Source of the DNA: Luteimonas galliterrae
Lineage (GTDB): Bacteria > Pseudomonadota > Gammaproteobacteria > Xanthomonadales > Xanthomonadaceae
NCBI RefSeq assembly: GCF_023374055.1
Contig: NZ_JAMBEP010000001.1
Coordinates: 1,984,001 to 2,048,000 of the forward strand
Length of the DNA stretch: 64,000 nucleotides
Reading direction: 5' to 3'
The translations under genes and the position numbers were made by a program. Positions 1 through 64,000 of the stretch are shown here, piece by piece. Under the pieces are notes generated by a model that was given only the letters and a program-made list of their open reading frames with translations, was not told the origin of the DNA and made no database searches. Each line of letters starts with the position of its first letter. Position 1 is the stretch's first letter.

Positions 1-70
1 TGCCATATGCGCGACCCACTCATGGATGCGATGGCATGATAGCCAATGAACCGTTTCAGGTAGGGTGCCT

Positions 71-784
71 ATGGATTATGCGAGCCAGGATGCCGCTTCG
101 CCCGCCCGCGTTCGCCTTGTCCGGCGCATGGCCTGGGCCATCGTGTGGCTCGCCCTCGGGATGGTCAGCATCCACTTCCTGCTGACCGTTTACGGCAAGT
201 ACGGCCATCCGGATCCGGACGCGTACACCATGTTCTGGACGCGACGCGGCTGGCTGTGGACCCACCTTGCCGGCGGTGCGCTGACCGTAGTCCTGGGGCC
301 GCTTCAATTCCTGACCCGTTGGCCGCGGGCCTATCCGCGCCTGCATCGCTGGACGGGCAGGATCTACATGGTCGGCATGCTGATCGCCTGCACGGGCGCG
401 ACCGGACTGATCGCCACGTCCCCGGCTCCCTTCGAAATCCGCTCGGCGTTCGCCGCCACCGCGCTGGCGTGGTTGACGACGGCCTTGATCGCGCTGATCG
501 CGATACGTCGCGGCCGAGTGCGGCCGCACCGGCGCTGGATGATCCGCAACTATCTCGTGACACTTTCCCCGATCACCTTCCGGATACTCCTTCAAGCCCA
601 GATCGCGATGGGGCTGGCGCCGTCGCCGGCGATGGTCGCCACGTTGCTCTGGCTGAGCTGGCTGCTTCCGCTGCTCGTCTATGAAGGGGGCTATCGCATC
701 GTCGATCTGGTGCGTGCGGCGACCGCGCAGCGAGCAAGCGTGGCGACGCCCATCTCGCCGCGCACCGACGCAGGATCCGCTTAA
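71..784 (+). CDS. DUF2306-type integral membrane protein
   Basis: A membrane protein of 237 residues with about five to six hydrophobic segments, starting with one at about residues 16-36. I recognise the DUF2306 pattern: an early WTHL segment, LHRWTGRIYM after the second helix, and a later RPHRRWMIRNY motif with conserved His and Arg. The biochemical role of this family is not established. I chose the ATG at 71 rather than the GTG at 65 because AGGTAGGG lies 5 bases upstream of it. The methyltransferase gene follows after 20 bases on the same strand, so the two may be cotranscribed. Confidence 0.8.
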   Translation: MDYASQDAASPARVRLVRRMAWAIVWLALGMVSIHFLLTVYGKYGHPDPDAYTMFWTRRGWLWTHLAGGALTVVLGPLQFLTRWPRAYPRLHRWTGRIYMVGMLIACTGATGLIATSPAPFEIRSAFAATALAWLTTALIALIAIRRGRVRPHRRWMIRNYLVTLSPITFRILLQAQIAMGLAPSPAMVATLLWLSWLLPLLVYEGGYRIVDLVRAATAQRASVATPISPRTDAGSA

Positions 785-804
785 GTCCGATCTCAGGAGG
801 AGTC

Positions 805-1599
805 ATGAAGGTTCCCGAAACGGCTTTGCCTGACGAGCGGCCGAATACCGGCGCCCGTCCCGTGGATTACGACGCGGAGCTCCGATTGCACAACCGCGCG
901 TTCCGTCATGCGTGCGCCATTCTTGCCCGCGAGCGCGTGCTGGACATCGGGTGCGGGGCCGGACAGACCACCCGCGACGCCGCACGCGCCGCGTCGGCGG
1001 GCAGCGCGATGGGGATCGACACCTCATCGTCGATGATCGCTCGCGCGCGCGAGCTCGCGGCAGCCGAAGATGTGCGAAACGTCCGCTTCGAGCTTGGCGA
1101 CGCACAAACGCATTCGTTCCCGCCGCAAGGTTTCGACGTCGCGATCAGTCGGTTCGGCACCATGTTCTTCGCCGATCCCATCGCCGCGTTCCGCAACATC
1201 CGCGGCGCGCTCGCGGACGACGGCCGTCTGATCATGATGGTTTGGCAAGCGCTCGAGGCGAACGAATGGTCGCTGGCGATTCAGGGAGATCGCCCGCAGT
1301 CTTCGGCCGCGTTCTCGCTTGCCGATCCTTCCCTTGCAAAAAAGATCCTCGACGCGGCCGGCTTCGCGGATGCGACGTTCCAGGACGTGCACGAGCCGGT
1401 GTATTACGGCGACAGCGTCGAGGCCGCATTGGCGTGGATCGGGCAATTCCAGGCCACGCGGGAGGCCTTGCGATCGCTGGATGCCGCAGCCGTCGAGCGC
1501 GAGCGGACGCGGCTGCGCGAAGCCGTCGCGCAACACCATCGCGATGATGGCGTGTGGTTCGATTCGCGGGCCTGGATCATCAGCGCCCGTTGCCGGTGA
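805..1599 (+). CDS. Class I SAM-dependent methyltransferase
   Basis: Probably transfers a methyl group from S-adenosylmethionine to an unidentified small molecule. The Rossmann-type core shows motif I as VLDIGCGAGQTT at about residues 46-57, an acidic residue after strand 2 in MGIDTSS, and a GDAQTHSFP loop followed by FDVAISRFGTMFF. This matches UbiE/Methyltransf_11-like enzymes. The C-terminal part (about 170-264) is less conserved and probably forms the substrate lid. GGAGGAG lies just before the ATG. The substrate cannot be inferred from the neighbours. Confidence 0.88.
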   Translation: MKVPETALPDERPNTGARPVDYDAELRLHNRAFRHACAILARERVLDIGCGAGQTTRDAARAASAGSAMGIDTSSSMIARARELAAAEDVRNVRFELGDAQTHSFPPQGFDVAISRFGTMFFADPIAAFRNIRGALADDGRLIMMVWQALEANEWSLAIQGDRPQSSAAFSLADPSLAKKILDAAGFADATFQDVHEPVYYGDSVEAALAWIGQFQATREALRSLDAAAVERERTRLREAVAQHHRDDGVWFDSRAWIISARCR

Positions 1600-1682
1600 A
1601 CGCAGCCCGGGTAAAGCCATACCCGCTGCCGCATCGCGTCGGATCGGGAAATGGATGTGATTCGTTTATCCGGGCTGCGCCG

Positions 1683-2648
1683 CTAAACGCCCCAGAGCGC
1701 CCGCGCCTCGTCGGCGAGCAGGTCGGGCCTCTCCTCCGGCCAGAACAGCTTTCCCCCTTCGACGAGACGCACGCCGCGGGATTCGGGAAGCGTCCGATGG
1801 AGCCATTCGGCCCACACCACCGGGAAGAGCGGGTCGGCGGTACCCCACACCATGCGGGTCGGCGCGGCGCAACGGCGCAGCGCCGGCTCGATGGCCAGGA
1901 GCGGATTCGGCTCGTAGGCCGCCAAATGGCGATTCAGCTGCATCCTTCGCAGCGGCGACGACACCAGCGGAGTGAAGTAGACCTCGATCGCCTCGTCGGT
2001 GAAATTGGCCGGATCGACGTAGGCCGATCCGCCGATGCCTTTGGGCGAACGCGCGTACACGCGATCCTCCAGATGGCGCGCCATTTTCTGATCGTACTGC
2101 CCGGACCGCGCCGTCGCTATCGAGTTGCGCATCTGCGCGGGCGGGCTGTTCTCGTGCACGTCGCAGTTGGTGAGCAGCAGCGTGCGGACCCGGGCCGGGT
2201 GCTGCGCGACGAAGAGCTGCGCGATCGTCCCGCCGCTGTCGTTGGCGATGAGCTCGACGGAGGGAATCGAGAGCGCGTCGAGCAGCGCGACGAGCATGTC
2301 GGTCTGCGCCTGCGGGGAGAAGTCCTGCTGGTCGGGCGCGTCGGTGTAGCCCAGCCCGATGAAATCCGGCGCGAGGCACCGCCGGTAAGGCGACAGCCGT
2401 TCGAGCGCGCCCCGCCATTGGAATCCGTTCAGCGGAAAGCCGTGCAGGAAGAGCGCGGCCTGGCCGCTCCCGCGCTCCACGTACGCGATACGCCCGAACC
2501 GCGTCGGAACGAATCGCCGCGACGCATGAAAGGCCGCGGCATCCAGCCTCGCCGGTTCCTCCCGTCCGCCGCGCATCGAATGGCAGGCCGCGAGTGTCGC
2601 CGCACCGGCGGCCGTGGCGCACGTCCACAGGAAATCCCTACGCTTCAT
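1683..2648 (-). CDS. Tat-exported lipoprotein alpha/beta hydrolase
   Basis: A 321-residue alpha/beta-hydrolase fold protein. The N-terminus carries a twin-arginine signal (KRRDFLW) ending in a lipobox LAAC at residues 19-22, so it is probably a Tat-dependent lipoprotein. The oxyanion region is LFLHGFPLNG, the nucleophile elbow is NDSGG (Ser as nucleophile), and an acid residue sits in WGTADPLFP. At the usual catalytic His position the sequence reads GGKLFWPEE, with no His, so activity is uncertain. I set the start at the Tat signal. A longer frame to 2903 adds 85 residues without signal-like character. Confidence 0.8.
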   Translation of the reverse strand: MKRRDFLWTCATAAGAATLAACHSMRGGREEPARLDAAAFHASRRFVPTRFGRIAYVERGSGQAALFLHGFPLNGFQWRGALERLSPYRRCLAPDFIGLGYTDAPDQQDFSPQAQTDMLVALLDALSIPSVELIANDSGGTIAQLFVAQHPARVRTLLLTNCDVHENSPPAQMRNSIATARSGQYDQKMARHLEDRVYARSPKGIGGSAYVDPANFTDEAIEVYFTPLVSSPLRRMQLNRHLAAYEPNPLLAIEPALRRCAAPTRMVWGTADPLFPVVWAEWLHRTLPESRGVRLVEGGKLFWPEERPDLLADEARALWGV

Positions 2649-2974
2649 CTCGGCCCCCACGCCGCTAGCGGCGCCGCTAGGTGTGCGCGCGACGTTAACC
2701 GGAGGCCGAAGCGAACGCAATCGGCAAGAAGTCACTATTCGGGTTCGCCTACACAGGCTCCGACTCCGTTTTGCGATCTCACGCCAAGAGATTCCAACGT
2801 GCTCGAATACGGCTGAAGCAGCAGACGCTATCCACAAAGATGTCATATCCGCTACTCGTGCACGAACAGATGGATCAGCGCAGGCTGGGTTGGCTACGCC
2901 CACCCGGCTTTCGCGTTGCGCCGCGGATTCGCGGGTGCTGGGTCCATGAAGTCGACCCAGCCTACGGCCCTGTC
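2649..2974. other. Intergenic region, partly repeat
   Basis: The first 230 bases hold the divergent upstream regions of the hydrolase and XRE genes, including a small GC-rich dyad near 2660-2682. I see no gene here. The last 90 bases (about 2883-2968) are an imperfect copy of the repeat also seen at 8099-8134. Confidence 0.5.
2883..2968. repeat. REP-like inverted repeat, GGCTGGGTT type
   Basis: The outer arms read GGCTGGGTTGG and CGACCCAGCCTACGG around a GC-rich inner hairpin. The same outer arms form the compact hairpin at 8099-8134. The repeat ends 6 bases before the XRE start codon, so it lies in the leader of that gene. Confidence 0.7.
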
Positions 2975-3181
2975 ATGCAGCGCCTGGGAAAGGTCCTCAG
3001 GGCGCGCCGGGAAGCCGCCGGCTACAGCCAAGAAGGCTTCGCCGATGCGATCGGCATGCACCGGACCTACTACAGCGCCATCGAACGCGGCGAAAAGAAT
3101 TTGCAGCTCGATACGCTGCAACGCGTGTGCGACGGCTTGTCGGCGCCTATGTGGGAAGTGCTGAAGGACGCCGATGCTTGA
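2975..3181 (+). CDS. XRE-family HTH regulator (small)
   Basis: A 68-residue protein that is almost entirely a helix-turn-helix of the Xre/Cro type: LGKVLRARREAAGYSQEGFADAIGM, then HRTYYSAIERGEKNLQLDTL. The recognition helix and the conserved ERGEKN turn are intact. Such small single-domain repressors commonly control adjacent or mobile genes; its target here is unknown. The frame runs open upstream to 2771, but that stretch is read through a palindromic repeat and is not protein-like, so I start at the ATG at 2975. Confidence 0.82.
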   Translation: MQRLGKVLRARREAAGYSQEGFADAIGMHRTYYSAIERGEKNLQLDTLQRVCDGLSAPMWEVLKDADA

Positions 3182-3263
3182 ACCGCAACCGCCTTGCTTC
3201 GGATCGAAGTGCCGCAGGCCGCGTTGGCTCGGCTAGAACGGGATCAGAGGCCACTGAACGCCC

Positions 3264-3380
3264 GCACCGCCATGCGAGAAAACCCGTAGCCCGGGTAAGG
3301 CCGCAGGCCGCACCCGGGTTCGCGGCGGCGGGAGAGGAAGAGCCCCGGGTGCGCTTCGCTTACCCGGGCTACGCTGGCTG
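3264..3380. repeat. REP-like repeat, GTAGCCCGGGTAAG type
   Basis: Two inverted copies of CGTAGCCCGGGTAAG...CACCCGGG face each other (3285-3373), preceded by a GCACCGCCATGC tract. The same unit appears at 8165-8194, twice in tandem at 8716-8975, and at 26437-26536. It lies between the XRE gene and the 3' end of the VOC gene. Confidence 0.85.
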
Positions 3381-3395
3381 CGGCCCTCTGCCTAG

Positions 3396-3788
3396 TTAGC
3401 GGCCTTGCCGCAGTTGCAGCCGATTGCCGTCGGGATCCTGGAATACCGCAACGTAGCCCCATGGATACTCGAGCACTCCCGTCTCGAACTTCACGCCGCG
3501 CGACTTCAGCGCCTCGAACGCGTCCCGGCAATCCGGCGTCTCGATGGTGTACGCCGCCGGAATGCGGCCTTGTACCGGATGGCCCTGTCCGGGCGTTCCT
3601 GGCCAGAGCACCAGCAGGAAGTCCTGATCCTTCACGCCGACAGCCAGGAACCGCGGGCTGTCGGGTGTCGAACTGTCTGCTGTCGGGTTTTCCGCGCGCT
3701 TCTTGAAGCCGAGGACGTTCGTGTAGAAGTCCAGGGCTCTGTCCTGGTCGCTGACGAACACGGTGGCGTATACGATTTTTTCCAGCAT
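3396..3788 (-). CDS. VOC-family protein (glyoxalase/bleomycin-resistance fold)
   Basis: A 130-residue protein with two beta-alpha-beta-beta-beta modules. The first contains VFVSDQDRALDFYTNVLGF; the second contains TIETPDCRDAFEALKSRGVKF and ends in the family hallmark FQDPDGNRLQL. Members bind a metal or small hydrophobic ligands; the substrate is not apparent. I chose the ATG at 3788, where the first strand begins and AAGAGAAAG lies upstream. The gene is divergent from a sigma factor gene across a large inverted repeat (3862-3944), so the two may share regulation. Confidence 0.87.
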   Translation of the reverse strand: MLEKIVYATVFVSDQDRALDFYTNVLGFKKRAENPTADSSTPDSPRFLAVGVKDQDFLLVLWPGTPGQGHPVQGRIPAAYTIETPDCRDAFEALKSRGVKFETGVLEYPWGYVAVFQDPDGNRLQLRQGR

Positions 3789-3861
3789 GGTTCTTTCTCT
3801 TCGTTCGTGGTGGTATTGGCTTGGGTATGCTCGCGCCGAGCCGCCAGTGGCGTGGCACCCA

Positions 3862-3944
3862 TAAGACACGCGACGGAATTGGGATGTGACGGGCCGAGTT
3901 CAGCGAAGCCATCCCGTCACATCCGCCGTGCGTCGCGGGTCTTA
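3862..3944. promoter_or_regulatory. Large two-step inverted repeat between divergent VOC and sigma genes
   Basis: An inner perfect 12-base inverted repeat (GGATGTGACGGG at 3882-3893, CCCGTCACATCC at 3913-3924) and an outer 14-base one with a single mismatch (3862-3875 and 3931-3944) share the same centre at 3903. On both strands the order is therefore GTCACA, nine bases, CGTC. The placement between two divergent starts suggests an operator or paired promoters. It could equally be a repeat element. Confidence 0.55.
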
Positions 3945-3979
3945 CATGCAAGACACCGCGCTGCGGAGGAATGCGACCG

Positions 3980-4834
3980 ATGGATGAGCGCAAATGGCTG
4001 GGGGAACGGTTCGAGGAGCAGCGGCCCCGTCTGCAGGCCGTCGCGTATCGCATGCTTGGCTCGCTGAGCGAGGCCGAAGATGCTGTTCAGGAAGCTTGGC
4101 TCCGGCTTAGCGGAGCAACCTACGAAGAGGTCGACGACCTTGGCGCGTGGTTGACGACCGTCGTCGCGCGCATCTCGCTGAACATGCTCCGTTCACGCAA
4201 AATACGGGGCGAGACTCGCCTGCCCGATCTGATCATCGACCGCGCCGATGGAACGAGCCCGGAACACGGCGTGCTGCTGGCGGACGGGATCGGCCTCGCA
4301 TTGCTCGTGGTGCTCGAGACGCTTGCGCCGGCCGAACGCGTCGCGTTCGTGCTGCACGACATCTTCGGCGTGCCCTTCGAGGAGATCGCCCCCATCGTCG
4401 AGCGCACCCCCGCTGCGGCTCGCCAACTCGCCAGCCGCGCACGCCGCCGCCTTCAGGCGCGGAACCCTCCTCCTGATGCCGACATGCAGGTTCAACGAAG
4501 CCTTGTCGACGCCTTTGTCGCAGCTGCGCAAGACGGCGACTTCCGCAGGCTAGTCGCTATCCTCGACCCCGAGGTGCTCCTTCGAGCCGACGTGGCCTCC
4601 ATCGAGGTCCGCGGTGCGGAGCAGGTGGCTAGCCAAGCGCAGACTTTCTCGCGCCTCGGCCTGCTCAGGCGCCCGGTGCTCGTCAATGGCGCCGCGGGGC
4701 TTGTCTGCATGCTCGAAGGAAAACTGTTCTCGGTCATGGCCTTTACGGTCAGTGGCGGGAAGATCACCGAGATCGACATCGTGCGCGACCCGAAGCGGCT
4801 CAGCCAACTCGATCTGACCGCCCTCGACGGTTAG
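3980..4834 (+). CDS. SigJ-like ECF sigma factor with SnoaL-like C-terminal domain
   Basis: A 284-residue RNA polymerase sigma factor. Region 2 is seen in RMLGSLSEAEDAVQEAWLRL and region 4 in LAPAERVAFVLHDIFGVPFEEIA, followed by an HTH. The C-terminal 110 residues form a SnoaL/NTF2-like domain ending in TEIDIVRDPKRL, as in SigJ/ECF41-type factors, where that extension controls activity in place of an anti-sigma factor. I do not find the WLPEP or DGGGR motifs usual in ECF41, so the exact subgroup is open. The ATG at 3980 is chosen because GGAGGA at 3965-3970 is too close to the ATG at 3971. A small membrane protein gene follows after 69 bases. Confidence 0.87.
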   Translation: MDERKWLGERFEEQRPRLQAVAYRMLGSLSEAEDAVQEAWLRLSGATYEEVDDLGAWLTTVVARISLNMLRSRKIRGETRLPDLIIDRADGTSPEHGVLLADGIGLALLVVLETLAPAERVAFVLHDIFGVPFEEIAPIVERTPAAARQLASRARRRLQARNPPPDADMQVQRSLVDAFVAAAQDGDFRRLVAILDPEVLLRADVASIEVRGAEQVASQAQTFSRLGLLRRPVLVNGAAGLVCMLEGKLFSVMAFTVSGGKITEIDIVRDPKRLSQLDLTALDG

Positions 4835-4903
4835 CGCGGTCGCGTGCCGCGACGGCATCAATACCTAATTTCGCAACTTAATTCCCGCTATCAGGAGCAG
4901 CCG

Positions 4904-5308
4904 ATGCAGACGATCTTGATCATTGCCTTGTCCTTGCACGTTCTCGCCGCGGTGTTCTGGGCCGGCGGCACCTTCGTTCTCGCGCGCCTGGGCGGCATCG
5001 GCGGTCCGCGCTTGCGTGCGCCGATGTTGGGGGCGGCGATCGTGACCATCCTCACCGGCGGCTATCTCTGGCGCGCCGTGCACGGCGAGGCTTTCGGAAG
5101 GCCTGAAAAGGTTCTCGCTATCGGCATCGCCTGCGCGTTGCTGGCCTTCATCGTGCAGGTCGGCGCCGGCGCGGGCACTCGCTGGCAACTCGCCCGAGGA
5201 ACGTTGCCGGAAGCAGCCGCGCAGACGCGCATGGCCCTGGTCGCCCGCCTGGCCGCCGGTCTGTTGGCGATCACCGTGATCTGTATGGCGGCGGCGCGCT
5301 ATGCATGA
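4904..5308 (+). CDS. Four-helix integral membrane protein (CopD-like)
   Basis: A 134-residue protein with four hydrophobic segments at about 3-25, 45-62, 72-92 and 112-132. The first helix has a His (SLHVLAAVFWAGGTF) in a setting like CopD or other small haem- or copper-related membrane proteins, but the assignment is weak. CAGGAG lies 7 bases before the ATG at 4904, so I prefer it to the upstream in-frame ATG at 4844. It follows the SigJ-like gene and may be in its transcript or regulon. Confidence 0.65.
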   Translation: MQTILIIALSLHVLAAVFWAGGTFVLARLGGIGGPRLRAPMLGAAIVTILTGGYLWRAVHGEAFGRPEKVLAIGIACALLAFIVQVGAGAGTRWQLARGTLPEAAAQTRMALVARLAAGLLAITVICMAAARYA

Positions 5309-5463
5309 GCTCGCGGCGGCGGTCCGTCCTCTTTCGAGCAGGCCGTCATGCGGCTTGGCGCGCGCTTAACGCCAAGGTCGGGCCATAGCGCTAACTCATT
5401 TATTAGTTGTGCCTGACTTAGGCCGCCTGGAGCGGTCTTCAACCAATTAATTCGTTGATGGCC

Positions 5464-6117
5464 CTACCCGGCTTGCGTAGCCCCGGTAAACACCGCCAGC
5501 TGCGCCGCGAAAGCGCGCCGGTACGCGGGCCGGGCTTCGCCGCGGGCGACGTAGGCGGCGAGGTTCGGATATTCGTCCACTAATCCCGAGCTCTTCGCCC
5601 TGGTCATCACCCCCACCATCATGAGATCGCCGGCGCTGAAGCCGCCTTCGAGCCAATCGGCATCGCCCAGGCGATCCGAAAGCGCGGCGAACCGCTTGCG
5701 GATGCGGTCCTCGAGCATCGGCCGGCGCTGCTCGTACCACGCCTCCTTCTTCTCGAACAGCATGGCGGTCGTGTGTTCGACGATCGGCGGCTCGATCGTG
5801 TTCAGCGCGGCGAACATCCACGCGATCGCGCGCGCGCGTCCGTTCGCATCTTCCGGCAGCAAGCTCGCATGGCTTTCGGCGATGTGGAGCACGATCGCGC
5901 CCGTTTCGAACAGGACCAGGTCGCCCTCTTCGTACGTCGGAATCTGTCCGAACGGCTGAAGCGCCAGATGCGCGGGCTTTTTCATCGCCTCGAACGAAAC
6001 CAAGCGCACGTCGTAAGGCTGGCCCGCTTCTTCGAGCGCCCAGCGAACGCGCATGTCGCGCGCGAGGCCTTTGCCGCGGTCCGGCGAACTTTCGAAGGCG
6101 GTGATGGTGGGGGTCAT
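5464..6117 (-). CDS. Glutathione S-transferase family protein
   Basis: A 217-residue cytosolic GST. The thioredoxin-like N-terminal domain includes RVRWALEEAGQPYDV, the cis-proline motif GQIPTYEEGDLVLFETGAI (the ETGAI turn binds the gamma-glutamyl group of glutathione), and then an all-helical C-terminal domain with FSAGDLMMVGVM. The N-terminal SSPDRGKG loop replaces the tyrosine of classical GSTs, as is common in bacterial beta/theta-like types. It stands alone between intergenic regions, so the physiological substrate is unknown. Confidence 0.88.
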   Translation of the reverse strand: MTPTITAFESSPDRGKGLARDMRVRWALEEAGQPYDVRLVSFEAMKKPAHLALQPFGQIPTYEEGDLVLFETGAIVLHIAESHASLLPEDANGRARAIAWMFAALNTIEPPIVEHTTAMLFEKKEAWYEQRRPMLEDRIRKRFAALSDRLGDADWLEGGFSAGDLMMVGVMTRAKSSGLVDEYPNLAAYVARGEARPAYRRAFAAQLAVFTGATQAG

Positions 6118-6226
6118 GGCGGGCTCCAGTCACGAATCAATCGTATGTCACGGTGGCCAAGTCGGCCTCTCAGGGAACCGACGAACGAAAGGTTCCGAAA
6201 TCGACGCCGCCCGCAAATTTTTTCGA

Positions 6227-6256
6227 CGCGTAGGGCGGGTCCCGACCCGCCGAACG
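6227..6256. repeat. Short REP-like hairpin
   Basis: GGCGGGTCCCGACCCGCC at 6234-6251 is a near-perfect palindrome next to GCGTA, upstream of the GST gene and downstream of the 6311-6829 gene. It resembles a single REP unit; no second copy was noticed in the window. Confidence 0.5.
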
Positions 6257-6310
6257 CAAGGCGCCGCGCCGCCCCGAAAGAGCGGCCCTCGTTTGAGCCG
6301 ACTCAGTCCA

Positions 6311-6829
6311 TCACCGTGGCGAAAATTTCGAGTACCAATTCCATTCCCACGTTCGGCCTTCATCGGCGGAAAACGCACGGCTATAAATCGGAGCTTTCGG
6401 GTTGCGCTTATCCCAGTGGAATTTCACGATGGCGTCCTTGCCGGCGACAACCTCACGGCCGAAGAATTCGCCTATATCGCCATCGAACGAACCTACCTTT
6501 CCATCGTCGAGCTTCACTGCGTCGCTGTCGGCCCAATAGATCGTCCACAGGCGCGTCTGCGGGTCGAACAAACGCACCGTGAGGCCTTCGAATGGCTTTC
6601 CGTCGAACTCCGCATGGAAAATGTCGAAATTGCCCAGGCCCAGCAAGATCAGGCGGAACTCCTGGGTCGCGTCGAATTCGTCCCACTCGTCGCTGCCGGC
6701 CAGTGGTTCTTTCAACGTACGATTTCTGATGTTCCAGTTGCCCACCAGATAATCGAAATCGTTTTTTGACGAAGTCTCGCTGGCCGTTATCGCAAGCTTC
6801 CCGTCAGGCGAAAGAGAGAACGCATTCAT
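6311..6829 (-). CDS. Conserved hypothetical, DUF1579-like beta-barrel
   Basis: A 172-residue soluble protein without signal peptide or membrane segment. The motifs FDYLVGNWNIRNRTLKE, FDATQEF, GLTVRLFDPQTRLWTIYWAD and EGRTWEWNWY give the alternating pattern of a lipocalin-like beta-barrel, similar to DUF1579-type proteins whose function is unknown. I start at the ATG at 6829, where AAAGGAC precedes by 6 bases; the upstream in-frame extension to 7000 is not protein-like. Confidence 0.7.
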   Translation of the reverse strand: MNAFSLSPDGKLAITASETSSKNDFDYLVGNWNIRNRTLKEPLAGSDEWDEFDATQEFRLILLGLGNFDIFHAEFDGKPFEGLTVRLFDPQTRLWTIYWADSDAVKLDDGKVGSFDGDIGEFFGREVVAGKDAIVKFHWDKRNPKAPIYSRAFSADEGRTWEWNWYSKFSPR

Positions 6830-7221
6830 GTGCTGTCCTTTTGACGGACGTGGCGGCAGTCTATCCCTGCAAGCGCGCAAGCGGAACCCGCGTTCCGGGC
6901 CGAAGCCTTTTTGGTTCGGGCCACATTTCCGCTGGCCCAAATACGCCGCCGCCGAATGCGGCATGCGGCGAATCCGCACCAGGCTGCCGCCCCAGTCCAC
7001 GGATAGCTGCCCACGCTGGACATGCGCATGGAACGACGGGTTTCAAACCGCCGAATGAGGATCGCGGTATTGGGCTACGGCCCCTGCGGCTTACGTGCGG
7101 TGTTGTCGATGGCAGCACACGGTCGGTTTTTGCGGGCAACCGGCGCGGTTGTCCGTCATGCCTTCTTTATTCCGTCTTATGGGTTCCCCCATTCGCCATC
7201 CTGTCTTAGGAGCCTAACGCC
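6830..7221. other. Intergenic region without recognisable gene
   Basis: 392 bases between the divergent DUF1579-like and lipoprotein genes. It has several short GC-rich dyads (for example around 6886-6924 and 6950-6980) but no open frame with a convincing start or protein-like composition. The promoters of both flanking genes should lie here; I cannot fix them. Confidence 0.4.
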
Positions 7222-7977
7222 ATGTTGAAGCCGCAACCCGCCGCACTGTGTTTCTACATCGTACTTTCCCTCGGACTCTCGGCCTGCGGAGGAAGCGACG
7301 AAGTCCCAGGTGAGCCGTCTTCCACGGCGGCTAAAGCGGCCCAGCCGTCCTCGACAGCCCAGTCGGCCCAGGCGCCGGCTATGGATGAAGCCAAGACCCA
7401 AAAAGATACCGGAGCCGCAGCAGCCTTCAACTTGGCCGATGGCCCGGACGTGTGCTTTCGCGCTATCGCCAAGCACTTGGGGGCCGACGCGAAGGTCTCG
7501 GAGATCACTTCATTCTTCAGCGCGGGCAAGGAGATCGAGCCCAGCCATATTGAGCCTGCAGGCGAGATGACGACCTGCACCGTCCAATACCAGGACCCTA
7601 ACGATTCGCGGAAGCTTCTAAGGTCGGACCTGGACCTTGAAAGCGGGGAGTTTGGACCGCCGAACCCGGTCGAAATTACGGTCACCGGGGGCAATGCGGC
7701 GGATTTCAAACTAGAGGACTACGTCATCCCGCTGTCGAAGGTCGACGCCGCGGCCCTGACCTCGGTCATGGAAGCCCAAAAAAGCAGACTGAGCGGTGTT
7801 TTCAGCCGCTACGCATGGTCGGGGGTCCGACTGTCCGCCCCTGGCGCCTTCAGCAATACCCATACGCTACGGCTCGATGTGGCAGGCCGTTTGGCATCCA
7901 ACGATTTAAGGCAAGGCGGCTACGCGTCGGTATCGATCGACGGCAAGAAAATTACAGCAGATCACTTGATGCCGTGA
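7222..7977 (+). CDS. Predicted lipoprotein of unknown function
   Basis: A 251-residue lipoprotein. The signal peptide ends in LSAC with the lipidated Cys at residue 22, followed by a low-complexity Ser/Ala/Thr/Gln linker (about 25-60). The globular part begins near LADGPDVCFRAIAKHLG, with a second cysteine in TTCTVQYQDP; the two may form a disulfide in the periplasm. I do not recognise a family. AGGAGCC lies 6 bases before the ATG. It is flanked by intergenic repeats downstream. Confidence 0.72.
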   Translation: MLKPQPAALCFYIVLSLGLSACGGSDEVPGEPSSTAAKAAQPSSTAQSAQAPAMDEAKTQKDTGAAAAFNLADGPDVCFRAIAKHLGADAKVSEITSFFSAGKEIEPSHIEPAGEMTTCTVQYQDPNDSRKLLRSDLDLESGEFGPPNPVEITVTGGNAADFKLEDYVIPLSKVDAAALTSVMEAQKSRLSGVFSRYAWSGVRLSAPGAFSNTHTLRLDVAGRLASNDLRQGGYASVSIDGKKITADHLMP

Positions 7978-8032
7978 GCCGTATTACCCGATCCTAGGGC
8001 GGAACGCCGAAGGTGTTTCGCCCGGCTTCGGG

Positions 8033-8136
8033 GCGCGTTTGTCGGCGGAATCCGCTTCGCGGGTTCCGCCCTGCGCGGGCTGAGTTCGAGGCCAGTACCG
8101 TAGGCTGGGTTGATGGAGCCAACCCAGCCTACGGCC
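8033..8136. repeat. Two REP-like hairpins
   Basis: The first hairpin is GCGGAATCCGCTTCGCGG followed by GTTCCGC (about 8044-8070). The second (8099-8134) is a long palindrome with arms CGTAGGCTGGGTTG and CAACCCAGCCTACGG, the same family as 2883-2968. Both lie downstream of the lipoprotein gene and close to the 3' side of a RAYT gene. Confidence 0.75.
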
Positions 8137-8164
8137 CTATACATGAACCCGCGGCGGCGGTCGT

Positions 8165-8194
8165 CGTAGCCCGGGTAAGCGCAGCGCACCCGGG
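8165..8194. repeat. REP unit, GTAGCCCGGGTAAG type
   Basis: CGTAGCCCGGGTAAGCGCAG followed by CGCACCCGGG, starting 40 bases from the stop codon of the RAYT gene at 8205. Together with the tandem units on the other side it brackets that gene. Confidence 0.85.
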
Positions 8195-8204
8195 ACGCGC
8201 CCCT

Positions 8205-8684
8205 TCAAGGTCCCGCGTCGCCCCAATCCCGCGGAAGCAAACCATCCCTCACATAACGATGAAACGAAGATAGCGGCCAATCGGACGCCCATTCGACATG
8301 GCCATGCTTGACCGGATTGAAATGCACGTAATCCACATGCGCGCGCAGATCGGTTTCGTCGCGGATCGTATGTTCCCAGAACCGCGATTGCCAGGGCGAT
8401 TGCGTAGTGCGCCGTGCCCTGGTGCGCAGAGTGAAGCCCTTCTTGATGTCCTGCCATAGGCGGGAGTAGTCGTCTCGCCCGTCGCGCATGGCGATGACGG
8501 CGTGCAGATGGTCGGGAAGCACGACGGCGGCAACGACATCGTGCGGAATCCGTCGACCAGCGGCTTTCCAAGCCTCTTGCAGGTCGCAGAAGCGCTCCAC
8601 CAGCAGACTGCTCCGCCGGTCGCGCAGCGTCACCGTAAAGAAGTAAGTCCCGTTGCACTCGCGGTTGCGCCGATATCGCACCAT
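8205..8684 (-). CDS. REP-associated tyrosine transposase (RAYT), copy 1
   Basis: A 159-residue Y1 HUH single-strand transposase of the TnpA-REP/IS200-like family. These enzymes nick and join REP hairpins and are normally single-copy domesticated genes. The metal-binding HUH motif is PDHLHAV (His59, His61) and the catalytic Tyr is Tyr119 in DYVHFNPVKHG; the FFTVTLRDRR strand is typical. All catalytic residues are present. It is bracketed by GTAGCCCGGGTAAG repeats at 8165-8194 and 8716-8975, which are its likely cognate REPs. Confidence 0.92.
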   Translation of the reverse strand: MVRYRRNRECNGTYFFTVTLRDRRSSLLVERFCDLQEAWKAAGRRIPHDVVAAVVLPDHLHAVIAMRDGRDDYSRLWQDIKKGFTLRTRARRTTQSPWQSRFWEHTIRDETDLRAHVDYVHFNPVKHGHVEWASDWPLSSFHRYVRDGLLPRDWGDAGP

Positions 8685-8715
8685 GCCCCGAGCGTGACGG
8701 CCTCAACCGATCACG

Positions 8716-8975
8716 GCTATCGGAAGAATCCGCACCGCCATGCAAGAAAAACCCGTAGCCCGAGTAAGGCCGCAGGCCGCACCCGGGATTACGTCACGTC
8801 GGATAGAAGAGCCCCGGGTGCGCTTCGCTTACCCGGGCTACGCTGGCTATCGGAAGAATCCGCGCCGCCATGCAAGAAAAACCCGTAGCCCGGGTAAGGC
8901 CGCAGGCCTCACCCGGGATTACGTCACGTCGGATCGAAGAGCCCCGGGTGCGCTTCGCTTACCCGGGCTACGCTG
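8716..8975. repeat. 130-bp tandem duplication of a REP pair
   Basis: Two consecutive copies (8716-8845 and 8846-8975) with a 130-base period, beginning GCTATCGGAAGAATCCGC and containing a head-to-head pair of GTAGCCCGGGTAAG units. They differ at only a few positions, so the duplication looks recent. The second copy supplies the 3' end of the truncated gene at 8924-9322. Confidence 0.88.
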
Positions 8976-9322
8976 GCTGGCAGTTTTCCGTTATTCGTTA
9001 GACGAAGACGTATGATTCTTTGGAAAGCTTCTGCCGCGCCGCTTGCCGCCGTAGCAGGGATACTTTCAACGTCTCCCACATATGGAGACTTCGATTCAAG
9101 CTCAATGCTAATTTTTGGCTTGGCTAGCCAATTGCGGAATCTGTCCCCAAACACTGCTAGCGCAGCAACAACTATTGTGCCAACGGCCGTAACAAGATCA
9201 AAAACGAACTCATAGTGACTGAGTGGTTTTTGATCTTGGATAACGCCGGCTACAGTAGCACTCGTTTTCAAGCTAGAAGGCGAATCCGCATTCGCCCTGG
9301 AGTGCGAGTCTTGCGAATCCAT
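8924..9322 (-). pseudogene. Hypothetical membrane protein, 3' end replaced by REP sequence
   Basis: A frame of 132 residues with one membrane segment (FVFDLVTAVGTIVVAALAVFG, about 42-62), a soluble part ending in a beta-rich stretch (RIIRLRLTNNGKLPA), and then a tail SVARVSEAHPGLFDPT encoded entirely by the REP unit that ends at 8975. The intact protein presumably continued beyond NGKLPA, so I regard it as truncated. The unique part is visibly AT-richer than all neighbours, suggesting horizontal origin. The ATG at 9322 has GGGGAGAG directly upstream. It starts 17 bases after the stop of nrdJb. Confidence 0.6.
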
Positions 9323-9338
9323 CTCTCCCCCTAGTGCT

Positions 9339-10133
9339 TTATCCGCACTTTGAATAACCACAATTCAAACAAGTAGCACACCCATCCATAATCACCAGCG
9401 CCTTCGCGCTGCACTTATGGCAAAGCGTCGCCGACGGCGGGAAGGACGCGCCGTCGCCGGTCACTGCGATGTCTTCGTTGCTTTCGCGCTCGGCCGGGTC
9501 GGCCAGGGTGCCGCCGACGGTGGGGCTTATTTCATTGTTTTTTTTTGAGCGCTGCTCGTAGGCGTGGCGCTTTTCGGCGATGAGGGCGCGCTGGGCGGGG
9601 CTCATCTCGGGGTCGTGGATCATGCCGATCGACTTCAGGTGGTCTTCGACGATCGCGCCCAGTTCGGCCACCAGCGAGGGCATGTAGACGCCGCCGGCTT
9701 TGAAGTAACCGCCTTTGGGGTCGAACACGGCTTTCATTTCGTCGACCAGGAAGGTCACGTCGCCGCCCTTGCGGAAGACCGCGGACATGATGCGGGTCAG
9801 CGCGACGATCCACTGGAAGTGTTCCATCGACTTGCTGTTGACGAAGATCTCGAACGGGCGGCGCAGTTCGTGCTCGGTGCCGGCGTTGAGCACGATGTCG
9901 TTGATGGTCACGTACATGGCGTGTTCCACCAGCGGGGATTTGATCTTGTAGGTGCTGCCGATCAGCACTTCGGGGCGCTCGATGCGCTCGTGCATCTGGA
10001 TCACGTCGGCCGTGGGCAGGTCGGCCTCGGCGGCGGCGCGGGAGACCGAGGCGGCCTGGGCGGCTTCCTTGGCTTTGTCTTCCGGCGTGACGACGGCGTA
10101 ACCCTTGATTTTCTTGTCGATTTTGACGGCCAT
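9339..10133 (-). CDS. nrdJb: Class II ribonucleotide reductase, TSCPD/zinc-ribbon subunit (NrdJb)
   Basis: A 264-residue protein carrying the part normally fused to the C-terminus of B12-dependent ribonucleotide reductase. The TSCPD-type domain is seen in RRPFEIFVNSKSMEHFQWIVALTRIMSAVFRKGGD and the end carries a four-plus-cysteine zinc-ribbon/redox motif (LCHKCSAKA, CATCLNCGYSKCG) that probably relays reducing equivalents to the active site. This split matches the NrdJa/NrdJb arrangement of Pseudomonas. Its partner NrdJa is encoded upstream at 11007-13160, separated by a histone H1-like gene. AGGAAC lies 6 bases before the ATG. Confidence 0.85.
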   Translation of the reverse strand: MAVKIDKKIKGYAVVTPEDKAKEAAQAASVSRAAAEADLPTADVIQMHERIERPEVLIGSTYKIKSPLVEHAMYVTINDIVLNAGTEHELRRPFEIFVNSKSMEHFQWIVALTRIMSAVFRKGGDVTFLVDEMKAVFDPKGGYFKAGGVYMPSLVAELGAIVEDHLKSIGMIHDPEMSPAQRALIAEKRHAYEQRSKKNNEISPTVGGTLADPAERESNEDIAVTGDGASFPPSATLCHKCSAKALVIMDGCATCLNCGYSKCG

Positions 10134-10217
10134 TGCGGTGTTCCTGGTGCGCTGGATTTATGGTTTTTATTTGGCGGTTTTACGGGTTAAGAGCAAGGGC
10201 ATTCGGCTTCGCCTCAC

Positions 10218-10299
10218 ACCCCTCTCCCGCCCCTGCGGGGCACCCTCTCCCGCAAGGGGAGAGGGAAATTGCAGCCCTCTCCCGCTTGCGGGAGAGGGC
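10218..10299. repeat. REP-like repeat, CCCTCTCCCGC type
   Basis: Three hairpin arms of the kind CCCTCTCCCGC...GCGGGAGAGGG in a row, between the H1-like gene and nrdJb. This is the commonest family in the window; other loci are 10943-10995, 22115-22268, 34323-34438, 40206-40363, 46758-46918, 50326-50363, 51036-51074 and 54805-55035. Confidence 0.85.
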
Positions 10300-10309
10300 T
10301 TTTACGACA

Positions 10310-10831
10310 TCAACCGCCGGCGACTTTCTTCGGCGGGCGCGGCTTGGTCAGCGAAGCGCGCGCCGACTTCTTGGCGGCCTTCTTCGCCGGACGCTTGGCG
10401 GCTTTCTTGGCAGGCGCCTTGCGGGCCGGCGCCTTGCGTGCGGTCTTCTTGGCGGCCTTGCGGACCGATTTCTTGGCGGCGGCTTTCTTGGCCGTGCGCT
10501 TGGCGGTCTTCTTGGCGGCTTTCTTGGTCGACTTCTTGGCGGCCTTCTTCTTGCCGGCACCCTTCTTGCGCAGGGCGGCCACTTCGGCCTTGGCGCTGGC
10601 GCTGGCCGAGGCCAGGGTCTTCTTGGCCTTGGTCACGCGCTTGCCGACCGCTTTCTTGGCGGTGGCGACGCGCTTGCTGACGGCCTTGCCGGCTTTCTTG
10701 GCGGTCTTTTTGGCGGATGCGACCGCGCCTTTCGCTTTCTTGGCGACCGTGCCGCCCACTTCGGACGCTTTCTCGGCGACCGCGCTGGCGGCGTTGGAGA
10801 TCGTCGCCGTGACTCCGTTTCCATTGCTCAT
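10310..10831 (-). CDS. Histone H1-like Lys/Ala-rich DNA-binding protein
   Basis: A 173-residue protein. After about 25 ordinary residues it becomes a run of KKAxKKxAKK-type repeats rich in Lys and Ala with a few Arg, Val and Pro (APARKAPAKKA), closely resembling the tail of eukaryotic histone H1 and bacterial HctB/AlgP-like proteins. It should bind DNA or RNA electrostatically and help compact the nucleoid. It sits between the two ribonucleotide reductase genes on the same strand, so it may be cotranscribed with them. The repetitive sequence is prone to length variation between strains. Confidence 0.87.
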   Translation of the reverse strand: MSNGNGVTATISNAASAVAEKASEVGGTVAKKAKGAVASAKKTAKKAGKAVSKRVATAKKAVGKRVTKAKKTLASASASAKAEVAALRKKGAGKKKAAKKSTKKAAKKTAKRTAKKAAAKKSVRKAAKKTARKAPARKAPAKKAAKRPAKKAAKKSARASLTKPRPPKKVAGG

Positions 10832-10942
10832 CGGGGTGTCCTCGTCTTTTCTAATGACGGGCGATGTGCCCGTTTGCGGAATGTAGCGCGATCTGGTGGC
10901 GGTGCAAGGATTTCTGCTTGCGTGGCTGAAGGGTTAAAGCCG

Positions 10943-10995
10943 GACCCTCTCCCTGGCGCTTTGCGCCTGTCCCTCTCCCGCGCAGCGGGAGAGGG
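10943..10995. repeat. REP-like repeat, CCCTCTCCCGC type
   Basis: Two inverted arms (ACCCTCTCCCTGGCGC and CCCTCTCCCGCGCAGCGGGAGAGGG) between nrdJa and the H1-like gene. Confidence 0.8.
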
Positions 10996-11006
10996 CGAAG
11001 CGGAGC

Positions 11007-13160
11007 TTAGAACTTGCCGTAGTAGCCTTCTTTCAGGGCGTCGAAGAGGTTGGCGGCGGTGTGCATTTCGCCGTCATATTCGATCTGTTCGTTGCCCTTC
11101 ACTTCCAGGACGCTGCCGTCTTCCAGCTCGAAGCGGTACAGGGTGTTTTCAAGGTCCGCTTCCTTCACCAGCACGCCCTGGAAGGCGGCGGGGTTGAAGC
11201 GGAACGTGGTGCAGCCCTTCAGGCCCTGCTCGTGGGCGTAGCGGTAGATGTCCTTGAAATCTTCGTACGGGTAGTCGGTGGGGACGTTGGCGGTCTTGCT
11301 GATCGAGGAGTCCACCCACTTCTGGGCGGCGGCCTGCACGTCCACGTGTTCCTTGGGCGTGATGTCGTCGGCGGAGATGAAGTAGTCGGGCAGCTTGCCT
11401 TCGGCGTCCTCGGCGAACGGCATCGCCTTGGCGTTGACCAGTTCGCGGTAGGCCAGCAGCTCGTAGCTGTAGACGTCGACCTTTTCCTTGGACTTCTTGC
11501 CTTCGCGGATCACGTTGCGGCTGTAATGGTGCGCGAAGCTGGGTTCGATGCCGTTGCTGGCGTTGTTGGCCAGCGACAGGCTGATGGTGCCGGTGGGCGC
11601 GATCGAGCTGTGGTGGGTGAAGCGCGCGCCGCTTTCGGCCAGCTGCTCGACCAGTTCGGGCGCGACCGTGGCCACCTGCTGCATGTAGCGCGAGTAGCGG
11701 GCGTGCAGCACCTTGCCGGGAATCTCCTGGCCGATCTTCCAGCCGTCGGCGGCCATTTCCGGGCGCTGGCGCAGCATGGCGGCGGTCACGGCAAAACGCT
11801 CTTCCATGATCGGCGCGGGGCCTTTTTCCTGCGCCAAAGCCAGGCCCATTTCCCAGCCGGCCACGGCCATTTCGCGGGCGATGCGCTCGGTGAATTCGCA
11901 CGAATCTTTCGAGCCGTACTTCATCTTGAGCATGGTCACGGTGCTGCCCAGGCCCAGGAAGCCCATGCCGTGGCGGCGCTTGCGCAGGATCTCGTCGCGC
12001 TGCTGCTGCAACGGCAGGCCGTTCACTTCGACCACGTTGTCGAGCATGCGGGTGAACACGCGCACGACTTCCTTGTATTCCTCCCAATCGAAGGAGGCCT
12101 GGTCGGTGAACGGGTTGCGCACGAACTTGGTCAGGTTGACCGAGCCCAACAGGCAGGCGCCGTACGGCGGCAGCGGCTGTTCGCCGCAGGGGTTGGTGGC
12201 GCGGATGTTTTCGCACCACCAGTTGTTGTTCATTTCGTTGACGCGGTCGATCAGGATGAAGCCCGGCTCGGCGTAGTCGTACGTCGAGACCATGATCATG
12301 TCCCACAGGTGGCGCGCCTTCAGGTGGCCGTAGATGCGGCAGGCGACCAGGCCGTCGTCGCGGCTCACATAAGCGCCCTTGGTGGGCCATTCGCGCCAGA
12401 CGACCTGCTCGGCATCGTTGATGTCGAGGTCGGCGGCTTCCTTGTGGTTGATCGGGAACACCAGCGGCCAGTCGCCGTCGTGCTTCACCGCTTCCATGAA
12501 GCCGTCGGTGATCAGCAGCGACAGGTTGAACTGGCGCAGGCGGCCGTCTTCGCGCTTGGCGCGGATGAAGTCGCGCACGTCGGGGTGGCTCACATCGAAC
12601 GTGCCCATCTGCGCGCCGCGGCGGCCGCCGGCGGAGGAGACGGTGAAGCACATCTTGTCGTAGATATCCATGAACGACATCGGGCCGGACGTGTACGCGC
12701 CGGCGCCGGACACGTACGCGCCGCGCGGGCGCAGCGTGGAGAATTCGTAGCCGATGCCGCAACCGGCTTTCAGGGTAAGGCCGGCTTCGTGGACCTTGTC
12801 CAGGATGCCGTCCATCGAATCCTCGATGGTGCCCGACACGGTGCAGTTGATCGTGGACGTGGCCGGCTTGTGCTCCAGGGCGCCGGCGTTGCTGGTGATG
12901 CGGCCGGCGGGGATGGCCCCGCGGCGCAGCGCCCAGACGAAACGCTCGCCCCAGTATTTGCGCTTCTCGGCGGTCGGCTCGGCCTCGGCCAGGGCCTTGG
13001 CCACGCGCTGGTAGGTGCCGTCGATATCCGCGTCCAGGGCCACGCCCTGCTTGGTCTTAAGCCGGTATTTCTTGTCCCAGATGTCCTGGGAAGCCGGCTG
13101 CATCGGGATTTCCCTGTCGTCGCTGCCGGGCTGGACCGCCTCAAGGCGCACTGTGCTCAT
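11007..13160 (-). CDS. nrdJa: Adenosylcobalamin-dependent (class II) ribonucleoside reductase, catalytic subunit (NrdJa)
   Basis: A 717-residue enzyme converting ribonucleotides to deoxyribonucleotides with B12, independent of oxygen. Visible hallmarks are SNAGALEHKPATSTINCTVSG (N-terminal active-site Cys), the KAGCGIGYEFS and GGRRGAQMG loops, the finger-loop cysteine in NPCGEQPL, and PTGTISLSLANNASNGIEP in the barrel. The TSCPD/zinc-ribbon part found at the C-terminus of one-piece enzymes is missing and is supplied by the gene at 9339-10133. I take the ATG at 13160, preceded by GGAG...ACAGG; the frame stays open to 13397 but the extra residues are low complexity. Confidence 0.94.
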   Translation of the reverse strand: MSTVRLEAVQPGSDDREIPMQPASQDIWDKKYRLKTKQGVALDADIDGTYQRVAKALAEAEPTAEKRKYWGERFVWALRRGAIPAGRITSNAGALEHKPATSTINCTVSGTIEDSMDGILDKVHEAGLTLKAGCGIGYEFSTLRPRGAYVSGAGAYTSGPMSFMDIYDKMCFTVSSAGGRRGAQMGTFDVSHPDVRDFIRAKREDGRLRQFNLSLLITDGFMEAVKHDGDWPLVFPINHKEAADLDINDAEQVVWREWPTKGAYVSRDDGLVACRIYGHLKARHLWDMIMVSTYDYAEPGFILIDRVNEMNNNWWCENIRATNPCGEQPLPPYGACLLGSVNLTKFVRNPFTDQASFDWEEYKEVVRVFTRMLDNVVEVNGLPLQQQRDEILRKRRHGMGFLGLGSTVTMLKMKYGSKDSCEFTERIAREMAVAGWEMGLALAQEKGPAPIMEERFAVTAAMLRQRPEMAADGWKIGQEIPGKVLHARYSRYMQQVATVAPELVEQLAESGARFTHHSSIAPTGTISLSLANNASNGIEPSFAHHYSRNVIREGKKSKEKVDVYSYELLAYRELVNAKAMPFAEDAEGKLPDYFISADDITPKEHVDVQAAAQKWVDSSISKTANVPTDYPYEDFKDIYRYAHEQGLKGCTTFRFNPAAFQGVLVKEADLENTLYRFELEDGSVLEVKGNEQIEYDGEMHTAANLFDALKEGYYGKF

Positions 13161-13309
13161 GCCTGTTCCATCTCCATCGTTCGGGGCGCGGGATCTAGCC
13201 CTGCCTATTGTTCTTGTGGGTACCGCTTTTTCTTGTGAGTCCCGCCGCGCGCCCGGGGCCCGGAGCCGCGCCGACGGCGATGCCGCGGCTGCGCTTTGCG
13301 CGCCGCGTT

Positions 13310-13351
13310 TCAGCTGTGTTTTCGTCCTGCCGGCCTGCCTGCTCGCATCAT
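13310..13351 (-). other. Possible 13-codon leader ORF upstream of nrdJa
   Basis: GGGAGGTGA lies directly before ATGATG at 13351, opening a frame of 13 codons (MMRAGRPAGRKHS) that ends in TGA at 13312-13310. It lies in the presumed leader of nrdJa in a different frame. The Shine-Dalgarno match is better than that of nrdJa itself. Whether it is translated is unknown. Confidence 0.25.
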
Positions 13352-13464
13352 TCACCTCCCCCAAGGCGATGACCCGGAAACCAAGCCGGGTGATCATAAA
13401 ATCACCACTGCTTGGGCCTCACCTGCCCCACACACCCCAAGATGTTGTGGCGGCGCGGGGATCC

Positions 13465-13493
13465 AAGCTACCCCTGGGCGGGGCCGAAGTCAA
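13465..13493 (-). promoter_or_regulatory. Candidate sigma-70 promoter of nrdJa
   Basis: On the minus strand TTGACT (13493-13488) is followed after 17 bases by TAGCTT (13470-13465). This would give a leader of about 300 bases before the nrdJa ATG. Only three of six positions in the -10 match the consensus, so this is tentative. Confidence 0.35.
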
Positions 13494-13584
13494 CGGGTTT
13501 TATGATCCCGGTCATGCTTTTGCAGAATGGGCGTGGGCACGCGATCCCGAGGCAAAACCGGCCATATTCGGGGCCAAGCGGCTC

Positions 13585-13673
13585 TTTGTAGGAGCGGCTT
13601 CAGCCGCGAGCGCTTTCCCCAAGTTCGCGAGGCCGTGGAGGAAGAGCTCGCGGCTGAAGCCGCTCCTACAAAA
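13585..13673. repeat. REP pair, GTAGGAGCGGCTTCAGCCGC type
   Basis: Two inverted copies of TTGTAGGAGCGGCTTCAGCC... (13587-13612 and 13645-13672). The same hairpin flanks the second RAYT gene (57569-57595, 58168-58194) and occurs between mreC and mreB (62779-62860). Confidence 0.88.
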
Positions 13674-13698
13674 GACGCCCCTGCGAGGGACATGGCGT

Positions 13699-13731
13699 AA
13701 AAACGCCGCGCGGCAGGAGCACCGCGCGGCG
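13699..13731 (-). terminator. Rho-independent terminator of the adhesin gene
   Basis: A 10-bp perfect GC stem (CGCCGCGCGG at 13704-13713 with CCGCGCGGCG at 13722-13731, 8-base loop) is followed on the minus strand by five T residues. It lies 53 bases beyond the stop codon of the trimeric autotransporter gene. Confidence 0.8.
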
Positions 13732-13783
13732 TGCCGGGGACGCCCCGGGGTGGTGGCGCGTCCGCAACGCTGGAAAGGCGCGA

Positions 13784-15550
13784 TTACCAGCCCACGCCCA
13801 TGCCCATGCCGACGGTGTCCTCGCCGTTGCCGCTGAAGGCCCCGCCCAGGGTGAAGGTGGCGTGGTCGTTGACCGCGCGCTGGTAGCCCACCGCCAGCGC
13901 GGCATGGCCGGCCTGGACGCCGGTGCCCACCGCCAGGCGGTTGCGCTGGCGGATGCCGGCGGCCGAGGCGGTCATCTGGGCCATGGCGGTGCCCATCGCG
14001 CCGATCCGGCTGATGCGTTTGTCCTGGTTGGCGAAGCGCTGGTTGACGTCGTTGCGGAAGGCGCCGATCTCGCCGGCGAAGCCGGTGATCTGGGCGATCT
14101 GCTGATCGGTGTAGGCATTGGCCGAGGACAGCGTTTGCGCATCGCCGGCATCCATCTGGCCTTTGTTGACCGCATCGGTCGCGGCCGCACCGGCGGCGAG
14201 ATTGCCGATCACGGTGCCGCCCGCGCCTTCCAGTTGGATGCCGGTTTTGCTTGCATCCTGATAGGCCACGCTCAAGGGATTGCCGCCCTGGCCTGCGGGT
14301 CCTTGCGGACCGGGCGGACCGGGCGGACCCGGAATGCCGCCTTGCCCGCTCAACGCGGTGAGCCTGTCGTCCACCGCGGTGAACGCGTCGCCGATGCTGC
14401 CGTAGGCGTTGCCTTGAATCGTATAGCTGGGCGCGACGAACACGCCGCCGGCGTAGCTGGCGCCGCCGCCGAGCGCGGTCGCGAACGGGTGCAACTGGCC
14501 GACGTTCACCGCATCGGTGTCCTGCGTGCCGGCGAGCAGGTTCACCAGTTGATGTTCGTTGCCGGCGGCGCCGATCGATACGGTGTTCTCGCGATCGGCG
14601 CGCGCGCCGAAACCCAATGCGGTGCTGCCCGCAGCGCTGGCCTGCGCATCGACGCCGAAAGCGCTGGCATGGTCGGCAGTAGCGGCCACGCCGGCACCGA
14701 TGGCCACGGCGCTGGTGCCGGTGGCGACGGCGGTTTCGGTGCTCGAGTCCAGGGTCGAACCACCCAACGCATCGACATCCAGCGTGACCAGACCATCGCC
14801 GTCGCGATCCCACCAAGTGCCCAGCGCGATGCTGTTCGCCCCCGTCGAAGCCGTACGCAGGCCGAACGCGACGCTACCGCTGCCGGCAGCGTGCGCGGCC
14901 CAGCCGATAGCGGCCGAATAGTCGCCGGCGGCGATGGTATCGGGACTGTCCTGGGCGCTGCCGATGACGTAGCGGCTCCCGAAAGTCAGGCTGCCCACGC
15001 CCGAAGCGAAAGTTTGCGTTCCCAGCGCCGCCGAGGCGACGCCGCTGGCTCTGTTGCCGTAGCCGAAGGCGCTGCTGCGTTCGGCGCTGGCATCGTTGCT
15101 GGCGCCGAAGGCGCTGCTCGCCTGTCCGGTGGCATTGTTGATGACGCCGACGGCCGAACTGTAATCGCCGAGGCTGTCGTTCGCGTATCCGACCGCCACG
15201 CTGCTCCCGCCGCTGCTGGCGTTCATGCTGCCGACCGCGGTGGACTGCAATCCCAGAGCCTCGTTTCCCACGCCGAAAGCGCTGCTCTTGTAGCCGCTGG
15301 CGACGACCTCGTTGCCCACCGCCACCGCGAACTGGTTGCTGGCGATGCTGTCCACGCCGAAAGCGACGCTGTCGTCGCCGCTGGCGTCGCTGCCGACGCC
15401 GCAGGCGAAAGCGCCGGCGCCGGACGCGGTCGAACCGGTGCCCGCTTCGCCGGCGTCGGTGTTGTCGCAAACCTCGCCCGCGGCCGCGCCGGCCGACAGC
15501 AGCATCAGGATCGCCGCGCCGAGCAGCGCGTGCCGAATGGGTCGTTTCAT
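13784..15550 (-). CDS. Trimeric autotransporter adhesin (YadA/Hia-like) with collagen-like segment
   Basis: A 588-residue surface protein of the type Vc family. A signal peptide (1-24) is followed by about 15 head repeats of the SxAxG / AxAxG YadA-head type (about 50-330), a neck motif TDAVNVGQL (345-353), a short collagen-like run of Gly-X-Y triplets (about 405-420), a second neck TDAVNKGQM (458-466), a coiled coil (about 470-515), and a YadA-type outer-membrane anchor to the end. A DxDxDG loop at 248-253 interrupts the head and may bind calcium. GGGAG precedes the ATG at 15550. It ends at a strong terminator and is divergent from the sigma/kinase pair. Confidence 0.92.
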   Translation of the reverse strand: MKRPIRHALLGAAILMLLSAGAAAGEVCDNTDAGEAGTGSTASGAGAFACGVGSDASGDDSVAFGVDSIASNQFAVAVGNEVVASGYKSSAFGVGNEALGLQSTAVGSMNASSGGSSVAVGYANDSLGDYSSAVGVINNATGQASSAFGASNDASAERSSAFGYGNRASGVASAALGTQTFASGVGSLTFGSRYVIGSAQDSPDTIAAGDYSAAIGWAAHAAGSGSVAFGLRTASTGANSIALGTWWDRDGDGLVTLDVDALGGSTLDSSTETAVATGTSAVAIGAGVAATADHASAFGVDAQASAAGSTALGFGARADRENTVSIGAAGNEHQLVNLLAGTQDTDAVNVGQLHPFATALGGGASYAGGVFVAPSYTIQGNAYGSIGDAFTAVDDRLTALSGQGGIPGPPGPPGPQGPAGQGGNPLSVAYQDASKTGIQLEGAGGTVIGNLAAGAAATDAVNKGQMDAGDAQTLSSANAYTDQQIAQITGFAGEIGAFRNDVNQRFANQDKRISRIGAMGTAMAQMTASAAGIRQRNRLAVGTGVQAGHAALAVGYQRAVNDHATFTLGGAFSGNGEDTVGMGMGVGW

Positions 15551-15911
15551 TTCGTACTCCCGAATCTTGTGGACGGCCGTCCCCGATCGGCGGCCTCGAC
15601 AGCGGTCTCGCAACGCGGCGGCGAATCCGGACATGACCCCGTCGCGTCGCATCGCACTACAGCTCCAGGCCGAAGCTGGCGCCGGATCCGGACACCGCGA
15701 CGCAAGAGAAAGCGGCCCGGCGCCGCCGCGACGCCGCCCGGTACCCTCCGGGACGGCCTCTGCGGGCGGGGAACCCACGACAGCGCCGGACCGCATGAAC
15801 GGCCTCGCAAGCGCTCCTCGGATTCGGGTACGCGAAGCGGACACGCATTCGCTTGTCAGCCGCGGGCGCATGCGCGAGGCTTCGCAGGCGGGAGTGGCGC
15901 GGGGGTCGGGG
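15551..15911. other. Divergent intergenic region of adhesin and sigma factor genes
   Basis: 361 GC-rich bases between the two start codons. I see no gene and no convincing sigma-70 promoter; frames open on the plus strand from 15312 are continuations of the sigma frame. Promoters for both genes should lie here, and if the adhesin belongs to the sigma factor regulon its recognition site should too. Confidence 0.4.
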
Positions 15912-16478
15912 ATGGAAGCTGAGTCGGTGACGGTCCTGCTCAACCGCGCGCGCGGCGGCGACGCGGCGGCTGGCGATCGCGCCTACGCGCTCGTGTACGA
16001 ACAATTGCGCGGCGCCGCGCGCCGGCAGCTGCGCCATCGCCGCGACCGCACGCTGTGCACCACCGCGCTGGTCAACGAAACCTGGCTCAAGCTGGCGCAT
16101 GCCGATGTCGATCCGCGCGACCGCGAGCATTTCCTCGCGCTCGCCGCGCGCGCGATGCGGATGATCGTGATCGACCAGGCGCGGCGCAGCCTGGCGGAAA
16201 AACGCGGCGGCCAGTGCTTGCGCGTTACGCTCAATTCCAGTCTGGCCGGCGACGAGCGCGGCGCCGAAGACCTGCTCGCCCTGGACGCCGCCATGGCGCG
16301 TCTGGCCGAAGCCGATCCGCGTTTGGCGCAGGTCGTCGAGTGGCGCTATTTCGGCGGACTCACCGAACCGGAAGTCGCACAGATGCTCGGCGTCACCGAC
16401 CGCACCGTGCGCCGCGACTGGCGCAAGGCGCGCGCTTTCCTGTTGCACGAGATGACCCGCAGCGAGGCGGCGCCATGA
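15912..16478 (+). CDS. ECF43-type RNA polymerase sigma factor
   Basis: A 188-residue sigma factor of the ECF subfamily that works with Ser/Thr kinases. Region 2 reads LCTTALVNETWLKL then FLALAARAMRMIVIDQAR; region 4 reads LAQVVEWRYFGGLTEPEVAQMLGVTDRTVRRDWRKARAFL. The acidic residues that normally precede the region-2 helix and contact RNA polymerase are replaced by Thr50-Thr51, which in this group are the phosphorylated, activating position. The downstream kinase gene overlaps by 4 bases (ATGA). Start uncertain: the ATG at 15912 is chosen over that at 15870 because the sigma fold begins just after it. Confidence 0.88.
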   Translation: MEAESVTVLLNRARGGDAAAGDRAYALVYEQLRGAARRQLRHRRDRTLCTTALVNETWLKLAHADVDPRDREHFLALAARAMRMIVIDQARRSLAEKRGGQCLRVTLNSSLAGDERGAEDLLALDAAMARLAEADPRLAQVVEWRYFGGLTEPEVAQMLGVTDRTVRRDWRKARAFLLHEMTRSEAAP

Positions 16479-19084
16479 CCGCGCCGAGCCTCGCGCAACG
16501 TGCGCTTGCGCTGTTCGACGAGCTGGTCGAATTGGACGTGGCGGAACGCGAACGGCGCCTGCGGGTTTTGCGCGAGCAAGACCCCGCATTGCACGCCGAA
16601 GTCGCCGCGATGCTGGCGATGGACCGCGCCGACGGCGCCGCGCTCGACCGCAGTCCCGAGTCGCTGCTGGCCGACGCGACGCTCGCCGACGAAGACGACG
16701 ACGCGCTGATCGGCCAGCGCATCGGCCCCTGGCGCATCGCCGGGATCGTCGGCCGCGGCGGCATGGGTGCGGTCTACCGCGGCGAGCGCGCCGACGGCGA
16801 GTTCCAGCAGCAGGCCGCGATCAAGCTGATCCGCCTGGGCTTGGACCATCCCGAACTGCGCCGCCGCTTCTTGCGCGAGCGGCAGATCCTGGCGCGGCTC
16901 AAGCATCCGAACATCGCCACCCTGCTCGACGGCGGCGTGGCCGACAACGGCGCGCCCTACTTCGCGATGGAACTGATCGAAGGCGCACCGATCGACCGCT
17001 GGTGCGACGCGGGCGGGCTGGATGTGCGCGCGCGCATGCGCTTGTTCCTGCAGGTGTGCGCGGCGGTGCAGCACGCACACCAGAACCTCACCGTGCACCG
17101 CGACCTCAAGCCCAGCAACATCCTGGTGACCGACGACGGACAGGCCAAGCTGCTCGACTTCGGCATCGCCAAGTTGCTCGAGGCCGGCACCGACGGCGGC
17201 ACCACGGCCGATCGCCCGTTCACGCCCGACTACGCCGCACCCGAACAGATCCGCGGCCAGGCGATCACCACCGCGACCGATCTGTATGCGCTCGGCATGG
17301 TGCTGTACCGCCTGCTGGCGGACGCGTATCCGTTCGGCGCCACCGGTTCGGCCGCATTGGCCCGGCTGGAACGCGAACCCGAGCCGCTCGCGCGCGCCGC
17401 CGAGCGTATCGCGCCCATGCAGGCGCAGGCGCGGCAGCTCGCACCGCGCGCGCTGGCCGCCGCGTTGCGCGGCGACTTGTCGGCGATCGTTCATCACTGC
17501 CTGCAATCCGACCCGTCGCGCCGCTACCCTTCCGCCGAAGCGCTGGCCGCCGATCTGCGCGCGTGGCTGGATGGGCGGCCGATCGCCGCGCGGCGCGGCG
17601 ACCGGCGTTATCGATTGCGCAAGTTCGTCGCCCGCCACCGCTGGGGCGTCGCCGCGGCCACGCTGGCGATACTGACGTTGAGCGGCTCGACCGCGACCGC
17701 CGTCTGGCAGGCACGCGAGGCGCGCGAACAGGCGGCGCTCGCCGTCGCCAATGCCGAACGCGCCGAGGCCCAAGCCGCGCGCGCGCTGAGTACGCGCGAT
17801 TTCGCCGTCGGCCTGTTTCGCGAAGCCGACCCGCTGCGCAGCGCGCGCGGCACGCAGTTGACCGCGGTGGATTTGCTCAAGGCCGCTGCGCAGCGCGTCG
17901 ACAAGGAACTCGAACACGCGCCGGAGACCCAGGCCGAATTGCGTTCGGCGATCGGTTTCAGCCTGTACAACCTCGGCGATACCGAAGCCGGCCTGGCCCT
18001 GGTCGAACGCGGCCTGGCGCAACTGCGCAGCATCGGCGCGCAGGGCCAGACCTTGGCGCAGGTGCTGCAGGATCGCGCGATCATCCGCCGGATAGCGGCC
18101 GACTACGCCGGCGCCGAACGCGATGCCCGCGAAGGCCTGGCCCTGATCGAACACGCCACCGGCGAACAGGCGCGGCTATGGCGCAGCAAGCTGCGCAACA
18201 CGCTGGCCACCAGCCTCACTTATCGCGGCCGCCACCGCGAAGGATTGGAATTGCAGCAGGCCGTGCTGGAAGACCGCCGCGTCCTGTTCGGCGACGCCAG
18301 CCCCGAACTGGCCGTGGATTGGAACAACCTGGGCAACGCCAACCTGCGCCTGGATCGCTACGCCGAGGCCGAAGCCGCCTTCCAACGCGCCACCGACCTG
18401 ATGCTCGAACAGCACGGCCCGGATCACCCGCGCATGGTCTGGCTGCAGATGGGATTGGCGATGGCGCGCAGCGGCCAGGCCAGCCGCTGGCGCGAGGCCG
18501 AAACGGCCGTCGCCGAAGCCGAACGCGTATTGCGCAAGGCCTTGCCGCCGGCGCATCCGATCGCGATCAACGTGCAAGGCGTACGCGCCTATCTGCTCAT
18601 GCAGGAAGGGCGATACGCCGAAGCCGAAGCCGCATTCGCCCGCGCCATTGCGCGCGCTCGCGCGCTCGACGACCCGCAGGCGCAAGTGGCGGTCCTGCAG
18701 GGGCAACAGGGCTTATGCCTGCTCAAGCAGGGTCGCGACGAGCAGGCCAAAGCGCTCTTGGCCGCCGCGATCGCCGGATTTCCCACCCGGCACGTCGCCG
18801 ACGATCCGCCGCTCAACCGGCTGCAATCCGCCTACGGCCTGGCCTTGTTCCGCACCGGCGATCGCGCCCACGGCGAGAAAGAAATCCGCGCAGCCCTGCA
18901 ACGCCTGCAATCCGCGCATTTCGCCGTCACCGACGACTATGCGGAAATCAGCAGCGACCTGGCGGCATTGCTCGAAGGCTCCGGCCGCGCCGATGAGGCG
19001 CAACGTTGGCGGCAGCGCGCCCGACTTACTTTCTCCCGGGTCTTGGGGCCTTCCCATCCACGCAGTCGGCTCGCCATGGGCTGA
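16475..19084 (+). CDS. Membrane Ser/Thr protein kinase with C-terminal TPR-like region
   Basis: An 869-residue transmembrane kinase. The cytoplasmic Hanks-type domain (about 85-365) has GRGGMGAVY, the catalytic Lys in AIK (residue 117), HRDLKPSNIL (208-217), DFG (228-230) and PDYAAPEQ. A single membrane helix spans about 390-411, and the periplasmic 460 residues consist of tetratricopeptide-like helical repeats (for example DWNNLGNANLRLDRYAEAEAAFQRA). It presumably senses an envelope signal and phosphorylates the sigma factor encoded immediately upstream, with which its start codon overlaps. PknS/EcfK of Xanthomonas is the known precedent. Confidence 0.92.
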   Translation: MTAPSLAQRALALFDELVELDVAERERRLRVLREQDPALHAEVAAMLAMDRADGAALDRSPESLLADATLADEDDDALIGQRIGPWRIAGIVGRGGMGAVYRGERADGEFQQQAAIKLIRLGLDHPELRRRFLRERQILARLKHPNIATLLDGGVADNGAPYFAMELIEGAPIDRWCDAGGLDVRARMRLFLQVCAAVQHAHQNLTVHRDLKPSNILVTDDGQAKLLDFGIAKLLEAGTDGGTTADRPFTPDYAAPEQIRGQAITTATDLYALGMVLYRLLADAYPFGATGSAALARLEREPEPLARAAERIAPMQAQARQLAPRALAAALRGDLSAIVHHCLQSDPSRRYPSAEALAADLRAWLDGRPIAARRGDRRYRLRKFVARHRWGVAAATLAILTLSGSTATAVWQAREAREQAALAVANAERAEAQAARALSTRDFAVGLFREADPLRSARGTQLTAVDLLKAAAQRVDKELEHAPETQAELRSAIGFSLYNLGDTEAGLALVERGLAQLRSIGAQGQTLAQVLQDRAIIRRIAADYAGAERDAREGLALIEHATGEQARLWRSKLRNTLATSLTYRGRHREGLELQQAVLEDRRVLFGDASPELAVDWNNLGNANLRLDRYAEAEAAFQRATDLMLEQHGPDHPRMVWLQMGLAMARSGQASRWREAETAVAEAERVLRKALPPAHPIAINVQGVRAYLLMQEGRYAEAEAAFARAIARARALDDPQAQVAVLQGQQGLCLLKQGRDEQAKALLAAAIAGFPTRHVADDPPLNRLQSAYGLALFRTGDRAHGEKEIRAALQRLQSAHFAVTDDYAEISSDLAALLEGSGRADEAQRWRQRARLTFSRVLGPSHPRSRLAMG

Positions 19085-19273
19085 TTCATGCTTGGCCAGC
19101 GCAAGGCGCTTGGGGCCGCGACGGCCGGGCGGCGAATGAACTTCATAGGCCATTTAACGGTCATTGCGGACACTAGACCGCCCATTCGGCCAGCGCGCCT
19201 CGGGCCTTGATTTGCCCGCAACGGCTACGATTTCACGTCTCATCCCCGTTTGAACCGGACAATCCGAACCACG

Positions 19274-20707
19274 ATGCGTCCTCTGCCTACCCTGATCGCC
19301 CTCACCGCCGCCGCCGCATTCGGCGGCTTCGCCGCCACCGCCCTGCGCGACGGCTTGGAGACCCCGGCCCAGGCCGCCCCGGCCGCCGCGCCGCCGATCA
19401 TAGCCGCCGTGCCCAACGTGGCCGCGCTGCCGACGTCGGTCGACGGCCAGGCGCTGCCGTCACTGGCGCCGATGCTGCAGCGGGTCACCCCGTCGGTGGT
19501 CAGCGTGCACAGCAAGCAGCGGGTGCGGGTGAGCCCGTTCGGCAACGATCCGATGTTCCGGCGCATGTTCCCCGAACTGTCGCAGGACCGCGTGCGCGAA
19601 TCGCTGGGCTCGGGTGTGATCGTCGACGCGCAGCGCGGCTACGTGCTCACCAACCACCACGTGATCGAAGGCGCCGACGACGTCTCGGTGACGCTGGCCG
19701 ACGGCCGCACGCTGAAGGCCGAATTCGTCGGTTCCGACGCCGACACCGACGTGGCGCTGATGAAGATCCCGCCGCAGAACCTGAGCGCGATCGCGCTGGC
19801 TGACAGCAATGCGCTGCGGGTCGGCGATTTCGTGGTGGCGGTGGGCAATCCGTTCGGCGTGGGCCAGACGGTGACGTCGGGCATCGTCTCGGCGGTCGGG
19901 CGCAGCAACCTGCCGGGCATCGGCTTCCAGAACTTCATCCAGACCGATGCGTCGATCAACCCCGGCAATTCCGGCGGCGCGCTGGTGAATTTGAAAGGCG
20001 AACTGGTCGGGATCAACACCGCCAGCTTCAATCCGCAGGGCAGCATGGCCGGCAACATCGGCTTGGGTTTCGCCATTCCCACCAACCTGGCCAGCAGCGT
20101 CATGCAGCAATTGGCCAGCAGCGGCCAGGTGCGGCGCGGCATCGTCGGCGTGGAAACCCAGGACGTGACCGAACGCGAATACCGCGCGTTCGGCCTGGAC
20201 GAACCGCGCGGCGCCGCGGTGACGCGCGTCTATCCCGGCTCCGCGGCCGCGACCGCCGGCCTGCAGGTGGGCGACGTGATCGTCGCCGCCAACGGCCAGC
20301 GCATCGACGACAGCGAATCCTGGCGCAATTTCCAAGGCCTGCAACCGCTCAACAGCCAGCTGACGCTGGACGTGCGCCGCGACGGCAAGCCGCTGAAGCT
20401 GACTACCGGTCTGAGCGAAACGCGCCGCGACGGCCAAAGCATCGATCCGCGCCTGACCGGCGCCAACTTCGCCGAGCTGCCCGAATCGTTGCGCCGGCAG
20501 GGCTGGTCCGGCGTGCTGGTCACCGATGTCGCCAAGGGCAGCCGCGCCGCGCAAAGCGGGCTGCGCCAGAGCGATGTGATCCTGGCGGCCAGCAGCGGCA
20601 ACTTCAGCGACCTGACCAGCTTCCGCGCCAGTTTCGCCAGGCCGCCGGAGCAACTGGTGCTGCGCATCGTGCGCGGCCGCGGCCAATACCAGGTGCTGAT
20701 GCGTTGA
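19274..20707 (+). CDS. DegP/DegQ-type periplasmic serine protease (Do family)
   Basis: A 477-residue HtrA-family protease that degrades or refolds damaged periplasmic proteins. A signal peptide or anchor covers about 1-25. The trypsin-like domain has His129 (NHHVIEG), Asp159 (DTDVALMKI) and Ser233 (GNSGGAL), all in place. Two PDZ domains follow (about 270-365 and 385-475), the first with GAAVTRVYPGSAAATAGLQVGD. I prefer the ATG at 19274, where the signal sequence begins, to a TTG at 19250; neither has a strong ribosome-binding site. Often called mucD in this group. Confidence 0.92.
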   Translation: MRPLPTLIALTAAAAFGGFAATALRDGLETPAQAAPAAAPPIIAAVPNVAALPTSVDGQALPSLAPMLQRVTPSVVSVHSKQRVRVSPFGNDPMFRRMFPELSQDRVRESLGSGVIVDAQRGYVLTNHHVIEGADDVSVTLADGRTLKAEFVGSDADTDVALMKIPPQNLSAIALADSNALRVGDFVVAVGNPFGVGQTVTSGIVSAVGRSNLPGIGFQNFIQTDASINPGNSGGALVNLKGELVGINTASFNPQGSMAGNIGLGFAIPTNLASSVMQQLASSGQVRRGIVGVETQDVTEREYRAFGLDEPRGAAVTRVYPGSAAATAGLQVGDVIVAANGQRIDDSESWRNFQGLQPLNSQLTLDVRRDGKPLKLTTGLSETRRDGQSIDPRLTGANFAELPESLRRQGWSGVLVTDVAKGSRAAQSGLRQSDVILAASSGNFSDLTSFRASFARPPEQLVLRIVRGRGQYQVLMR

Positions 20708-20786
20708 ATCCATTACGCTGAGCGGATTCACGGGCTCCCGACCCCGCACCGCCCATCATCGGCACACCCTAGCGAAGGAGTCCGCA

Positions 20787-21155
20787 ATGAGCATGTCACC
20801 CACCGCCAGCGACGCCATCAAGAGCAATCTCGGCGAAGCCGGCGACCACATCAAGCAGGCGGCCTCGGCCGCGGGCGAAGCGATCAAGGGCGCTTCCAGC
20901 GTCGCTGGCGACGAACTGCGGCTGGGCAAGGCGCAAGTGAAGTCCGAACTCGCCGACAGCGCGCTGGCCGGCATCGCCGCCGCCGAAAACCTGGGCGAGG
21001 CCGCGCGCGAGCAGATGGATGTGTTGATGGACAAGAGCCGCGACGTGCTCGACAGCGCGTCCGAACTGATCCGCGAGCGTCCGCTGACCGCCTTCGGCAT
21101 CGCGTTCGCCGCCGGCTGGCTGATCGCCAAGGTGGCGCGTTCCGGCAACAAGTAA
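20787..21155 (+). CDS. DUF883/YqjD-ElaB-type membrane-anchored protein
   Basis: A 122-residue protein: an Ala-rich amphipathic helical region (1-95) with apolipoprotein-like heptads, then a C-terminal membrane helix (LTAFGIAFAAGWLIAKVAR). In E. coli the YqjD/ElaB family is tail-anchored in the inner membrane and binds ribosomes in stationary phase. GAAGGAG lies 6 bases before the ATG. The next two genes give the same order as E. coli yqjD-yqjE-yqjK, which supports the assignment. Confidence 0.82.
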   Translation: MSMSPTASDAIKSNLGEAGDHIKQAASAAGEAIKGASSVAGDELRLGKAQVKSELADSALAGIAAAENLGEAAREQMDVLMDKSRDVLDSASELIRERPLTAFGIAFAAGWLIAKVARSGNK

Positions 21156-21164
21156 GCTGGGCGC

Positions 21165-21668
21165 GTGAGCGATCCCAATCCAGCGCCGGACGACGAAGGC
21201 CGGGCGCCGCCGCAGCGGCCTGCACCAGCGGACAAGCCGCCGCACCTGGATGAGAGCGTGCGCCGGGTCGGTGCGGCCGGCAAAGCCAGCTTCGAAGCGG
21301 CGGTGGACAGCGGCCGCGCGCTGCGCCGACTGCTCATCGCCGACCTGGCGCTGGCGCGCAGCGCCTTCGGACGGGCGATGGCCTGGGTCGGCGTGGCGAT
21401 CGTGTTCGGCGCTTCGGCCTGGCTGCTGATCATGGCGGCGGCGATCGCGCTGCTGCAGGCTTCGGGCTGGTCGTGGCTGGCCTCGATCGCGCTCTGCGCT
21501 TTGCTCAGCGCCGCGGTCGCCGGCATCGCGGCCTGGCGCGTGAGCCGCTTCTTCGACTACACCGGACTGCATGCGACGCGGCGCCAGTTGGCGCGGCTGG
21601 GCATCGGCGACGAGGCCGACGACAGCGACGAAACCTCGCCTACGCCGCCTCCGGAAGCGCGCGCATGA
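21165..21668 (+). CDS. YqjE-like (phage holin superfamily) membrane protein
   Basis: A 167-residue protein with two adjacent membrane helices (about 63-88 and 93-114, each with a WLL or SWLASIAL core) after a Pro-rich hydrophilic N-terminus, and a charged C-terminal tail. This is the layout of the YqjE/holin-3-like family. The name reflects topology; it does not imply phage origin. It begins with GTG 9 bases after the yqjD-like stop and overlaps the next gene by 4 bases. Confidence 0.75.
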   Translation: MSDPNPAPDDEGRAPPQRPAPADKPPHLDESVRRVGAAGKASFEAAVDSGRALRRLLIADLALARSAFGRAMAWVGVAIVFGASAWLLIMAAAIALLQASGWSWLASIALCALLSAAVAGIAAWRVSRFFDYTGLHATRRQLARLGIGDEADDSDETSPTPPPEARA

Positions 21669-22108
21669 GATTCGAGCAACTCAAGCACCGCGTCGCGCGC
21701 CGCGAGCAGTTGCTCGAAGGCCGGCTGCAGCAGACTCGCGACCAATGGCAGACGCTGCGCACCACTTGGCGCGACAGCTGGACGCCGTTGCGGATCGTGG
21801 TGGCGGGCTTGATCAGCGGTTTCGTGGTCGGGCGCAGCGATCCGGTGCAGACGCTGGGCAAGCTGGGCGCGTTGGGAGGCAGCGGCACGCGCGTCCTGCA
21901 ATTGGTCACGGCGCTGTCGGGCCTGTTCGCTTCCTTTCAAGCCAGTTCGGCCGCCGATGAGGCCGAGCATGCTGCGGACAAGGCCGACGTGGCGGCCGAT
22001 GCCGCCGTCCAGGCGCCACATGCAGGCGATATCCCGGCTGCGACGCCCGAACCGGTCGTCGTCGCCCCGCGTCCAGCCGAAGCCGCAACCGAGCTGTCCG
22101 AGCGCTAG
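21665..22108 (+). CDS. Hypothetical protein, third gene of yqjDE-like operon
   Basis: A 147-residue protein: a basic helical N-terminus (RFEQLKHRVARREQLLEGRLQQTRDQW), a short hydrophobic stretch (LRIVVAGLISGFVVG) and another (VLQLVTALSGLFASF), then an Ala/Pro/Glu-rich tail. Its place after yqjD and yqjE suggests an analogue of YqjK, but I cannot confirm sequence homology. Its ATG overlaps the preceding stop (ATGA), so it is translationally coupled. Confidence 0.65.
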   Translation: MRFEQLKHRVARREQLLEGRLQQTRDQWQTLRTTWRDSWTPLRIVVAGLISGFVVGRSDPVQTLGKLGALGGSGTRVLQLVTALSGLFASFQASSAADEAEHAADKADVAADAAVQAPHAGDIPAATPEPVVVAPRPAEAATELSER

Positions 22109-22114
22109 GCTTTT

Positions 22115-22268
22115 CCCTCTCCCCTTTGCGGGAGAGGGACAGGCCGAAGGCCAGGGAGAGGGGCCGGCTTTTCGCGCGATGTCACAGGAAAAACAAAAAA
22201 GCACGCTTCGCTCCGCTCACGCTCCCTCTCCTGCCCTGCGGGCATCCTCTCCCGCAAGCGGGAGAGGA
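22115..22268. repeat. REP-like repeats, CCCTCTCCCGC type
   Basis: Two separated hairpin blocks (22115-22162 and 22222-22268) facing each other, between the yqjDEK-like operon and the permease gene. The pair with its 60-base spacer has the form of a BIME. Confidence 0.8.
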
Positions 22269-22360
22269 CATCGTGAATGCTCCACCTCGCGAAACCCCGT
22301 CCCTAACACGGCGCACACGCGAAAAAGCCTTATCGTTCGCACCCGCGCCGAATTCCGAAC

Positions 22361-23479
22361 ATGAACGCATCGCCCGACGCCGTATCCGCGCCCGACGCCT
22401 CGCCGGAACCGCCCGCGCCGCCGCCGCGTCCGCGCGCGTCCATGGCGCTCGTCGTGCTGGCCGTGCTCGCGGTCGGCTATACGCTTTGGGCCGCGCAGGA
22501 GATGATCCTGCCGGTGCTGCTGGCGATGTTCTTCGCGCTGATCGGCAACCCCATCCTGCGCGGACTGCGCCGCATGTACATCCCGCGCTTCCTTGGCGCG
22601 CTGCTGGTGCTGGCGCTGGGCTTGGCCGGCGCGGTGCTGCTCGGCCGCCAGCTGATCGTGCCGGCCGGCGAATGGATGCAGCAGATCCCCAAGGAACTGC
22701 GCGTGCTGGCGCCCAAGCTGCGGCAGATGACGCAGCCGATGCAGCAGGCCAACAAGGCCGCCGAATCTTTCGCGCGCGCGGCCAGCGAGCCGAACACGCG
22801 CAAGGTGCAGGTGGTCACCATCCAGGACCCCGATCCGTGGAAGTCGCTGACCGCCACGCCGAAGATGCTGGCCTCGGTGCTGGCGGTGGTGCTGCTGACG
22901 TTCTTCTTCATGACCTTCGGCGAGAACCTGCAGCGCAATGCGATCGCGCTGCTGCCCACGCGCCAGCGCAAGAAGCTGACCGTGGACATCCTGCAGTCGA
23001 TCGAGCTGGAGATTTCGCGTTACGTGCTGACCATCAGCCTCATCAACACGCTGCTGGGCCTGGCGGTGGCCGCTTCGCTTTACGCGCTGGGTCTGGAGGT
23101 GCAGGAAGCGCTGTTGTGGGGCACGGTGGCGGCGCTGTTGAACTTCGCGCCTTATGTCGGGCCGTTGATCGGGGTGGGCCTGATGCTATTGATGGGCTTC
23201 GTCACGTTCGAGGGGTTGTGGCCGGACTACGAGTGGTCGCCTTTGGCGCCGGCGGCGATTTATCTGGCGCTGCATACGATCGAAGGCCAGATTGTCACGC
23301 CGATCGTGCTCGGCAGGCGCATGGCCTTGTCGCCGCTGGTGCTGATCCTGGCGCTGATGCTGTTCGGTTGGCTGTGGGGCATCATCGGCCTGCTGCTGGC
23401 GGTGCCGCTGCTGGTGTGCGTGAAGATCGTGCTGGGGCGGATCGAAGGTTTGGAGGGCTGGGCCAAGTTGCTCGAGTGA
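22361..23479 (+). CDS. AI-2E/PerM family transporter
   Basis: A 372-residue inner-membrane protein. Helices cluster at about 28-75 and 80-100, then a soluble amphipathic stretch (100-175), then four to five helices ending in LALMLFGWLWGIIGLLLAVPLL, a signature of the AI-2E transporter (TqsA/PerM/YdiK) family. The motif NFAPYVGPLIG in the second half is typical. Substrates of most members are unknown; autoinducer-2 export is documented only for a few. The first 25 residues are Pro/Ala-rich and cytoplasmic. The composite repeat begins 23 bases after the stop. Confidence 0.88.
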   Translation: MNASPDAVSAPDASPEPPAPPPRPRASMALVVLAVLAVGYTLWAAQEMILPVLLAMFFALIGNPILRGLRRMYIPRFLGALLVLALGLAGAVLLGRQLIVPAGEWMQQIPKELRVLAPKLRQMTQPMQQANKAAESFARAASEPNTRKVQVVTIQDPDPWKSLTATPKMLASVLAVVLLTFFFMTFGENLQRNAIALLPTRQRKKLTVDILQSIELEISRYVLTISLINTLLGLAVAASLYALGLEVQEALLWGTVAALLNFAPYVGPLIGVGLMLLMGFVTFEGLWPDYEWSPLAPAAIYLALHTIEGQIVTPIVLGRRMALSPLVLILALMLFGWLWGIIGLLLAVPLLVCVKIVLGRIEGLEGWAKLLE

Positions 23480-23501
23480 CCTCAACGACCGACCCCTTTT
23501 G

Positions 23502-24265
23502 GCTCTGTAGAGCAAGGCTCGCCCCGCTGCTCTTGCTCCGGCTCTGTAGAGCGGAGCTTGTTCCGCTGCTCCTCGCTCTTAAGCCGTTCGCTCTTAAGAC
23601 GTTCGCTCTCAAGCCGTTCGCTCTCAAGCCGTCATCCCAGCGAACGCTGGGACCCATCTTGCTCTTGCCCTTGCCCTTAAGCCGTCATCCCGGCGAGGCC
23701 GGGATCCAGGCCCGCGTCCTGGCCAGTTGCGCTGCGACTCGCGCCATGGACAAAGGCTTCCGCGCTGCGCGCGGGTCACTTTCTTTGTTGGCCCAAAGAA
23801 AGTAACCCAAGAAAGGGCCTGAACTGCGGTGCGATGCGTCGCACCTGAAGTCCGCCAGCGGCCCGGCTTTCGTCGCAGATGACCTTCTTACGCAGGTACT
23901 AGATTTTGATTCGTAGCGTATGGGTGACGTGGCTTTTGCGGAGTTGCGCTAAGGAGGCGTTCGGGTCGATCGCTTCGGATCTGAATGTCGAAGCGAAGGA
24001 GGAATCCCGAGAGCCGGTGAGAAGGGCCAAGAACGCGGGGGAGCCCCATCGCCGGGATCCCTTCCAAAGGCCCTTTTTCTTTGGTTACTGTTCTTTTTGG
24101 GCCCATCAAAAAGAAAGTAACTCGGCCGCGGTTTTAGCGGACGAAACCCCGGCCCAAAGGGCCGGCAGATCGCGAGAATCTCAAGCAAAGGCAGCGGGGC
24201 AAGCCCCGCTCTACAGAGCAACAGCAAATCTCCCCGGCCCCTTTTTTTCAAAGAGGGGAGACAAG
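23502..24265 (+). repeat. Composite nested inverted-repeat element, copy 1
   Basis: About 760 bp without a convincing gene. Order: outer end GCTCTGTAGAGC...CCCCGCTGC (23502-23530), partly duplicated at 23540-23570; four 15-bp tandem units TTCGCTCTTAAGCCG (about 23573-23632); hairpins GTCATCCCAGCGAACGCTGGGA and GTCATCCCGGCGAGGCCGGGAT; inner block GTCACTTTCTTTG...AAAGGGCC (23775-23819); a 249-bp core; an inverted inner block (24069-24121); the inverted outer end (24191-24219, 26 of 29 bases matching); and a CTCCCC...GGGGAG hairpin. A second copy lies at 37295-38021 in the same orientation. Frames differ between copies, so it is unlikely to encode protein. Confidence 0.85.
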
Positions 24266-24335
24266 CCAAGGCGCTGGTTCCCGGGGTACGTCGGGGATGA
24301 CAGTCTAAAGAGGCCTGCGGCCTATTTCCCGTAAA

Positions 24336-25067
24336 ATGCCCCGGGTGAGCTTCCCCGTCCGCGCCATCACCCTCGATCTCGACGACACGCTGTGGCCGTT
24401 TGCGCCGATCGGCGAGCGCATCGAGCGCGTGCTCGACGAATGGATGCGCGAACACAGCCCCGCCACCGCGGCCATGTTCCCGATCCCGGAAATGCGCGCC
24501 CTGCGCGACCGCGTCTTCGCCGAAAACCCGCAACTGATCCACGACCTCAGCACCCTGCGCCGCATGACCCTGCAACGCGCGCTGAGCGAGAGCGGCGGCG
24601 ACCCCGCATTGGCCGATGCCGCCTACGATGCCTTCCACGCCGCGCGCAACCAGGTGGACTGCTATCCGGACAGCATCGACGCACTCGCACGCATCGCCGC
24701 GCACCTGCCGGTGGCAGCGCTGACCAACGGCAACGCCGATCTGCAGCTGATCGGCTTGGCCGGGCACTTCCGCTTCCAGCTCGGCGCGCGCGAACACGGC
24801 GCAGCCAAACCCGAGCCCAGCATCTTCCACGCCGCCTGCGAACGGCTCGGCGTGGCGCCCGCAGAAGTGCTGCATGTGGGCGACGATGTCGAGATGGACG
24901 TGGTCGGCGCCGCGCGCGCCGGCCTGCGCACCTGCTGGATCAACCGCGACGGCCGGCCCTGGCCGCATCGCGATCCGCAACCCGACCTGCATTTCGAGAC
25001 GCTCGCCGCCCTGGCCGATTGGCTGGACGCGCATTCCCACCGCCGACCGGATACCGCCGCCGCATGA
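24336..25067 (+). CDS. HAD-superfamily phosphatase (YigB/YjjG-like)
   Basis: A 243-residue HAD hydrolase of subfamily IA. Motif I is LDLDDTLWP (nucleophile and acid Asp), a helical cap covers about 25-105, motif II is ALTNGN, motif III is the Lys in AAKPEPSIF, and motif IV is VGDDVEMDVVGA. The LDDTLWPFAP variant resembles YigB, which dephosphorylates the riboflavin intermediate 5-amino-6-(5-phosphoribitylamino)uracil; that substrate is a possibility, not a conclusion. The next gene overlaps its stop by 4 bases. A GTG at 24345 is an alternative start. Confidence 0.87.
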   Translation: MPRVSFPVRAITLDLDDTLWPFAPIGERIERVLDEWMREHSPATAAMFPIPEMRALRDRVFAENPQLIHDLSTLRRMTLQRALSESGGDPALADAAYDAFHAARNQVDCYPDSIDALARIAAHLPVAALTNGNADLQLIGLAGHFRFQLGAREHGAAKPEPSIFHAACERLGVAPAEVLHVGDDVEMDVVGAARAGLRTCWINRDGRPWPHRDPQPDLHFETLAALADWLDAHSHRRPDTAAA

Positions 25068-26434
25068 ACCCGCCGAATGGTTTCGCTTCGGACCGAAGCA
25101 AGGCGTTGCCGCTGTACTGCGTGCAGCGCATCGGCTTCGACGAATGGCGCAAGTCGCAAACCCCGGGCATCGGGCAATGGATCGATGCGCAGACGTTCGA
25201 CGCGGCCTCCGGCAGCCTGCTGTTGTTGCCCGGCGAAAACGGCATCGCCGGCGCAGTGTTGGGCATCGGCGATCCGCTCGATCCGTTCGCCTATGCGCAT
25301 GCGCCGTTCGCGCTGCCGCCGGGCGACTGGGCGCTGGCGAACGACTTGCCCGCCGATGCGCAACGAGCGCTGCAGCTGGGCTGGGGCCTGGGCAGCTATC
25401 GTTTCGCGCGTTACAAGAAACCCACGCGTGCGCCGTCGCGCCTGGCCGCCGAAGCCCCGGATGCGGAAACGCTGGCGCTGCTGGCCGCGTCGCTGCGCGT
25501 GCGCGACCTGGTCAACACGCCGACCCAGGACATGGGCCCCCAGGAACTCGAAGACGCCGCGCGCGACATCGCCAAGACGCATGGCGCGCAGTTCGAAAGC
25601 ATCGTCGGCGACGAACTTCTGAAGCAGAATTTCCCCGCCATCCACGCCGTCGGCCGCGCCTCGCATCGCGAGCCGCGCCTGATCGAGTTGAGTTGGGGCG
25701 ACGCATCGCATCCGCACGTCGCCCTGGTCGGCAAGGGCGTGTGCTTCGACACCGGCGGCCTGGACATCAAGCCTGCCGACGGCATGCGCAACATGAAGAA
25801 GGACATGGGCGGCGCCGCGCACGCGCTGGCGCTGGCGGAACTGATCATGTCGCAAAAGTTGCCGATCCGCCTGACGCTGCTGATCCCGGCGGTGGAAAAC
25901 GCGATCGGACCGGATGCGTTCCGCCCCGGCGAAGTGATCGCGACCCGCTCGGGCGTGAGCGTGGAGATCGACAACACCGATGCCGAAGGCCGCGTGATCC
26001 TGGGCGATGCGCTGGTCTACGCAGGCGAACGATCGCCGCAGTTGTTGATCGACTTCGCCACGCTCACCGGTGCGGCGCGCATCGCGCTGGGCCCGGACCT
26101 GCCGGCGCTTTACAGCAACGACGACGCGGTCGCCGACGCCTGGCTGGGCGCAAGCGCGCAAGTGCGCGACCCGGTGTGGCGCATGCCGTTATGGCGGCCT
26201 TACTGGCGCTACCTGACCAGCAGCATCGCCGACATGGCCAATGCCGGCAGCTCGCGCATGGCCGGCAGCGTGACCGCTGCGCTGTACCTGGAGCGCTTCG
26301 TGCCCGCGCAGCAGGCGTGGGCGCACCTGGACGTGTATGCCTGGAACGACAGCGACCGGCCGGGCAAACCCGCCGGCGGCGAAGCGCAGGGCCTGCGCGC
26401 CGCGTACGCGATGCTCAAATCCCGGTTCGCGTAA
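25064..26434 (+). CDS. M17 family leucyl aminopeptidase (PepB-like)
   Basis: A 456-residue cytosolic metallo-aminopeptidase. The two-zinc catalytic domain shows VGKGVCFDTGGLDIKP (Lys224, Asp229, Lys236), the conserved MKKDMGGAA loop and the signature NTDAEGRV (304-310). The N-terminal domain (1-150) is divergent from PepA, as in the PepB-like members common in Xanthomonads. It removes N-terminal residues from peptides in protein turnover. Its ATG overlaps the HAD stop codon (ATGA), so the two genes form an operon ending at a REP pair. Confidence 0.92.
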   Translation: MNPPNGFASDRSKALPLYCVQRIGFDEWRKSQTPGIGQWIDAQTFDAASGSLLLLPGENGIAGAVLGIGDPLDPFAYAHAPFALPPGDWALANDLPADAQRALQLGWGLGSYRFARYKKPTRAPSRLAAEAPDAETLALLAASLRVRDLVNTPTQDMGPQELEDAARDIAKTHGAQFESIVGDELLKQNFPAIHAVGRASHREPRLIELSWGDASHPHVALVGKGVCFDTGGLDIKPADGMRNMKKDMGGAAHALALAELIMSQKLPIRLTLLIPAVENAIGPDAFRPGEVIATRSGVSVEIDNTDAEGRVILGDALVYAGERSPQLLIDFATLTGAARIALGPDLPALYSNDDAVADAWLGASAQVRDPVWRMPLWRPYWRYLTSSIADMANAGSSRMAGSVTAALYLERFVPAQQAWAHLDVYAWNDSDRPGKPAGGEAQGLRAAYAMLKSRFA

Positions 26435-26436
26435 GT

Positions 26437-26536
26437 CGTAGCCCGGGTAAGCGCAGCGCACCCGGGATGCCCGCCGCGACGAAGTACGTCGTACAAGCAC
26501 GTCCGTCCCGGGTGCGCTGCGCTTACCCGGGCTACG
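26437..26536. repeat. REP pair, GTAGCCCGGGTAAG type
   Basis: Two inverted copies of CGTAGCCCGGGTAAGCGCAG face each other with about 40 bases between, in the gap between the convergent aminopeptidase and diguanylate cyclase genes. The long hairpin could also stop transcription from both sides. Confidence 0.88.
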
Positions 26537-26537
26537 A

Positions 26538-28217
26538 TCAGGCGCGGATCGGGGTGTTGCTTTGTTCGACCCGGTTGCGGCCGTTGCGTTTGGCGCGGTA
26601 AAGCGCCTCGTCGGCGGCGCGCAGCAGCGCATCGGTCGTGTTGCCGTCGCCCGGGAAGCCGGCCAGGCCGATCGATACCGTCACTTTCGGCAGTTCGCGG
26701 CCCAGGTGCTGCACGTGCAGCGCTTCCACGCCGGCGCGGATCGCGTTGGCGCGCTGCATCGCCGTATTGAGGTCGGCTTCCGGCAGGATCAGGGTGAATT
26801 CCTCGCCGCCGTAACGGCAGGCGATATCTTCGCCGCGCGTCTGGTCCTGCAGCAGTTGCCCGAACGCGGCGAGCAGCGCATCGCCGCCGGCATGGCCATG
26901 CACATCGTTGAACGCTTTGAAGTGGTCCAGGTCCAGCATCATCAACGACAGCGGCAGGCCGCGCCGCATGCAGCGCGACAACTCGCGCGCCATCGCTTCT
27001 TCCAGGTAGCGCCGGTTGAACAGGCCGGTTAGCGGCTCCCGGATCGATTGCAACCGCAGTCTTTCCTGCAGGTAAAGATTGGATAACGCCATCGACAACT
27101 GTTCGGCGGCCGCCTCGACGATGTCCATGCGCGCCAGGAAAGCCGCATTTTCGTCGGAGAGATAGATGAAGCCCAACTGCACGCCCTGCGCGGACAGCGG
27201 GATGCAGGCGGTAACGGCCTTGCCGGAAGCATCGATATGCGCGCAGCGCATGCCTTCGCTCTCGATGATCTGCGGCTGGCCGCGGCGCAGCGCCCAGCAC
27301 TGCTCCGGCGCGACCATCGCGGCGCTGTCCGCGGCATGCTCGCCCCAGTGCGCCATCGCTTCGGCATGGTCCTGCGAGTTGCGCATGCGGTAGACCGTGC
27401 CGCCGGTGCCGGGCAACAGCGTCGACAGCATGCGCGAAGTGAGCTGCAGGGCTTCGGCGGGTTCTATGCAGCTCTGCAGCATGCTGCCGTAGCGGCTCAG
27501 TTCGCGCAGGTCCGCGCTGTTGCGCTTGAGCCGGGCGAGGCCGGTGTGCAACTGCGCGTTGGCGTCGGACGTCGCCGCCTCGGCCTGCCCGCGGCGCCGC
27601 ACTTCCTGCACCAGCAGCCAGTACACGCCGGCGATCACGGCCAGGCCCAACGGAATCCCCAACAGGGCGATGGTCCTCAGCATCTGCGCGCTGTCGTGGC
27701 TGGAAGCGTCGCGCTCGACCAGCAGCGCTTCCTCGATCTCGACTATCTGCGCCTTCTGCCTGCGGATCGCCGACGACACGTCCTTGACTTCGGCGCCTAC
27801 CGCCGCTTGCGCCGCAGGCAGGCCGCCTTGTTGGTATTTCTGTAGAGTGGCGGCCATCTGCGCGGCGCGCAACTCTATCTGCGACTGCAGCACGCGGGTC
27901 CTGGCCTGCTGCTGCGGATTGTCGGCCGTCAGCGCCCGCAGTTTTTCGTAGGTCGAAGGCAGCCGATCGCGCACGTTGCGGTAATCGGCCAGGTAATCCG
28001 CGTCGCCGGTCAGCAGGTAGCCGCGCTGCGCGGATTCGGCGTCGCGCAAGGTCGCTTCCAGCTCGTCCAACTGCCCGATCACGGCGTTGGTGTGCGCGAC
28101 CCATTCCGAATCGGCGATCAGGCGTTGCGCGCCGACCACGACGGCGTAACCGATGGCCACGAAGATCAGCGCCGCGATCAGCAATCCGGTTTGAGTGCGG
28201 ATCTTGGCGTTCTTCAT
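26538..28217 (-). CDS. Membrane diguanylate cyclase (CHASE3-GAF-GGDEF)
   Basis: A 559-residue sensor that probably makes cyclic di-GMP. Membrane helix at about 10-30, periplasmic four-helix CHASE3-like sensor (about 35-180, with LRDAESAQRGYLLTGD), second helix (about 185-205), GAF-like domain (about 230-390), and a GGDEF domain ending the protein. The active site is the functional variant GGEEF and a product-binding RxxD motif (RGED) precedes it, so feedback inhibition is likely. Its gene is alone on its strand; the stop lies directly next to the REP pair. Confidence 0.92.
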   Translation of the reverse strand: MKNAKIRTQTGLLIAALIFVAIGYAVVVGAQRLIADSEWVAHTNAVIGQLDELEATLRDAESAQRGYLLTGDADYLADYRNVRDRLPSTYEKLRALTADNPQQQARTRVLQSQIELRAAQMAATLQKYQQGGLPAAQAAVGAEVKDVSSAIRRQKAQIVEIEEALLVERDASSHDSAQMLRTIALLGIPLGLAVIAGVYWLLVQEVRRRGQAEAATSDANAQLHTGLARLKRNSADLRELSRYGSMLQSCIEPAEALQLTSRMLSTLLPGTGGTVYRMRNSQDHAEAMAHWGEHAADSAAMVAPEQCWALRRGQPQIIESEGMRCAHIDASGKAVTACIPLSAQGVQLGFIYLSDENAAFLARMDIVEAAAEQLSMALSNLYLQERLRLQSIREPLTGLFNRRYLEEAMARELSRCMRRGLPLSLMMLDLDHFKAFNDVHGHAGGDALLAAFGQLLQDQTRGEDIACRYGGEEFTLILPEADLNTAMQRANAIRAGVEALHVQHLGRELPKVTVSIGLAGFPGDGNTTDALLRAADEALYRAKRNGRNRVEQSNTPIRA

Positions 28218-28356
28218 AAAACAGATTCGCTAGGAACCGGCCCGATTATGCGCTCCGGCTGGCCGGCGCGCGCCCCGCCCGCGATCGGCCCTGCGAAAAA
28301 CGTGGCTCTCGTCACTGTTACGGCACGGCCGTATCGGGCCGACCGTACGAATCGCT

Positions 28357-28959
28357 TTACAACCAGCCTTTCTGACGCGCCAATCGGTAGGCCTCGATGC
28401 GGTTGCCCACGCCCAGCTTGCCTATCGCTTCGGACAGGTAGTTGCGCACGGTGCCGTGCGACAGGCGCAACTGCGATGCGATTTCGTTCGCCGACTGCCC
28501 CTCTCCGGCCAACCGCAGGATCTGCCGTTCGCGGTCGCTGAGCGGGTCCGCCTCGGTCCAGGCGTCGATCGCCAATTGCGGATCGATCGCGCGGCCGCCG
28601 CGATGGACTTTGCGCAAGGCCTCGGCCAGATCCTCGGCCGGCGCATCTTTCAGCAGATAACCCGCGACGCCGGCATCGAGCGCACGGCGCAGGAAGCCGG
28701 CGCGCGCGAACGTGGTGACGATGACCACCTTGACCGGCAGTTCATGGCGCTGGATGCGTTGCGCCAATTCCAGGCCGGTCAACCCCGGCATTTCGATGTC
28801 GGTGATCAGCACGTCGGGCTTGAGCCGCTGCACTTCGCGCCAGGCGCTTTCGCCGTCGGCAGCCGCACCCAGCACTTCGATGTCCGACTCCAGGCCCAAC
28901 AGCGCCGACAGCGCGCCGCGCACCATCGCCTGGTCCTCGGCCAGCAGGATCCGGATCAT
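28357..28959 (-). CDS. NarL/FixJ-family response regulator (DesR-like)
   Basis: A 200-residue two-component regulator. The receiver domain has the acidic pair in LLAEDQAM and the phosphorylated Asp in LITDIEMPG, with Thr in VTTFARAG and Lys in LLKDAPAEDL. The C-terminal LuxR-type HTH is LSDRERQILRLAGEGQSANEIASQLRLSHGTVRNYL. Its start codon overlaps the stop of the histidine kinase gene (ATGA). By position it should control the upstream ABC exporter genes in the same operon, as DesR does for its membrane target. Confidence 0.93.
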   Translation of the reverse strand: MIRILLAEDQAMVRGALSALLGLESDIEVLGAAADGESAWREVQRLKPDVLITDIEMPGLTGLELAQRIQRHELPVKVVIVTTFARAGFLRRALDAGVAGYLLKDAPAEDLAEALRKVHRGGRAIDPQLAIDAWTEADPLSDRERQILRLAGEGQSANEIASQLRLSHGTVRNYLSEAIGKLGVGNRIEAYRLARQKGWL

Positions 28960-30170
28960 GCGGCGTTCAACCGCGCGCCGGGAGCCGGCGCAGGTTCGTC
29001 GTCTGCGTGAGACGGCATGCCGTCCGCGAAAGCGCGTGGCGGTTTGACCGGCACCCGCACCAGCAGCTTCGTGCCCTGGCCTTTGGGCGACTCGATGCTC
29101 AGCGTTCCGCCCAGCGCTGCGATCCTTTCGCGCATGCCGCACAAGCCATTGCCGTCGGCGACGATGCCGCCGTTGCCGTTGTCGTCGATGCGCAGCCGCA
29201 CGCTATCGCCCTCGCAGGCGAACGCGACCTGGGCATGCGTGGCTTGGGCGTGCCGGGCGATGTTGGTGGCCGCCTCGCGCAGCACCAGCGACAGCGCGCG
29301 CTCGATCTCCGCCGGCAAGCCCGGCGGCGGATCGTAGGCGAAGTGGACCATCGAAGATTCCAGCAGCAGCCGCACCGACGCCAACTCGGCGGCAAGGTCG
29401 GTAGCGCGGATGCCGGTGACCGCGCTGCGCACCTCGGCCAGCGCATGGCGCGCGATCTTTTCGGCCTCCTCCACTTCGCGCCGCGAGGCTTCGCTGTCGC
29501 GGTCGAACAGCTTGCGCGACAGCTCGAGCTTCAGCGTGATCAGCGACAGCGTGTGGCCGAGCAGATCGTGCAGGTCGCGGCCGATGCGTTCGCGCTCGGC
29601 AGTGGCGGCGAGGCGGCGCACTTCGTCGTGCGACAGCTTGAGCGCGGCGTCCTTCTCCTGGTTGGCGCGCTCGACGTTGACGATCACGCCGATGATCATC
29701 GTCATCGCCGGTATCCAGACCAGCATCTGCCATGGATAGCCGATCCACTTCGCCCATCCCACGAACACGATGTTGAGCACCGCCAGCTGGGCCAGGTAAG
29801 CCAGCGCGTTGCGTTTGTCGGCCGTGCGCAGCATCACGCAACCGAAGATGAAATAGCTGATTCCGGCGGGATAACCGGGCAGCATCGCCATGCTCAGCGC
29901 GACCATGCCCAGCGCATAGCGGTAGGAAATGCGCCGCGGCGCCAGCAGCGTCATCGCGTACAGCAGCACGAACAGCGGATAGGACGCCAGCGTCAGCAAG
30001 GCCCAGCGCGCGCTGTAGCCGTTGGGCGAAAAGATCGGCGTGATGAACACCCAGATCGACCACAGCAGGTGCACGCCATCGGTCCACGGCGATTTGCCCT
30101 GGCGGACCATCGCCGCCACGGCCGAGTCCGGGGCGGGCGACAGCCAGGCCGGGAAGATCTTGAACGTCAC
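28956..30170 (-). CDS. DesK-like membrane sensor histidine kinase
   Basis: A 404-residue kinase with four to five membrane helices in the first 160 residues, a short coiled linker, a HisKA_3 dimerisation domain with the phosphoacceptor His in GRDLHDLLGHTLSL, and an HATPase domain (EAATNIARHAQATHAQV, DNGNG, GLCGMRERIAALGG). The loop-free multi-helix sensor suggests it reads a membrane property, as DesK reads lipid order. I chose a GTG at 30170 as start: upstream in-frame codons reach into the permease gene and no in-frame ATG precedes the first helix. Start confidence is moderate. Confidence 0.88.
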   Translation of the reverse strand: MTFKIFPAWLSPAPDSAVAAMVRQGKSPWTDGVHLLWSIWVFITPIFSPNGYSARWALLTLASYPLFVLLYAMTLLAPRRISYRYALGMVALSMAMLPGYPAGISYFIFGCVMLRTADKRNALAYLAQLAVLNIVFVGWAKWIGYPWQMLVWIPAMTMIIGVIVNVERANQEKDAALKLSHDEVRRLAATAERERIGRDLHDLLGHTLSLITLKLELSRKLFDRDSEASRREVEEAEKIARHALAEVRSAVTGIRATDLAAELASVRLLLESSMVHFAYDPPPGLPAEIERALSLVLREAATNIARHAQATHAQVAFACEGDSVRLRIDDNGNGGIVADGNGLCGMRERIAALGGTLSIESPKGQGTKLLVRVPVKPPRAFADGMPSHADDEPAPAPGARLNAA

Positions 30171-30211
30171 CGGGCGATCCGTGGACGGTTGCGTGCGCCG
30201 ATCATGCCACT

Positions 30212-31003
30212 TCAGCCGTAGCGGCGCAGGCGCCGCGCCGCCAGCAGCAGGAAGCCGGCCGTGAATCCGGCCAGCACGAGCGCATGCGGCCAGCCTGGAC
30301 CCGTGTCGAAGCCGACCGCCGACAGCGACAGCATGTTCAAGTGATAGCTGGGCCAGACCGGGGCCAGTTGCTGCAACAGCTTGGGCATCACCGACAACGG
30401 GAACCACAGGCCGGACAGGAAGGCCATCGGCAGATAGACCAGGTTGATCAGCGCCGGCGCGCCCTGCCCTTTCACCAACGTGCCGAGCAACAGTCCCAGC
30501 GCGCAGAACGGCATCACGCCGATCATGTCGACAACGAACAGCCGCAGCAGCTGCGCCGGCTCGAGCCTCACATGGGCGACGAAGACCGCCAGCGCCATCA
30601 GCAGCGCCACGACCAAGCCTGCGACCGCGACCGCCATCGCCATCTTGCCCAGCAGGTAGGCCGCCGGCGGCATCGGCAGCGCGCGCTTGAGCATCAGCAG
30701 GCCGCCGTCGCGCTCCAGCGCCAGCGACACGCCGAAACCGAACAGGCCCGGCGCCATCACGCCGAAAGTGCCGTACGAGGCGAGCAGGAAGCGCGGCGCA
30801 TCGGCGCCGCTCTTCTGGCCCAGCACGACGCCGAACATCAGATAGAACACGGCCGGAAACAGCAGCGTCGGCAACACGAAACCCGGATTTCGCAGATAGC
30901 GCAGGCATTCGCTGCGCGCTTCCTGCAGATAGGCGCGCAGGACGCGGCCGGCGGGCATGCGCGGCGCGCGATCGATGGCGGCGGGAAGGTCGATGGCGTC
31001 CAT
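30212..31003 (-). CDS. ABC-2 type transporter permease
   Basis: A 263-residue membrane protein with six predicted helices (about 45-62, 75-95, 115-140, 152-172, 182-200 and 240-258). The conserved ABC-2 elements are an N-terminal amphipathic arm (YLRNPGFVLPTLLFPAVFYLMFG) and the INLVYLPMAFLSGLWFPLS segment before the last helices. It forms an exporter with the ATPase encoded immediately upstream; their codons overlap by one base (TGATG). Substrate unknown; drug- or antibiotic-type exporters of this layout are often paired with DesKR-like systems, as here. Confidence 0.9.
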   Translation of the reverse strand: MDAIDLPAAIDRAPRMPAGRVLRAYLQEARSECLRYLRNPGFVLPTLLFPAVFYLMFGVVLGQKSGADAPRFLLASYGTFGVMAPGLFGFGVSLALERDGGLLMLKRALPMPPAAYLLGKMAMAVAVAGLVVALLMALAVFVAHVRLEPAQLLRLFVVDMIGVMPFCALGLLLGTLVKGQGAPALINLVYLPMAFLSGLWFPLSVMPKLLQQLAPVWPSYHLNMLSLSAVGFDTGPGWPHALVLAGFTAGFLLLAARRLRRYG

Positions 31004-31929
31004 CAGGCGGCCTCGCGCTGTTCGGCGACGGCCTCATCGGCGTCGCGGGTGAGTTCGGTGAAGGCTTCGGCCAGGCCGGCGGCCTGCACTTCGAGCGCCG
31101 ATACGCCCGCATCGGCGTCCAGCAGGCGGCGCAACAGCGCTTCGACGCGGCCGCTCGACATCCACAAGCGCTCGCCGTCCATCCGCGCTTCGACCACTTC
31201 CGGCCATGCGCGCACGGCTTCGGCGTCCAACCGCGTCGAGCAACGCACGCGCTTGAGCGAAACCCGCGCGCGCAGTTCGTCGACGCTGCCTTCGCTGATC
31301 GCCTTGCCGCGCGCCATTACGCAGACGCGGTCGGCCAGCGCTTCGGCTTCCTCCAGATAATGCGTGGTCAGCACGACCGAATTGCCTTCGGCGACCAGAT
31401 GGCGGATCGCGACCCATAGTTTTTGCCGCGCCTGCACGTCCATGCCGACGCTGGGCTCGTCCAGGAACAGCAGCCGCGGCCGCCCGCACAACGCCAGCGC
31501 GAACTGCACGCGACGCTGCTGGCCGCCGGACAGCTTGCCGTACGGCCGCTGCAGCAGATCGGCGACGCCGGCCAGCTGCGCGCTTTCCTGCAGGCTGCGC
31601 GGCGACGGGTAGTAGCTGGCGGTCAGGCGGATCAGCTCGCCCACGCGCAGCGTCGCCGGCAGCGCGGCGTCCTGCAGCATCACGCCGATGCCGCGTCGCG
31701 CCTGGATGCGCTGCGGATCCTGTCCGAACAATTCCACCGTGCCGGCATCGGCGCGGACCAAGCCCAGCAGCAAGCCGATCGCGGTGGTCTTGCCGGCGCC
31801 GTTGGGCCCGAGCAGGGCCAGCAATTCGCCGCCATGCAGCGCCAGGTCCAAACCGTCCAAGGCCTGGACCTTGCCGTACGCCTTGCGCGCACCGCGCAGT
31901 CGCGCAAGTACCGTTTGTTGCGAAGTCAT
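31003..31929 (-). CDS. ABC exporter ATP-binding protein
   Basis: A 308-residue ATPase. Walker A is GPNGAGKTT (about 41-49), Q-loop GVMLQD, signature LSGGQQRR, Walker B LLFLDEPSVGMD and switch His in VVLTTHYLEEAEALAD. The 80-residue C-terminal extension is usual for DrrA/CcmA-like exporter ATPases. It is the first gene of a four-gene unit: ATPase, permease, histidine kinase, response regulator. It is divergent from the MacA-like adaptor gene across 248 bases. Confidence 0.93.
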   Translation of the reverse strand: MTSQQTVLARLRGARKAYGKVQALDGLDLALHGGELLALLGPNGAGKTTAIGLLLGLVRADAGTVELFGQDPQRIQARRGIGVMLQDAALPATLRVGELIRLTASYYPSPRSLQESAQLAGVADLLQRPYGKLSGGQQRRVQFALALCGRPRLLFLDEPSVGMDVQARQKLWVAIRHLVAEGNSVVLTTHYLEEAEALADRVCVMARGKAISEGSVDELRARVSLKRVRCSTRLDAEAVRAWPEVVEARMDGERLWMSSGRVEALLRRLLDADAGVSALEVQAAGLAEAFTELTRDADEAVAEQREAA

Positions 31930-32177
31930 TGCGGCCGTCCTCCTCTCCGATTGCGGATAAGATTCGCTCCGCCGCGCGCGCCGCGGCAGTCGCGCCCATC
32001 AGGTATTCGGGATGACAGCCGTCAGATGACGCGGGCGGCGGCCGTCCGTAGGCTGCGATCCGTGAATCGGCGGCCGCACCGCCCACGCCGCGGCGCAGCA
32101 TGGCCCTATGCGTGCGGCGGTTGGCGAAATGCGCGTTCTGCCGTCACACTTCGCATCTTTCCCTCGTCCAGTCTGCG

Positions 32178-33437
32178 ATGAACGCCTCTTCCGAACTGTT
32201 GAAGGAACTCCGCATCGACCGCAAGGCGCCGCCGCCTCCGACGTCGCGGCGCGCGCTGTGGATCGCGCTGGCCGTGATCGCCGCGCTGCTGCTGGCGGCC
32301 GGCGCGGCCTGGGCGTTCTTCGCGCGCGACAAGGGCATCGAGGTGCGCACCGCTAGCGTGACGCCGATCGCGGCCGGCGGCGCATCGGCGTCGGTGCTCG
32401 ACGCCAGCGGCTATGTTGTCGCGCGGCGAATGGCGACGGTCTCGGCCAAGATCACCGGGCGCGTGCGCGAAGTGCTGATCGAAGAAGGCCAGGCCGTGAA
32501 GGAAGGCCAGGTGATGGCCACGCTGGATCCGATCGACGCCGACGCCCAGCGCTCGCTCGCCTCCGCGCAGTTGGGCGCCGCGCGCAGCCAGGCGCAGAGC
32601 GTGCAGGCGCGGCTGGTCGAAGCCGAGGCCAATGCCAAGCGCTTGTCGTCGATGGTGCAGCGCCAGCTCGTGTCGCGCTCGCAATACGACCAGGCCGTGG
32701 CCCAGCGCGATTCGCTACGCGCCGAACTGCTCACTGCGCAGCGCAACGCCAAAGTCGCGGGCGATTCGCTGCGGATCGCCGATATCGGCGTGGACAACAC
32801 CATCGTGCGCGCCCCGTTCTCCGGCGTGGTGACGGCCAAGGCCGCGCAGCCGGGCGAGATCGTGTCGCCGCTGTCGGCCGGCGGCGGCTTCACCCGCACC
32901 GGCATCGGCACCATCGTCGACATGGATTCGCTGGAAGTCGAAGTGGACGTCGGCGAAGCCTACATCGGCCGCGTGCAGCCGAAGATGCCGGTCGAGGCCA
33001 CGCTCAACGCCTACCCGGATTGGAAGATCCCGGCCGAAGTGATCGCGATCATTCCCGCCGCCGACCGCGGCAAGGCCACGGTCAAGGTGCGCATCGCGAT
33101 CAAGACCAAGGATCCGCGGATCGTGCCGGACATGGGCGTCAACGTCAGCTTCCTGGAGCCGGACAAGCCCGCCGCGACCCAGGCGCCGCCGCGCGGCGTG
33201 CGTGTGCCGGCGGCGGCCATCGCCAAGCGCGACGGCGGCGACGTGGCTTTCGTGATCGCTGGCGACGACAAGGACGCGGTCGAACAGCGCCCGCTCAAGC
33301 TCGGTCGCACGCTGGGCGACGACCGCGAAGTAACGTCCGGCCTGTCCGGCGGGGACGTGGTCGTGCTGGATCCGCCGGCCGAACTGCAGGACGGCGCAAA
33401 AGTACGGATAGCGGAGGACGAGGCGTCGAAAAATTGA
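32178..33437 (+). CDS. MacA/HlyD-type periplasmic efflux adaptor
   Basis: A 419-residue membrane-fusion protein. N-terminal cytoplasmic tail (1-32), one membrane helix (about 33-55), then a lipoyl half-motif (ITGRVREVLIEEGQAVKEGQV), an alpha-helical hairpin (about 115-185), the second lipoyl half (APFSGVVTAKAAQPGEIVSP), a beta-barrel and a membrane-proximal domain. It should link the inner-membrane ABC pump encoded downstream to an outer-membrane channel; no TolC-like gene is present in the window. I start at the ATG at 32178; the frame upstream to 32100 is not protein-like. Confidence 0.92.
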   Translation: MNASSELLKELRIDRKAPPPPTSRRALWIALAVIAALLLAAGAAWAFFARDKGIEVRTASVTPIAAGGASASVLDASGYVVARRMATVSAKITGRVREVLIEEGQAVKEGQVMATLDPIDADAQRSLASAQLGAARSQAQSVQARLVEAEANAKRLSSMVQRQLVSRSQYDQAVAQRDSLRAELLTAQRNAKVAGDSLRIADIGVDNTIVRAPFSGVVTAKAAQPGEIVSPLSAGGGFTRTGIGTIVDMDSLEVEVDVGEAYIGRVQPKMPVEATLNAYPDWKIPAEVIAIIPAADRGKATVKVRIAIKTKDPRIVPDMGVNVSFLEPDKPAATQAPPRGVRVPAAAIAKRDGGDVAFVIAGDDKDAVEQRPLKLGRTLGDDREVTSGLSGGDVVVLDPPAELQDGAKVRIAEDEASKN

Positions 33438-33482
33438 CACTTCGTTCGTCGTAGGTAAGTGCGGGGTGGTGGCTGCCTTTAA

Positions 33483-33594
33483 GCCGTCATTCCCGCGAAG
33501 GCGGGAATCCAGCGACTTGGCTCTTAGCGTGATGGATTCCTGACCTTAAAGAAGCGGAAAGTCGCTGGATTCCCGCCTTCGCGGGAATGACGGC
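33483..33594. repeat. Perfect 35-bp inverted repeat inside efflux operon
   Basis: Arms 33483-33517 and 33560-33594 match at all 35 positions, with a 42-base loop. Each arm contains CATTCCCGCGAAGGCGGGAATCC, a palindrome in itself. The repeat lies between adaptor and ATPase genes and ends 28 bases before the ATPase ATG. Confidence 0.92.
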
Positions 33595-33622
33595 CCTAAA
33601 AACCAAAGAAGAGGACTACGCG

Positions 33623-34315
<693 letters not shown>

Positions 34316-34322
34316 GTTTGAG

Positions 34323-34438
34323 CCCCTCTCCCGCCGGGAGAGGGGTTGGGGTGAGGGTTCGGCGCGAGCGCCGGCTTCCATCCCGCACCGAACCCTCATC
34401 CGGCGCTTCGCGCCACCTTCTCCCGGACGGAGAAGGGA
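34323..34438. repeat. Long BIME-like repeat, CCCTCTCCCGC type
   Basis: CCCTCTCCCGCCGGGAGAGGGG, then TTGGGGTGAGGGTTCGGC, a short spacer, and the inverted forms CGAACCCTCATCC and CTTCTCCCGG...GGAGAAGGG. The same arrangement recurs at 40206-40363. It lies between the ATPase and first permease genes. Confidence 0.85.
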
Positions 34439-34457
34439 AAGCAAAAGCTAAGAGGCC

Positions 34458-35630
34458 ATGGCGATGAAATATCTTCCACTGATCTGGGCCGAACTGTTCC
34501 GCCGCAAGACGCGCACGATCCTGACGCTGTTGTCGATCCTGGCGGCCTTCCTGCTGTTCGGCCTGCTCAACGGCGTGCGCGAAAGCTTCGCCGAAGCCGG
34601 CAAAAGCGCGGCCGGCGCTTCGCGCCTGCAGACCGGTTCCAAGCTGTCCTTCATCCAGACCCTGCCGCTGTCCCTGGATGCGCGGATCAAGCAGGTCGAC
34701 GGCGTGCAGACGGCCACCTACGCCAACTGGTTCGGCGGCGCCTACCAGGATCCGCGCAACCAGATCTTCAGTTTCGCGGTGGCGCCGAACTACCTGGACC
34801 TTTATCCGGAAATCGAAGTCGATCCCAAGCAGCGCGAAGCCTTCGACAACACCCGCACCGGCATCCTGGTCGGCGAGCTGCTGATGAAGCGCTTCGGCTG
34901 GAAGGTCGGCCAGAAGATCCCGCTGCAATCGACCATCTTCCCCAACCGCGACGGCAGCAAGAACTGGAGCTTCGACATCGTCGGCACCATGCGCTCGAAG
35001 GACAAGAAAAGCGGCGGCTGGTACGACAACCTGGTGCTGATGCAGTGGAAGTACTTCGACGAGTCCACGCCCTACAACCGCGGCGAAACCGGCTGGTACG
35101 TGGTGCGCGTGTCCGATCCGGCGCAGGCCGACCGCGTGGCCAAGGCGATCGATGCGCTGTCGGCCAATTCCGCCTACGAAACCAAGACCATGACCGAGCA
35201 GGCGGCGTTCGCCAACTGGATGAAGCAGACCGCCAACATCGGCCTGATCGTCGGTTCGATCATGGGCGCGGTGTTCTTCACCCTGCTGCTGCTGACCGGC
35301 AACACGATGGCGCAGGCGGTGCGCGAACGCATCCCCGAACTGGCGGTGCTGAAGACGATCGGCTTCAAGGACGGCAGCGTGCTCGGCCTGGTGCTGGCGG
35401 AATCGATATTGCTGGTGTTGATCGGCGGCGTGCTGGGCCTGGGCCTGTCCGCGGTGCTCGGCCCGATCATCAACGTCGGCAGCGGCGGCATGATCAACAT
35501 GCCGCCGGTAGGATTGAATAGCTGGATGCTGGGCCTGGGCCTGATGATCGCGATCGGCCTGCTGGTCGGCGCGCTGCCCGCGATGCGGGCGATGCGCCTG
35601 AACATCGTCGATGCATTGGCCGGCCGCTAG
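34458..35630 (+). CDS. FtsX-like ABC permease, first of two
   Basis: A 390-residue MacB/FtsX-type permease. One helix near the N-terminus (about 20-42), a large periplasmic domain (about 45-255), and three C-terminal helices (about 260-285, 315-345 and 352-380) with the coupling motif MAQAVRERIPELAVLKTIGFKDG. The end AMRAMRLNIVDALAGR is the usual C-terminal P-x-x-A-L element. It pairs with the next permease on one ATPase, so the pump is probably a heterodimer. Confidence 0.92.
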   Translation: MAMKYLPLIWAELFRRKTRTILTLLSILAAFLLFGLLNGVRESFAEAGKSAAGASRLQTGSKLSFIQTLPLSLDARIKQVDGVQTATYANWFGGAYQDPRNQIFSFAVAPNYLDLYPEIEVDPKQREAFDNTRTGILVGELLMKRFGWKVGQKIPLQSTIFPNRDGSKNWSFDIVGTMRSKDKKSGGWYDNLVLMQWKYFDESTPYNRGETGWYVVRVSDPAQADRVAKAIDALSANSAYETKTMTEQAAFANWMKQTANIGLIVGSIMGAVFFTLLLLTGNTMAQAVRERIPELAVLKTIGFKDGSVLGLVLAESILLVLIGGVLGLGLSAVLGPIINVGSGGMINMPPVGLNSWMLGLGLMIAIGLLVGALPAMRAMRLNIVDALAGR

Positions 35631-35640
35631 GAGAACCACC

Positions 35641-36966
35641 ATGAGCAAAATGAAATCCTTCCTGCGCGGCTTCGGCTTGTTCCTGCTGGTCCTGATCGGC
35701 ATCGCTGCGTGGCTGTTCCTGCCCTGGCCGTTCCTGCTGGGCATGGGCGTGCTGTTCGCGCTGTGGATGCTGCTCACGCGGCGCGGCCGCCAGGCCGGCT
35801 CGGTGACGCAGATCGGCGTCAGCACGCTGAGCCAGCGGCTGGGTTCGTCGTCGGTGATCGTGATCGGCATCGCCGGCGTGGTCGGCGTGCTGGTGGCGAT
35901 GCTGGCGATGGCCGAAGGCTACCGCGAGACGCTGCGCAAGAGCGGCAGCGAGGACACCGCCATCGTGCTGCGCGGCGCATCCGCCGCCGAGGTGATGTCC
36001 ACGCTGGATCGCGCCTCGGTCACCGTGGTCGAGCAGGCGCCCGGCGTGGCGCGCGGCGCCGATGGGCGTCCGCTGACCTCGGCCGAGTTGGTAGTTGCGG
36101 CCAACCTGCCGTTGAAGGACGGCGGTCCCGACGAGGACGGCAGCGTGCAGCTGCGCGGCGTCGGCCCGCAGGCGTGGGCGGTGCGGCCCGACGTCAAGCT
36201 TGTCGAGGGCCGCAAGTTCGAGACCGGCCGGCGCGAAGTCGTGGTCGGCCAGGGTGCGAAGCGGCAGTTCGCGGGGCTGGATGTCGGCAAGCCGATCAAG
36301 CTCGGCAGCGAAACCTGGACCGTGGTCGGCGTGTTCTCTTCCGGCGACGCGATGGATTCGGAAGTCTGGGGCGACGCCGAAGTGGTCGGCACCACCTATC
36401 GCCGCGGCAGCACGCGCACCTCGGTGACCGCGCGGCTGTCTGATCCCAAGGCGTTCAAGGCCTTCAAGGCCGCGTTGGACAGCGACCCGCGCGTCGATGT
36501 GGACATCAGCACCACGCTGGACTATTTCAGCAAGCAGTCCGAGCAGATGACCAATATCATCCGCATCATCGGCATCGTGGTGGGATCGATCATGGCGATC
36601 GGCGCGGTCTTCGGCGCGCTCAACACCATGTTCGCTACCGTGGCCACGCGCGCCCGCGAGATCGCGACCTTGCGCGCGATCGGCTTCCGCAGTGTGCCGG
36701 TCGTAGTGGCGGTGATGCTGGAAACGATGCTGCTGGCGCTGCTCGGCGGCATCCTGGGCGGTGTGCTGGCCTGGCTGATCTTCAACGGCTACACGGCGTC
36801 CACTATCGCCGGCGGCGTCGGCCAGCTGACCTTCCAGTTCAACGTCTCGCCCGAAGTGCTGTGGACCGGCATCAAATGGGCGTTGGCGATCGGTTTCGTC
36901 GGCGGTCTGTTCCCGGCGCTGCGCGCGGCGGGATTGCCGGTGACCACGGCTTTGCGGGCGGCCTGA
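35641..36966 (+). CDS. FtsX-like ABC permease, second of two
   Basis: A 441-residue permease like its neighbour but with an extra N-terminal hydrophobic pair (about 8-45) before the first FtsX helix (SSSVIVIGIAGVVGVLVAMLAM). A periplasmic domain follows (about 85-305) and three C-terminal helices with TVATRAREIATLRAIGFRSV. AGGAGAACC lies 4 bases upstream of the ATG and the preceding stop is 10 bases away, so the two are cotranscribed. Its stop overlaps the next start (TGATG). Confidence 0.92.
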   Translation: MSKMKSFLRGFGLFLLVLIGIAAWLFLPWPFLLGMGVLFALWMLLTRRGRQAGSVTQIGVSTLSQRLGSSSVIVIGIAGVVGVLVAMLAMAEGYRETLRKSGSEDTAIVLRGASAAEVMSTLDRASVTVVEQAPGVARGADGRPLTSAELVVAANLPLKDGGPDEDGSVQLRGVGPQAWAVRPDVKLVEGRKFETGRREVVVGQGAKRQFAGLDVGKPIKLGSETWTVVGVFSSGDAMDSEVWGDAEVVGTTYRRGSTRTSVTARLSDPKAFKAFKAALDSDPRVDVDISTTLDYFSKQSEQMTNIIRIIGIVVGSIMAIGAVFGALNTMFATVATRAREIATLRAIGFRSVPVVVAVMLETMLLALLGGILGGVLAWLIFNGYTASTIAGGVGQLTFQFNVSPEVLWTGIKWALAIGFVGGLFPALRAAGLPVTTALRAA

Positions 36967-37244
36967 TGCCGCCCGACGCGCCGCAGGGATTGCAGCGCTT
37001 GCCCAAGCGGGAGTTGTATGCGCGCTACGACGATTTGCAGCGTAGCGCGCATGCCTGCTTCGACCGCGATGGCGTGCCTTACGAGCAGGCGCAGGCCGAG
37101 GCCGCGCCGATGATCGAACAAGCCGACGCGATCGCCACCGAAATCGTGCGGCGCGCGCGGCGCACGTCACAACGCGCTTGGGTCGTGGTGTACGCGGCGG
37201 GCGCGCTGATCGTCGCGTTGATCGCATGGTCGGCGATCCGCTAA
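36966..37244 (+). CDS. Small tail-anchored protein at end of efflux operon
   Basis: A 92-residue protein I do not recognise. The first 65 residues are charged and helical (PKRELYARYDDLQRSAHACF, EQADAIATEIVRRARR) and the last 25 form one membrane helix (AWVVVYAAGALIVALIAW). Its ATG overlaps the stop of the permease gene by one base, so it belongs to the operon and may be an accessory subunit of the pump. Composition and codon use match the neighbours. Confidence 0.7.
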   Translation: MPPDAPQGLQRLPKRELYARYDDLQRSAHACFDRDGVPYEQAQAEAAPMIEQADAIATEIVRRARRTSQRAWVVVYAAGALIVALIAWSAIR

Positions 37245-37294
37245 TCCGTCCGTTCGTATGTCATCAAATTGCGGGGTCCAGCGTATTCGCCTCA

Positions 37295-38021
37295 GCTTGT
37301 AGAGCAAAGCTTGCTCCGCTGCTCTTCGCTCTTAAGCCGTTCGCTCTTAGGCCGTTCGCTCTTAGGCCGTTCGCTCTTAGGCCGTCATCCCAGCGAACGC
37401 TGGGACCCATCTTGCTCTTGTGCTTGCCCTTCAGCCGTCATCCCGGCGAATGCCGGGATCCAGGCCCGCGTCCTCGCGGGTCGCGCTGCGACTCGCGCCA
37501 TGGACAAAGGCTTCCGGGCTGCGCCCGGGTCACTTTCTTTGTTGGCCCAAAGAAAGTAACCCAAGAAAGGGCCTGAACTGCGGTGCGATGCGTCGCGATT
37601 AAAAATACGCCAGCGGACCTGCTTTCGTCGCAGGTGACCTTCTTACGCAGGTACTAGATTTTGATTCGCAGCGTATGGGTGACGTGGCTTTTGCGGATTT
37701 GCGCTAAGGAGGCGTTCTGGTCGATCGTCTCGGATCTAAATGTCGAAGCGACGGAGGAATCCCGAGGGCCGGCGAGCAATGGCCAAGAACACGAGGTAAC
37801 CCCATCGCCGGGACACCTTCCAAAGGCCCTTTTTCTTTGGTTACTGTTCTTTTTGGGCCCCACAAAAAGAAAGTAACTCGGCCGCGGTTTTAGCGGACGA
37901 AACCCCGGCCCGAAGGGCCGGCAGGTCGCCACAAACCCACAAGCAGAGGCAGCGGAACAAGCTCCGCGCTACAAAGCAACAGCAAATCTCCCCGGCCCTC
38001 TTTTTTTAAAGAGGAGACAAG
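37295..38021 (+). repeat. Composite nested inverted-repeat element, copy 2
   Basis: Same order as copy 1: outer end (37295-37322), four 15-bp units TTCGCTCTTAGGCCG (about 37325-37383), the two GTCATCCC hairpins, inner block (37529-37573), core of 251 bp, inverted inner block (37825-37876), inverted outer end (37949-37977) and the terminal hairpin. It lies after the efflux operon and runs up to the 3' end of the convergent mocA-like gene. The stretch of about 55 bases from GACCTTCTTACGCAGGTACT is nearly identical to copy 1. Confidence 0.85.
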
Positions 38022-38026
38022 CGACG

Positions 38027-38638
38027 TCAAAGGCTGACGTCGTCCAGCAGTCCGCGCTCGATCGCCACCCGCAGGTCGGCGTCGTTATCGATATCGAACC
38101 CCAGCTCCGGCGCGTCCAGCGTCCACACCGCATCGGCCCGCAATTCGCGTAGCTTGCGCCCCATGCCCTGGTCGCCCTGCAGTTGCCCGGCATGCTCCCG
38201 CCACGAAGGCGGCAGCACTGCGGGAATGCCCGGCGCGCCGTCGTGCAGCGTCGCCGCGCAACCCAGCCCGGTCGCCGCCGCGCCATCGAGCAGGCGCCGC
38301 AGATGCGCGGATTCCAGCGCCGGCTGATCGCAAGCCACGATCAGCGTCGGCCCTTCGTGCGCGACCAAGGCCGCAGCGGCGGTCCGCAGGCTGCTGCCGA
38401 GGCCGCGCTCCCACTCGTCGTTGACCACGAGTTCGCATCCGATGCCGGCGACGGCTTGCGCGACATCCTCGCGATACGCGCCCACGACCACCAACAGGCG
38501 TCGCGGCGACGTTTCTGCGCACAAGCGTGCGGCGCGATGCGCGAGCGTTTCGCCGCCGCGCGTCAGCAACTGCTTGGCGCGGCCCAGGCGCCGGCTGCCG
38601 CCCGCCGCCAGTACCACCGCGGCATGCGTCCCGCTCAA
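38027..38638 (-). CDS. MocA-like molybdopterin cytidylyltransferase
   Basis: A 203-residue nucleotidyltransferase with LAAGGSRRLGRAKQLL at the N-terminus (nucleotide and pyrophosphate binding) and VACDQPALE (metal-binding Asp). This is the MobA/MocA fold; next to xdhC and a xanthine-oxidase-family hydroxylase the MocA role, making molybdopterin cytosine dinucleotide, is likely. The start appears to be TTG at 38638: the first in-frame candidate before the conserved motif, overlapping the xdhC stop as TTGA. The ATG-like codons downstream would remove the active-site loop. Confidence 0.85.
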   Translation of the reverse strand: MSGTHAAVVLAAGGSRRLGRAKQLLTRGGETLAHRAARLCAETSPRRLLVVVGAYREDVAQAVAGIGCELVVNDEWERGLGSSLRTAAAALVAHEGPTLIVACDQPALESAHLRRLLDGAAATGLGCAATLHDGAPGIPAVLPPSWREHAGQLQGDQGMGRKLRELRADAVWTLDAPELGFDIDNDADLRVAIERGLLDDVSL

Positions 38639-39642
38639 CGCGGCGCCTCGCCATGGCGATAGGCCTGCAGTTGCGCGGCAATGCTCAACGCGATCGCCTG
38701 CGGGCCCGAGCCGCCGAGCTTCAACCCGATCGGCGAACGCAAACGCGCGGACAAGGCCGCGCGCTGCACCGGTGTCAGCAGGCGAAACAGGTCTTCGCGC
38801 CTGCGCACCGGCCCGAGCAGACCGACAAAAGGAATCGCGCCGTCGGCCAGGACCGACAAGGCTTCGCGATCCAATTCGAAGTTGTGGTGCATCACCAAAG
38901 CCGCATCGGCCGACGGCGCACGTTGCGAAGCGGCCGCCGGCATCGCTTCGATCAGACGGTCGGCGGCCGCGCCGTACGCCAGCCAGCGCGGACGCCGCTC
39001 GGCCAGCGTGGTCATCCAACCCATGCCGCGCAGCAACGGCAACAGCGTCGGCGTTTCCGGACCGGCGCCGAACACGATCACCTTCGGCGGCGGTTGCAGG
39101 CGCATGCGCCATCTTTGGGCCTGCGCATTCGGCCAATCCGGCGCGGACGCAGCCAGTTGCCAGGTGCGTGCGGCGTCGCCCGCCGCGGCGACGAAAGTAC
39201 CGGAAAGGTCCAAGTCGAAATCCAGCGCCGCGCCGTCGACGAGCCAAGCGCGCACCAAGGCTTCGAAGCCGGGCATGGCGAGCAGCGGCAACAAGGCGAT
39301 GCGCAAGCGGCCGCGGCAACCCAAGGCGGATCCGGACAGCAGGTCCTCATCGTCGCGGGTATCGATATCCATCCAACCGATAGCCGATGTCCGCGCGATT
39401 TCGCCGGCCCGCCGCTCGATCTCCGGCTCCAGGCAGCCGCCGCTGAGCCAACCCACCTGCCCGGCCGGCGCGCCGAACAGCGCCATCGCACCGACCCCGA
39501 CATAAGTCGAACCTTCGGTTTCGACCACCAGGGCCAACACCGCCGGTTGGCGGGTTTCGATGGCGTCCGCCGCGGCTTCCAGCACGGCGCGCAGGCCGTC
39601 CGTGGCCGGGCTTGCATATTCCGATGGCATTGTCCCGCTCAT
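38635..39642 (-). CDS. XdhC-family molybdenum cofactor chaperone
   Basis: A 335-residue protein. The N-terminal XdhC/CoxI domain has VLALVVETEGSTYVGVGAMALF and GWLSGGCLEPEIERRA (the conserved GGC); the C-terminal Rossmann domain has VIVFGAGPETPTLLPLL. Such proteins bind sulfurated Moco and insert it into molybdenum hydroxylases. It overlaps mocA and is divergent, 100 bases apart, from the hydroxylase genes it probably serves. A second in-frame ATG lies 12 bases downstream of the chosen one. Confidence 0.9.
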   Translation of the reverse strand: MSGTMPSEYASPATDGLRAVLEAAADAIETRQPAVLALVVETEGSTYVGVGAMALFGAPAGQVGWLSGGCLEPEIERRAGEIARTSAIGWMDIDTRDDEDLLSGSALGCRGRLRIALLPLLAMPGFEALVRAWLVDGAALDFDLDLSGTFVAAAGDAARTWQLAASAPDWPNAQAQRWRMRLQPPPKVIVFGAGPETPTLLPLLRGMGWMTTLAERRPRWLAYGAAADRLIEAMPAAASQRAPSADAALVMHHNFELDREALSVLADGAIPFVGLLGPVRRREDLFRLLTPVQRAALSARLRSPIGLKLGGSGPQAIALSIAAQLQAYRHGEAPR

Positions 39643-39742
39643 GGTCCAAATCGCGCCTTCATCGCCGACCTGTCGGAAGTGAGTTTTTCACACTGCCGAT
39701 AGTATGCTGTTCGAAGCTCCAGCCGACGCCAGGGAGACCGCG

Positions 39743-40198
39743 ATGAAACTGCACGTCAACGGCAGCGAGCGCGACATCGATGCGCCTGCAGACATGCCGC
39801 TGCTCTGGGTCCTGCGCGACCTGATGCGCATGACCGGCACCAAGTTCGGCTGCGGCATCGCGCAATGCGGGGCCTGCACCGTGCACGTCGACGGCGCACC
39901 GTTGCGTTCCTGCGTGACGCCGGTCGCCGCGGTCGAGGGCAAGAAGATCACCACCATCGAAGGCCTGTCGGCCGACGGCAGCCATCCGGTGCAGAAAGCC
40001 TGGGCGGAACTGGATGTCGTCCAATGCGGCTACTGCCAGTCCGGCCAGATCATGTCGGCGGTAGCGCTGCTGGCCAAGATCCCGTCGCCGAGCGATGCCG
40101 ATATCGATCAAGCCATGACCGGCAACATCTGCCGCTGCGGCACCTATCCGCGCATCCGCGCGGCGGTGCATCGCGCGGCGGAATTGAGCAAAGCCTAG
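39743..40198 (+). CDS. Molybdenum hydroxylase 2Fe-2S subunit (IorA-like)
   Basis: A 151-residue iron-sulfur subunit. The plant-ferredoxin-type cluster is ligated by Cys37, 42, 45 and 57 ([10 protein letters not shown]) and the second cluster by Cys95, 98, 130 and 132 (CGYCQSG, ICRCGTY). It passes electrons from the Mo centre of the next gene product. AGGGAG lies 7 bases before the ATG. No signal peptide, so if the enzyme is periplasmic this subunit travels with the Tat-exported partner. Confidence 0.93.
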
Positions 40199-40205
40199 TT
40201 TGTGA

Positions 40206-40363
40206 CCCCCTCTCCCCCGGGAGAGGGTTGGGGTGAGGGTTCGGCGAAGCGACGGCGTTTGAAATCGCAACGCCAACATGTAACGCGTACGCGATTTCGT
40301 CGATATCGCCGCTGCGCCGAACCCTCATCCGCCCTTCGGGCACCTTCTCCCGACGGGAGAAGG
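40206..40363. repeat. Long BIME-like repeat, CCCTCTCCCGC type
   Basis: Outer arms CCCCCTCTCCCCCGGGAGAGGG and CTTCTCCCGACGGGAGAAGG, inner arms GGTTGGGGTGAGGGTTCGGC and GCCGAACCCTCATCC, same design as 34323-34438. It lies between iorA- and iorB-like genes, within the presumed operon. Confidence 0.85.
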
Positions 40364-40387
40364 AAAAGCACCAAAACGGAGGTTTCC

Positions 40388-42568
40388 GTGAACGCTGTCC
40401 GCAATCCGTCCCGCCGCGATTTCCTCAAAACCGGCGCCATCGTCGGCGGCGGCCTGGTCGTCGCCTTTGTCGTCCCTGGCGCCAAACGCTTCGCGATGGC
40501 GCAGGAAACCGCCGCTGCGGCCGCCGCCGCGCCGTTCGCGCCGAATGCCTTCCTGCGCATCGGCAGCGACGACAGCGTGACCGTGCTGTTGGCGCATTCG
40601 GAAATGGGCCAAGGCATCTGGACCGCGCTGCCGATGCTGATCGCCGAAGAGCTCGATGCTGACTGGTCCAAGATCAAGGTCGAACACGCGCCGGCCGGAC
40701 AGCCGTACGCGCATTCGGCGTTCGGCATGCAGATGACCGGCGGTTCGACGTCCACGTGGTCCGAATTCGACCGCTACCGCCAAGCCGGCGCCGCCGCGCG
40801 CGCGATGCTGATGCAGGCCGCCGCCACGCGCCTCAATGTGCCGTTGTCCGAGCTTCGCACGGAGAAAGGCGAAGTCGTGGCCGGACAGCAGCGCCTCAGC
40901 TACGGCGCATTGGCCGACGAAGCAGGCAAGCTCGCCGCACCGGATCCGAAATCGCTGACACTGAAGGATCCCAAGGACTGGAAGATCATCGGCAAGCCGA
41001 CCTTGCGTCTGGATACGCCGGAAAAAATCACCGGCCGTGCGCAATTCGGCATGGACGTGCAGTTCGATGGCCTGCTGACGGCGATGGTGGCGCGGGCGCC
41101 GGTGTTCGGCGGCAAAGCGAAATCCTTCGACGCGGCCGCCGCGAAAGCGGTGCCCGGCGTGCGCAACGTGGTGCAGGTCCCCAGCGGCGTCGCCGTTGTC
41201 GCCGACCACTACTGGGCCGCCAAGCTGGGCCGCGATGCGTTGAAGATCGACTGGGACCCGGGCCCGAACGCAGCGCTCGACACCGCCGCGCTGCGCAGCG
41301 AATTCGCCAAGCTCGCCACTATGCCGGGCACGGTCGCCGTGCAAGCCGGCGACGCCGCCGCAGCGATGGCGGAAGCCGCGAAAACGGTCGAGGCCGAGTA
41401 TGCCGTGCCCTATCTCGCGCATGCGCCGATGGAGCCGTTGAACTGCACAGTGAAGATCGACGCCGACAAGTGCGAGATCTGGACCGGCACCCAATTCCAG
41501 ACCGTCGACCAGCAGGTCGCGTCGAAAATCACCGGCCTCAAGCCGGAACAGATCTTCATCCACACCACCTTCCTCGGCGGGGGCTTCGGCCGGCGCGCGA
41601 CGCCGGTTTCGGATTTCGTGTCCGAAGCGGTGGAAGTGGCCAAGGCCGCGAAGGCGCCGGTCAAGACGGTGTGGTCGCGCGAGGACGACGTGCGCGGCGG
41701 GTATTACCGTCCCGCCTACGTGCAACGCGCCAAAGTCGGCCTTGGCGCCGACGGCCTGCCGGTGGCCTGGCAGCAGGTGATGGTCGGCCAGTCGATCACG
41801 GCCGGCACGCCGTTCGAACCCTTCACGGTCAAAAACGGCATCGACGGCACCTCGGTCGAAGGCGTCGCCGATTCGCCTTACGTGCTGGGCACGCCGGCGC
41901 ATCGCGTAGACCTGCATTCGCCCAAGACCGGCATTCCGGTGCTGTGGTGGCGCTCGGTCGGCCACAGCTACAACGGCTTCGTGATGGAAAGCCTGGTCGA
42001 CGAACTCGCGCACGCGGCCGGCAAGGAACCGCTGGAGTACCGCCGCGCGTTGCTAAAAGATCATCCGCGCCATCTCGCCGCGCTGAACCTGGCGGCGGAA
42101 AAATTCGGCTGGAGCAAACCGCTTGCGCAGGGCCGCGGATGCGGCATCGCGGTGCACGAATCCTTCGGCAGTTATGTCGCGCAGGCCGCGGAAGTGTCGG
42201 TCGAGAACGGCGCGATCAAGGTGCATCGCGTGGTCTGCGCGATCGACTGCGGTCCGGTGGTCAACCCGCAGACCGTCGCCGCGCAGATGGAATCGGGCAT
42301 CGCCTTCGGCCTGGGCGCGGCGCTGCATTCCAAGTTGACGTTCAAGGACGGCCGCGTGCAGGAATCCAACTACCACGACTACCGGGTGCTGCGGATGAAC
42401 GAGATGCCGGCGGTCGAGGTGTTCATCGTGCCCAGCACCGAAAAAATGGGCGGCGTCGGCGAGCCGGGCACGCCGCCGATCGCGCCCGCAGTGGCGAACG
42501 CGGTGTTCGCGCTCACCGGACAGCGTTTGCGCGAACTGCCGCTGCAACTGGCGCCGGCCAAAGCCTGA
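40388..42568 (+). CDS. Tat-exported molybdopterin-binding aldehyde/isoquinoline oxidoreductase subunit (IorB-like)
   Basis: A 726-residue Mo-binding subunit of the xanthine oxidase family. A twin-arginine signal (SRRDFLKTGAIVGGG) precedes the first catalytic domain (AHSEMGQGIWTALPMLIAEELD), with HTTFLGGGFGRR and RSVGHSYNGF binding cofactor, and KMGGVGEPGTPPIAPA carrying the catalytic Glu. It hydroxylates an aldehyde or N-heterocycle; the substrate is unknown. I chose the GTG at 40388, with GGAGG 6 bases upstream. The cytochrome gene follows 10 bases later. Confidence 0.93.
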   Translation: MNAVRNPSRRDFLKTGAIVGGGLVVAFVVPGAKRFAMAQETAAAAAAAPFAPNAFLRIGSDDSVTVLLAHSEMGQGIWTALPMLIAEELDADWSKIKVEHAPAGQPYAHSAFGMQMTGGSTSTWSEFDRYRQAGAAARAMLMQAAATRLNVPLSELRTEKGEVVAGQQRLSYGALADEAGKLAAPDPKSLTLKDPKDWKIIGKPTLRLDTPEKITGRAQFGMDVQFDGLLTAMVARAPVFGGKAKSFDAAAAKAVPGVRNVVQVPSGVAVVADHYWAAKLGRDALKIDWDPGPNAALDTAALRSEFAKLATMPGTVAVQAGDAAAAMAEAAKTVEAEYAVPYLAHAPMEPLNCTVKIDADKCEIWTGTQFQTVDQQVASKITGLKPEQIFIHTTFLGGGFGRRATPVSDFVSEAVEVAKAAKAPVKTVWSREDDVRGGYYRPAYVQRAKVGLGADGLPVAWQQVMVGQSITAGTPFEPFTVKNGIDGTSVEGVADSPYVLGTPAHRVDLHSPKTGIPVLWWRSVGHSYNGFVMESLVDELAHAAGKEPLEYRRALLKDHPRHLAALNLAAEKFGWSKPLAQGRGCGIAVHESFGSYVAQAAEVSVENGAIKVHRVVCAIDCGPVVNPQTVAAQMESGIAFGLGAALHSKLTFKDGRVQESNYHDYRVLRMNEMPAVEVFIVPSTEKMGGVGEPGTPPIAPAVANAVFALTGQRLRELPLQLAPAKA

Positions 42569-42578
42569 GGAAACGACG

Positions 42579-43148
42579 ATGCGCATCCCCACACTCGCCC
42601 TCGCCGTCCTCGCCTTGGCCGCCTGCGGTCCGCGCGTGAGTCCCGAGCAGAAGACGCAGGCCGTCGCGGCCTTCGCCACGATCGAAAAAGTGTTCCAGCA
42701 TCCGCGCTGCAGCAACTGCCACATTCCCGGCGACCAGCCGCTGCAGTTCGACAACCAAACGCCGCACATGATGAACGTGGTGCGCGGCACCGAAGGCAAA
42801 GGCGCCGCGGGATTGCCGTGCGCGACCTGCCATGCCGAGAAGAACCCGCCGGCCAGCTACGGCCCGCACGCGCCGCCCGGCGCGCCGCATTGGGCGCTGC
42901 CGCCGCCGGACCAGAAGATGGCCTGGATCGGCGTGCCCGCCGCGGAACTGTGCGCGATGATCAAGGACAAGAAGCGCAACGGCGACCGCGACCTGGATGC
43001 CATGTTCAAGCACGTCAGCGAAGACAAGCTGGTGTTGTGGGGCTGGAATCCTGGCGGCGAGCGCAAGCCGGTGCCGGTGCCGCACGACCAGTTCGTCGCC
43101 GCGTTCAAGACCTGGATGGACGGCGGCGCGCCCTGCCCGGGCGCTTGA
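42579..43148 (+). CDS. Dihaem c-type cytochrome lipoprotein
   Basis: A 189-residue lipoprotein with lipobox LAAC (Cys16) and two haem-binding motifs, CSNCH (44-48) and CATCH (81-85). Later His and Met residues (PHMMNVV, APHWALPPPDQKMAW) could be distal ligands. Following the iorAB-like genes by 10 bases, it is the likely electron acceptor of the hydroxylase on the periplasmic face, passing electrons to the respiratory chain. The haem motifs are intact. Confidence 0.87.
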   Translation: MRIPTLALAVLALAACGPRVSPEQKTQAVAAFATIEKVFQHPRCSNCHIPGDQPLQFDNQTPHMMNVVRGTEGKGAAGLPCATCHAEKNPPASYGPHAPPGAPHWALPPPDQKMAWIGVPAAELCAMIKDKKRNGDRDLDAMFKHVSEDKLVLWGWNPGGERKPVPVPHDQFVAAFKTWMDGGAPCPGA

Positions 43149-43157
43149 TGCGACCGC

Positions 43158-43268
43158 TTTCGTAGGTGCGAATTTTCGCACGCTTTTTTGGGGCAAGAGC
43201 ATGCGAATAAATTCGCACCTACGAGGAGCAAACCCACAGCGCTGGATCCCGGCATTCGCCGGGATGAC
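43158..43268. repeat. Two different REP-like hairpins
   Basis: The first (43158-43225) has arms TTCGTAGGTGCGAATTTTCGCA and GCGAATAAATTCGCACCTACGA. The second (43241-43268) is GGATCCCGGCATTCGCCGGGATGAC, the inverted form of a hairpin inside the composite element. They lie between the convergent cytochrome and rarD genes. Confidence 0.8.
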
Positions 43269-43278
43269 GATTGGCGAG

Positions 43279-44190
43279 TTATGCGGCGGCAGGAACGGCG
43301 CGCTTGCGCGAACGCAGGAAGCCATCGATCGCGAACACCGCCAGTCCGACCCAGATGAACGCAAAACCGATCGCACGATCGTTGTCGAAGGCCTCGCCGA
43401 ACACCAGTACCCCGATCAGCAGCTGCATCGTCGGCGCGATGTACTGCATCAGTCCGATCACCGAATACGGAATGCGCCGTACCGCATAAGCGAAGCCTAT
43501 CAGCGGCAACGCCGTCAGCGCGCCGCCGAACACCAGCAGCGCATCCATGGCCAAACCCCAGCCGCCGAAGAAGCCGCCTTGCCCGTGCGTCTCCGCCCAT
43601 AGCAGCATCGCCAGCGCGGGCAGGAACAGATAGGCGCTTTCGATGCCCAATCCCGGAATCGAATCGACCGCGGCCACTTTGCGGATCAGCCCGTACAAAC
43701 CGAACGACGCGGCCAGCGCCAATGCGATCCACGGAAAGCTGCCGTAGTTGAAGGTGAGCCACAGCACGCCCAGGGCGGCGATCGACACCGCGATCCACTG
43801 CGCGGCGGTCAAGCGTTCGCGCAGGAGCAGAACGCCCAACACCACGTTGAGCAGGGGATTGATGAAATAGCCCAGACTCGTCTCGACCACATGGCCCGCA
43901 TTCACGGCCCAGATGTACAAGCCCCAGTTGAATGCGATCAACGTGCCGCTGAGCGCCAACAGCCAAGCCACGCGCGGCTTGGCCACGGCTTGCCGCCACC
44001 ACTGCAGGCCTTGCTTCCAGCACAGCCAGCCGATCACCAGTACCGTGCTCCACACGATGCGATGGAACACGATCTGCATCGACGGCACCGCCTTGAGCAG
44101 ATGCCAGTACAGCGGCATCAGGCCCCACACCGCGAACGAAGCGGCGGCCACCCACAGGCCGCGGCGGTCGAGGACGGGGATCGGGCTCAT
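43279..44190 (-). CDS. rarD: RarD-type EamA-family permease
   Basis: A 303-residue protein with ten membrane helices in two EamA repeats. The pattern LWVAAASFAVWGLMPLYWHLLK at the N-terminus, FNWGLYIWAVNAGHVVETSLGYFINPLLNVVLGVLLLRERL in the middle and GLMQYIAPTMQLLIGVLVFGEAF near the end is characteristic of RarD. The transported compound is not known. Its start overlaps the stop of the preceding EamA gene (ATGA), so the two exporters form an operon. Confidence 0.92.
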   Translation of the reverse strand: MSPIPVLDRRGLWVAAASFAVWGLMPLYWHLLKAVPSMQIVFHRIVWSTVLVIGWLCWKQGLQWWRQAVAKPRVAWLLALSGTLIAFNWGLYIWAVNAGHVVETSLGYFINPLLNVVLGVLLLRERLTAAQWIAVSIAALGVLWLTFNYGSFPWIALALAASFGLYGLIRKVAAVDSIPGLGIESAYLFLPALAMLLWAETHGQGGFFGGWGLAMDALLVFGGALTALPLIGFAYAVRRIPYSVIGLMQYIAPTMQLLIGVLVFGEAFDNDRAIGFAFIWVGLAVFAIDGFLRSRKRAVPAAA

Positions 44191-45122
44191 GGCGTTTCGT
44201 CGGCGGTCCGCGGCGGCGCAGGCTTGGGCGCACGGCCCTTGGCCAGCGTGATCGCGACCACGCCCAGCAGGATGACCAGCATCGCGCCGAGATCGTGCGC
44301 GGTGAAGCTTTCCGCGGCCAGCCATGCGCCCAGCATCACCGCAATCACCGGATTGACGTAGGCGTAGCTGCCAGCCAGCGTCGGACGCACGTGGTCGAGC
44401 AGCCAGACATAAGCGGTGAAGCCGATGATCGAGCCGAAGGTGATCAGGTACACGACCGCCAACGAGCCCTTCAACGTCGGCATGCCCTGGAAACTTTCGC
44501 CGGTGACGGCGCCGGCCGCCAGCATCATCGCACCGCCGCAGATCATCTGGCCGGCGGCGCTCATGAACGGCGACGGCATATCGCGGCCGCGGCTCCAGAT
44601 CGAACCGAAGGCCCATGCGATCGGCGCGATCAACAGTGCGATCAACCCCTTCGGCTCGCCCGACAAACTGCTGCCGGCGTTCAACCAGAGCACGCCGACG
44701 AAACCGATGCACAGGCCGATCCATTCCAGGCGCTTGGGATGCTGTCCGCGGATCGAGGCGAACAGGCCCATCCACAACGGCGCCGATGCGACCGCCACGG
44801 CCGTCAACCCGGACGAGACCCACTGTTCGGCCAGCGTGACCATGCCGTTGCCCAATCCCATCATCAGGAAACCCATGACCGCCAGGTTCTTCCACTGCGC
44901 GCGCGTGGGCAGCGGCATGCCGCGCCAGCGCAGCACCGCCAGCATCATCAGGCCGGCCAGCAGGAAGCGGCCGCCGGCCATCAGCAGCGGCGGATAGCCG
45001 CCTTCCAGGGCGAAGCGGATACCGAGGTAAGTCGAACCCCAGATCACATAGACGGCGGTCAGCGCCAGCACGACGGCCAAGCCGCGCGGCATGCCTGAAG
45101 CTGAAGCAGAGGTATCGGTCAT
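44187..45122 (-). CDS. EamA-family drug/metabolite exporter (YedA-like)
   Basis: A 311-residue protein with ten membrane helices. Hallmarks: VYVIWGSTYLGIRFALEG at the start, APLWMGLFASIRGQ before helix five, GSIIGFTAYVWLLDHVRPTLAGSYAYVNPVIAVMLGAWLAAE in the second repeat. This is the YedA-type amino-acid or metabolite exporter pattern. It is divergent from an Lrp-type regulator across 114 bases with a palindrome, suggesting Lrp-type control by an amino acid. Confidence 0.9.
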   Translation of the reverse strand: MTDTSASASGMPRGLAVVLALTAVYVIWGSTYLGIRFALEGGYPPLLMAGGRFLLAGLMMLAVLRWRGMPLPTRAQWKNLAVMGFLMMGLGNGMVTLAEQWVSSGLTAVAVASAPLWMGLFASIRGQHPKRLEWIGLCIGFVGVLWLNAGSSLSGEPKGLIALLIAPIAWAFGSIWSRGRDMPSPFMSAAGQMICGGAMMLAAGAVTGESFQGMPTLKGSLAVVYLITFGSIIGFTAYVWLLDHVRPTLAGSYAYVNPVIAVMLGAWLAAESFTAHDLGAMLVILLGVVAITLAKGRAPKPAPPRTADETP

Positions 45123-45207
45123 GGTCGTTTCCAGGAAGGACTTCGGCGTATGCGCAGCGGAGGTCCGAACGACAGCGTAGCCGCACGGCGATGCGAGCGG
45201 GTTGAAT

Positions 45208-45230
45208 ATTTCTGCGTCCAGACGCAAAAT
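45208..45230. promoter_or_regulatory. Candidate Lrp-family operator
   Basis: TGCGTCCAGACGCA (45213-45226) is a perfect palindrome with two central bases, extended by AT-rich flanks ATTT and AAAAT. It lies 11 bases upstream of the lrp-like start codon and between the two divergent genes, the usual position for an autoregulated Lrp/AsnC operator. Confidence 0.6.
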
Positions 45231-45236
45231 TTTTGC

Positions 45237-45731
45237 ATGGCTGCCACGCCCCTCCAACTCGACGATTTCGACCATCGCCTGCTTGAGCTGCTGCAGCGCG
45301 ACGCGGACACCACCCTGACCGCGCTCGGCGATGCGGTAGGGCTGTCGGCCAGCGCCGTACAGCGACGGATCATGCGCTACCGCAAGCAGAGCCTGCTGCG
45401 CCAGGTAGCCGTGCTGGACCCCGCCCTGCTCGGCAACGTCACCCTGGTCGCGGCGCTGGTGACCATGGAGCGCGAAACCGCGAAACAGCACGCTGCGTTC
45501 TATGCGCGGATGCGTTCAGCGCCGGAGGTGCAGCAGTGCTATGCGCTGGCCGGCGACTGGGACTATCTGGTGATCCTGGCGACCACCAGCGTAGCTCACT
45601 ACCGCGAAGTGGCCGAGCGCCTGTTCCTGGACGAAGGCTACGTGCGGCGCTACGACACGCGGCTGATTTTCGAAACGGTGAAGCTGGGTTTGCAGGTGCC
45701 GACGCGGGCGGCGTCGCGGCGGCGCAAGTGA
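45237..45731 (+). CDS. Lrp/AsnC-family transcriptional regulator
   Basis: A 164-residue regulator. The N-terminal HTH is DDFDHRLLELLQRDADTTLTALGDAVGLSASAVQRRIMRYRKQSLL and the C-terminal RAM/ligand-binding domain runs from VAVLDPALLGN to the end, with CYALAGDWDYLVILATT. It likely responds to an amino acid and controls the divergent exporters. I start at the ATG at 45237, where the HTH begins; the longer frame from 45150 passes through the palindromic operator. Confidence 0.92.
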   Translation: MAATPLQLDDFDHRLLELLQRDADTTLTALGDAVGLSASAVQRRIMRYRKQSLLRQVAVLDPALLGNVTLVAALVTMERETAKQHAAFYARMRSAPEVQQCYALAGDWDYLVILATTSVAHYREVAERLFLDEGYVRRYDTRLIFETVKLGLQVPTRAASRRRK

Positions 45732-45743
45732 GGCTGCTGTTCC

Positions 45744-45852
45744 TCCCCCTTTGAAAAAGGGGGATCGAGGGGGATTTGCTCTTGACCCTGCTTCAAGAGT
45801 AACTGCAAAAACAAAAGCAAATCCCCCTGTGTCCCCCTTTTTCAAAGGGGGA
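45744..45852. repeat. Long inverted repeat, TCCCCCTTTGAAAAAGGGGGA type
   Basis: Arms 45744-45780 and 45816-45852 match at all but three or four of 37 positions, with a 35-base loop; each arm begins with its own hairpin TCCCCCTTTGAAAAAGGGGGA. It fills the gap between the convergent lrp and ada-like genes and could stop transcription of both. Confidence 0.88.
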
Positions 45853-45860
45853 TAACAGCT

Positions 45861-46685
45861 TCAGGCCGCGCGCTCGCGCTGCAGCAGACGCTCCTTCATC
45901 GGCAAGCCCCAGCGATAGCCGCCCAGCGAACCGTCGCCGCGCACCACGCGGTGGCAGGGCACCACGATCGCGAGCCGGTTGTGGGCACACGCGCTGGCGA
46001 CGGCGCGGCTGGCGTTGGGCGCGCCGAGCGAGGCGGCGACTTCGGCATAGCTGCGCGTTTCGCCTTTCGGAATCTTCATCAGCGCATCCCAGACTTTCTT
46101 CTGGAAGGCGGTGCCGAGCAGGTCGGTAGGCACCTCGACGCGCTTACCTGCCAGCACATCGGCCACCGCGCGCACGCGCGGGCCGAGGAATTCGTCGCGG
46201 CCGGCATCGACGCGTTGCAGCCGCGCCTTGGGGAATTCTTCGTGCAGGCGCGCTTCCAGCGCCGCGTCGTCGTCGCCCAATTCCACCGCGCAGATGCCGC
46301 GCTGGGTGGTGGCGATCAGTACGCGGCCCAGGGCGGTATCGATCAGGCTCCAGCGGATGTCTTCGCCCGCGCCGCCCGCGCGGTAGCGCGCAGGCGTCAT
46401 GCCCAGCCGCGCCGCGCCCGCCTCGTACACGCGCGAGGGCGAACCGTAGCCGGCGTCGTACAGCGCCGCGCTGACGTCGTGGCCGCCGCGCCGCAATGCC
46501 GATTTCAGCGTGCCGAGTTTGCGTTGCGCCAGATACTCGGCCGGGCTCAGGCCGTAGCGCGCGCTGAAGCGGCGCTGCAGGTGCGATGCGCTGATGCCGA
46601 CCGCGGCGGCGAGCTCGGCCAGCGAAGGTTCGCCGCCGTCGAGCAGTTCGCGCACGCGTTCTAGTTTTTTGTCGGATTTGTCCAT
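45861..46685 (-). CDS. Ada-like fusion: AraC-type DNA-binding domain plus O6-methylguanine methyltransferase
   Basis: A 274-residue protein. Residues 1-105 form an AraC HTH pair (LAELAAAVGISASHLQRRFSARYGLSPAEYLAQRKL); residues 110-274 form the DNA repair domain with FQKKVWDALMKIPKGETRSYAEVA and the acceptor cysteine in PCHRVVRGDGSLGGYRWG. It should remove methyl groups from O6-methylguanine irreversibly. The N-terminal Ada zinc domain that repairs phosphotriesters and triggers the adaptive response in E. coli Ada is absent, so how it would be switched on is unclear. Confidence 0.9.
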   Translation of the reverse strand: MDKSDKKLERVRELLDGGEPSLAELAAAVGISASHLQRRFSARYGLSPAEYLAQRKLGTLKSALRRGGHDVSAALYDAGYGSPSRVYEAGAARLGMTPARYRAGGAGEDIRWSLIDTALGRVLIATTQRGICAVELGDDDAALEARLHEEFPKARLQRVDAGRDEFLGPRVRAVADVLAGKRVEVPTDLLGTAFQKKVWDALMKIPKGETRSYAEVAASLGAPNASRAVASACAHNRLAIVVPCHRVVRGDGSLGGYRWGLPMKERLLQRERAA

Positions 46686-46757
46686 GGCTGAAAGGGTAAC
46701 GGGCGCCCTGGGCGCCCGCTATCCGGATCTTGCTTTAGCCCGCTTTAGCCCGCTTTA

Positions 46758-46918
46758 GCCCTCTCCCGCTTGCGGGAGAGGGTTGGGAGAGGGCGCGCGC
46801 GATGGCAGATCGCGGCGAAAGTGGGATTCGAGTTCGAAACCATCGGAAATGATCGGTTTGACGCGATCTGAAGCTTCGCGCACCCTCCCCCCAGCCCTCT
46901 CCCGCAGGCGGGAGAGGG
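46758..46918. repeat. REP-like repeats, CCCTCTCCCGC type
   Basis: Two complete hairpins GCCCTCTCCCGC...GCGGGAGAGGG (46758-46782 and 46894-46918) with a 110-base spacer, between the convergent-end ada-like start and prc stop. Three tandem CGCTTTAGCC units precede the first. Confidence 0.85.
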
Positions 46919-46927
46919 GGCAAACGC

Positions 46928-49105
46928 TTATTCCGCCCAATGCCCCGGCGTCTTGGCTTCAGGCAACACCTGCCCGGCCAGCGCGCGATCGCCGTTAAGC
47001 AGATATACCGCATCGGCCAGGATCGAAGCCGATTCGCGCAGCAGCGGATCGGGCAGATTCTCGGCGGCTTTTTCGCGCGCGGCTTCCTTGGCGATGTCGC
47101 GTTCGCTGGTCTGCAGGCCGTCGTCGCCGTTGTCTTCCAGCAGCGGATCCAGCGCGATGTTCAGGCGCTTGCGCTCTTCCTGCCGGTTCTTGCGGATCGC
47201 GTCGAGCTTGTTCTTCTCCGCGCGGCGCTCGGTCTCGTTGAGCGACAGGTATTTCTTGTCGCGCTCGGCCTTGAAGCGCGCCACGTCCTCGGCCTGCCAC
47301 TGGAATTCCACGTCCTTGGCGATGCGCGCCGAATGCAGGGTTTCCAGCTTGGGCAGCAACGGCGCGAAATTGCCGTACTGGGTGTGCGGCACCGAAGCGA
47401 TGCGGGTCCAGGGCAGCGCGTTGTCGTAGGTGCTCTCGCCGTAATCGCTGGCGTCGACCGTGACCGGGAAGGCGATGTCCGGCACCACGCCCTTGTTCTG
47501 GGTGGAGCCGCCGGCGACGCGGAAGAACTGCGCGATGGTCAGCTTGACCTGGCCGAAGCGCGCCTTCTCGTTGGCCGGCCAGCGGTCCAGATCGACCAGG
47601 TTCTGCACCGTGCCCTTGCCGAAGGTGGTTTCGCCGATCACCAGACCGCGGCCGTAATCCTGGATAGCGCCGGCGAAGATCTCGGACGCCGATGCCGAGC
47701 CGCGATTGATCAGCACCGCCAGCGGACCGTCCCAGGCCACGCCCGGATTGCGGTCGCTCTCGACGCTGACGCGGCCGCCGGATTCGCGCACCTGCACCAC
47801 CGGTCCTTTATCGATGAACAACCCGGTGAGCTCGATCGCTTCGTTCAACGAACCGCCGCCGTTGCCGCGCAGATCGAGCACCACGCCGTCGACCTTGTCG
47901 GCGCGGAACTGCGCCAACAGCTTGGCGACGTCGCGCGTGGCCGAAGCGTAGTCGCCGTTGTTCTTGCGGCGGCCTTCGAAGTCCTGATAGAAGCCCTTGA
48001 GCTTGATCACGCCGATCCGCTTGGCCGGCGTATTGCCGTTGGCCGGTACGTTGAGCGTTTCGCCCTTGGCGGCTTCTTCCGCCAGGCGCACCTTGTCGCG
48101 GGTCAGCACGAGCCGGTTGGGCTTGCTGTCCAGGCCCGCTTCCGGCGGCACGATATCCAGGCGCACCTGGGTGCCTTTGGCGCCTTTGATCTTTTCGACG
48201 ACATCGTCGATGCGCCAGCCGATCACGTCCTCCATCACGCCGCTGTTGCCCTGGCCGACGCCGACGATGCGGTCGCCCGGCTTGAGCTTGTCGCTGAGGT
48301 CGGCCGGACCGCCGGGCACGATCTCGCGGATCACGACCACGTCGTCCTGCTTCTGCAGCACCGCACCGATGCCTTCCAGCGACAGCGACATGCTCTGGTT
48401 GAAGCGTTCGGCGCCGCGCGGATCCAGATAGTTGGTGTGCGGGTCGATCGAACTGGCGTAAGCGTTGAGGAAGGTCTGGAACGCGTCCTCGCCGTTGAAT
48501 TCGGCGTAAGTCTTGCCGAGGTTGGCGTAGCGCTTGTCCAGCGTCTTGCGGATCTCGTCGGGCTTCTTGCCGGCCAGCTTCAGGCGCAACCAGTCGTTGC
48601 GCACCGACTGCTTCCAGACGGCGTCGAGCTCGGCGCTGTCCTTGGCCCAGGGCAGGTCTTCGCGGTCGTATTCCCAGCGATCGGTGCCGCTGAAGTCGAA
48701 GATGTTCTGCTTCAACAAGCCGCGCGCGTAGGCCACGCGCTGTTCGACGCGCTGCTTGTACACCGCGAAGATCGCGTAGGCGGGAGTCAGCTCGCCGGCC
48801 TTGATGGCATCGTCGAGCTTGGTCTTCTGGGTCGCGAACTGGGCCACGTCCTGGGCGGTGAGGAACATCTTGCCGGGGTCGATCGCTTCCAGGTAACGCT
48901 TGAACACGTCCTGCGAAAGCGCATCGTCCAGCGCGCGCGGGCGATAGGCGTAACGGCTGTCGGACAGCAGGCCGTAGACCAGCTTGGAAGTCGTCGCCTG
49001 GTCGGGCGTGGGGCCGGCCGGCAGGCCGTCGCTATCGGCGCGGGCCAGCAACGCCAGCGGCGCGGTGAGGACGAGGGCGGCAAGCAGGGTGTGGCTCAAT
49101 TTCAT
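46928..49105 (-). CDS. prc: Tail-specific (C-terminal processing) periplasmic protease Prc
   Basis: A 725-residue S41A protease that trims or degrades periplasmic proteins, including peptidoglycan hydrolases in E. coli. Signal peptide at 1-23; N-terminal helical domain; PDZ domain (about 225-310, GIGAVLQKQDDVVVIREIVPGGPADLSDKLKPGDRI); catalytic Ser in NRGSASASEIF and Lys in FGKGTVQ; DUF3340-type C-terminal domain. All active-site residues are present. The frame is open to 49228, but the signal peptide begins at the ATG at 49105. Confidence 0.93.
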   Translation of the reverse strand: MKLSHTLLAALVLTAPLALLARADSDGLPAGPTPDQATTSKLVYGLLSDSRYAYRPRALDDALSQDVFKRYLEAIDPGKMFLTAQDVAQFATQKTKLDDAIKAGELTPAYAIFAVYKQRVEQRVAYARGLLKQNIFDFSGTDRWEYDREDLPWAKDSAELDAVWKQSVRNDWLRLKLAGKKPDEIRKTLDKRYANLGKTYAEFNGEDAFQTFLNAYASSIDPHTNYLDPRGAERFNQSMSLSLEGIGAVLQKQDDVVVIREIVPGGPADLSDKLKPGDRIVGVGQGNSGVMEDVIGWRIDDVVEKIKGAKGTQVRLDIVPPEAGLDSKPNRLVLTRDKVRLAEEAAKGETLNVPANGNTPAKRIGVIKLKGFYQDFEGRRKNNGDYASATRDVAKLLAQFRADKVDGVVLDLRGNGGGSLNEAIELTGLFIDKGPVVQVRESGGRVSVESDRNPGVAWDGPLAVLINRGSASASEIFAGAIQDYGRGLVIGETTFGKGTVQNLVDLDRWPANEKARFGQVKLTIAQFFRVAGGSTQNKGVVPDIAFPVTVDASDYGESTYDNALPWTRIASVPHTQYGNFAPLLPKLETLHSARIAKDVEFQWQAEDVARFKAERDKKYLSLNETERRAEKNKLDAIRKNRQEERKRLNIALDPLLEDNGDDGLQTSERDIAKEAAREKAAENLPDPLLRESASILADAVYLLNGDRALAGQVLPEAKTPGHWAE

Positions 49106-49303
49106 CGATACGCTCGGGGCCGTCTTGGCCGGGTCGAAGAACAATGGACGGTTCGGGAAGTCAGGTTGCAGTCGCTTCAGACAACGAGATAGTGCCGGAA
49201 GTTGCGGCCGCAAGCCGTTCCAAGCCACTTTAACCGCGCCGAACGGGCCCGATGTGAATGATTCGTCAGCCTGCGGTGGAACTGAACAGGCGGATGCGCA
49301 GCC

Positions 49304-50308
49304 TCAGGCGGCGACGCCGGCTTCGGCAGCCTGTCGATCGGCATGGTACGAGGAGCGCACCAGCGGACCCGAGGCGACGTGGGTGAAGCCCAGCGACATG
49401 CCGTAGACCTCGAGCGCCTTGAACTCGTCCGGCGTCCAGTAACGCAGCACCGGATGGTGGTGCGCGCTCGGCTGCAGGTACTGGCCGATGGTGACCATGT
49501 CCACGTCGTGCGCGCGCAGGTCGCGCAGCGTGCCCTGCACCTGCTCCATGGTCTCGCCCAGGCCGAGCATGATCCCGGATTTGGTCGGCAGCTGCGGATG
49601 CTGCTGCTTGAATTTCTGCAACAGGGTCAGCGACCACTGGTAGTCGGCGCCGGGGCGGACGTTGGTGTACAAGTCCGGCACGGTTTCGACGTTGTGGTTG
49701 AACACATCCGGCGGATTCGTGGCCAGGATCTCCAGCGCGCGTTCCATGCGGCCCTTGCCGCGGAAATCGGGCGTGAGGATCTCGATCTTGGTGTTGGGCG
49801 ACTTGGCGCGCACCGCAGCGATGCAGTCGACGAAGTGCTGGGCACCGCCGTCGCGCAGGTCGTCGCGGTCGACGCTGGTCACCACCACGTACTTCAGGCC
49901 CATGTCGGCGATGGTGTTGGCCAGGTTGAACGGCTCCAGCGGATCGGGCGGCTTGGGCCGGCCGTGGGCCACATCGCAGAAGCTGCAGCGACGGGTGCAG
50001 ACCTCGCCGAGGATCATGAAAGTGGCGGTGCCGTGGCCGAAGCATTCGTGGATGTTCGGGCAGCTGGCTTCCTCGCACACCGTGACCAGGCGGTTCTCGC
50101 GCAGCTTGGCCTTGAGCGCGGCGACCGCACCGTTGCTGGGGATGCGTACGCGGATCCAGGACGGCTTGCGCAGCACCGGCGCGTCGTCGAACTTGACCGG
50201 GCTGCGCGAAATCTTGTCGCCGGCGACCTGTTTCGCGCCCGGTTCCAGCGGCGCAGGCGTCGAAGCGACGACTTGCAGCGGAATGGATTTGGCGACGGTA
50301 TCGGTCAT
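49304..50308 (-). CDS. lipA: Lipoyl synthase
   Basis: A 334-residue radical-SAM enzyme that inserts two sulfur atoms into protein-bound octanoate. The auxiliary, sacrificial cluster is held by Cys78, 83 and 89 ([14 protein letters not shown]) and the radical-SAM cluster by Cys104, 108 and 111 (CTRRCSFCD). [14 protein letters not shown] and the C-terminal RSSYHAD element are typical. It lies 73 bases after lipB with a REP between, in the order ybeD-lipB-lipA also found in E. coli. Confidence 0.96.
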
Positions 50309-50325
50309 GGCTTCGGGCTTTTTGC

Positions 50326-50363
50326 GCCCTCTCCCCGCTTGTGGGAAAGGGCTGGGGTGAGGG
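50326..50363. repeat. REP-like repeat, CCCTCTCCCGC type, degenerate
   Basis: GCCCTCTCCCCGCTTGTGGG followed by AAAGGGCTGGGGTGAGGG, in the short gap between lipB and lipA. Confidence 0.75.
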
Positions 50364-50381
50364 TCGGCTCTGGACTTCGCT

Positions 50382-51098
50382 TCATGCCGCCAACGACAAG
50401 TCCGGAAGCGCTTCGCGCCGTTCCAGGTTCAGGCCGAACTGCGCAGCGAGCTGTTCCAGCAGCACCGGCTTGACCGCATCCAGGCGGGAAGGGCCGCCCA
50501 AGTCTAGCACCGAGGTCACCTGCAGGCCTTCGTAGCCGCAGGGATTGATGCGCCGGAACGGCTCCAGATCCATGGCCACGTTGAAGGCCAGGCCGTGGAA
50601 GGTGCAGCCGCGGCGCACGCGGATGCCGAGCGCGGCGACCTTGGCGCCGGCCACGTACACGCCGGGCGCACCGTCGCGGCGTTCGGCATGGAGGTTCCAT
50701 TCGGCCATCGTGTCGATCAGCGCCTGCTCGATGCGGTGCACGTACTCGCGCACGCCGATCTTCAGCCGCTTCAGGTCCAGCAGCGGGTAGGCCACGATCT
50801 GGCCCGGCCCGTGATAGGTCACCTGGCCGCCGCGGTCGACGTGCAGCACGGGAATCTCGCCGGGCATCAGCACGTGTTCGGGTTTGCCGGCCTGGCCCAG
50901 GGTGAACACCGGATCGTGTTCCACCAGCCAGACCTCGTCGGGCGTGGCGTCGTCGCGCGCATCGGTGAAACGCTGCATCGCGCGCCACACCGGTTCGTAA
51001 GGCTGGCGCCCCAAGTCGCGGACGATACCGCTTTGCCCCCTCTCCCGCTCAGCGGGAGAGGGCTGGGGTGGGGGCCCGGCTTTTGCCGTTTCGTTCAC
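50382..51098 (-). CDS. lipB: Octanoyl-[acyl-carrier-protein]-protein transferase
   Basis: A 238-residue enzyme that moves octanoate from ACP to lipoyl domains. Substrate loop [20 protein letters not shown], catalytic Lys in [13 protein letters not shown] and catalytic Cys in INPCGYEG are all present. The best start is the GTG at 51098, overlapping the ybeD stop as GTGA. Residues about 9-21 ([13 protein letters not shown]) are encoded by a CCCTCTCCCGC-type REP at 51036-51074; no in-frame start lies between that repeat and the conserved [10 protein letters not shown] segment, so the repeat appears to be translated. Confidence 0.93.
51036..51074. repeat. REP-like repeat inside the lipB 5' coding region
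   Basis: CCCCCTCTCCCGCTCAGCGG followed by GAGAGGGCTGGGGTGGGGG. Same family as the repeats between other genes here, but located after the lipB start codon and in frame. Confidence 0.85.
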
Positions 51099-51373
51099 AG
51101 CGTCCACTTCACTTCCGGATGCGAGCGCAGCGCTTCGTGCGCCGTTTCGTACTGCTCGCGCGATTCGGCGCGGAAGCTGAGCTTCACCGATACGAACTTG
51201 CCGCCGCTGGATTCGCGGCTGGAGACCGTTTCGTGCATCACCACGATGCCCGCTGCGGCCAGCAGGCGCGGAATCTCGACCTCCAGGCCGGCGCTGGCCG
51301 GCCCCATGGCGGTGATCTCGAATTCGCCGGGAAACTGGAAGCCGTGCTCGGGGTTGTCGGATTTGATTTCCAT
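51095..51373 (-). CDS. ybeD: YbeD/DUF493 family protein
   Basis: A 92-residue ACT-like alpha/beta protein: [31 protein letters not shown], then [43 protein letters not shown], which is the conserved C-terminal signature. Function is not well defined; YbeD is thought to be regulatory. Its linkage with lipB, which it overlaps by 4 bases, is widely conserved. I use the ATG at 51373. Confidence 0.9.
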
Positions 51374-51538
51374 GGGCCGATTATGGGTCCGTTCAGGGCC
51401 TAACCCAAGCCAGCGGTGACCGCAAAGTCGTTTCGCGGACCCGACAAGCACCGATTTTTTGGGGTGAGGCCACTTCAGCCCGTTTGCTCCGTCTTGAACG
51501 GGTGCGGAACGTCCCGCGCTTAACCAAGAACGAATTTT

Positions 51539-52075
51539 ATGAATCGCTCAAAGCTCACCCTTAAGCTGATCTTCTCGACATTCGTGTTCGGCATCCTGCT
51601 GTCCGCACCGGATTCTGCCCATGCCGTCAATGGCTGGGATAGCAAGTATTGGGGCGGCGCCCTTTGCGTGCCCTACGGCAATACGCCGCATGCGGACTAT
51701 TCCGTTCGCGGCGACGGCATTCAAAATATCAATGCCGGCCATGACCGTTGGGTGGTCTGCGCTTTAACGCGGGATTCGGAAGATGCGATGGGACCGCAAG
51801 GTTCGGCGTCGATCGAGATCAGCGGCACCCGCGCTGCGGCGGGCAGCATCGATTGCATGCTGACCAAAGGCGATGCCTACATGCCGCCGATGACCACGCT
51901 TGTCCGCTCCACCCCGTACTGGACGGGGATTTGGAGCGTGAGCTTTGCCACGGCCGACCTTTACTCAAGCGGCTCGGCCACGCTTACCGTCACCTGCCGA
52001 CTGCCCCCCAAAGCGCAGTTGACCCGCGTACGCATCTCCGAGAACAACAGCACAGGTCCAGAAGCCATTCCCTGA
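51539..52075 (+). CDS. Secreted protein of unknown function
   Basis: A 178-residue exported protein. The signal peptide (1-29) ends AHA; the mature part is beta-rich with four cysteines (ALCVPYG, VVCALTR, IDCMLTK, VTCRLPP), likely two disulfides. I do not recognise a family. It is slightly less GC-rich than its neighbours. There is no clear ribosome-binding site before the ATG at 51539. It lies in a plus-strand insert between ybeD and dacA, together with the next two small genes. Confidence 0.72.
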   Translation: MNRSKLTLKLIFSTFVFGILLSAPDSAHAVNGWDSKYWGGALCVPYGNTPHADYSVRGDGIQNINAGHDRWVVCALTRDSEDAMGPQGSASIEISGTRAAAGSIDCMLTKGDAYMPPMTTLVRSTPYWTGIWSVSFATADLYSSGSATLTVTCRLPPKAQLTRVRISENNSTGPEAIP

Positions 52076-52148
52076 ACGAGCGCCATCACGGGCTGCGCGC
52101 GTCATCCGGGTATGGCCATTCCGCGGAGAACTTTCCGTCTTGAAGAGC

Positions 52149-52167
52149 GCCGACGAACGTCGTCGGC
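52149..52167 (+). terminator. Possible weak terminator hairpin
   Basis: GCCGACGAACGTCGTCGGC forms an 8-bp stem with a 3-base loop 74 bases after the stop of the secreted protein gene, followed by GTTCCTT, a poor T tract. Confidence 0.35.
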
Positions 52168-52192
52168 GTTCCTTCAGTCCGGAACCACCGCC

Positions 52193-52282
52193 ATGAACCG
52201 TTCAACGAAGCCCATCGTCGAATACGCTTTGCTGGCGCTGCTGGCGATCGTCGCCTTGCTTACGGTAACCGGGGTCACCTAG
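52193..52282 (+). CDS. Possible 29-residue membrane peptide
   Basis: An open frame of 29 codons: a basic N-terminus (MNRSTKPIVEY) and one hydrophobic helix (ALLALLAIVALLTVTG). The start shares the MNRS opening of the 51539 gene. There is no strong Shine-Dalgarno sequence (CCACCGCC precedes the ATG). It could be a genuine small membrane protein between two short genes; nothing beyond topology supports a function. Confidence 0.4.
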   Translation: MNRSTKPIVEYALLALLAIVALLTVTGVT

Positions 52283-52329
52283 CCGCATCCGGCCGCCCAT
52301 CGCTGCGCCTGCATACCACGAAGACAGAT

Positions 52330-52962
52330 ATGAAGAACCACCATAGCGCAATGCCCTTGTTTATCGTTTTGTTGGTGGTACTCGCCGGGCTGGGGGTTGT
52401 TACGCTTGCGCGCGGCGGGGCCGATTCATCCGTGAACAGCGGGCGAAACAATGCGCTCGAACGGGATCGGCAGACGGACTATGCCGCACTCGAAGAAAAG
52501 GTCGACCGCCTAACCTATCTCATGCAGTCGGTGCCGAGCGGCGAGCGGACGTCGAACAGGGCGGGTACGCGAGCGCACGCCACGGCGCCAGAACACATGA
52601 CACCGCAGCAAGCCCAAGCGCGGCAAGCGCAGATCAAAGCCGACCTGGACAAGCGATTCGAAACGCAACCGGTCGATGCGAACTGGTCGTTGGAATCCAC
52701 GCGCCGGATCGAACGTTCGCTCTCCGCGGATGGCCTGAAGGAAATCGGCGCGCAACCGCCTTCGGCATCGCGTATCGACTGCCGCAGCAGCATGTGCCGC
52801 ATCCATCTGGTTTACGGCGACAACGGCAGCGCCAGCGATGCCGGGATGATGCTGAATGTGGCGATCGCGGATCGCATGCCTTATACCCAGGTGTTGAGTC
52901 AGGCACGGACCGACGGCGGCGTCGACTACTTCATCTATGCGATGCGCGGCCACTCACGCTGA
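52330..52962 (+). CDS. Membrane-anchored hypothetical protein with coiled coil
   Basis: A 210-residue protein with an N-terminal membrane anchor (MPLFIVLLVVLAGLGVVTLA), a charged helical stretch (about 43-65, ERDRQTDYAALEEKVDRLTYLMQ) and a Gln/Ala-rich helix (about 93-110), then a folded C-terminal domain with two cysteines (RIDCRSSMCRIHLVYGD). The CRSSMCRI arrangement, followed by alternating hydrophobics, is seen in small Xanthomonadaceae periplasmic proteins of unknown role. It ends at a bidirectional terminator. Confidence 0.7.
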   Translation: MKNHHSAMPLFIVLLVVLAGLGVVTLARGGADSSVNSGRNNALERDRQTDYAALEEKVDRLTYLMQSVPSGERTSNRAGTRAHATAPEHMTPQQAQARQAQIKADLDKRFETQPVDANWSLESTRRIERSLSADGLKEIGAQPPSASRIDCRSSMCRIHLVYGDNGSASDAGMMLNVAIADRMPYTQVLSQARTDGGVDYFIYAMRGHSR

Positions 52963-53005
52963 CCGCGGCCTCAAGCGACATTCTGCGACCGGTTCGCCGG
53001 CCAAG

Positions 53006-53033
53006 AAAAAAACCGGCATTCGCCGGCCTTTTT
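53006..53033. terminator. Bidirectional rho-independent terminator
   Basis: CCGGCATTCGCCGG (53013-53026, 5-bp stem with ATTC loop) is flanked by seven A on the left and CC plus five T on the right, so it can end transcription of both convergent genes: the one stopping at 52962 and the VOC gene stopping at 53043, which gets seven T. Confidence 0.8.
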
Positions 53034-53042
53034 ACGCCCCGA

Positions 53043-53429
53043 TCATTGGCCCGCGGGCGGCTGCCAAAGCTCTACCTTGTTTCCTTCCGGATCGATGACC
53101 CAGGCAAACTTGCCGTACTCGGAATCGTCGATCTTCTCGAGAACGTTGCAGCCTTCTTCACGCAGGACTTCGACCAGAGCGTGGAGATCCTCCACCCGGT
53201 AATTGACCATGAAAGCCGCGGTACTGGGCGCGAACTGGTCGCCTTGCGCCGAACCGATGGACCAGATGGTCGTTCCGGCCACCGGCTTGCCTTCGCCGTC
53301 GGTCCAGGCGAAAGCCGTGCCGCCCCACGCTTGGACATCGATTCCGAGGTGCCGCTTATACCAGGCGTGCAGTGCCGGAGCGTCTTTGGCTTTGAAGAAG
53401 ATGCCGCCAATGCCCGTGACTCGCTTCAT
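53043..53429 (-). CDS. VOC-family protein
   Basis: A 128-residue protein of the vicinal-oxygen-chelate fold: GIGGIFFKAKDAPALHAWYKRHLGI, then YRVEDLHALVEVLREEGCNVLEKIDDSEYGKFAWVIDPEGNKVELWQP, where the Glu in VELW is the conserved metal ligand position. It is distinct from the VOC protein at 3396-3788. CGGAGG lies 5 bases before the ATG. Substrate unknown. Confidence 0.88.
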   Translation of the reverse strand: MKRVTGIGGIFFKAKDAPALHAWYKRHLGIDVQAWGGTAFAWTDGEGKPVAGTTIWSIGSAQGDQFAPSTAAFMVNYRVEDLHALVEVLREEGCNVLEKIDDSEYGKFAWVIDPEGNKVELWQPPAGQ

Positions 53430-53498
53430 AGGACCTCCGAAGTCATGGGGTGCGCTTCTGCAGGCCAACGCCGAAGTCGACGGCGAACGGACCGTCGA

Positions 53499-54716
53499 TC
53501 AGGTCGATTCCCACCACATCCAGAACTCGTCCCACAGGCGCTTGAAGAAGCCGCCCTCTTCCACGCCGTCGATCGCCACCAGCGGCGCCTGTGCGATCAC
53601 CTTGCCGTCCAGCGAGACTTTCGCGGTGCCGATCTTCTGGCCCTTCTTGATCGGCGCGACCAGGGTCTTGGGCACGTCCATCGACGGTTTGAGCTGCGCG
53701 TAACGGCCGCGCGGGACGCTGACCAGCATCGGTTCGGCCACGCCCAGCCGCACTTCGTCGGCTTGGCCTTTCCATACCTTCTGCTTGGCGACCTGCTTGC
53801 CGGCGGCGTACAGCGTGTGCGTTTCGAAGAAGCGGAAACCCCAGTTGAGCAGCGCCTGCGAATCCACCGCGCGCTGGTTCTCGCTGCTGTCGCCCATCAC
53901 CACCGTGATCAGGCGCTGGTCGCCGCGCTTGGCCGAGGCCATCAGGCAATAGCCGGCGCCGGAATGGTGGCCGGTCTTGATGCCGTCCACGCTCGGGTCG
54001 CGCCACAGCAGCAGATTGCGGTTGGGCTGGGTGATGGGGCCGACCGTGAATTCCTTGATCTTGTTGTACGAGTAGGCGACCGGATAGTCGTGGATCAGCG
54101 CGCGGCCGAGCAGCGCCAAATCGCGCGCGGTGGAGTAATGCTCGGGTGCGGACAAGCCATGCGGATTGACGAAGTGCGAGCCCTTCATGCCGATCCGCTG
54201 CGCGTACTGGTTCATCAGCGACGCGAACGCTTCCTCGCTACCGGCGACGTGCTCGGCCAGCGCGATCGCAGCGTCGTTGCCGGACTGCACCACCATGCCT
54301 TTTTCCATCTGCTCCAGCGGCGCGGTCTTGTTGACCTCGAAACCGCTGTAGCTTCCGTCGGTGCCGGCACCGCCGCTGCGCCAAGCGTTCTCGCTCATCA
54401 TCACCGGGTCTTCGGCCTTCACCTTGCCATTCTTCATCTCCGCGGCGATCACGTAGGACGTCATCACCTTGGTGATGCTGGCCGGCTCGACGCGCGCGTC
54501 GACGTTCTGCCCCGCCAGCACCTGGCCGGTGGCGTAATCCATGATCAGCCAGGCCGAGGCTACTTTGGGCGCCGGCGCCGGAGGCACGGGCAGTTCGCCG
54601 GAGGCGACCGCGGCCGGCGGTGCGGGCTGCGGCTTGTTCTGTGCGATGGCCAGGCCGAAGACGGCGGTGGCCAGGGCTGCGAAGGCGATACGGCCGCCGG
54701 CGGAACGCAATTTCAT
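53499..54716 (-). CDS. dacA: D-alanyl-D-alanine carboxypeptidase (PBP5/6 type)
   Basis: A 405-residue enzyme that removes the terminal D-Ala of peptidoglycan side chains. Signal peptide 1-25; Ser-Lys-Asn motifs SITK (80-83), SGN (145-147) and KTG (247-249) are intact; a PBP5 C-terminal domain (about 300-385) ends in an amphipathic helix (FFKRLWDEFWMWWEST) that anchors it to the inner membrane. It belongs to the conserved envelope block with rlpA, mltB and rodA. Confidence 0.95.
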   Translation of the reverse strand: MKLRSAGGRIAFAALATAVFGLAIAQNKPQPAPPAAVASGELPVPPAPAPKVASAWLIMDYATGQVLAGQNVDARVEPASITKVMTSYVIAAEMKNGKVKAEDPVMMSENAWRSGGAGTDGSYSGFEVNKTAPLEQMEKGMVVQSGNDAAIALAEHVAGSEEAFASLMNQYAQRIGMKGSHFVNPHGLSAPEHYSTARDLALLGRALIHDYPVAYSYNKIKEFTVGPITQPNRNLLLWRDPSVDGIKTGHHSGAGYCLMASAKRGDQRLITVVMGDSSENQRAVDSQALLNWGFRFFETHTLYAAGKQVAKQKVWKGQADEVRLGVAEPMLVSVPRGRYAQLKPSMDVPKTLVAPIKKGQKIGTAKVSLDGKVIAQAPLVAIDGVEEGGFFKRLWDEFWMWWEST

Positions 54717-54804
54717 CGATCAAGTACTCCTAAAAGCAGGCCCGCAATGCCGCGGCCCAAGCGAAGCTCCGAATTTTAAAGCACCTGCCGGCCGAAGCCC
54801 GCGT

Positions 54805-55035
54805 TCCCCTCTCCCGCCTGCGGGAGAGGGACAGGCCCGAAGGGCCAGGGAGAGGGTTCGGCTTTTCGTGCCATCTAACAACAAGAACAAAGCACGCGTC
54901 GCTACGCTCCGCCCCCTCTCCTGCCCTGCGGGCATCCCGCTCCGCGCCCCGGCCCTTGCTATTCGCAAGGGGCGTTCAGGGGCATGCGAAGCGGTGCTTC
55001 GCAAGCGATGCCCCTTCACCCACAAGGGGAGAGGA
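54805..55035. repeat. REP-like repeats, CCCTCTCCCGC type, extended
   Basis: The gap between dacA and rlpA (54717-55059) is mostly repeat: CCCCTCTCCCGCCTGCGGGAG (54806 onward) with CAGGCCCGAAGGGCCAGGGAGAGGG, and an inverted block with CCCCTCTCCTGCCCTGCGGG and ACAAGGGGAGAGG (to 55034). An inner stretch (54950-55020) repeats CTTCGC and GGGGCATGC motifs. No gene is visible. Confidence 0.8.
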
Positions 55036-55059
55036 AAAAGCAGCAGCTGAGGCGAAAAA

Positions 55060-56352
55060 CTAGTCCTTCACCACCCGCGGCTGTCCGAATCCCAGACCCG
55101 CAATCCGCCCGGCGAGTTCCGTCGCAGCGTTTCCGCGCATCGGCCCCACCCGCAACCGCCACAACTTCTGCCCGTTCACCTGCGCATCTTGCAGCCGCGC
55201 GTCGCCGATCCCGGCGCCTTTGAGCATGGTCAGCGCGCGGCTGGCGTTCTGCTGGCTGGCGAAACTGGCGACCTGGAGTGTGACCTCTTCGCCGCCGCCC
55301 GAAGACGTCGGCGCCTGCTCGGCGACCTTGCTGGCCACGCTGGCTTCGGCGGCCTTCGGCGCGACCGGTTCGGGCGCCACCGGCTTGACCTGGGCATCGA
55401 CCTTGGCCAGCTTGCCCGGCTTGCCGGTGGCCACGCTGACGCGGCGCGCCTTCATCCAGGCGTCGAACTCCTTCACCGTCATCGGCTTGCCGTCCTGGCG
55501 CATGTCGAAGCGGTAATCGGTATTGGCCAGGGGCGCGGCGGGCGTGGCGGACGCTTCGGGCTTGCGTTCGGCCGCGGCCGCGGCGCCAACCGGCAACGCG
55601 GCGACCAGTTTGTCGATGGCGGTGTCCGGCGCCGAAGCGAGCGCGGCAGCCGGCATGGCCGGGGCGGCCGCGACGCGCGTATCCGTATCCGTGTGCCGGG
55701 CGTTGAGGCCTTCGACACGTACTTTGCCGGTGCCTTTGCGATCGATGCCCAGCTTCACCGCCGCGGCGTAGCTCAGGTCGATGATGCGGCCGTCGTGGAA
55801 GGGGCCGCGATCGTTGACGCGCACGATCACCGACTTGCCGTTGTCCAGGCTGGTGACGCGCGCGTAGCTGGGCAGCGGCAACGTCTTGTGCGCGGCGCTG
55901 AAAGTGTACATGTCGTACACCTCCAGCGACGAGGTGCGGCGCTGGTGGAATTTCTTGCCGTAGAACGAGGCGGTGCCTTCCTCGTCGTAGCCGTCGGCGC
56001 TGTCCAACACCTTGTAGGATTTGCCGAGCACTTTGTAGGGCGAACGGTTGCCGTAGCGCGAGCGCGGCTCGTCTTTGACTTCGGGCTCGGGAATCAGATC
56101 CACGTCGTGCAGGCCGTCCGGCGCACTGTCGGCGACATGCGGCGCGTACAAGCCGCCGGCGGTGTAATCGCCGCGCTTGCTGGGGTCTTCCTGGGCCGGC
56201 GCGTACGGCGAATGGCGCTTGGCGGACGACGAGCGCGACGGCGCGTTCTTATGGCCTGCAACAGGCGCCGTATCCTTCTTGGGCGCGCTGCAAGCGGCGA
56301 GCGCGGCGATCACGGCGGCGGCCAGGCACCGTTTGACGGCGACGGTTTTCAT
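55060..56352 (-). CDS. rlpA: RlpA septal lytic transglycosylase with SPOR domain
   Basis: A 430-residue lipoprotein (LAAC, Cys21). The double-psi beta-barrel catalytic domain (about 120-220) has EGTASFYGKKFHQRRTSSLEVYDMYTFSAAHKTLPLPSYARV and VIVRVNDRGPFHDGRIIDLSYAAA; a Pro/Ala linker follows; the SPOR domain (about 350-430) binds denuded glycan at the division site. In Pseudomonas RlpA cleaves naked glycan strands. Its ATG overlaps the mltB stop. Confidence 0.94.
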   Translation of the reverse strand: MKTVAVKRCLAAAVIAALAACSAPKKDTAPVAGHKNAPSRSSSAKRHSPYAPAQEDPSKRGDYTAGGLYAPHVADSAPDGLHDVDLIPEPEVKDEPRSRYGNRSPYKVLGKSYKVLDSADGYDEEGTASFYGKKFHQRRTSSLEVYDMYTFSAAHKTLPLPSYARVTSLDNGKSVIVRVNDRGPFHDGRIIDLSYAAAVKLGIDRKGTGKVRVEGLNARHTDTDTRVAAAPAMPAAALASAPDTAIDKLVAALPVGAAAAAERKPEASATPAAPLANTDYRFDMRQDGKPMTVKEFDAWMKARRVSVATGKPGKLAKVDAQVKPVAPEPVAPKAAEASVASKVAEQAPTSSGGGEEVTLQVASFASQQNASRALTMLKGAGIGDARLQDAQVNGQKLWRLRVGPMRGNAATELAGRIAGLGFGQPRVVKD

Positions 56353-57470
56353 GGGGCCCCCACGGCCCCGCCATTGCGTATCGCCTGCGCGAGCTGGTGC
56401 ACCGCCAACGCGTACATCGGCGAACGGTTGTAGCGGGTGATGACGTAGAAGTTGCGGTAACCGAGCCAGTATTCCTTGCCCATCTCGCCATCCAGCGACA
56501 GCAAGGTGGCGCCTTCCGCCGTCGGCTGGCCGGCCTGCGGGCGGTAACCGCGCGCAGCCAGATCGGCCAGGGGATAGACCGGATCGAGCGACTCGGGCAC
56601 GAAATCGGCGGCTGCTGCATCGCGATCGGCGCGCGCCGCGACCGGGCCGCCGCGCTGCCAGCCGTGCACGACGAAGTAATTGGCGATCGAGGCGAACACG
56701 TCGGGCAGATGCGTGAGCAGATCGCGCTGGCCGTCGCCATCGCCGTCCTTGCCCCACAGACGATAGCTGGACGGCATGAACTGGCCCATGCCCATCGCAC
56801 CGGCATAGCTGCCTTTCAACGCGAGAATATCGAGTTGAGGTTCGACCTTGCCCAGCGCGAACAGCTGCGCCAGCTCGCCGGCGAAGAACGGCGCACGCTT
56901 GGGGTAATCGAAGGCCAATGTGTACAGCGCATCGACGACGCGATAGTTGCCGGTGATCTTGCCGTAGCTGGTCTCCACGCCGATGATCGCGACGATGTAT
57001 TCGGCGGGCACGCCCGTCTCGGCGGCGATGCGGTCCAGCGCGCCGCGGTTGGCCGCGTAGAACGCGCGGCCGCCTTCGATGCGCGCGTCGGTGAGGAAGA
57101 TCGGCCGGTAATCGCGCCAGGGCTTGACGGCCTCGGCCGGGCGCGTCATCGCATCGATGATCTTCTGCTGGTACTGCGCCTGCGCCAGCACCGAGCGGAC
57201 GAAAGCCGGGTCGGCCTGATAGGTGCCGACGGCGTAATCGACGAAGGCCTGGATGCGCTGCTCGCGCGGGATCGCAGGATCGGTGACCGGCGCAGGCGCG
57301 ACCGGGCGTTCCGGCGGCTGCGGCACTTTAGGCAGCAAAGCACTGGCTGGCGGCGTCGGAGCGGCGGCCGGAGCGGGTGTTGGCGTGGAAGGCGGCGTCG
57401 GGGCCGCGGCATTCGTCGCACAGGCAACGAGGGCGAATGGCAGCAGGCAGGCCAGGGCGCGTCGTGTCAT
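56349..57470 (-). CDS. mltB: Membrane-bound lytic murein transglycosylase B
   Basis: A 373-residue lipoprotein (LVAC, Cys17) with a Pro/Thr/Ala linker (20-65). The catalytic Glu is Glu166 in GVETSYGKITG; the substrate groove motif SYAGAMGMGQFMPSSYRLWG follows; the loop WGKDGDGDGQRDLL corresponds to the EF-hand-like site of E. coli Slt35. It cleaves glycan strands to anhydromuropeptides. The start at 57470 is the ATG nearest the lipoprotein signal. Confidence 0.94.
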   Translation of the reverse strand: MTRRALACLLPFALVACATNAAAPTPPSTPTPAPAAAPTPPASALLPKVPQPPERPVAPAPVTDPAIPREQRIQAFVDYAVGTYQADPAFVRSVLAQAQYQQKIIDAMTRPAEAVKPWRDYRPIFLTDARIEGGRAFYAANRGALDRIAAETGVPAEYIVAIIGVETSYGKITGNYRVVDALYTLAFDYPKRAPFFAGELAQLFALGKVEPQLDILALKGSYAGAMGMGQFMPSSYRLWGKDGDGDGQRDLLTHLPDVFASIANYFVVHGWQRGGPVAARADRDAAAADFVPESLDPVYPLADLAARGYRPQAGQPTAEGATLLSLDGEMGKEYWLGYRNFYVITRYNRSPMYALAVHQLAQAIRNGGAVGAP

Positions 57471-57568
57471 CGGCGCCGAGGGTAGCACGCGAGCGGCGGC
57501 AGGCCCACCGCGGCGATGTCGACGGCTAGCGTCCGTTAATCCTCGACGGTTTTTTGGGCTCGCTGCTC

Positions 57569-57595
57569 TTGTAGGAGCGGCTTCAGCCGCGAGCT
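57569..57595. repeat. REP hairpin on the upstream side of RAYT copy 2
   Basis: TTGTAGGAGCGGCTTCAGCC followed by GCGAGCT, 81 bases before the RAYT start; inverted partner at 58168-58194. Confidence 0.9.
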
Positions 57596-57675
57596 TTTCG
57601 CCGTCGTCGTTTCCCTACTCGATATCCCGATGTAATCCGATGCCGGCTATGTCGGCATGGCGGCGAAATTAACGC

Positions 57676-58131
57676 ATGGGACGAGGACACGTTATGCTCA
57701 GGAAAGGTCGCTGCTCCATCGCCGGACATATTTACCTAGTGACCTTCGCCACACACGAGCGTACTCAGCACTTCGACCGATGGGAGGTTGCCTCGCTGGC
57801 CGCCAGCGAAATCTCGAACTCCTATGCCTGGAAGCGCTCACAGTTGCTCGCTTGGGTGCTGATGCCGGATCACTGGCACGGCCTCATTCAAGTGGGCGAA
57901 GGGGATGCCTTGTCCGGCTGCGTGGGACGTCTGAAGGGGTCGACTTCGCGCCAGCTCAAACTGGCGCATCCCCAGCTAGGCCGCATCTGGGCGCCTGGGT
58001 TCCACGATCACGCACTGCGGAAAGATGAAGATCTGCGCGCTGCGGCTCGATATCTGGCGATGAATCCGGTGCGGGCCGGCTTGGTGGAGCGCGTCGGTGA
58101 CTATCCTTACTGGGATGCGGTCTGGATATGA
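57676..58131 (+). CDS. REP-associated tyrosine transposase (RAYT), copy 2
   Basis: A 151-residue Y1 HUH transposase with the metal motif MPDHWHGL (His66, His68) and catalytic Tyr126 in ARYLAMNPVRAGLV; the strand IYLVTFATHER matches the first strand of the fold. It differs clearly from copy 1, so it is a different subgroup. Two inverted copies of the GTAGGAGCGGCTTCAGCCGC hairpin bracket it, giving a compact REP-RAYT-REP unit of about 630 bp inserted between mltB and rodA. An alternative ATG lies at 57694. Confidence 0.92.
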   Translation: MGRGHVMLRKGRCSIAGHIYLVTFATHERTQHFDRWEVASLAASEISNSYAWKRSQLLAWVLMPDHWHGLIQVGEGDALSGCVGRLKGSTSRQLKLAHPQLGRIWAPGFHDHALRKDEDLRAAARYLAMNPVRAGLVERVGDYPYWDAVWI

Positions 58132-58167
58132 AAGATCACCGTTGAAGCTGTCCTCAACAAGATCAAC

Positions 58168-58194
58168 AGCTCGCGGCTGAAGCCGCTCCTACAA
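58168..58194. repeat. REP hairpin on the downstream side of RAYT copy 2
   Basis: AGCTCGCGGCTGAAGCCGCT followed by CCTACAA, the exact inverse of the unit at 57569-57595; it ends 4 bases before the rodA stop codon. Confidence 0.9.
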
Positions 58195-58197
58195 GAG

Positions 58198-59310
58198 CTA
58201 GCGCACGTGCATGGGCTTATGCGCCCGCACCGCCATCACCACGCCCAGGCCGGCCAGCAGAGATACCGCCGAGGTGCCGCCATAGCTCAGCAGCGGCATC
58301 GGCACGCCGACCACCGGCAACAGGCCCGAGACCATGCCGCCGTTGACGATCACGTACACGAACATCGCCAACCCCAATGCGCCGGCCAGCACGCGCGAAT
58401 AGGTGTCGCGCGCCTGCGCCGCGATCCACAGGCAGCGTCCGATCACGAACAGATACAGCGACAGCACCACCGCCACGCCGACCCAGCCGAATTCCTCGCT
58501 CAAGACCGCGAAGATGAAATCCGTGGTGTGCTCGGGCAGGTAATCCAGCCGCGATTGCGAACCCTGCCCCCAGCCCTTGCCGATCCAGCCGCCCGAGCCG
58601 ACCGCGATCTTGGACTGGATGATGTTCCAGCCGGTGCCGAGCGGATCGGATTCGGGGTTCAGGAAAGTCAGGATGCGATCCTTCTGGTATGGCTTGAGCC
58701 ACCAGAACCACGCCGCGGGCGCCGCCGCGGCCACGCCGGCGGCGGCCGCGCCGATCCACCACCACGACAGGCCGGCCAGGAACAGCACGAACACGCCGCT
58801 CACCGCCACCAGCATGCCGGTGCCGAAATCCGGCTGCAGCAGGATCAATCCGGTCGGCAGCGCGATCATGGCGCCCGCGATCAGCACCACATGCACGCGC
58901 GGCGGCAGCGGCTCGCGATGCAGGTACCAGGCCAGCATCATCGGCAGGCTCAGTTTGAGCAGTTCCGAAGGCTGGAAATAGAAGACCTTCAGGTCGATCC
59001 AGTGGTGGCCGTGCTTGCCGGTGCCGATGAACAGCACCGCGACCAGCGGCAACATCGACAAGGCGAAGATCGCCGGCGTCCAGGTGCGCAGGCGCATCGC
59101 CGGCAACCGCGACAGCGCCCACATCGCCGCGCCGCCGACCATGAAGCGCGCGCCCTGCGCGAACACCGGCCGCAAGCTGCCGTTGCCGGCGCTGTACTGC
59201 ACCATCAGGCTGATCACCATTAGCGCCAGCAGCGCCAGGCACAACGGCCAGTCCAGCGTGCGCACGATGCGCGCGACCAGGTCGCTCAGCCAGCGCAGAA
59301 TCGCGTTCAT
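58198..59310 (-). CDS. rodA: Peptidoglycan glycosyltransferase RodA
   Basis: A 370-residue SEDS glycosyltransferase with ten membrane helices that polymerises glycan strands for cell elongation. Diagnostic motifs: PSELLKLSLPMMLAWYLH, LLQPDFGTGMLV, GSGGWIGKGWGQGSQSRLDYLPEHTTDFIFAVLSEEFGW and PVVGVPMPLLSYGGTSAVSL. It works with PBP2, whose stop codon it overlaps by 4 bases. Confidence 0.96.
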   Translation of the reverse strand: MNAILRWLSDLVARIVRTLDWPLCLALLALMVISLMVQYSAGNGSLRPVFAQGARFMVGGAAMWALSRLPAMRLRTWTPAIFALSMLPLVAVLFIGTGKHGHHWIDLKVFYFQPSELLKLSLPMMLAWYLHREPLPPRVHVVLIAGAMIALPTGLILLQPDFGTGMLVAVSGVFVLFLAGLSWWWIGAAAAGVAAAAPAAWFWWLKPYQKDRILTFLNPESDPLGTGWNIIQSKIAVGSGGWIGKGWGQGSQSRLDYLPEHTTDFIFAVLSEEFGWVGVAVVLSLYLFVIGRCLWIAAQARDTYSRVLAGALGLAMFVYVIVNGGMVSGLLPVVGVPMPLLSYGGTSAVSLLAGLGVVMAVRAHKPMHVR

Positions 59311-61241
59311 CGCGCCGGTTCCGCCACGGCATGCGCAGCCGTCACCGCGGTCACCACCGGCGGCGCGACGGGGATCGCGTCCGGATCCGGCTCGGGCATC
59401 TTGCCCAGCAGCCACGCGTCGAAGATCTTGCGGGCGATCGGCGCCGCGGTCGTGCCGCCGTAACCGCCGTGCTCCACCGACACCGCCACGGCGATCGTCG
59501 GATTCTCGGCCGGCGCATAACCGACGAACAGCGCCTGGTGCCGCAAGTGATAAGGCAACAGGTGCGGATTGAAACTGACGTTGCCCTTGCGGCTGATCTT
59601 CTGCGCGGTGCCGGTCTTGCCCGCCATCGCATACGACGCGCCGCGCGCCATGGCCGCACCGGTGCCGCCGGGCATCATCGTGCCCATCATGCCTTCCTGC
59701 ACCGCACGCACGTTCGCCGGATTGTCGGAGATGCGCACCGGCTCGGGTTGCGCCAGCGGCAGCCAGGGCGATTGGTAGCCGTCGCGGCGCGCGGCGACCA
59801 GGTGCGGACGGCGCAACAGGCCGCCATCGGCGATCGCCGCAGTGCCGCGCACCAATTGCAGCGTGGTGGCGACCCAAGAACCCTGGCCGATGCCGGCGTT
59901 GACGGTTTCGCCCGGGTACCACGGCTCCTTGCTGTAGGTCGCCTTGTTCTGTGGAGAAGGCACCGCGCCGGCGCGCTCGCCGACCAGGTCGATGCCGGTG
60001 GGCGCACCGAACCCGTACTGGCGCATATAGCTATCGAAGCGCTCGATGCCCATGTCGTAGGCGAGCTTGTAGTAGTAGAAATTCACCGACGCGGCGATCG
60101 ACTTGCGCAAGTCGGTCCAACCCGCGCCGCCGTGCGCATCGCGCCAGCCGCGGCCGCGCTGGCCCGGAATATGGAACTCACCCGTCGAAAACACTTTGAA
60201 TTCAGGCGTGCGCAGCCCGCTTTCCAGGCCGGCCAAGCCGATCAGCGGCTTCACCGTCGAACCGGGCGGGCCGCCGCCGAGCACATTGCGGTTGAACAGC
60301 GGCCGCGACGGATTTTCGATCAGCGATTTGTAATCGGCATGCGAAATGCCGTTGACGAACAGGTTGGGGTCGTAGCCCGGCAGGCTGACCATCGCCAGGA
60401 TTTCGCCGGTGCGCGGATCGATCGCCACCGCCGAGCCGTCCAGGTCGCCGAACGCGGCGACCATGGCCTGCTGCAGGTCCAGGTCGATGCTCAGCCGCAG
60501 GTCGGCGCCGGGCGTGGCCGGCTGCACGCCCATCTGGCGCATCGCGCGGCCTTCGACATTGGTTTCGACGCGCTCGAAACCGATCCGCCCGCGCAGCACT
60601 TCCTCGTAATAGCGCTCGATGCCGGTCTTGCCGATGTGCGTGTAGGCGGCGTTGGTTTCGCCCATCGTCTCGAGATCCTTCTCGTCGATGCGCGACACGT
60701 AGCCGATCACGTGCGCCAGCAGCGGGCCGTACGGATAGCGCCGGTTGAGATACGGCACCAGCTCCACGCCCGGGAAGCGCCAGCGGTCCACCGCGAAGCG
60801 CGCGGCTTCGTCGTCGCTGATCCGCAGCTTGAGCGTGACCGGGCGGAAGCTACGCGTGGCCTTGCGCGTCTTCTCGAACGCGGCGATGTCTTCGGGCGAC
60901 AACGCGATGATCTTGCCGAGCTCGGCGACCAGCTTTTTGGGATCGCCGGCCTTGTCCGGCACCACGTCCAGGCGGAACGCGGGCACGTTGTCGGCCAGGA
61001 TGCGGCCCTTGCGGTCGTAGATCAGGCCCCGCCCCGGCACGATCGGCCGCGGCTTGATGCGGTTGGCCTCGGCCCGCTGCGCGTATTCCTCGCCTTCGAT
61101 CACCTGCAACTTGAAATACCAGGCCGCCAGCCCGCCCAGTGCGACCAGCACGACGGCGAAACCGAACAGCGCGCGGCGGCGGAACTGGTCGGCCTCGGCG
61201 ACCAGGTTCTTCAGATGCCGGCGCGGCGGACGCAATCGCAT
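59307..61241 (-). CDS. mrdA: Penicillin-binding protein 2 (elongation transpeptidase)
   Basis: A 644-residue class B PBP that cross-links peptidoglycan in the elongasome. Membrane anchor at about 25-45; pedestal domain with AEANRIKPRPIVPGRGLIYDRKGRILADN; transpeptidase motifs STVK in PPGSTVKP, SVN in AASVNFYYYK and KTGTAQ. The C-terminus has a Pro/Ala-rich extension after the last strand. The start overlaps the mreD stop by one base. Confidence 0.96.
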   Translation of the reverse strand: MRLRPPRRHLKNLVAEADQFRRRALFGFAVVLVALGGLAAWYFKLQVIEGEEYAQRAEANRIKPRPIVPGRGLIYDRKGRILADNVPAFRLDVVPDKAGDPKKLVAELGKIIALSPEDIAAFEKTRKATRSFRPVTLKLRISDDEAARFAVDRWRFPGVELVPYLNRRYPYGPLLAHVIGYVSRIDEKDLETMGETNAAYTHIGKTGIERYYEEVLRGRIGFERVETNVEGRAMRQMGVQPATPGADLRLSIDLDLQQAMVAAFGDLDGSAVAIDPRTGEILAMVSLPGYDPNLFVNGISHADYKSLIENPSRPLFNRNVLGGGPPGSTVKPLIGLAGLESGLRTPEFKVFSTGEFHIPGQRGRGWRDAHGGAGWTDLRKSIAASVNFYYYKLAYDMGIERFDSYMRQYGFGAPTGIDLVGERAGAVPSPQNKATYSKEPWYPGETVNAGIGQGSWVATTLQLVRGTAAIADGGLLRRPHLVAARRDGYQSPWLPLAQPEPVRISDNPANVRAVQEGMMGTMMPGGTGAAMARGASYAMAGKTGTAQKISRKGNVSFNPHLLPYHLRHQALFVGYAPAENPTIAVAVSVEHGGYGGTTAAPIARKIFDAWLLGKMPEPDPDAIPVAPPVVTAVTAAHAVAEPAR

Positions 61242-61723
61242 CAGCGCGCCCGCCGGCCGAGCCTGATCGCATCGAACAGCAGATACAGCGGCGCCCACAG
61301 CAACGCGCTCAGCACTGGCGCCCACCAGAACAGGCCGGGCAGTTGCGGTTCGCCCAATGCAAGATGGATCGCCGCGCTGACGATGCGGTCGTTGAGCAGC
61401 AGCACGCCGATCGCCAGCGACTGCTGCGACAGCGGAAAGAAGCGCAGCCGCGCGCGGAACCGATCCAGGATGAAGGCCATCACCGTCAGCCGCAGCGCCT
61501 GTTCGCCGAGCACGCCGCCGATCGCCAGGTCGGCGAGCAGGCCGCAGACGAAGGCGAAGCCCAGGCCGGCGCTGTCGGGCTTCTCGATGACCCAATACGC
61601 CACCACCAGCGCCAGCCAATAGGGGCGGAACGGCGCCAGCGAGTCGGGCAAGGGCAGCAGGCCCAGCAGCAGCGCGACCAGCACGCTGATCGGCATGACC
61701 CAGTTGTGGCGCCAGCGGCTCAT
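61241..61723 (-). CDS. mreD: Rod-shape determining protein MreD
   Basis: A 160-residue inner-membrane protein with five to six helices, including FRPYWLALVVAYWVIEKPDSAGLGFAFVCGLLADLAIGGVLGEQAL, the conserved GLLxD...LGxxAL signature. It links MreC to the elongation machinery. Both ends overlap neighbouring genes (ATGA with mreC, TGATG with mrdA), so the block is translationally coupled. Confidence 0.94.
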   Translation of the reverse strand: MSRWRHNWVMPISVLVALLLGLLPLPDSLAPFRPYWLALVVAYWVIEKPDSAGLGFAFVCGLLADLAIGGVLGEQALRLTVMAFILDRFRARLRFFPLSQQSLAIGVLLLNDRIVSAAIHLALGEPQLPGLFWWAPVLSALLWAPLYLLFDAIRLGRRAR

Positions 61724-62619
61724 CGCGATTCCCCGCCCGATGGCGTCTGCACCGTGTTCTGCATCGGCGCCGCCGGCGATGCGGACGACGTGCTGACGCG
61801 CAACAACAACACCTCGCGCCCGCGATCCAGCTGCGCGGCCGGCTTCAGGTCGCCGAGCAGGAAGGCGCGGCTATCGTCGGGGCGCAGCGCGACGATGGTG
61901 CCGATCGGGAAGCCGGCCGGAAAACGCCCGCCCAGCCCCGACGTGACCACGCTGTCGCCGACTTTGACATCGCTGGATAGCGGAATATTGGCCAGTTCCA
62001 GCCGACCGCCACGGCCGTAGACCACCAGGCGCACGCCGTTGCGCGCCACCGTGGCCGGCAGGGCGTGGTCGGGGTCGGTGAGCAGCAGCACGGTCGCGGT
62101 CAGCGGCTTGACGTCGATGATCTGGCCGAGCACACCGCCGGCATCGATCACTACCTGGCCCAGGCGCACGCCCGTATTGCTGCCGGCGCCGAGCACCAGC
62201 CGCTGCCGGGTCGGATCCAGGTCGATATTGAGGATCGGCGCCAGTTGCACGTCCAATTGCCCGCGCTGGGCGGCGCCGAGCATGCCGCGCAGGCGCGCAT
62301 TCTCGTCGGCCGCGGCCTGCAGCCGCGCCAGCCGCGCGCCGCTGACCAGCAGGGCATTGCGCAGCAGGCGGTTGTCGTCGGCCAGGCGCGAACGTGTCGC
62401 GGCATCGTCGTGGACGCTGTTGCCGATCCGTCCCGGCAACCCGGCCACCCACCACAAGGGCTGGGTGATGAGCTCGGCCTTGCCGCGGATCTGCCGCAGC
62501 CAGCCGCCGCGGTGGTCCAGCACGATCAGCGCCACGCCCAGCGCCAAGTACGCCAGCAACCGCAGCGTGCCGGCGATATCGGCAGAACGGGCGGGAGCGG
62601 GACCGGCGTAGGAAGGCAC
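61720..62619 (-). CDS. mreC: Rod-shape determining protein MreC
   Basis: A 299-residue bitopic protein: membrane helix (about 20-36), periplasmic coiled coil (about 75-115, SRLADDNRLLRNALLVSGARL) and the paired beta-barrel domain (NTGVRLGQVVIDAGGVLGQI, DHALPATVARNG, VTSGLGGRFPAGFPIGTI). It activates PBP2. It begins with GTG at 62619. The final 25 residues are a disordered Ser/Pro tail. Confidence 0.95.
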   Translation of the reverse strand: MPSYAGPAPARSADIAGTLRLLAYLALGVALIVLDHRGGWLRQIRGKAELITQPLWWVAGLPGRIGNSVHDDAATRSRLADDNRLLRNALLVSGARLARLQAAADENARLRGMLGAAQRGQLDVQLAPILNIDLDPTRQRLVLGAGSNTGVRLGQVVIDAGGVLGQIIDVKPLTATVLLLTDPDHALPATVARNGVRLVVYGRGGRLELANIPLSSDVKVGDSVVTSGLGGRFPAGFPIGTIVALRPDDSRAFLLGDLKPAAQLDRGREVLLLRVSTSSASPAAPMQNTVQTPSGGESR

Positions 62620-62778
62620 GTGGGCGGCAGGTCGGCAGTGCGATAAGCGAAGAGTATGCCGTTGAAGGCGAAATTCCGCTCATGCGAGCGGCGAAATAGC
62701 GATGTGGTGCGCGAAATCCGGTATCAGCCTAGACCATTTCTTATCGGCGCCGACTTTGTGGAAAGCCGGCGCTTTTTT

Positions 62779-62860
62779 TGTGGGAGCGGCTTCAGCCGCG
62801 AGCTCTTCACGATGGCGATGGCGTGTGGGAAGAGCTCGCGGCTGAAGCCGCTCCCACAAA
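62779..62860. repeat. REP pair, GTGGGAGCGGCTTCAGCCGC type
   Basis: Two inverted copies of TTGTGGGAGCGGCTTCAGCC... between mreC and mreB; a close variant of the repeats around RAYT copy 2 (GTGGG in place of GTAGG). Confidence 0.9.
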
Positions 62861-62869
62861 GATCCCGCA

Positions 62870-63958
<1,089 letters not shown>

Positions 63959-64000
63959 CTAGACTAACAAAAAGCGCTTGCCGGTGTTGGGGCGGCGTCA

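Follow-up and report, generated by a model that had tools for sequence, protein, structure and literature searches.

The window analysed here (64,000 nucleotides of DNA from Luteimonas galliterrae, genome G000) contains, between a gene for an AI-2E-type transporter (22361-23479, + strand) and a gene for a HAD hydrolase (24336-25067, + strand), a segment with nested inverted repeats (23502-24265), and the question raised by this locus is what kind of element occupies the gap. In the preliminary description it was considered a possible undescribed MITE-like or structured RNA element. Put most cautiously, the segment belongs to a new family of intergenic elements that are structured and non-autonomous, carry end modules with covarying parts, and evolve strongly in concert at the sites they share. 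No description or function of the element was found in the openly available literature, as had been supposed, and a fragment of it is in print as Bp1_Cand684.

Architecture of the element and its copies in the genome

The inverted-repeat search of the window returned an outer pair (23502-23537 and 24184-24219, 36 nt, 86%), inner blocks (23767-23786 and 24110-24129, 80%), and a local hairpin (23773-23787 and 23794-23808, 93%), and the nested layout noted at the outset recurs in further copies. The outer left arm (23502-23571, + strand) consists of two GTAGAGC-type REP units, with the REP architecture given in the accessible part of PMC2817692; the second fits the REP unit used at up to 4 mismatches, and the first is more divergent. 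Next to it are found, as already described for the left half, four 15-bp tandem units (23573-23632, + strand, 93%) and two GTCATCCC hairpins, both on the + strand (about 23631-23653, read from the sequence and the copy alignment, and about 23684-23707). The outer right arm (24184-24219, - strand; inverted-repeat and REP searches) is a GTAGAGC-type REP unit. It is only the outer arms that are made of GTAG plus hairpin units in inverted pairs.

The element proper extends from the A-end module (23755-23819, + strand) to the inverted B-end module (24069-24151, - strand; inverted-repeat search and copy alignment), around a non-coding core of ~250 bp (23820-24068, + strand; copy alignment and frame test), while the GTCATCCC hairpins and the GTAGAGC-type REPs lie outside of it. 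The inner blocks are the ends of the element, whereas the supposed outer ends had to be reassigned to REP units. The A-end module, which is near-invariant in 76 aligned copies and shows covariation, contains an outer hairpin and the hairpin 23775-23787/23794-23806 (with one C-A mismatch), and a part of its loop (23790-23794) is complementary to the arm at 23815-23819. The best conserved block of the core (23866-23942, + strand) includes a 32-mer (23880-23911) and is retained in the aligned copies of G003. The edges at 23502-24265 are not sharp: among the aligned own-genome copies similarity mostly reaches ~+340 from the 32-mer, and the left end is uneven.

A second full copy is present in the window (37298-38022, + strand; whole-segment, motif and REP searches). 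The AAAGAAAGTAAC motif has six matches in the window at one mismatch or fewer (0.01 expected), three in each copy. Elsewhere in the window (8715-8978), a 130-bp unit occurs as two tandem copies that are 97% identical.

The core 32-mer is found 77 times in the genome (64 exact, 42 forward and 35 reverse, with no match for the reversed control), and the best 40 of the 267 candidate places for the whole segment are long matches of 85-100%. We aligned 76 of the 77 copies (one was not recovered as distinct). The left end module through GGTGACGTGGCTTTTGCGG is largely invariant among them, with a more variable piece in between, and the right half is mostly 85-95% conserved. The B-end module is absent, cut or displaced in 13 of the 76 (copies whose right-hand similarity stops before +200, the sequences of which were then read). 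The numbers of left REP units and of 15-bp units vary. A hairpin-rich module of ~75 bp is inserted in the second GTCATCCC palindrome in L034, L036, L057, L093, L103, L107, L108, and L029 (nine copies looked at), and in other copies this palindrome is uninterrupted.

The frame test covered the 43 of 76 cores that could be excised by pattern (lengths 260-265, one 238), and any one of the six frames is open in 0 to 5 of them, in line with the initial observation that the core has no stable reading frame. A protein-coding core was therefore rejected. No transposase gene is present in the G000 cores, and no annotated gene lies beneath the match in three annotated loci (the remaining records are almost without annotation). 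The segment is thus, as first proposed, composite, repeated and non-coding, and neither a plain REP nor an IS with a transposase.

In respect to the neighboring genes, oriented by a simple codon-GC caller, 34 of the copies lie in convergent, 37 in tandem and 4 in divergent gaps (75 of 76 placed), compared with 7, 17 and 9, respectively, for 33 other gaps of at least 50 bp in the window. Divergent gaps are under-used (p 0.003) and convergent ones over-used (p 0.02), and such an avoidance of gene starts is compatible with copies being tolerated as transcript ends or spacers. Along contig C1, a gap of 581 kb (453-1034 kb) has no copy of the 32-mer (P 0.00005 under uniform placing). In twenty 20-kb samples, the GC skew turns from positive to negative between the 580- and 660-kb samples, which suggests, for a draft contig with a weak skew, that the gap surrounds the replication terminus. 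The corrected end pattern matches in 8 of the 20, all of them outside the range 500-1000 kb. The six samples from 580 to 1000 kb lack GTAGAGC REPs, and five of them contain another REP type; three samples elsewhere (1450, 1600, and 2300 kb) lack GTAGAGC REPs as well. "Repeat deserts" are also reported for the Pseudomonas fluorescens repeats in the accessible sections of PMC2718517.

Covariation and distribution of the end modules

A part of the hairpin loop of the end module is complementary to the arm located after the next AAAGAAA. From the loci sampled, 60 distinct pairs were reduced to one arm for each of 30 distinct loops (some of them near relatives); the pattern used left out most window-type ends, in which the second repeat begins with CAAG. 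The mean longest loop/arm complementarity is 4.4 bp, compared with 2.84 bp for permuted arms (0 of 20000 as high). At least 4 bp are found in 23 of the 30 loops (permuted average 5.5, maximum 13), while the other seven have fewer than 4 bp, two of them (the G016 type and a G064 variant) only 2 bp.

Covarying base pairs were sought and were found for one helix of 5 pairs, formed by loop and arm, in the 28 modules with an 8-base loop (window type included, other loop lengths left out). With controls that leave the relatedness of the modules in place, the covariation score of this helix is 0.491 vs 0.138 for shuffled modules (0 of 500), and its paired cells amount to 82.9% vs 62.0% (0 of 500); the score drops when the helix is slid. 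Changes occur on both sides at all 5 pairs, which is also the case in 22 of 500 shuffles. The end hairpin itself is uninformative on covariation because 11 of the 12 pairs are invariant and the remaining one is, on the strand modelled, a C-A mismatch in 24 of the 28 modules. The loop and the following arm covary: they differ between taxa, yet they stay complementary.

We infer from this that the two segments pair as a pseudoknot, although a dimeric protein site would also covary. The pairing may take the form of an H-type pseudoknot, in RNA or in extruded single-stranded DNA. In duplex DNA, loop and arm form an inverted repeat around AAAGAAAGTAACCnAAGAAA, and could thus be the half-sites, ~25 bp apart, of a dimeric DNA-binding protein, covarying without pairing. 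The compensatory changes could reflect such a symmetric site, and the seven loops with short complementarity and the 22 shuffles weigh against the pairing. The half-site reading alone, however, leaves unexplained why one half-site is positioned in the loop of a near-invariant hairpin, and we consider it possible but rather doubtful. Either the pseudoknot or the paired half-sites might be needed by an enzyme or a transcript.

The presence of the element in genomes is patchy. Within the family, an 18-base end pattern matches between 1 and 84 times per genome in 24 of the 149 genomes searched (own included), spread over 12 of 54 genera, and the reversed control has no match. The early impression that the motif is at home in Xanthomonadaceae was right. 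A stricter end pattern is found in 7 of 398 genomes sampled across the phylum, namely our own, four more of the family, one further of the order and one further of the class. The end module is also present in records of Caballeronia, Paraburkholderia, Ilyobacter (Fusobacteriota), and Pseudoalteromonas (E 1e-5 or better), with weak matches in Variovorax (0.006), Chitinibacter (0.02), and Burkholderia (0.07), and three IMG/VR contigs carry it. No match was obtained in 50,697 phage records (two queries) or in 5,426 E. coli genomes (one query), where the low-complexity filter of BLAST may weaken A/G-rich queries. Terminal inverted end modules are present in loci of G001, G016, Caballeronia and Paraburkholderia caribensis, and are less exact in G000. 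In the congener G001 the same end modules surround largely different cores, and G016 (genus g14) has the element in the form of a long inverted repeat that is symmetric; for one copy the folding z is -40 (20 shuffles only).

Shared sites and their differing contents

The flanks of the window site are matched in the congeners G001 and G003 at a distance of 810 and 562 bp, respectively, enclosing elements, and in G002 at a distance of 46 bp, without an element. The G003 element at this site is reversed relative to the window copy; that of G001 differs in its core and is likewise reversed as judged by its best end match. At the second window site, judged by match positions, G003 retains the left part only, G002 has ~118 bp between the matches, and just one flank is found in place in G001.

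Among 11 G003 loci, picked because they match the core or the end of G000, 10 have flanks in common with a G000 copy (8 on both sides of one copy) and one has none. The 18 G001 loci correspond to 17 places, 6 of which have both flanks in common with a G000 copy and 11 no such pair (1 place has one common flank), and of 8 G002 loci one shares both flanks and one a single flank. The orientation relative to G000 at two-flank sites is the same at 5 and flipped at 3 in G003, the same at 1 and flipped at 5 in G001 (some of these calls rest on a short end match), and the same at 1 in G002. Over the left 190 bases, the mean identity is 0.930 within G000, 0.864 within G003, and 0.845 between them. Same-site G003/G000 pairs (7 of 8, the truncated L161 left out) average 0.853 and the same G003 copies against all G000 copies 0.849; a copy is therefore no closer to its same-site partner than to the others. 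A block of ~3.8 kb has moved and turned between G000 and G003, with its breakpoints at elements (L066 and L090 vs C3 66.5-80 kb), and two inversions through elements would produce it.

A comparison of P. caribensis strains gives much the same picture. All 24 elements of strain 852011 share flanks with an element of MWAP64 (18 on both sides and 6 on one), with flank identities of 96.8-99.8% (mean 99.0). Same-site cores are on average 92.8% identical vs 89.1% over all pairs, but for only 9 of the 21 same-site pairs whose cores could be used (23 and 21 of the 24 elements) does the best match come from the same site; at one site the core is inverted. In the more distant strain MBA4, 9 of 11 loci share a flank with 852011/MWAP64. 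The two others are L277, which is located at a breakpoint, with no target duplication readable there, and L278, the flanks of which are unmatched in the other records listed.

In general, the element is dispersed in tens of copies, which are rarely found between two gene starts and often occupy identical sites in different strains and congeneric species; likeness is greater among the copies of one genome than among those of different genomes, and at a shared site the copies may lie in opposite orientations. It is probably an intergenic element of old standing, structured and non-autonomous, whose copies are kept alike through gene conversion and through inversion via the ends. Homologous recombination would pair the strongly conserved end modules, and conversion and inversion would swap the core between sites as a cassette. 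The initial dispersal, transfer between phyla included, would have needed a mobilizing enzyme, which was not found. The rearrangement breakpoints at elements were counted in favor of this recombination reading. On the other hand, the pattern seen between species could also arise if elements had inserted time and again into the same repeat-rich gaps, though this is harder to suppose within P. caribensis. In that species the same-site cores are still closer than the all-pair mean, and this, like the unshared sites of MBA4, G003 and G001, speaks against the recombination reading. Furthermore, the inner arms of one element are no more alike than the arms of different elements (0.861 v 0.878, rank 4450 of 5040, in G016), and the hairpin and inner arms of P. 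caribensis show no excess likeness within an element. The idea that the arms of one element evolve together was supported only in G016, over the outermost 60 bases (0.837 v 0.764, rank 3 of 5040), and was rejected; in P. caribensis the outer 75 bases show a slight difference in this respect (0.848 v 0.832 and 0.834 v 0.806).

Relation to mobile elements and structured RNAs

Like bacterial MITEs and the R0 and R2 repeats of P. fluorescens, as presented in the accessible part of PMC2718517, the element is non-coding and intergenic and has inverted repeats around a variable core in many copies. It differs from the P. fluorescens repeats by its loop/arm covariation, its presence across phyla, and its overwritten and turned contents, features that were tested in the element alone. 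An actively transposing MITE, moved in trans by a transposase recognizing the inverted ends, with the shared sites as insertion hot spots, would account for the inverted end modules without a gene, the dispersal of copies in both orientations, the patchy occurrence across phyla, the empty G002 site, and the MBA4-only sites. However, the flanks shared by all 24 elements of strain 852011 argue against this reading, and no target duplication is definable, as the empty G002 site is too diverged to set the ends and the MBA4-only site is at a breakpoint. No parent transposon with the same ends was seen in the loci examined or among the end pairs listed. What remains of the MITE-like proposal are the inverted ends and the lack of a gene; active transposition is unlikely, and the elements give the impression more of fixed sites with overwritten contents than of MITEs that jump.

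An autonomous version was considered and rejected: in the three long (1.86-kb) end pairs the element is interrupted by an IS, each time at another position, and this IS encodes a Mutator-type protein in L220 (the one long pair scanned). The three P. caribensis elements concerned are L220, L221, and L222, and the same IS ends are also found in four further loci (L226, L227, L259, and L265), as if the elements were safe landing sites for IS.

The possibility that recombination has spread a structured RNA or 3'-UTR element (a terminator, an sRNA, or a site of processing or stability) draws on the covarying helix of the end module and on the small number of copies between two gene starts. In addition, both ends of the Caballeronia element L188 resemble RF02421 (36.8 and 36.5 bits; 30.9 for L216), below the gathering score of 44, the first ~60 positions of the model matching the outer half of the end module at both element ends. 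RF02421 is Bp1_684 (Bp1_Cand684), a Burkholderia sRNA candidate that the accessible part of PMC3521395 lists as RT-PCR validated, treats as a single sRNA gene, and describes as present in several phyla beside unrelated genes; the model covers one end only. The folding results weigh on the other side. The core of the window copy is no stabler than shuffled sequences on the + strand (z -0.81, equalled or bettered by 36 of 200 shuffles) and mildly stable on the - strand (z -2.34), the whole stretch giving z -3.49 and -4.35. The cores also vary greatly from genome to genome, the end hairpins are not followed by a run of T (by eye), the hairpin mismatch recurs in most modules, and the window has no Rfam match at gathering, RF02421 included. 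The matches of the loci to MIR918, mir-784, TwoAYGGAY, and Ms_AS-1 were taken as chance, and in L188 a match resembling a glycine riboswitch falls beyond the limits of the element. Of the structured-RNA proposal, the covarying end-module helix and the likeness to an sRNA candidate stand, the fold of the + strand core does not, and as an explanation of the whole element it is quite improbable.

The element resembles REPs and BIMEs with their RAYT, as far as they are covered in the accessible text of PMC2817692, in its extragenic location and its outer GTAG-type hairpins in inverted pairs, and differs from them in that the ~400-bp inside is a family of its own, the end modules occur in other taxa without GTAGAGC REPs, and no cognate RAYT was found in the own genome. 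A large BIME, with the GTAGAGC REPs as the mobile unit moved by a RAYT and the inside as a passenger, would agree with the four such REPs of the window (up to 4 mismatches), inverted outside both copies, and with those in G001 loci (6 matches) and at the G003 window site, but it is very unlikely, since these REPs are absent from 70 Burkholderiales and Ilyobacter loci (203,689 bases) and from 7 G016 loci, and both Y1_Tnp matches of G000 (7 candidates, all scored) adjoin other REP types. One RAYT-like Y1 transposase gene is located in the window (57676-58131, + strand), between its own inverted TGTAGGAGCGGCTTCAGCCGCGA REPs (57570, + strand, and 58171, - strand), which are of a type different from the REPs around the element.

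The recombination reading can be extended, tentatively and with a low probability, to a pseudoknot-ended cassette whose main way of spreading would be a homing-like conversion, in which it overwrites its relatives at fixed sites and the end structure guides the exchange. If this were true, whole sets of dozens of loci would change their core together between species. The family itself is a natural system that lends itself to counting: gene conversion could be followed directly across dozens of dispersed loci, from the same site and flanks, a different core and a flipped orientation. The resemblance to RF02421 suggests that an Rfam "sRNA" may be one end of a much larger element. One end module is common to Gamma- and Betaproteobacteria and Fusobacteriota, and the covariation of its loop and arm asks for an explanation by a partner enzyme or by a function as RNA.
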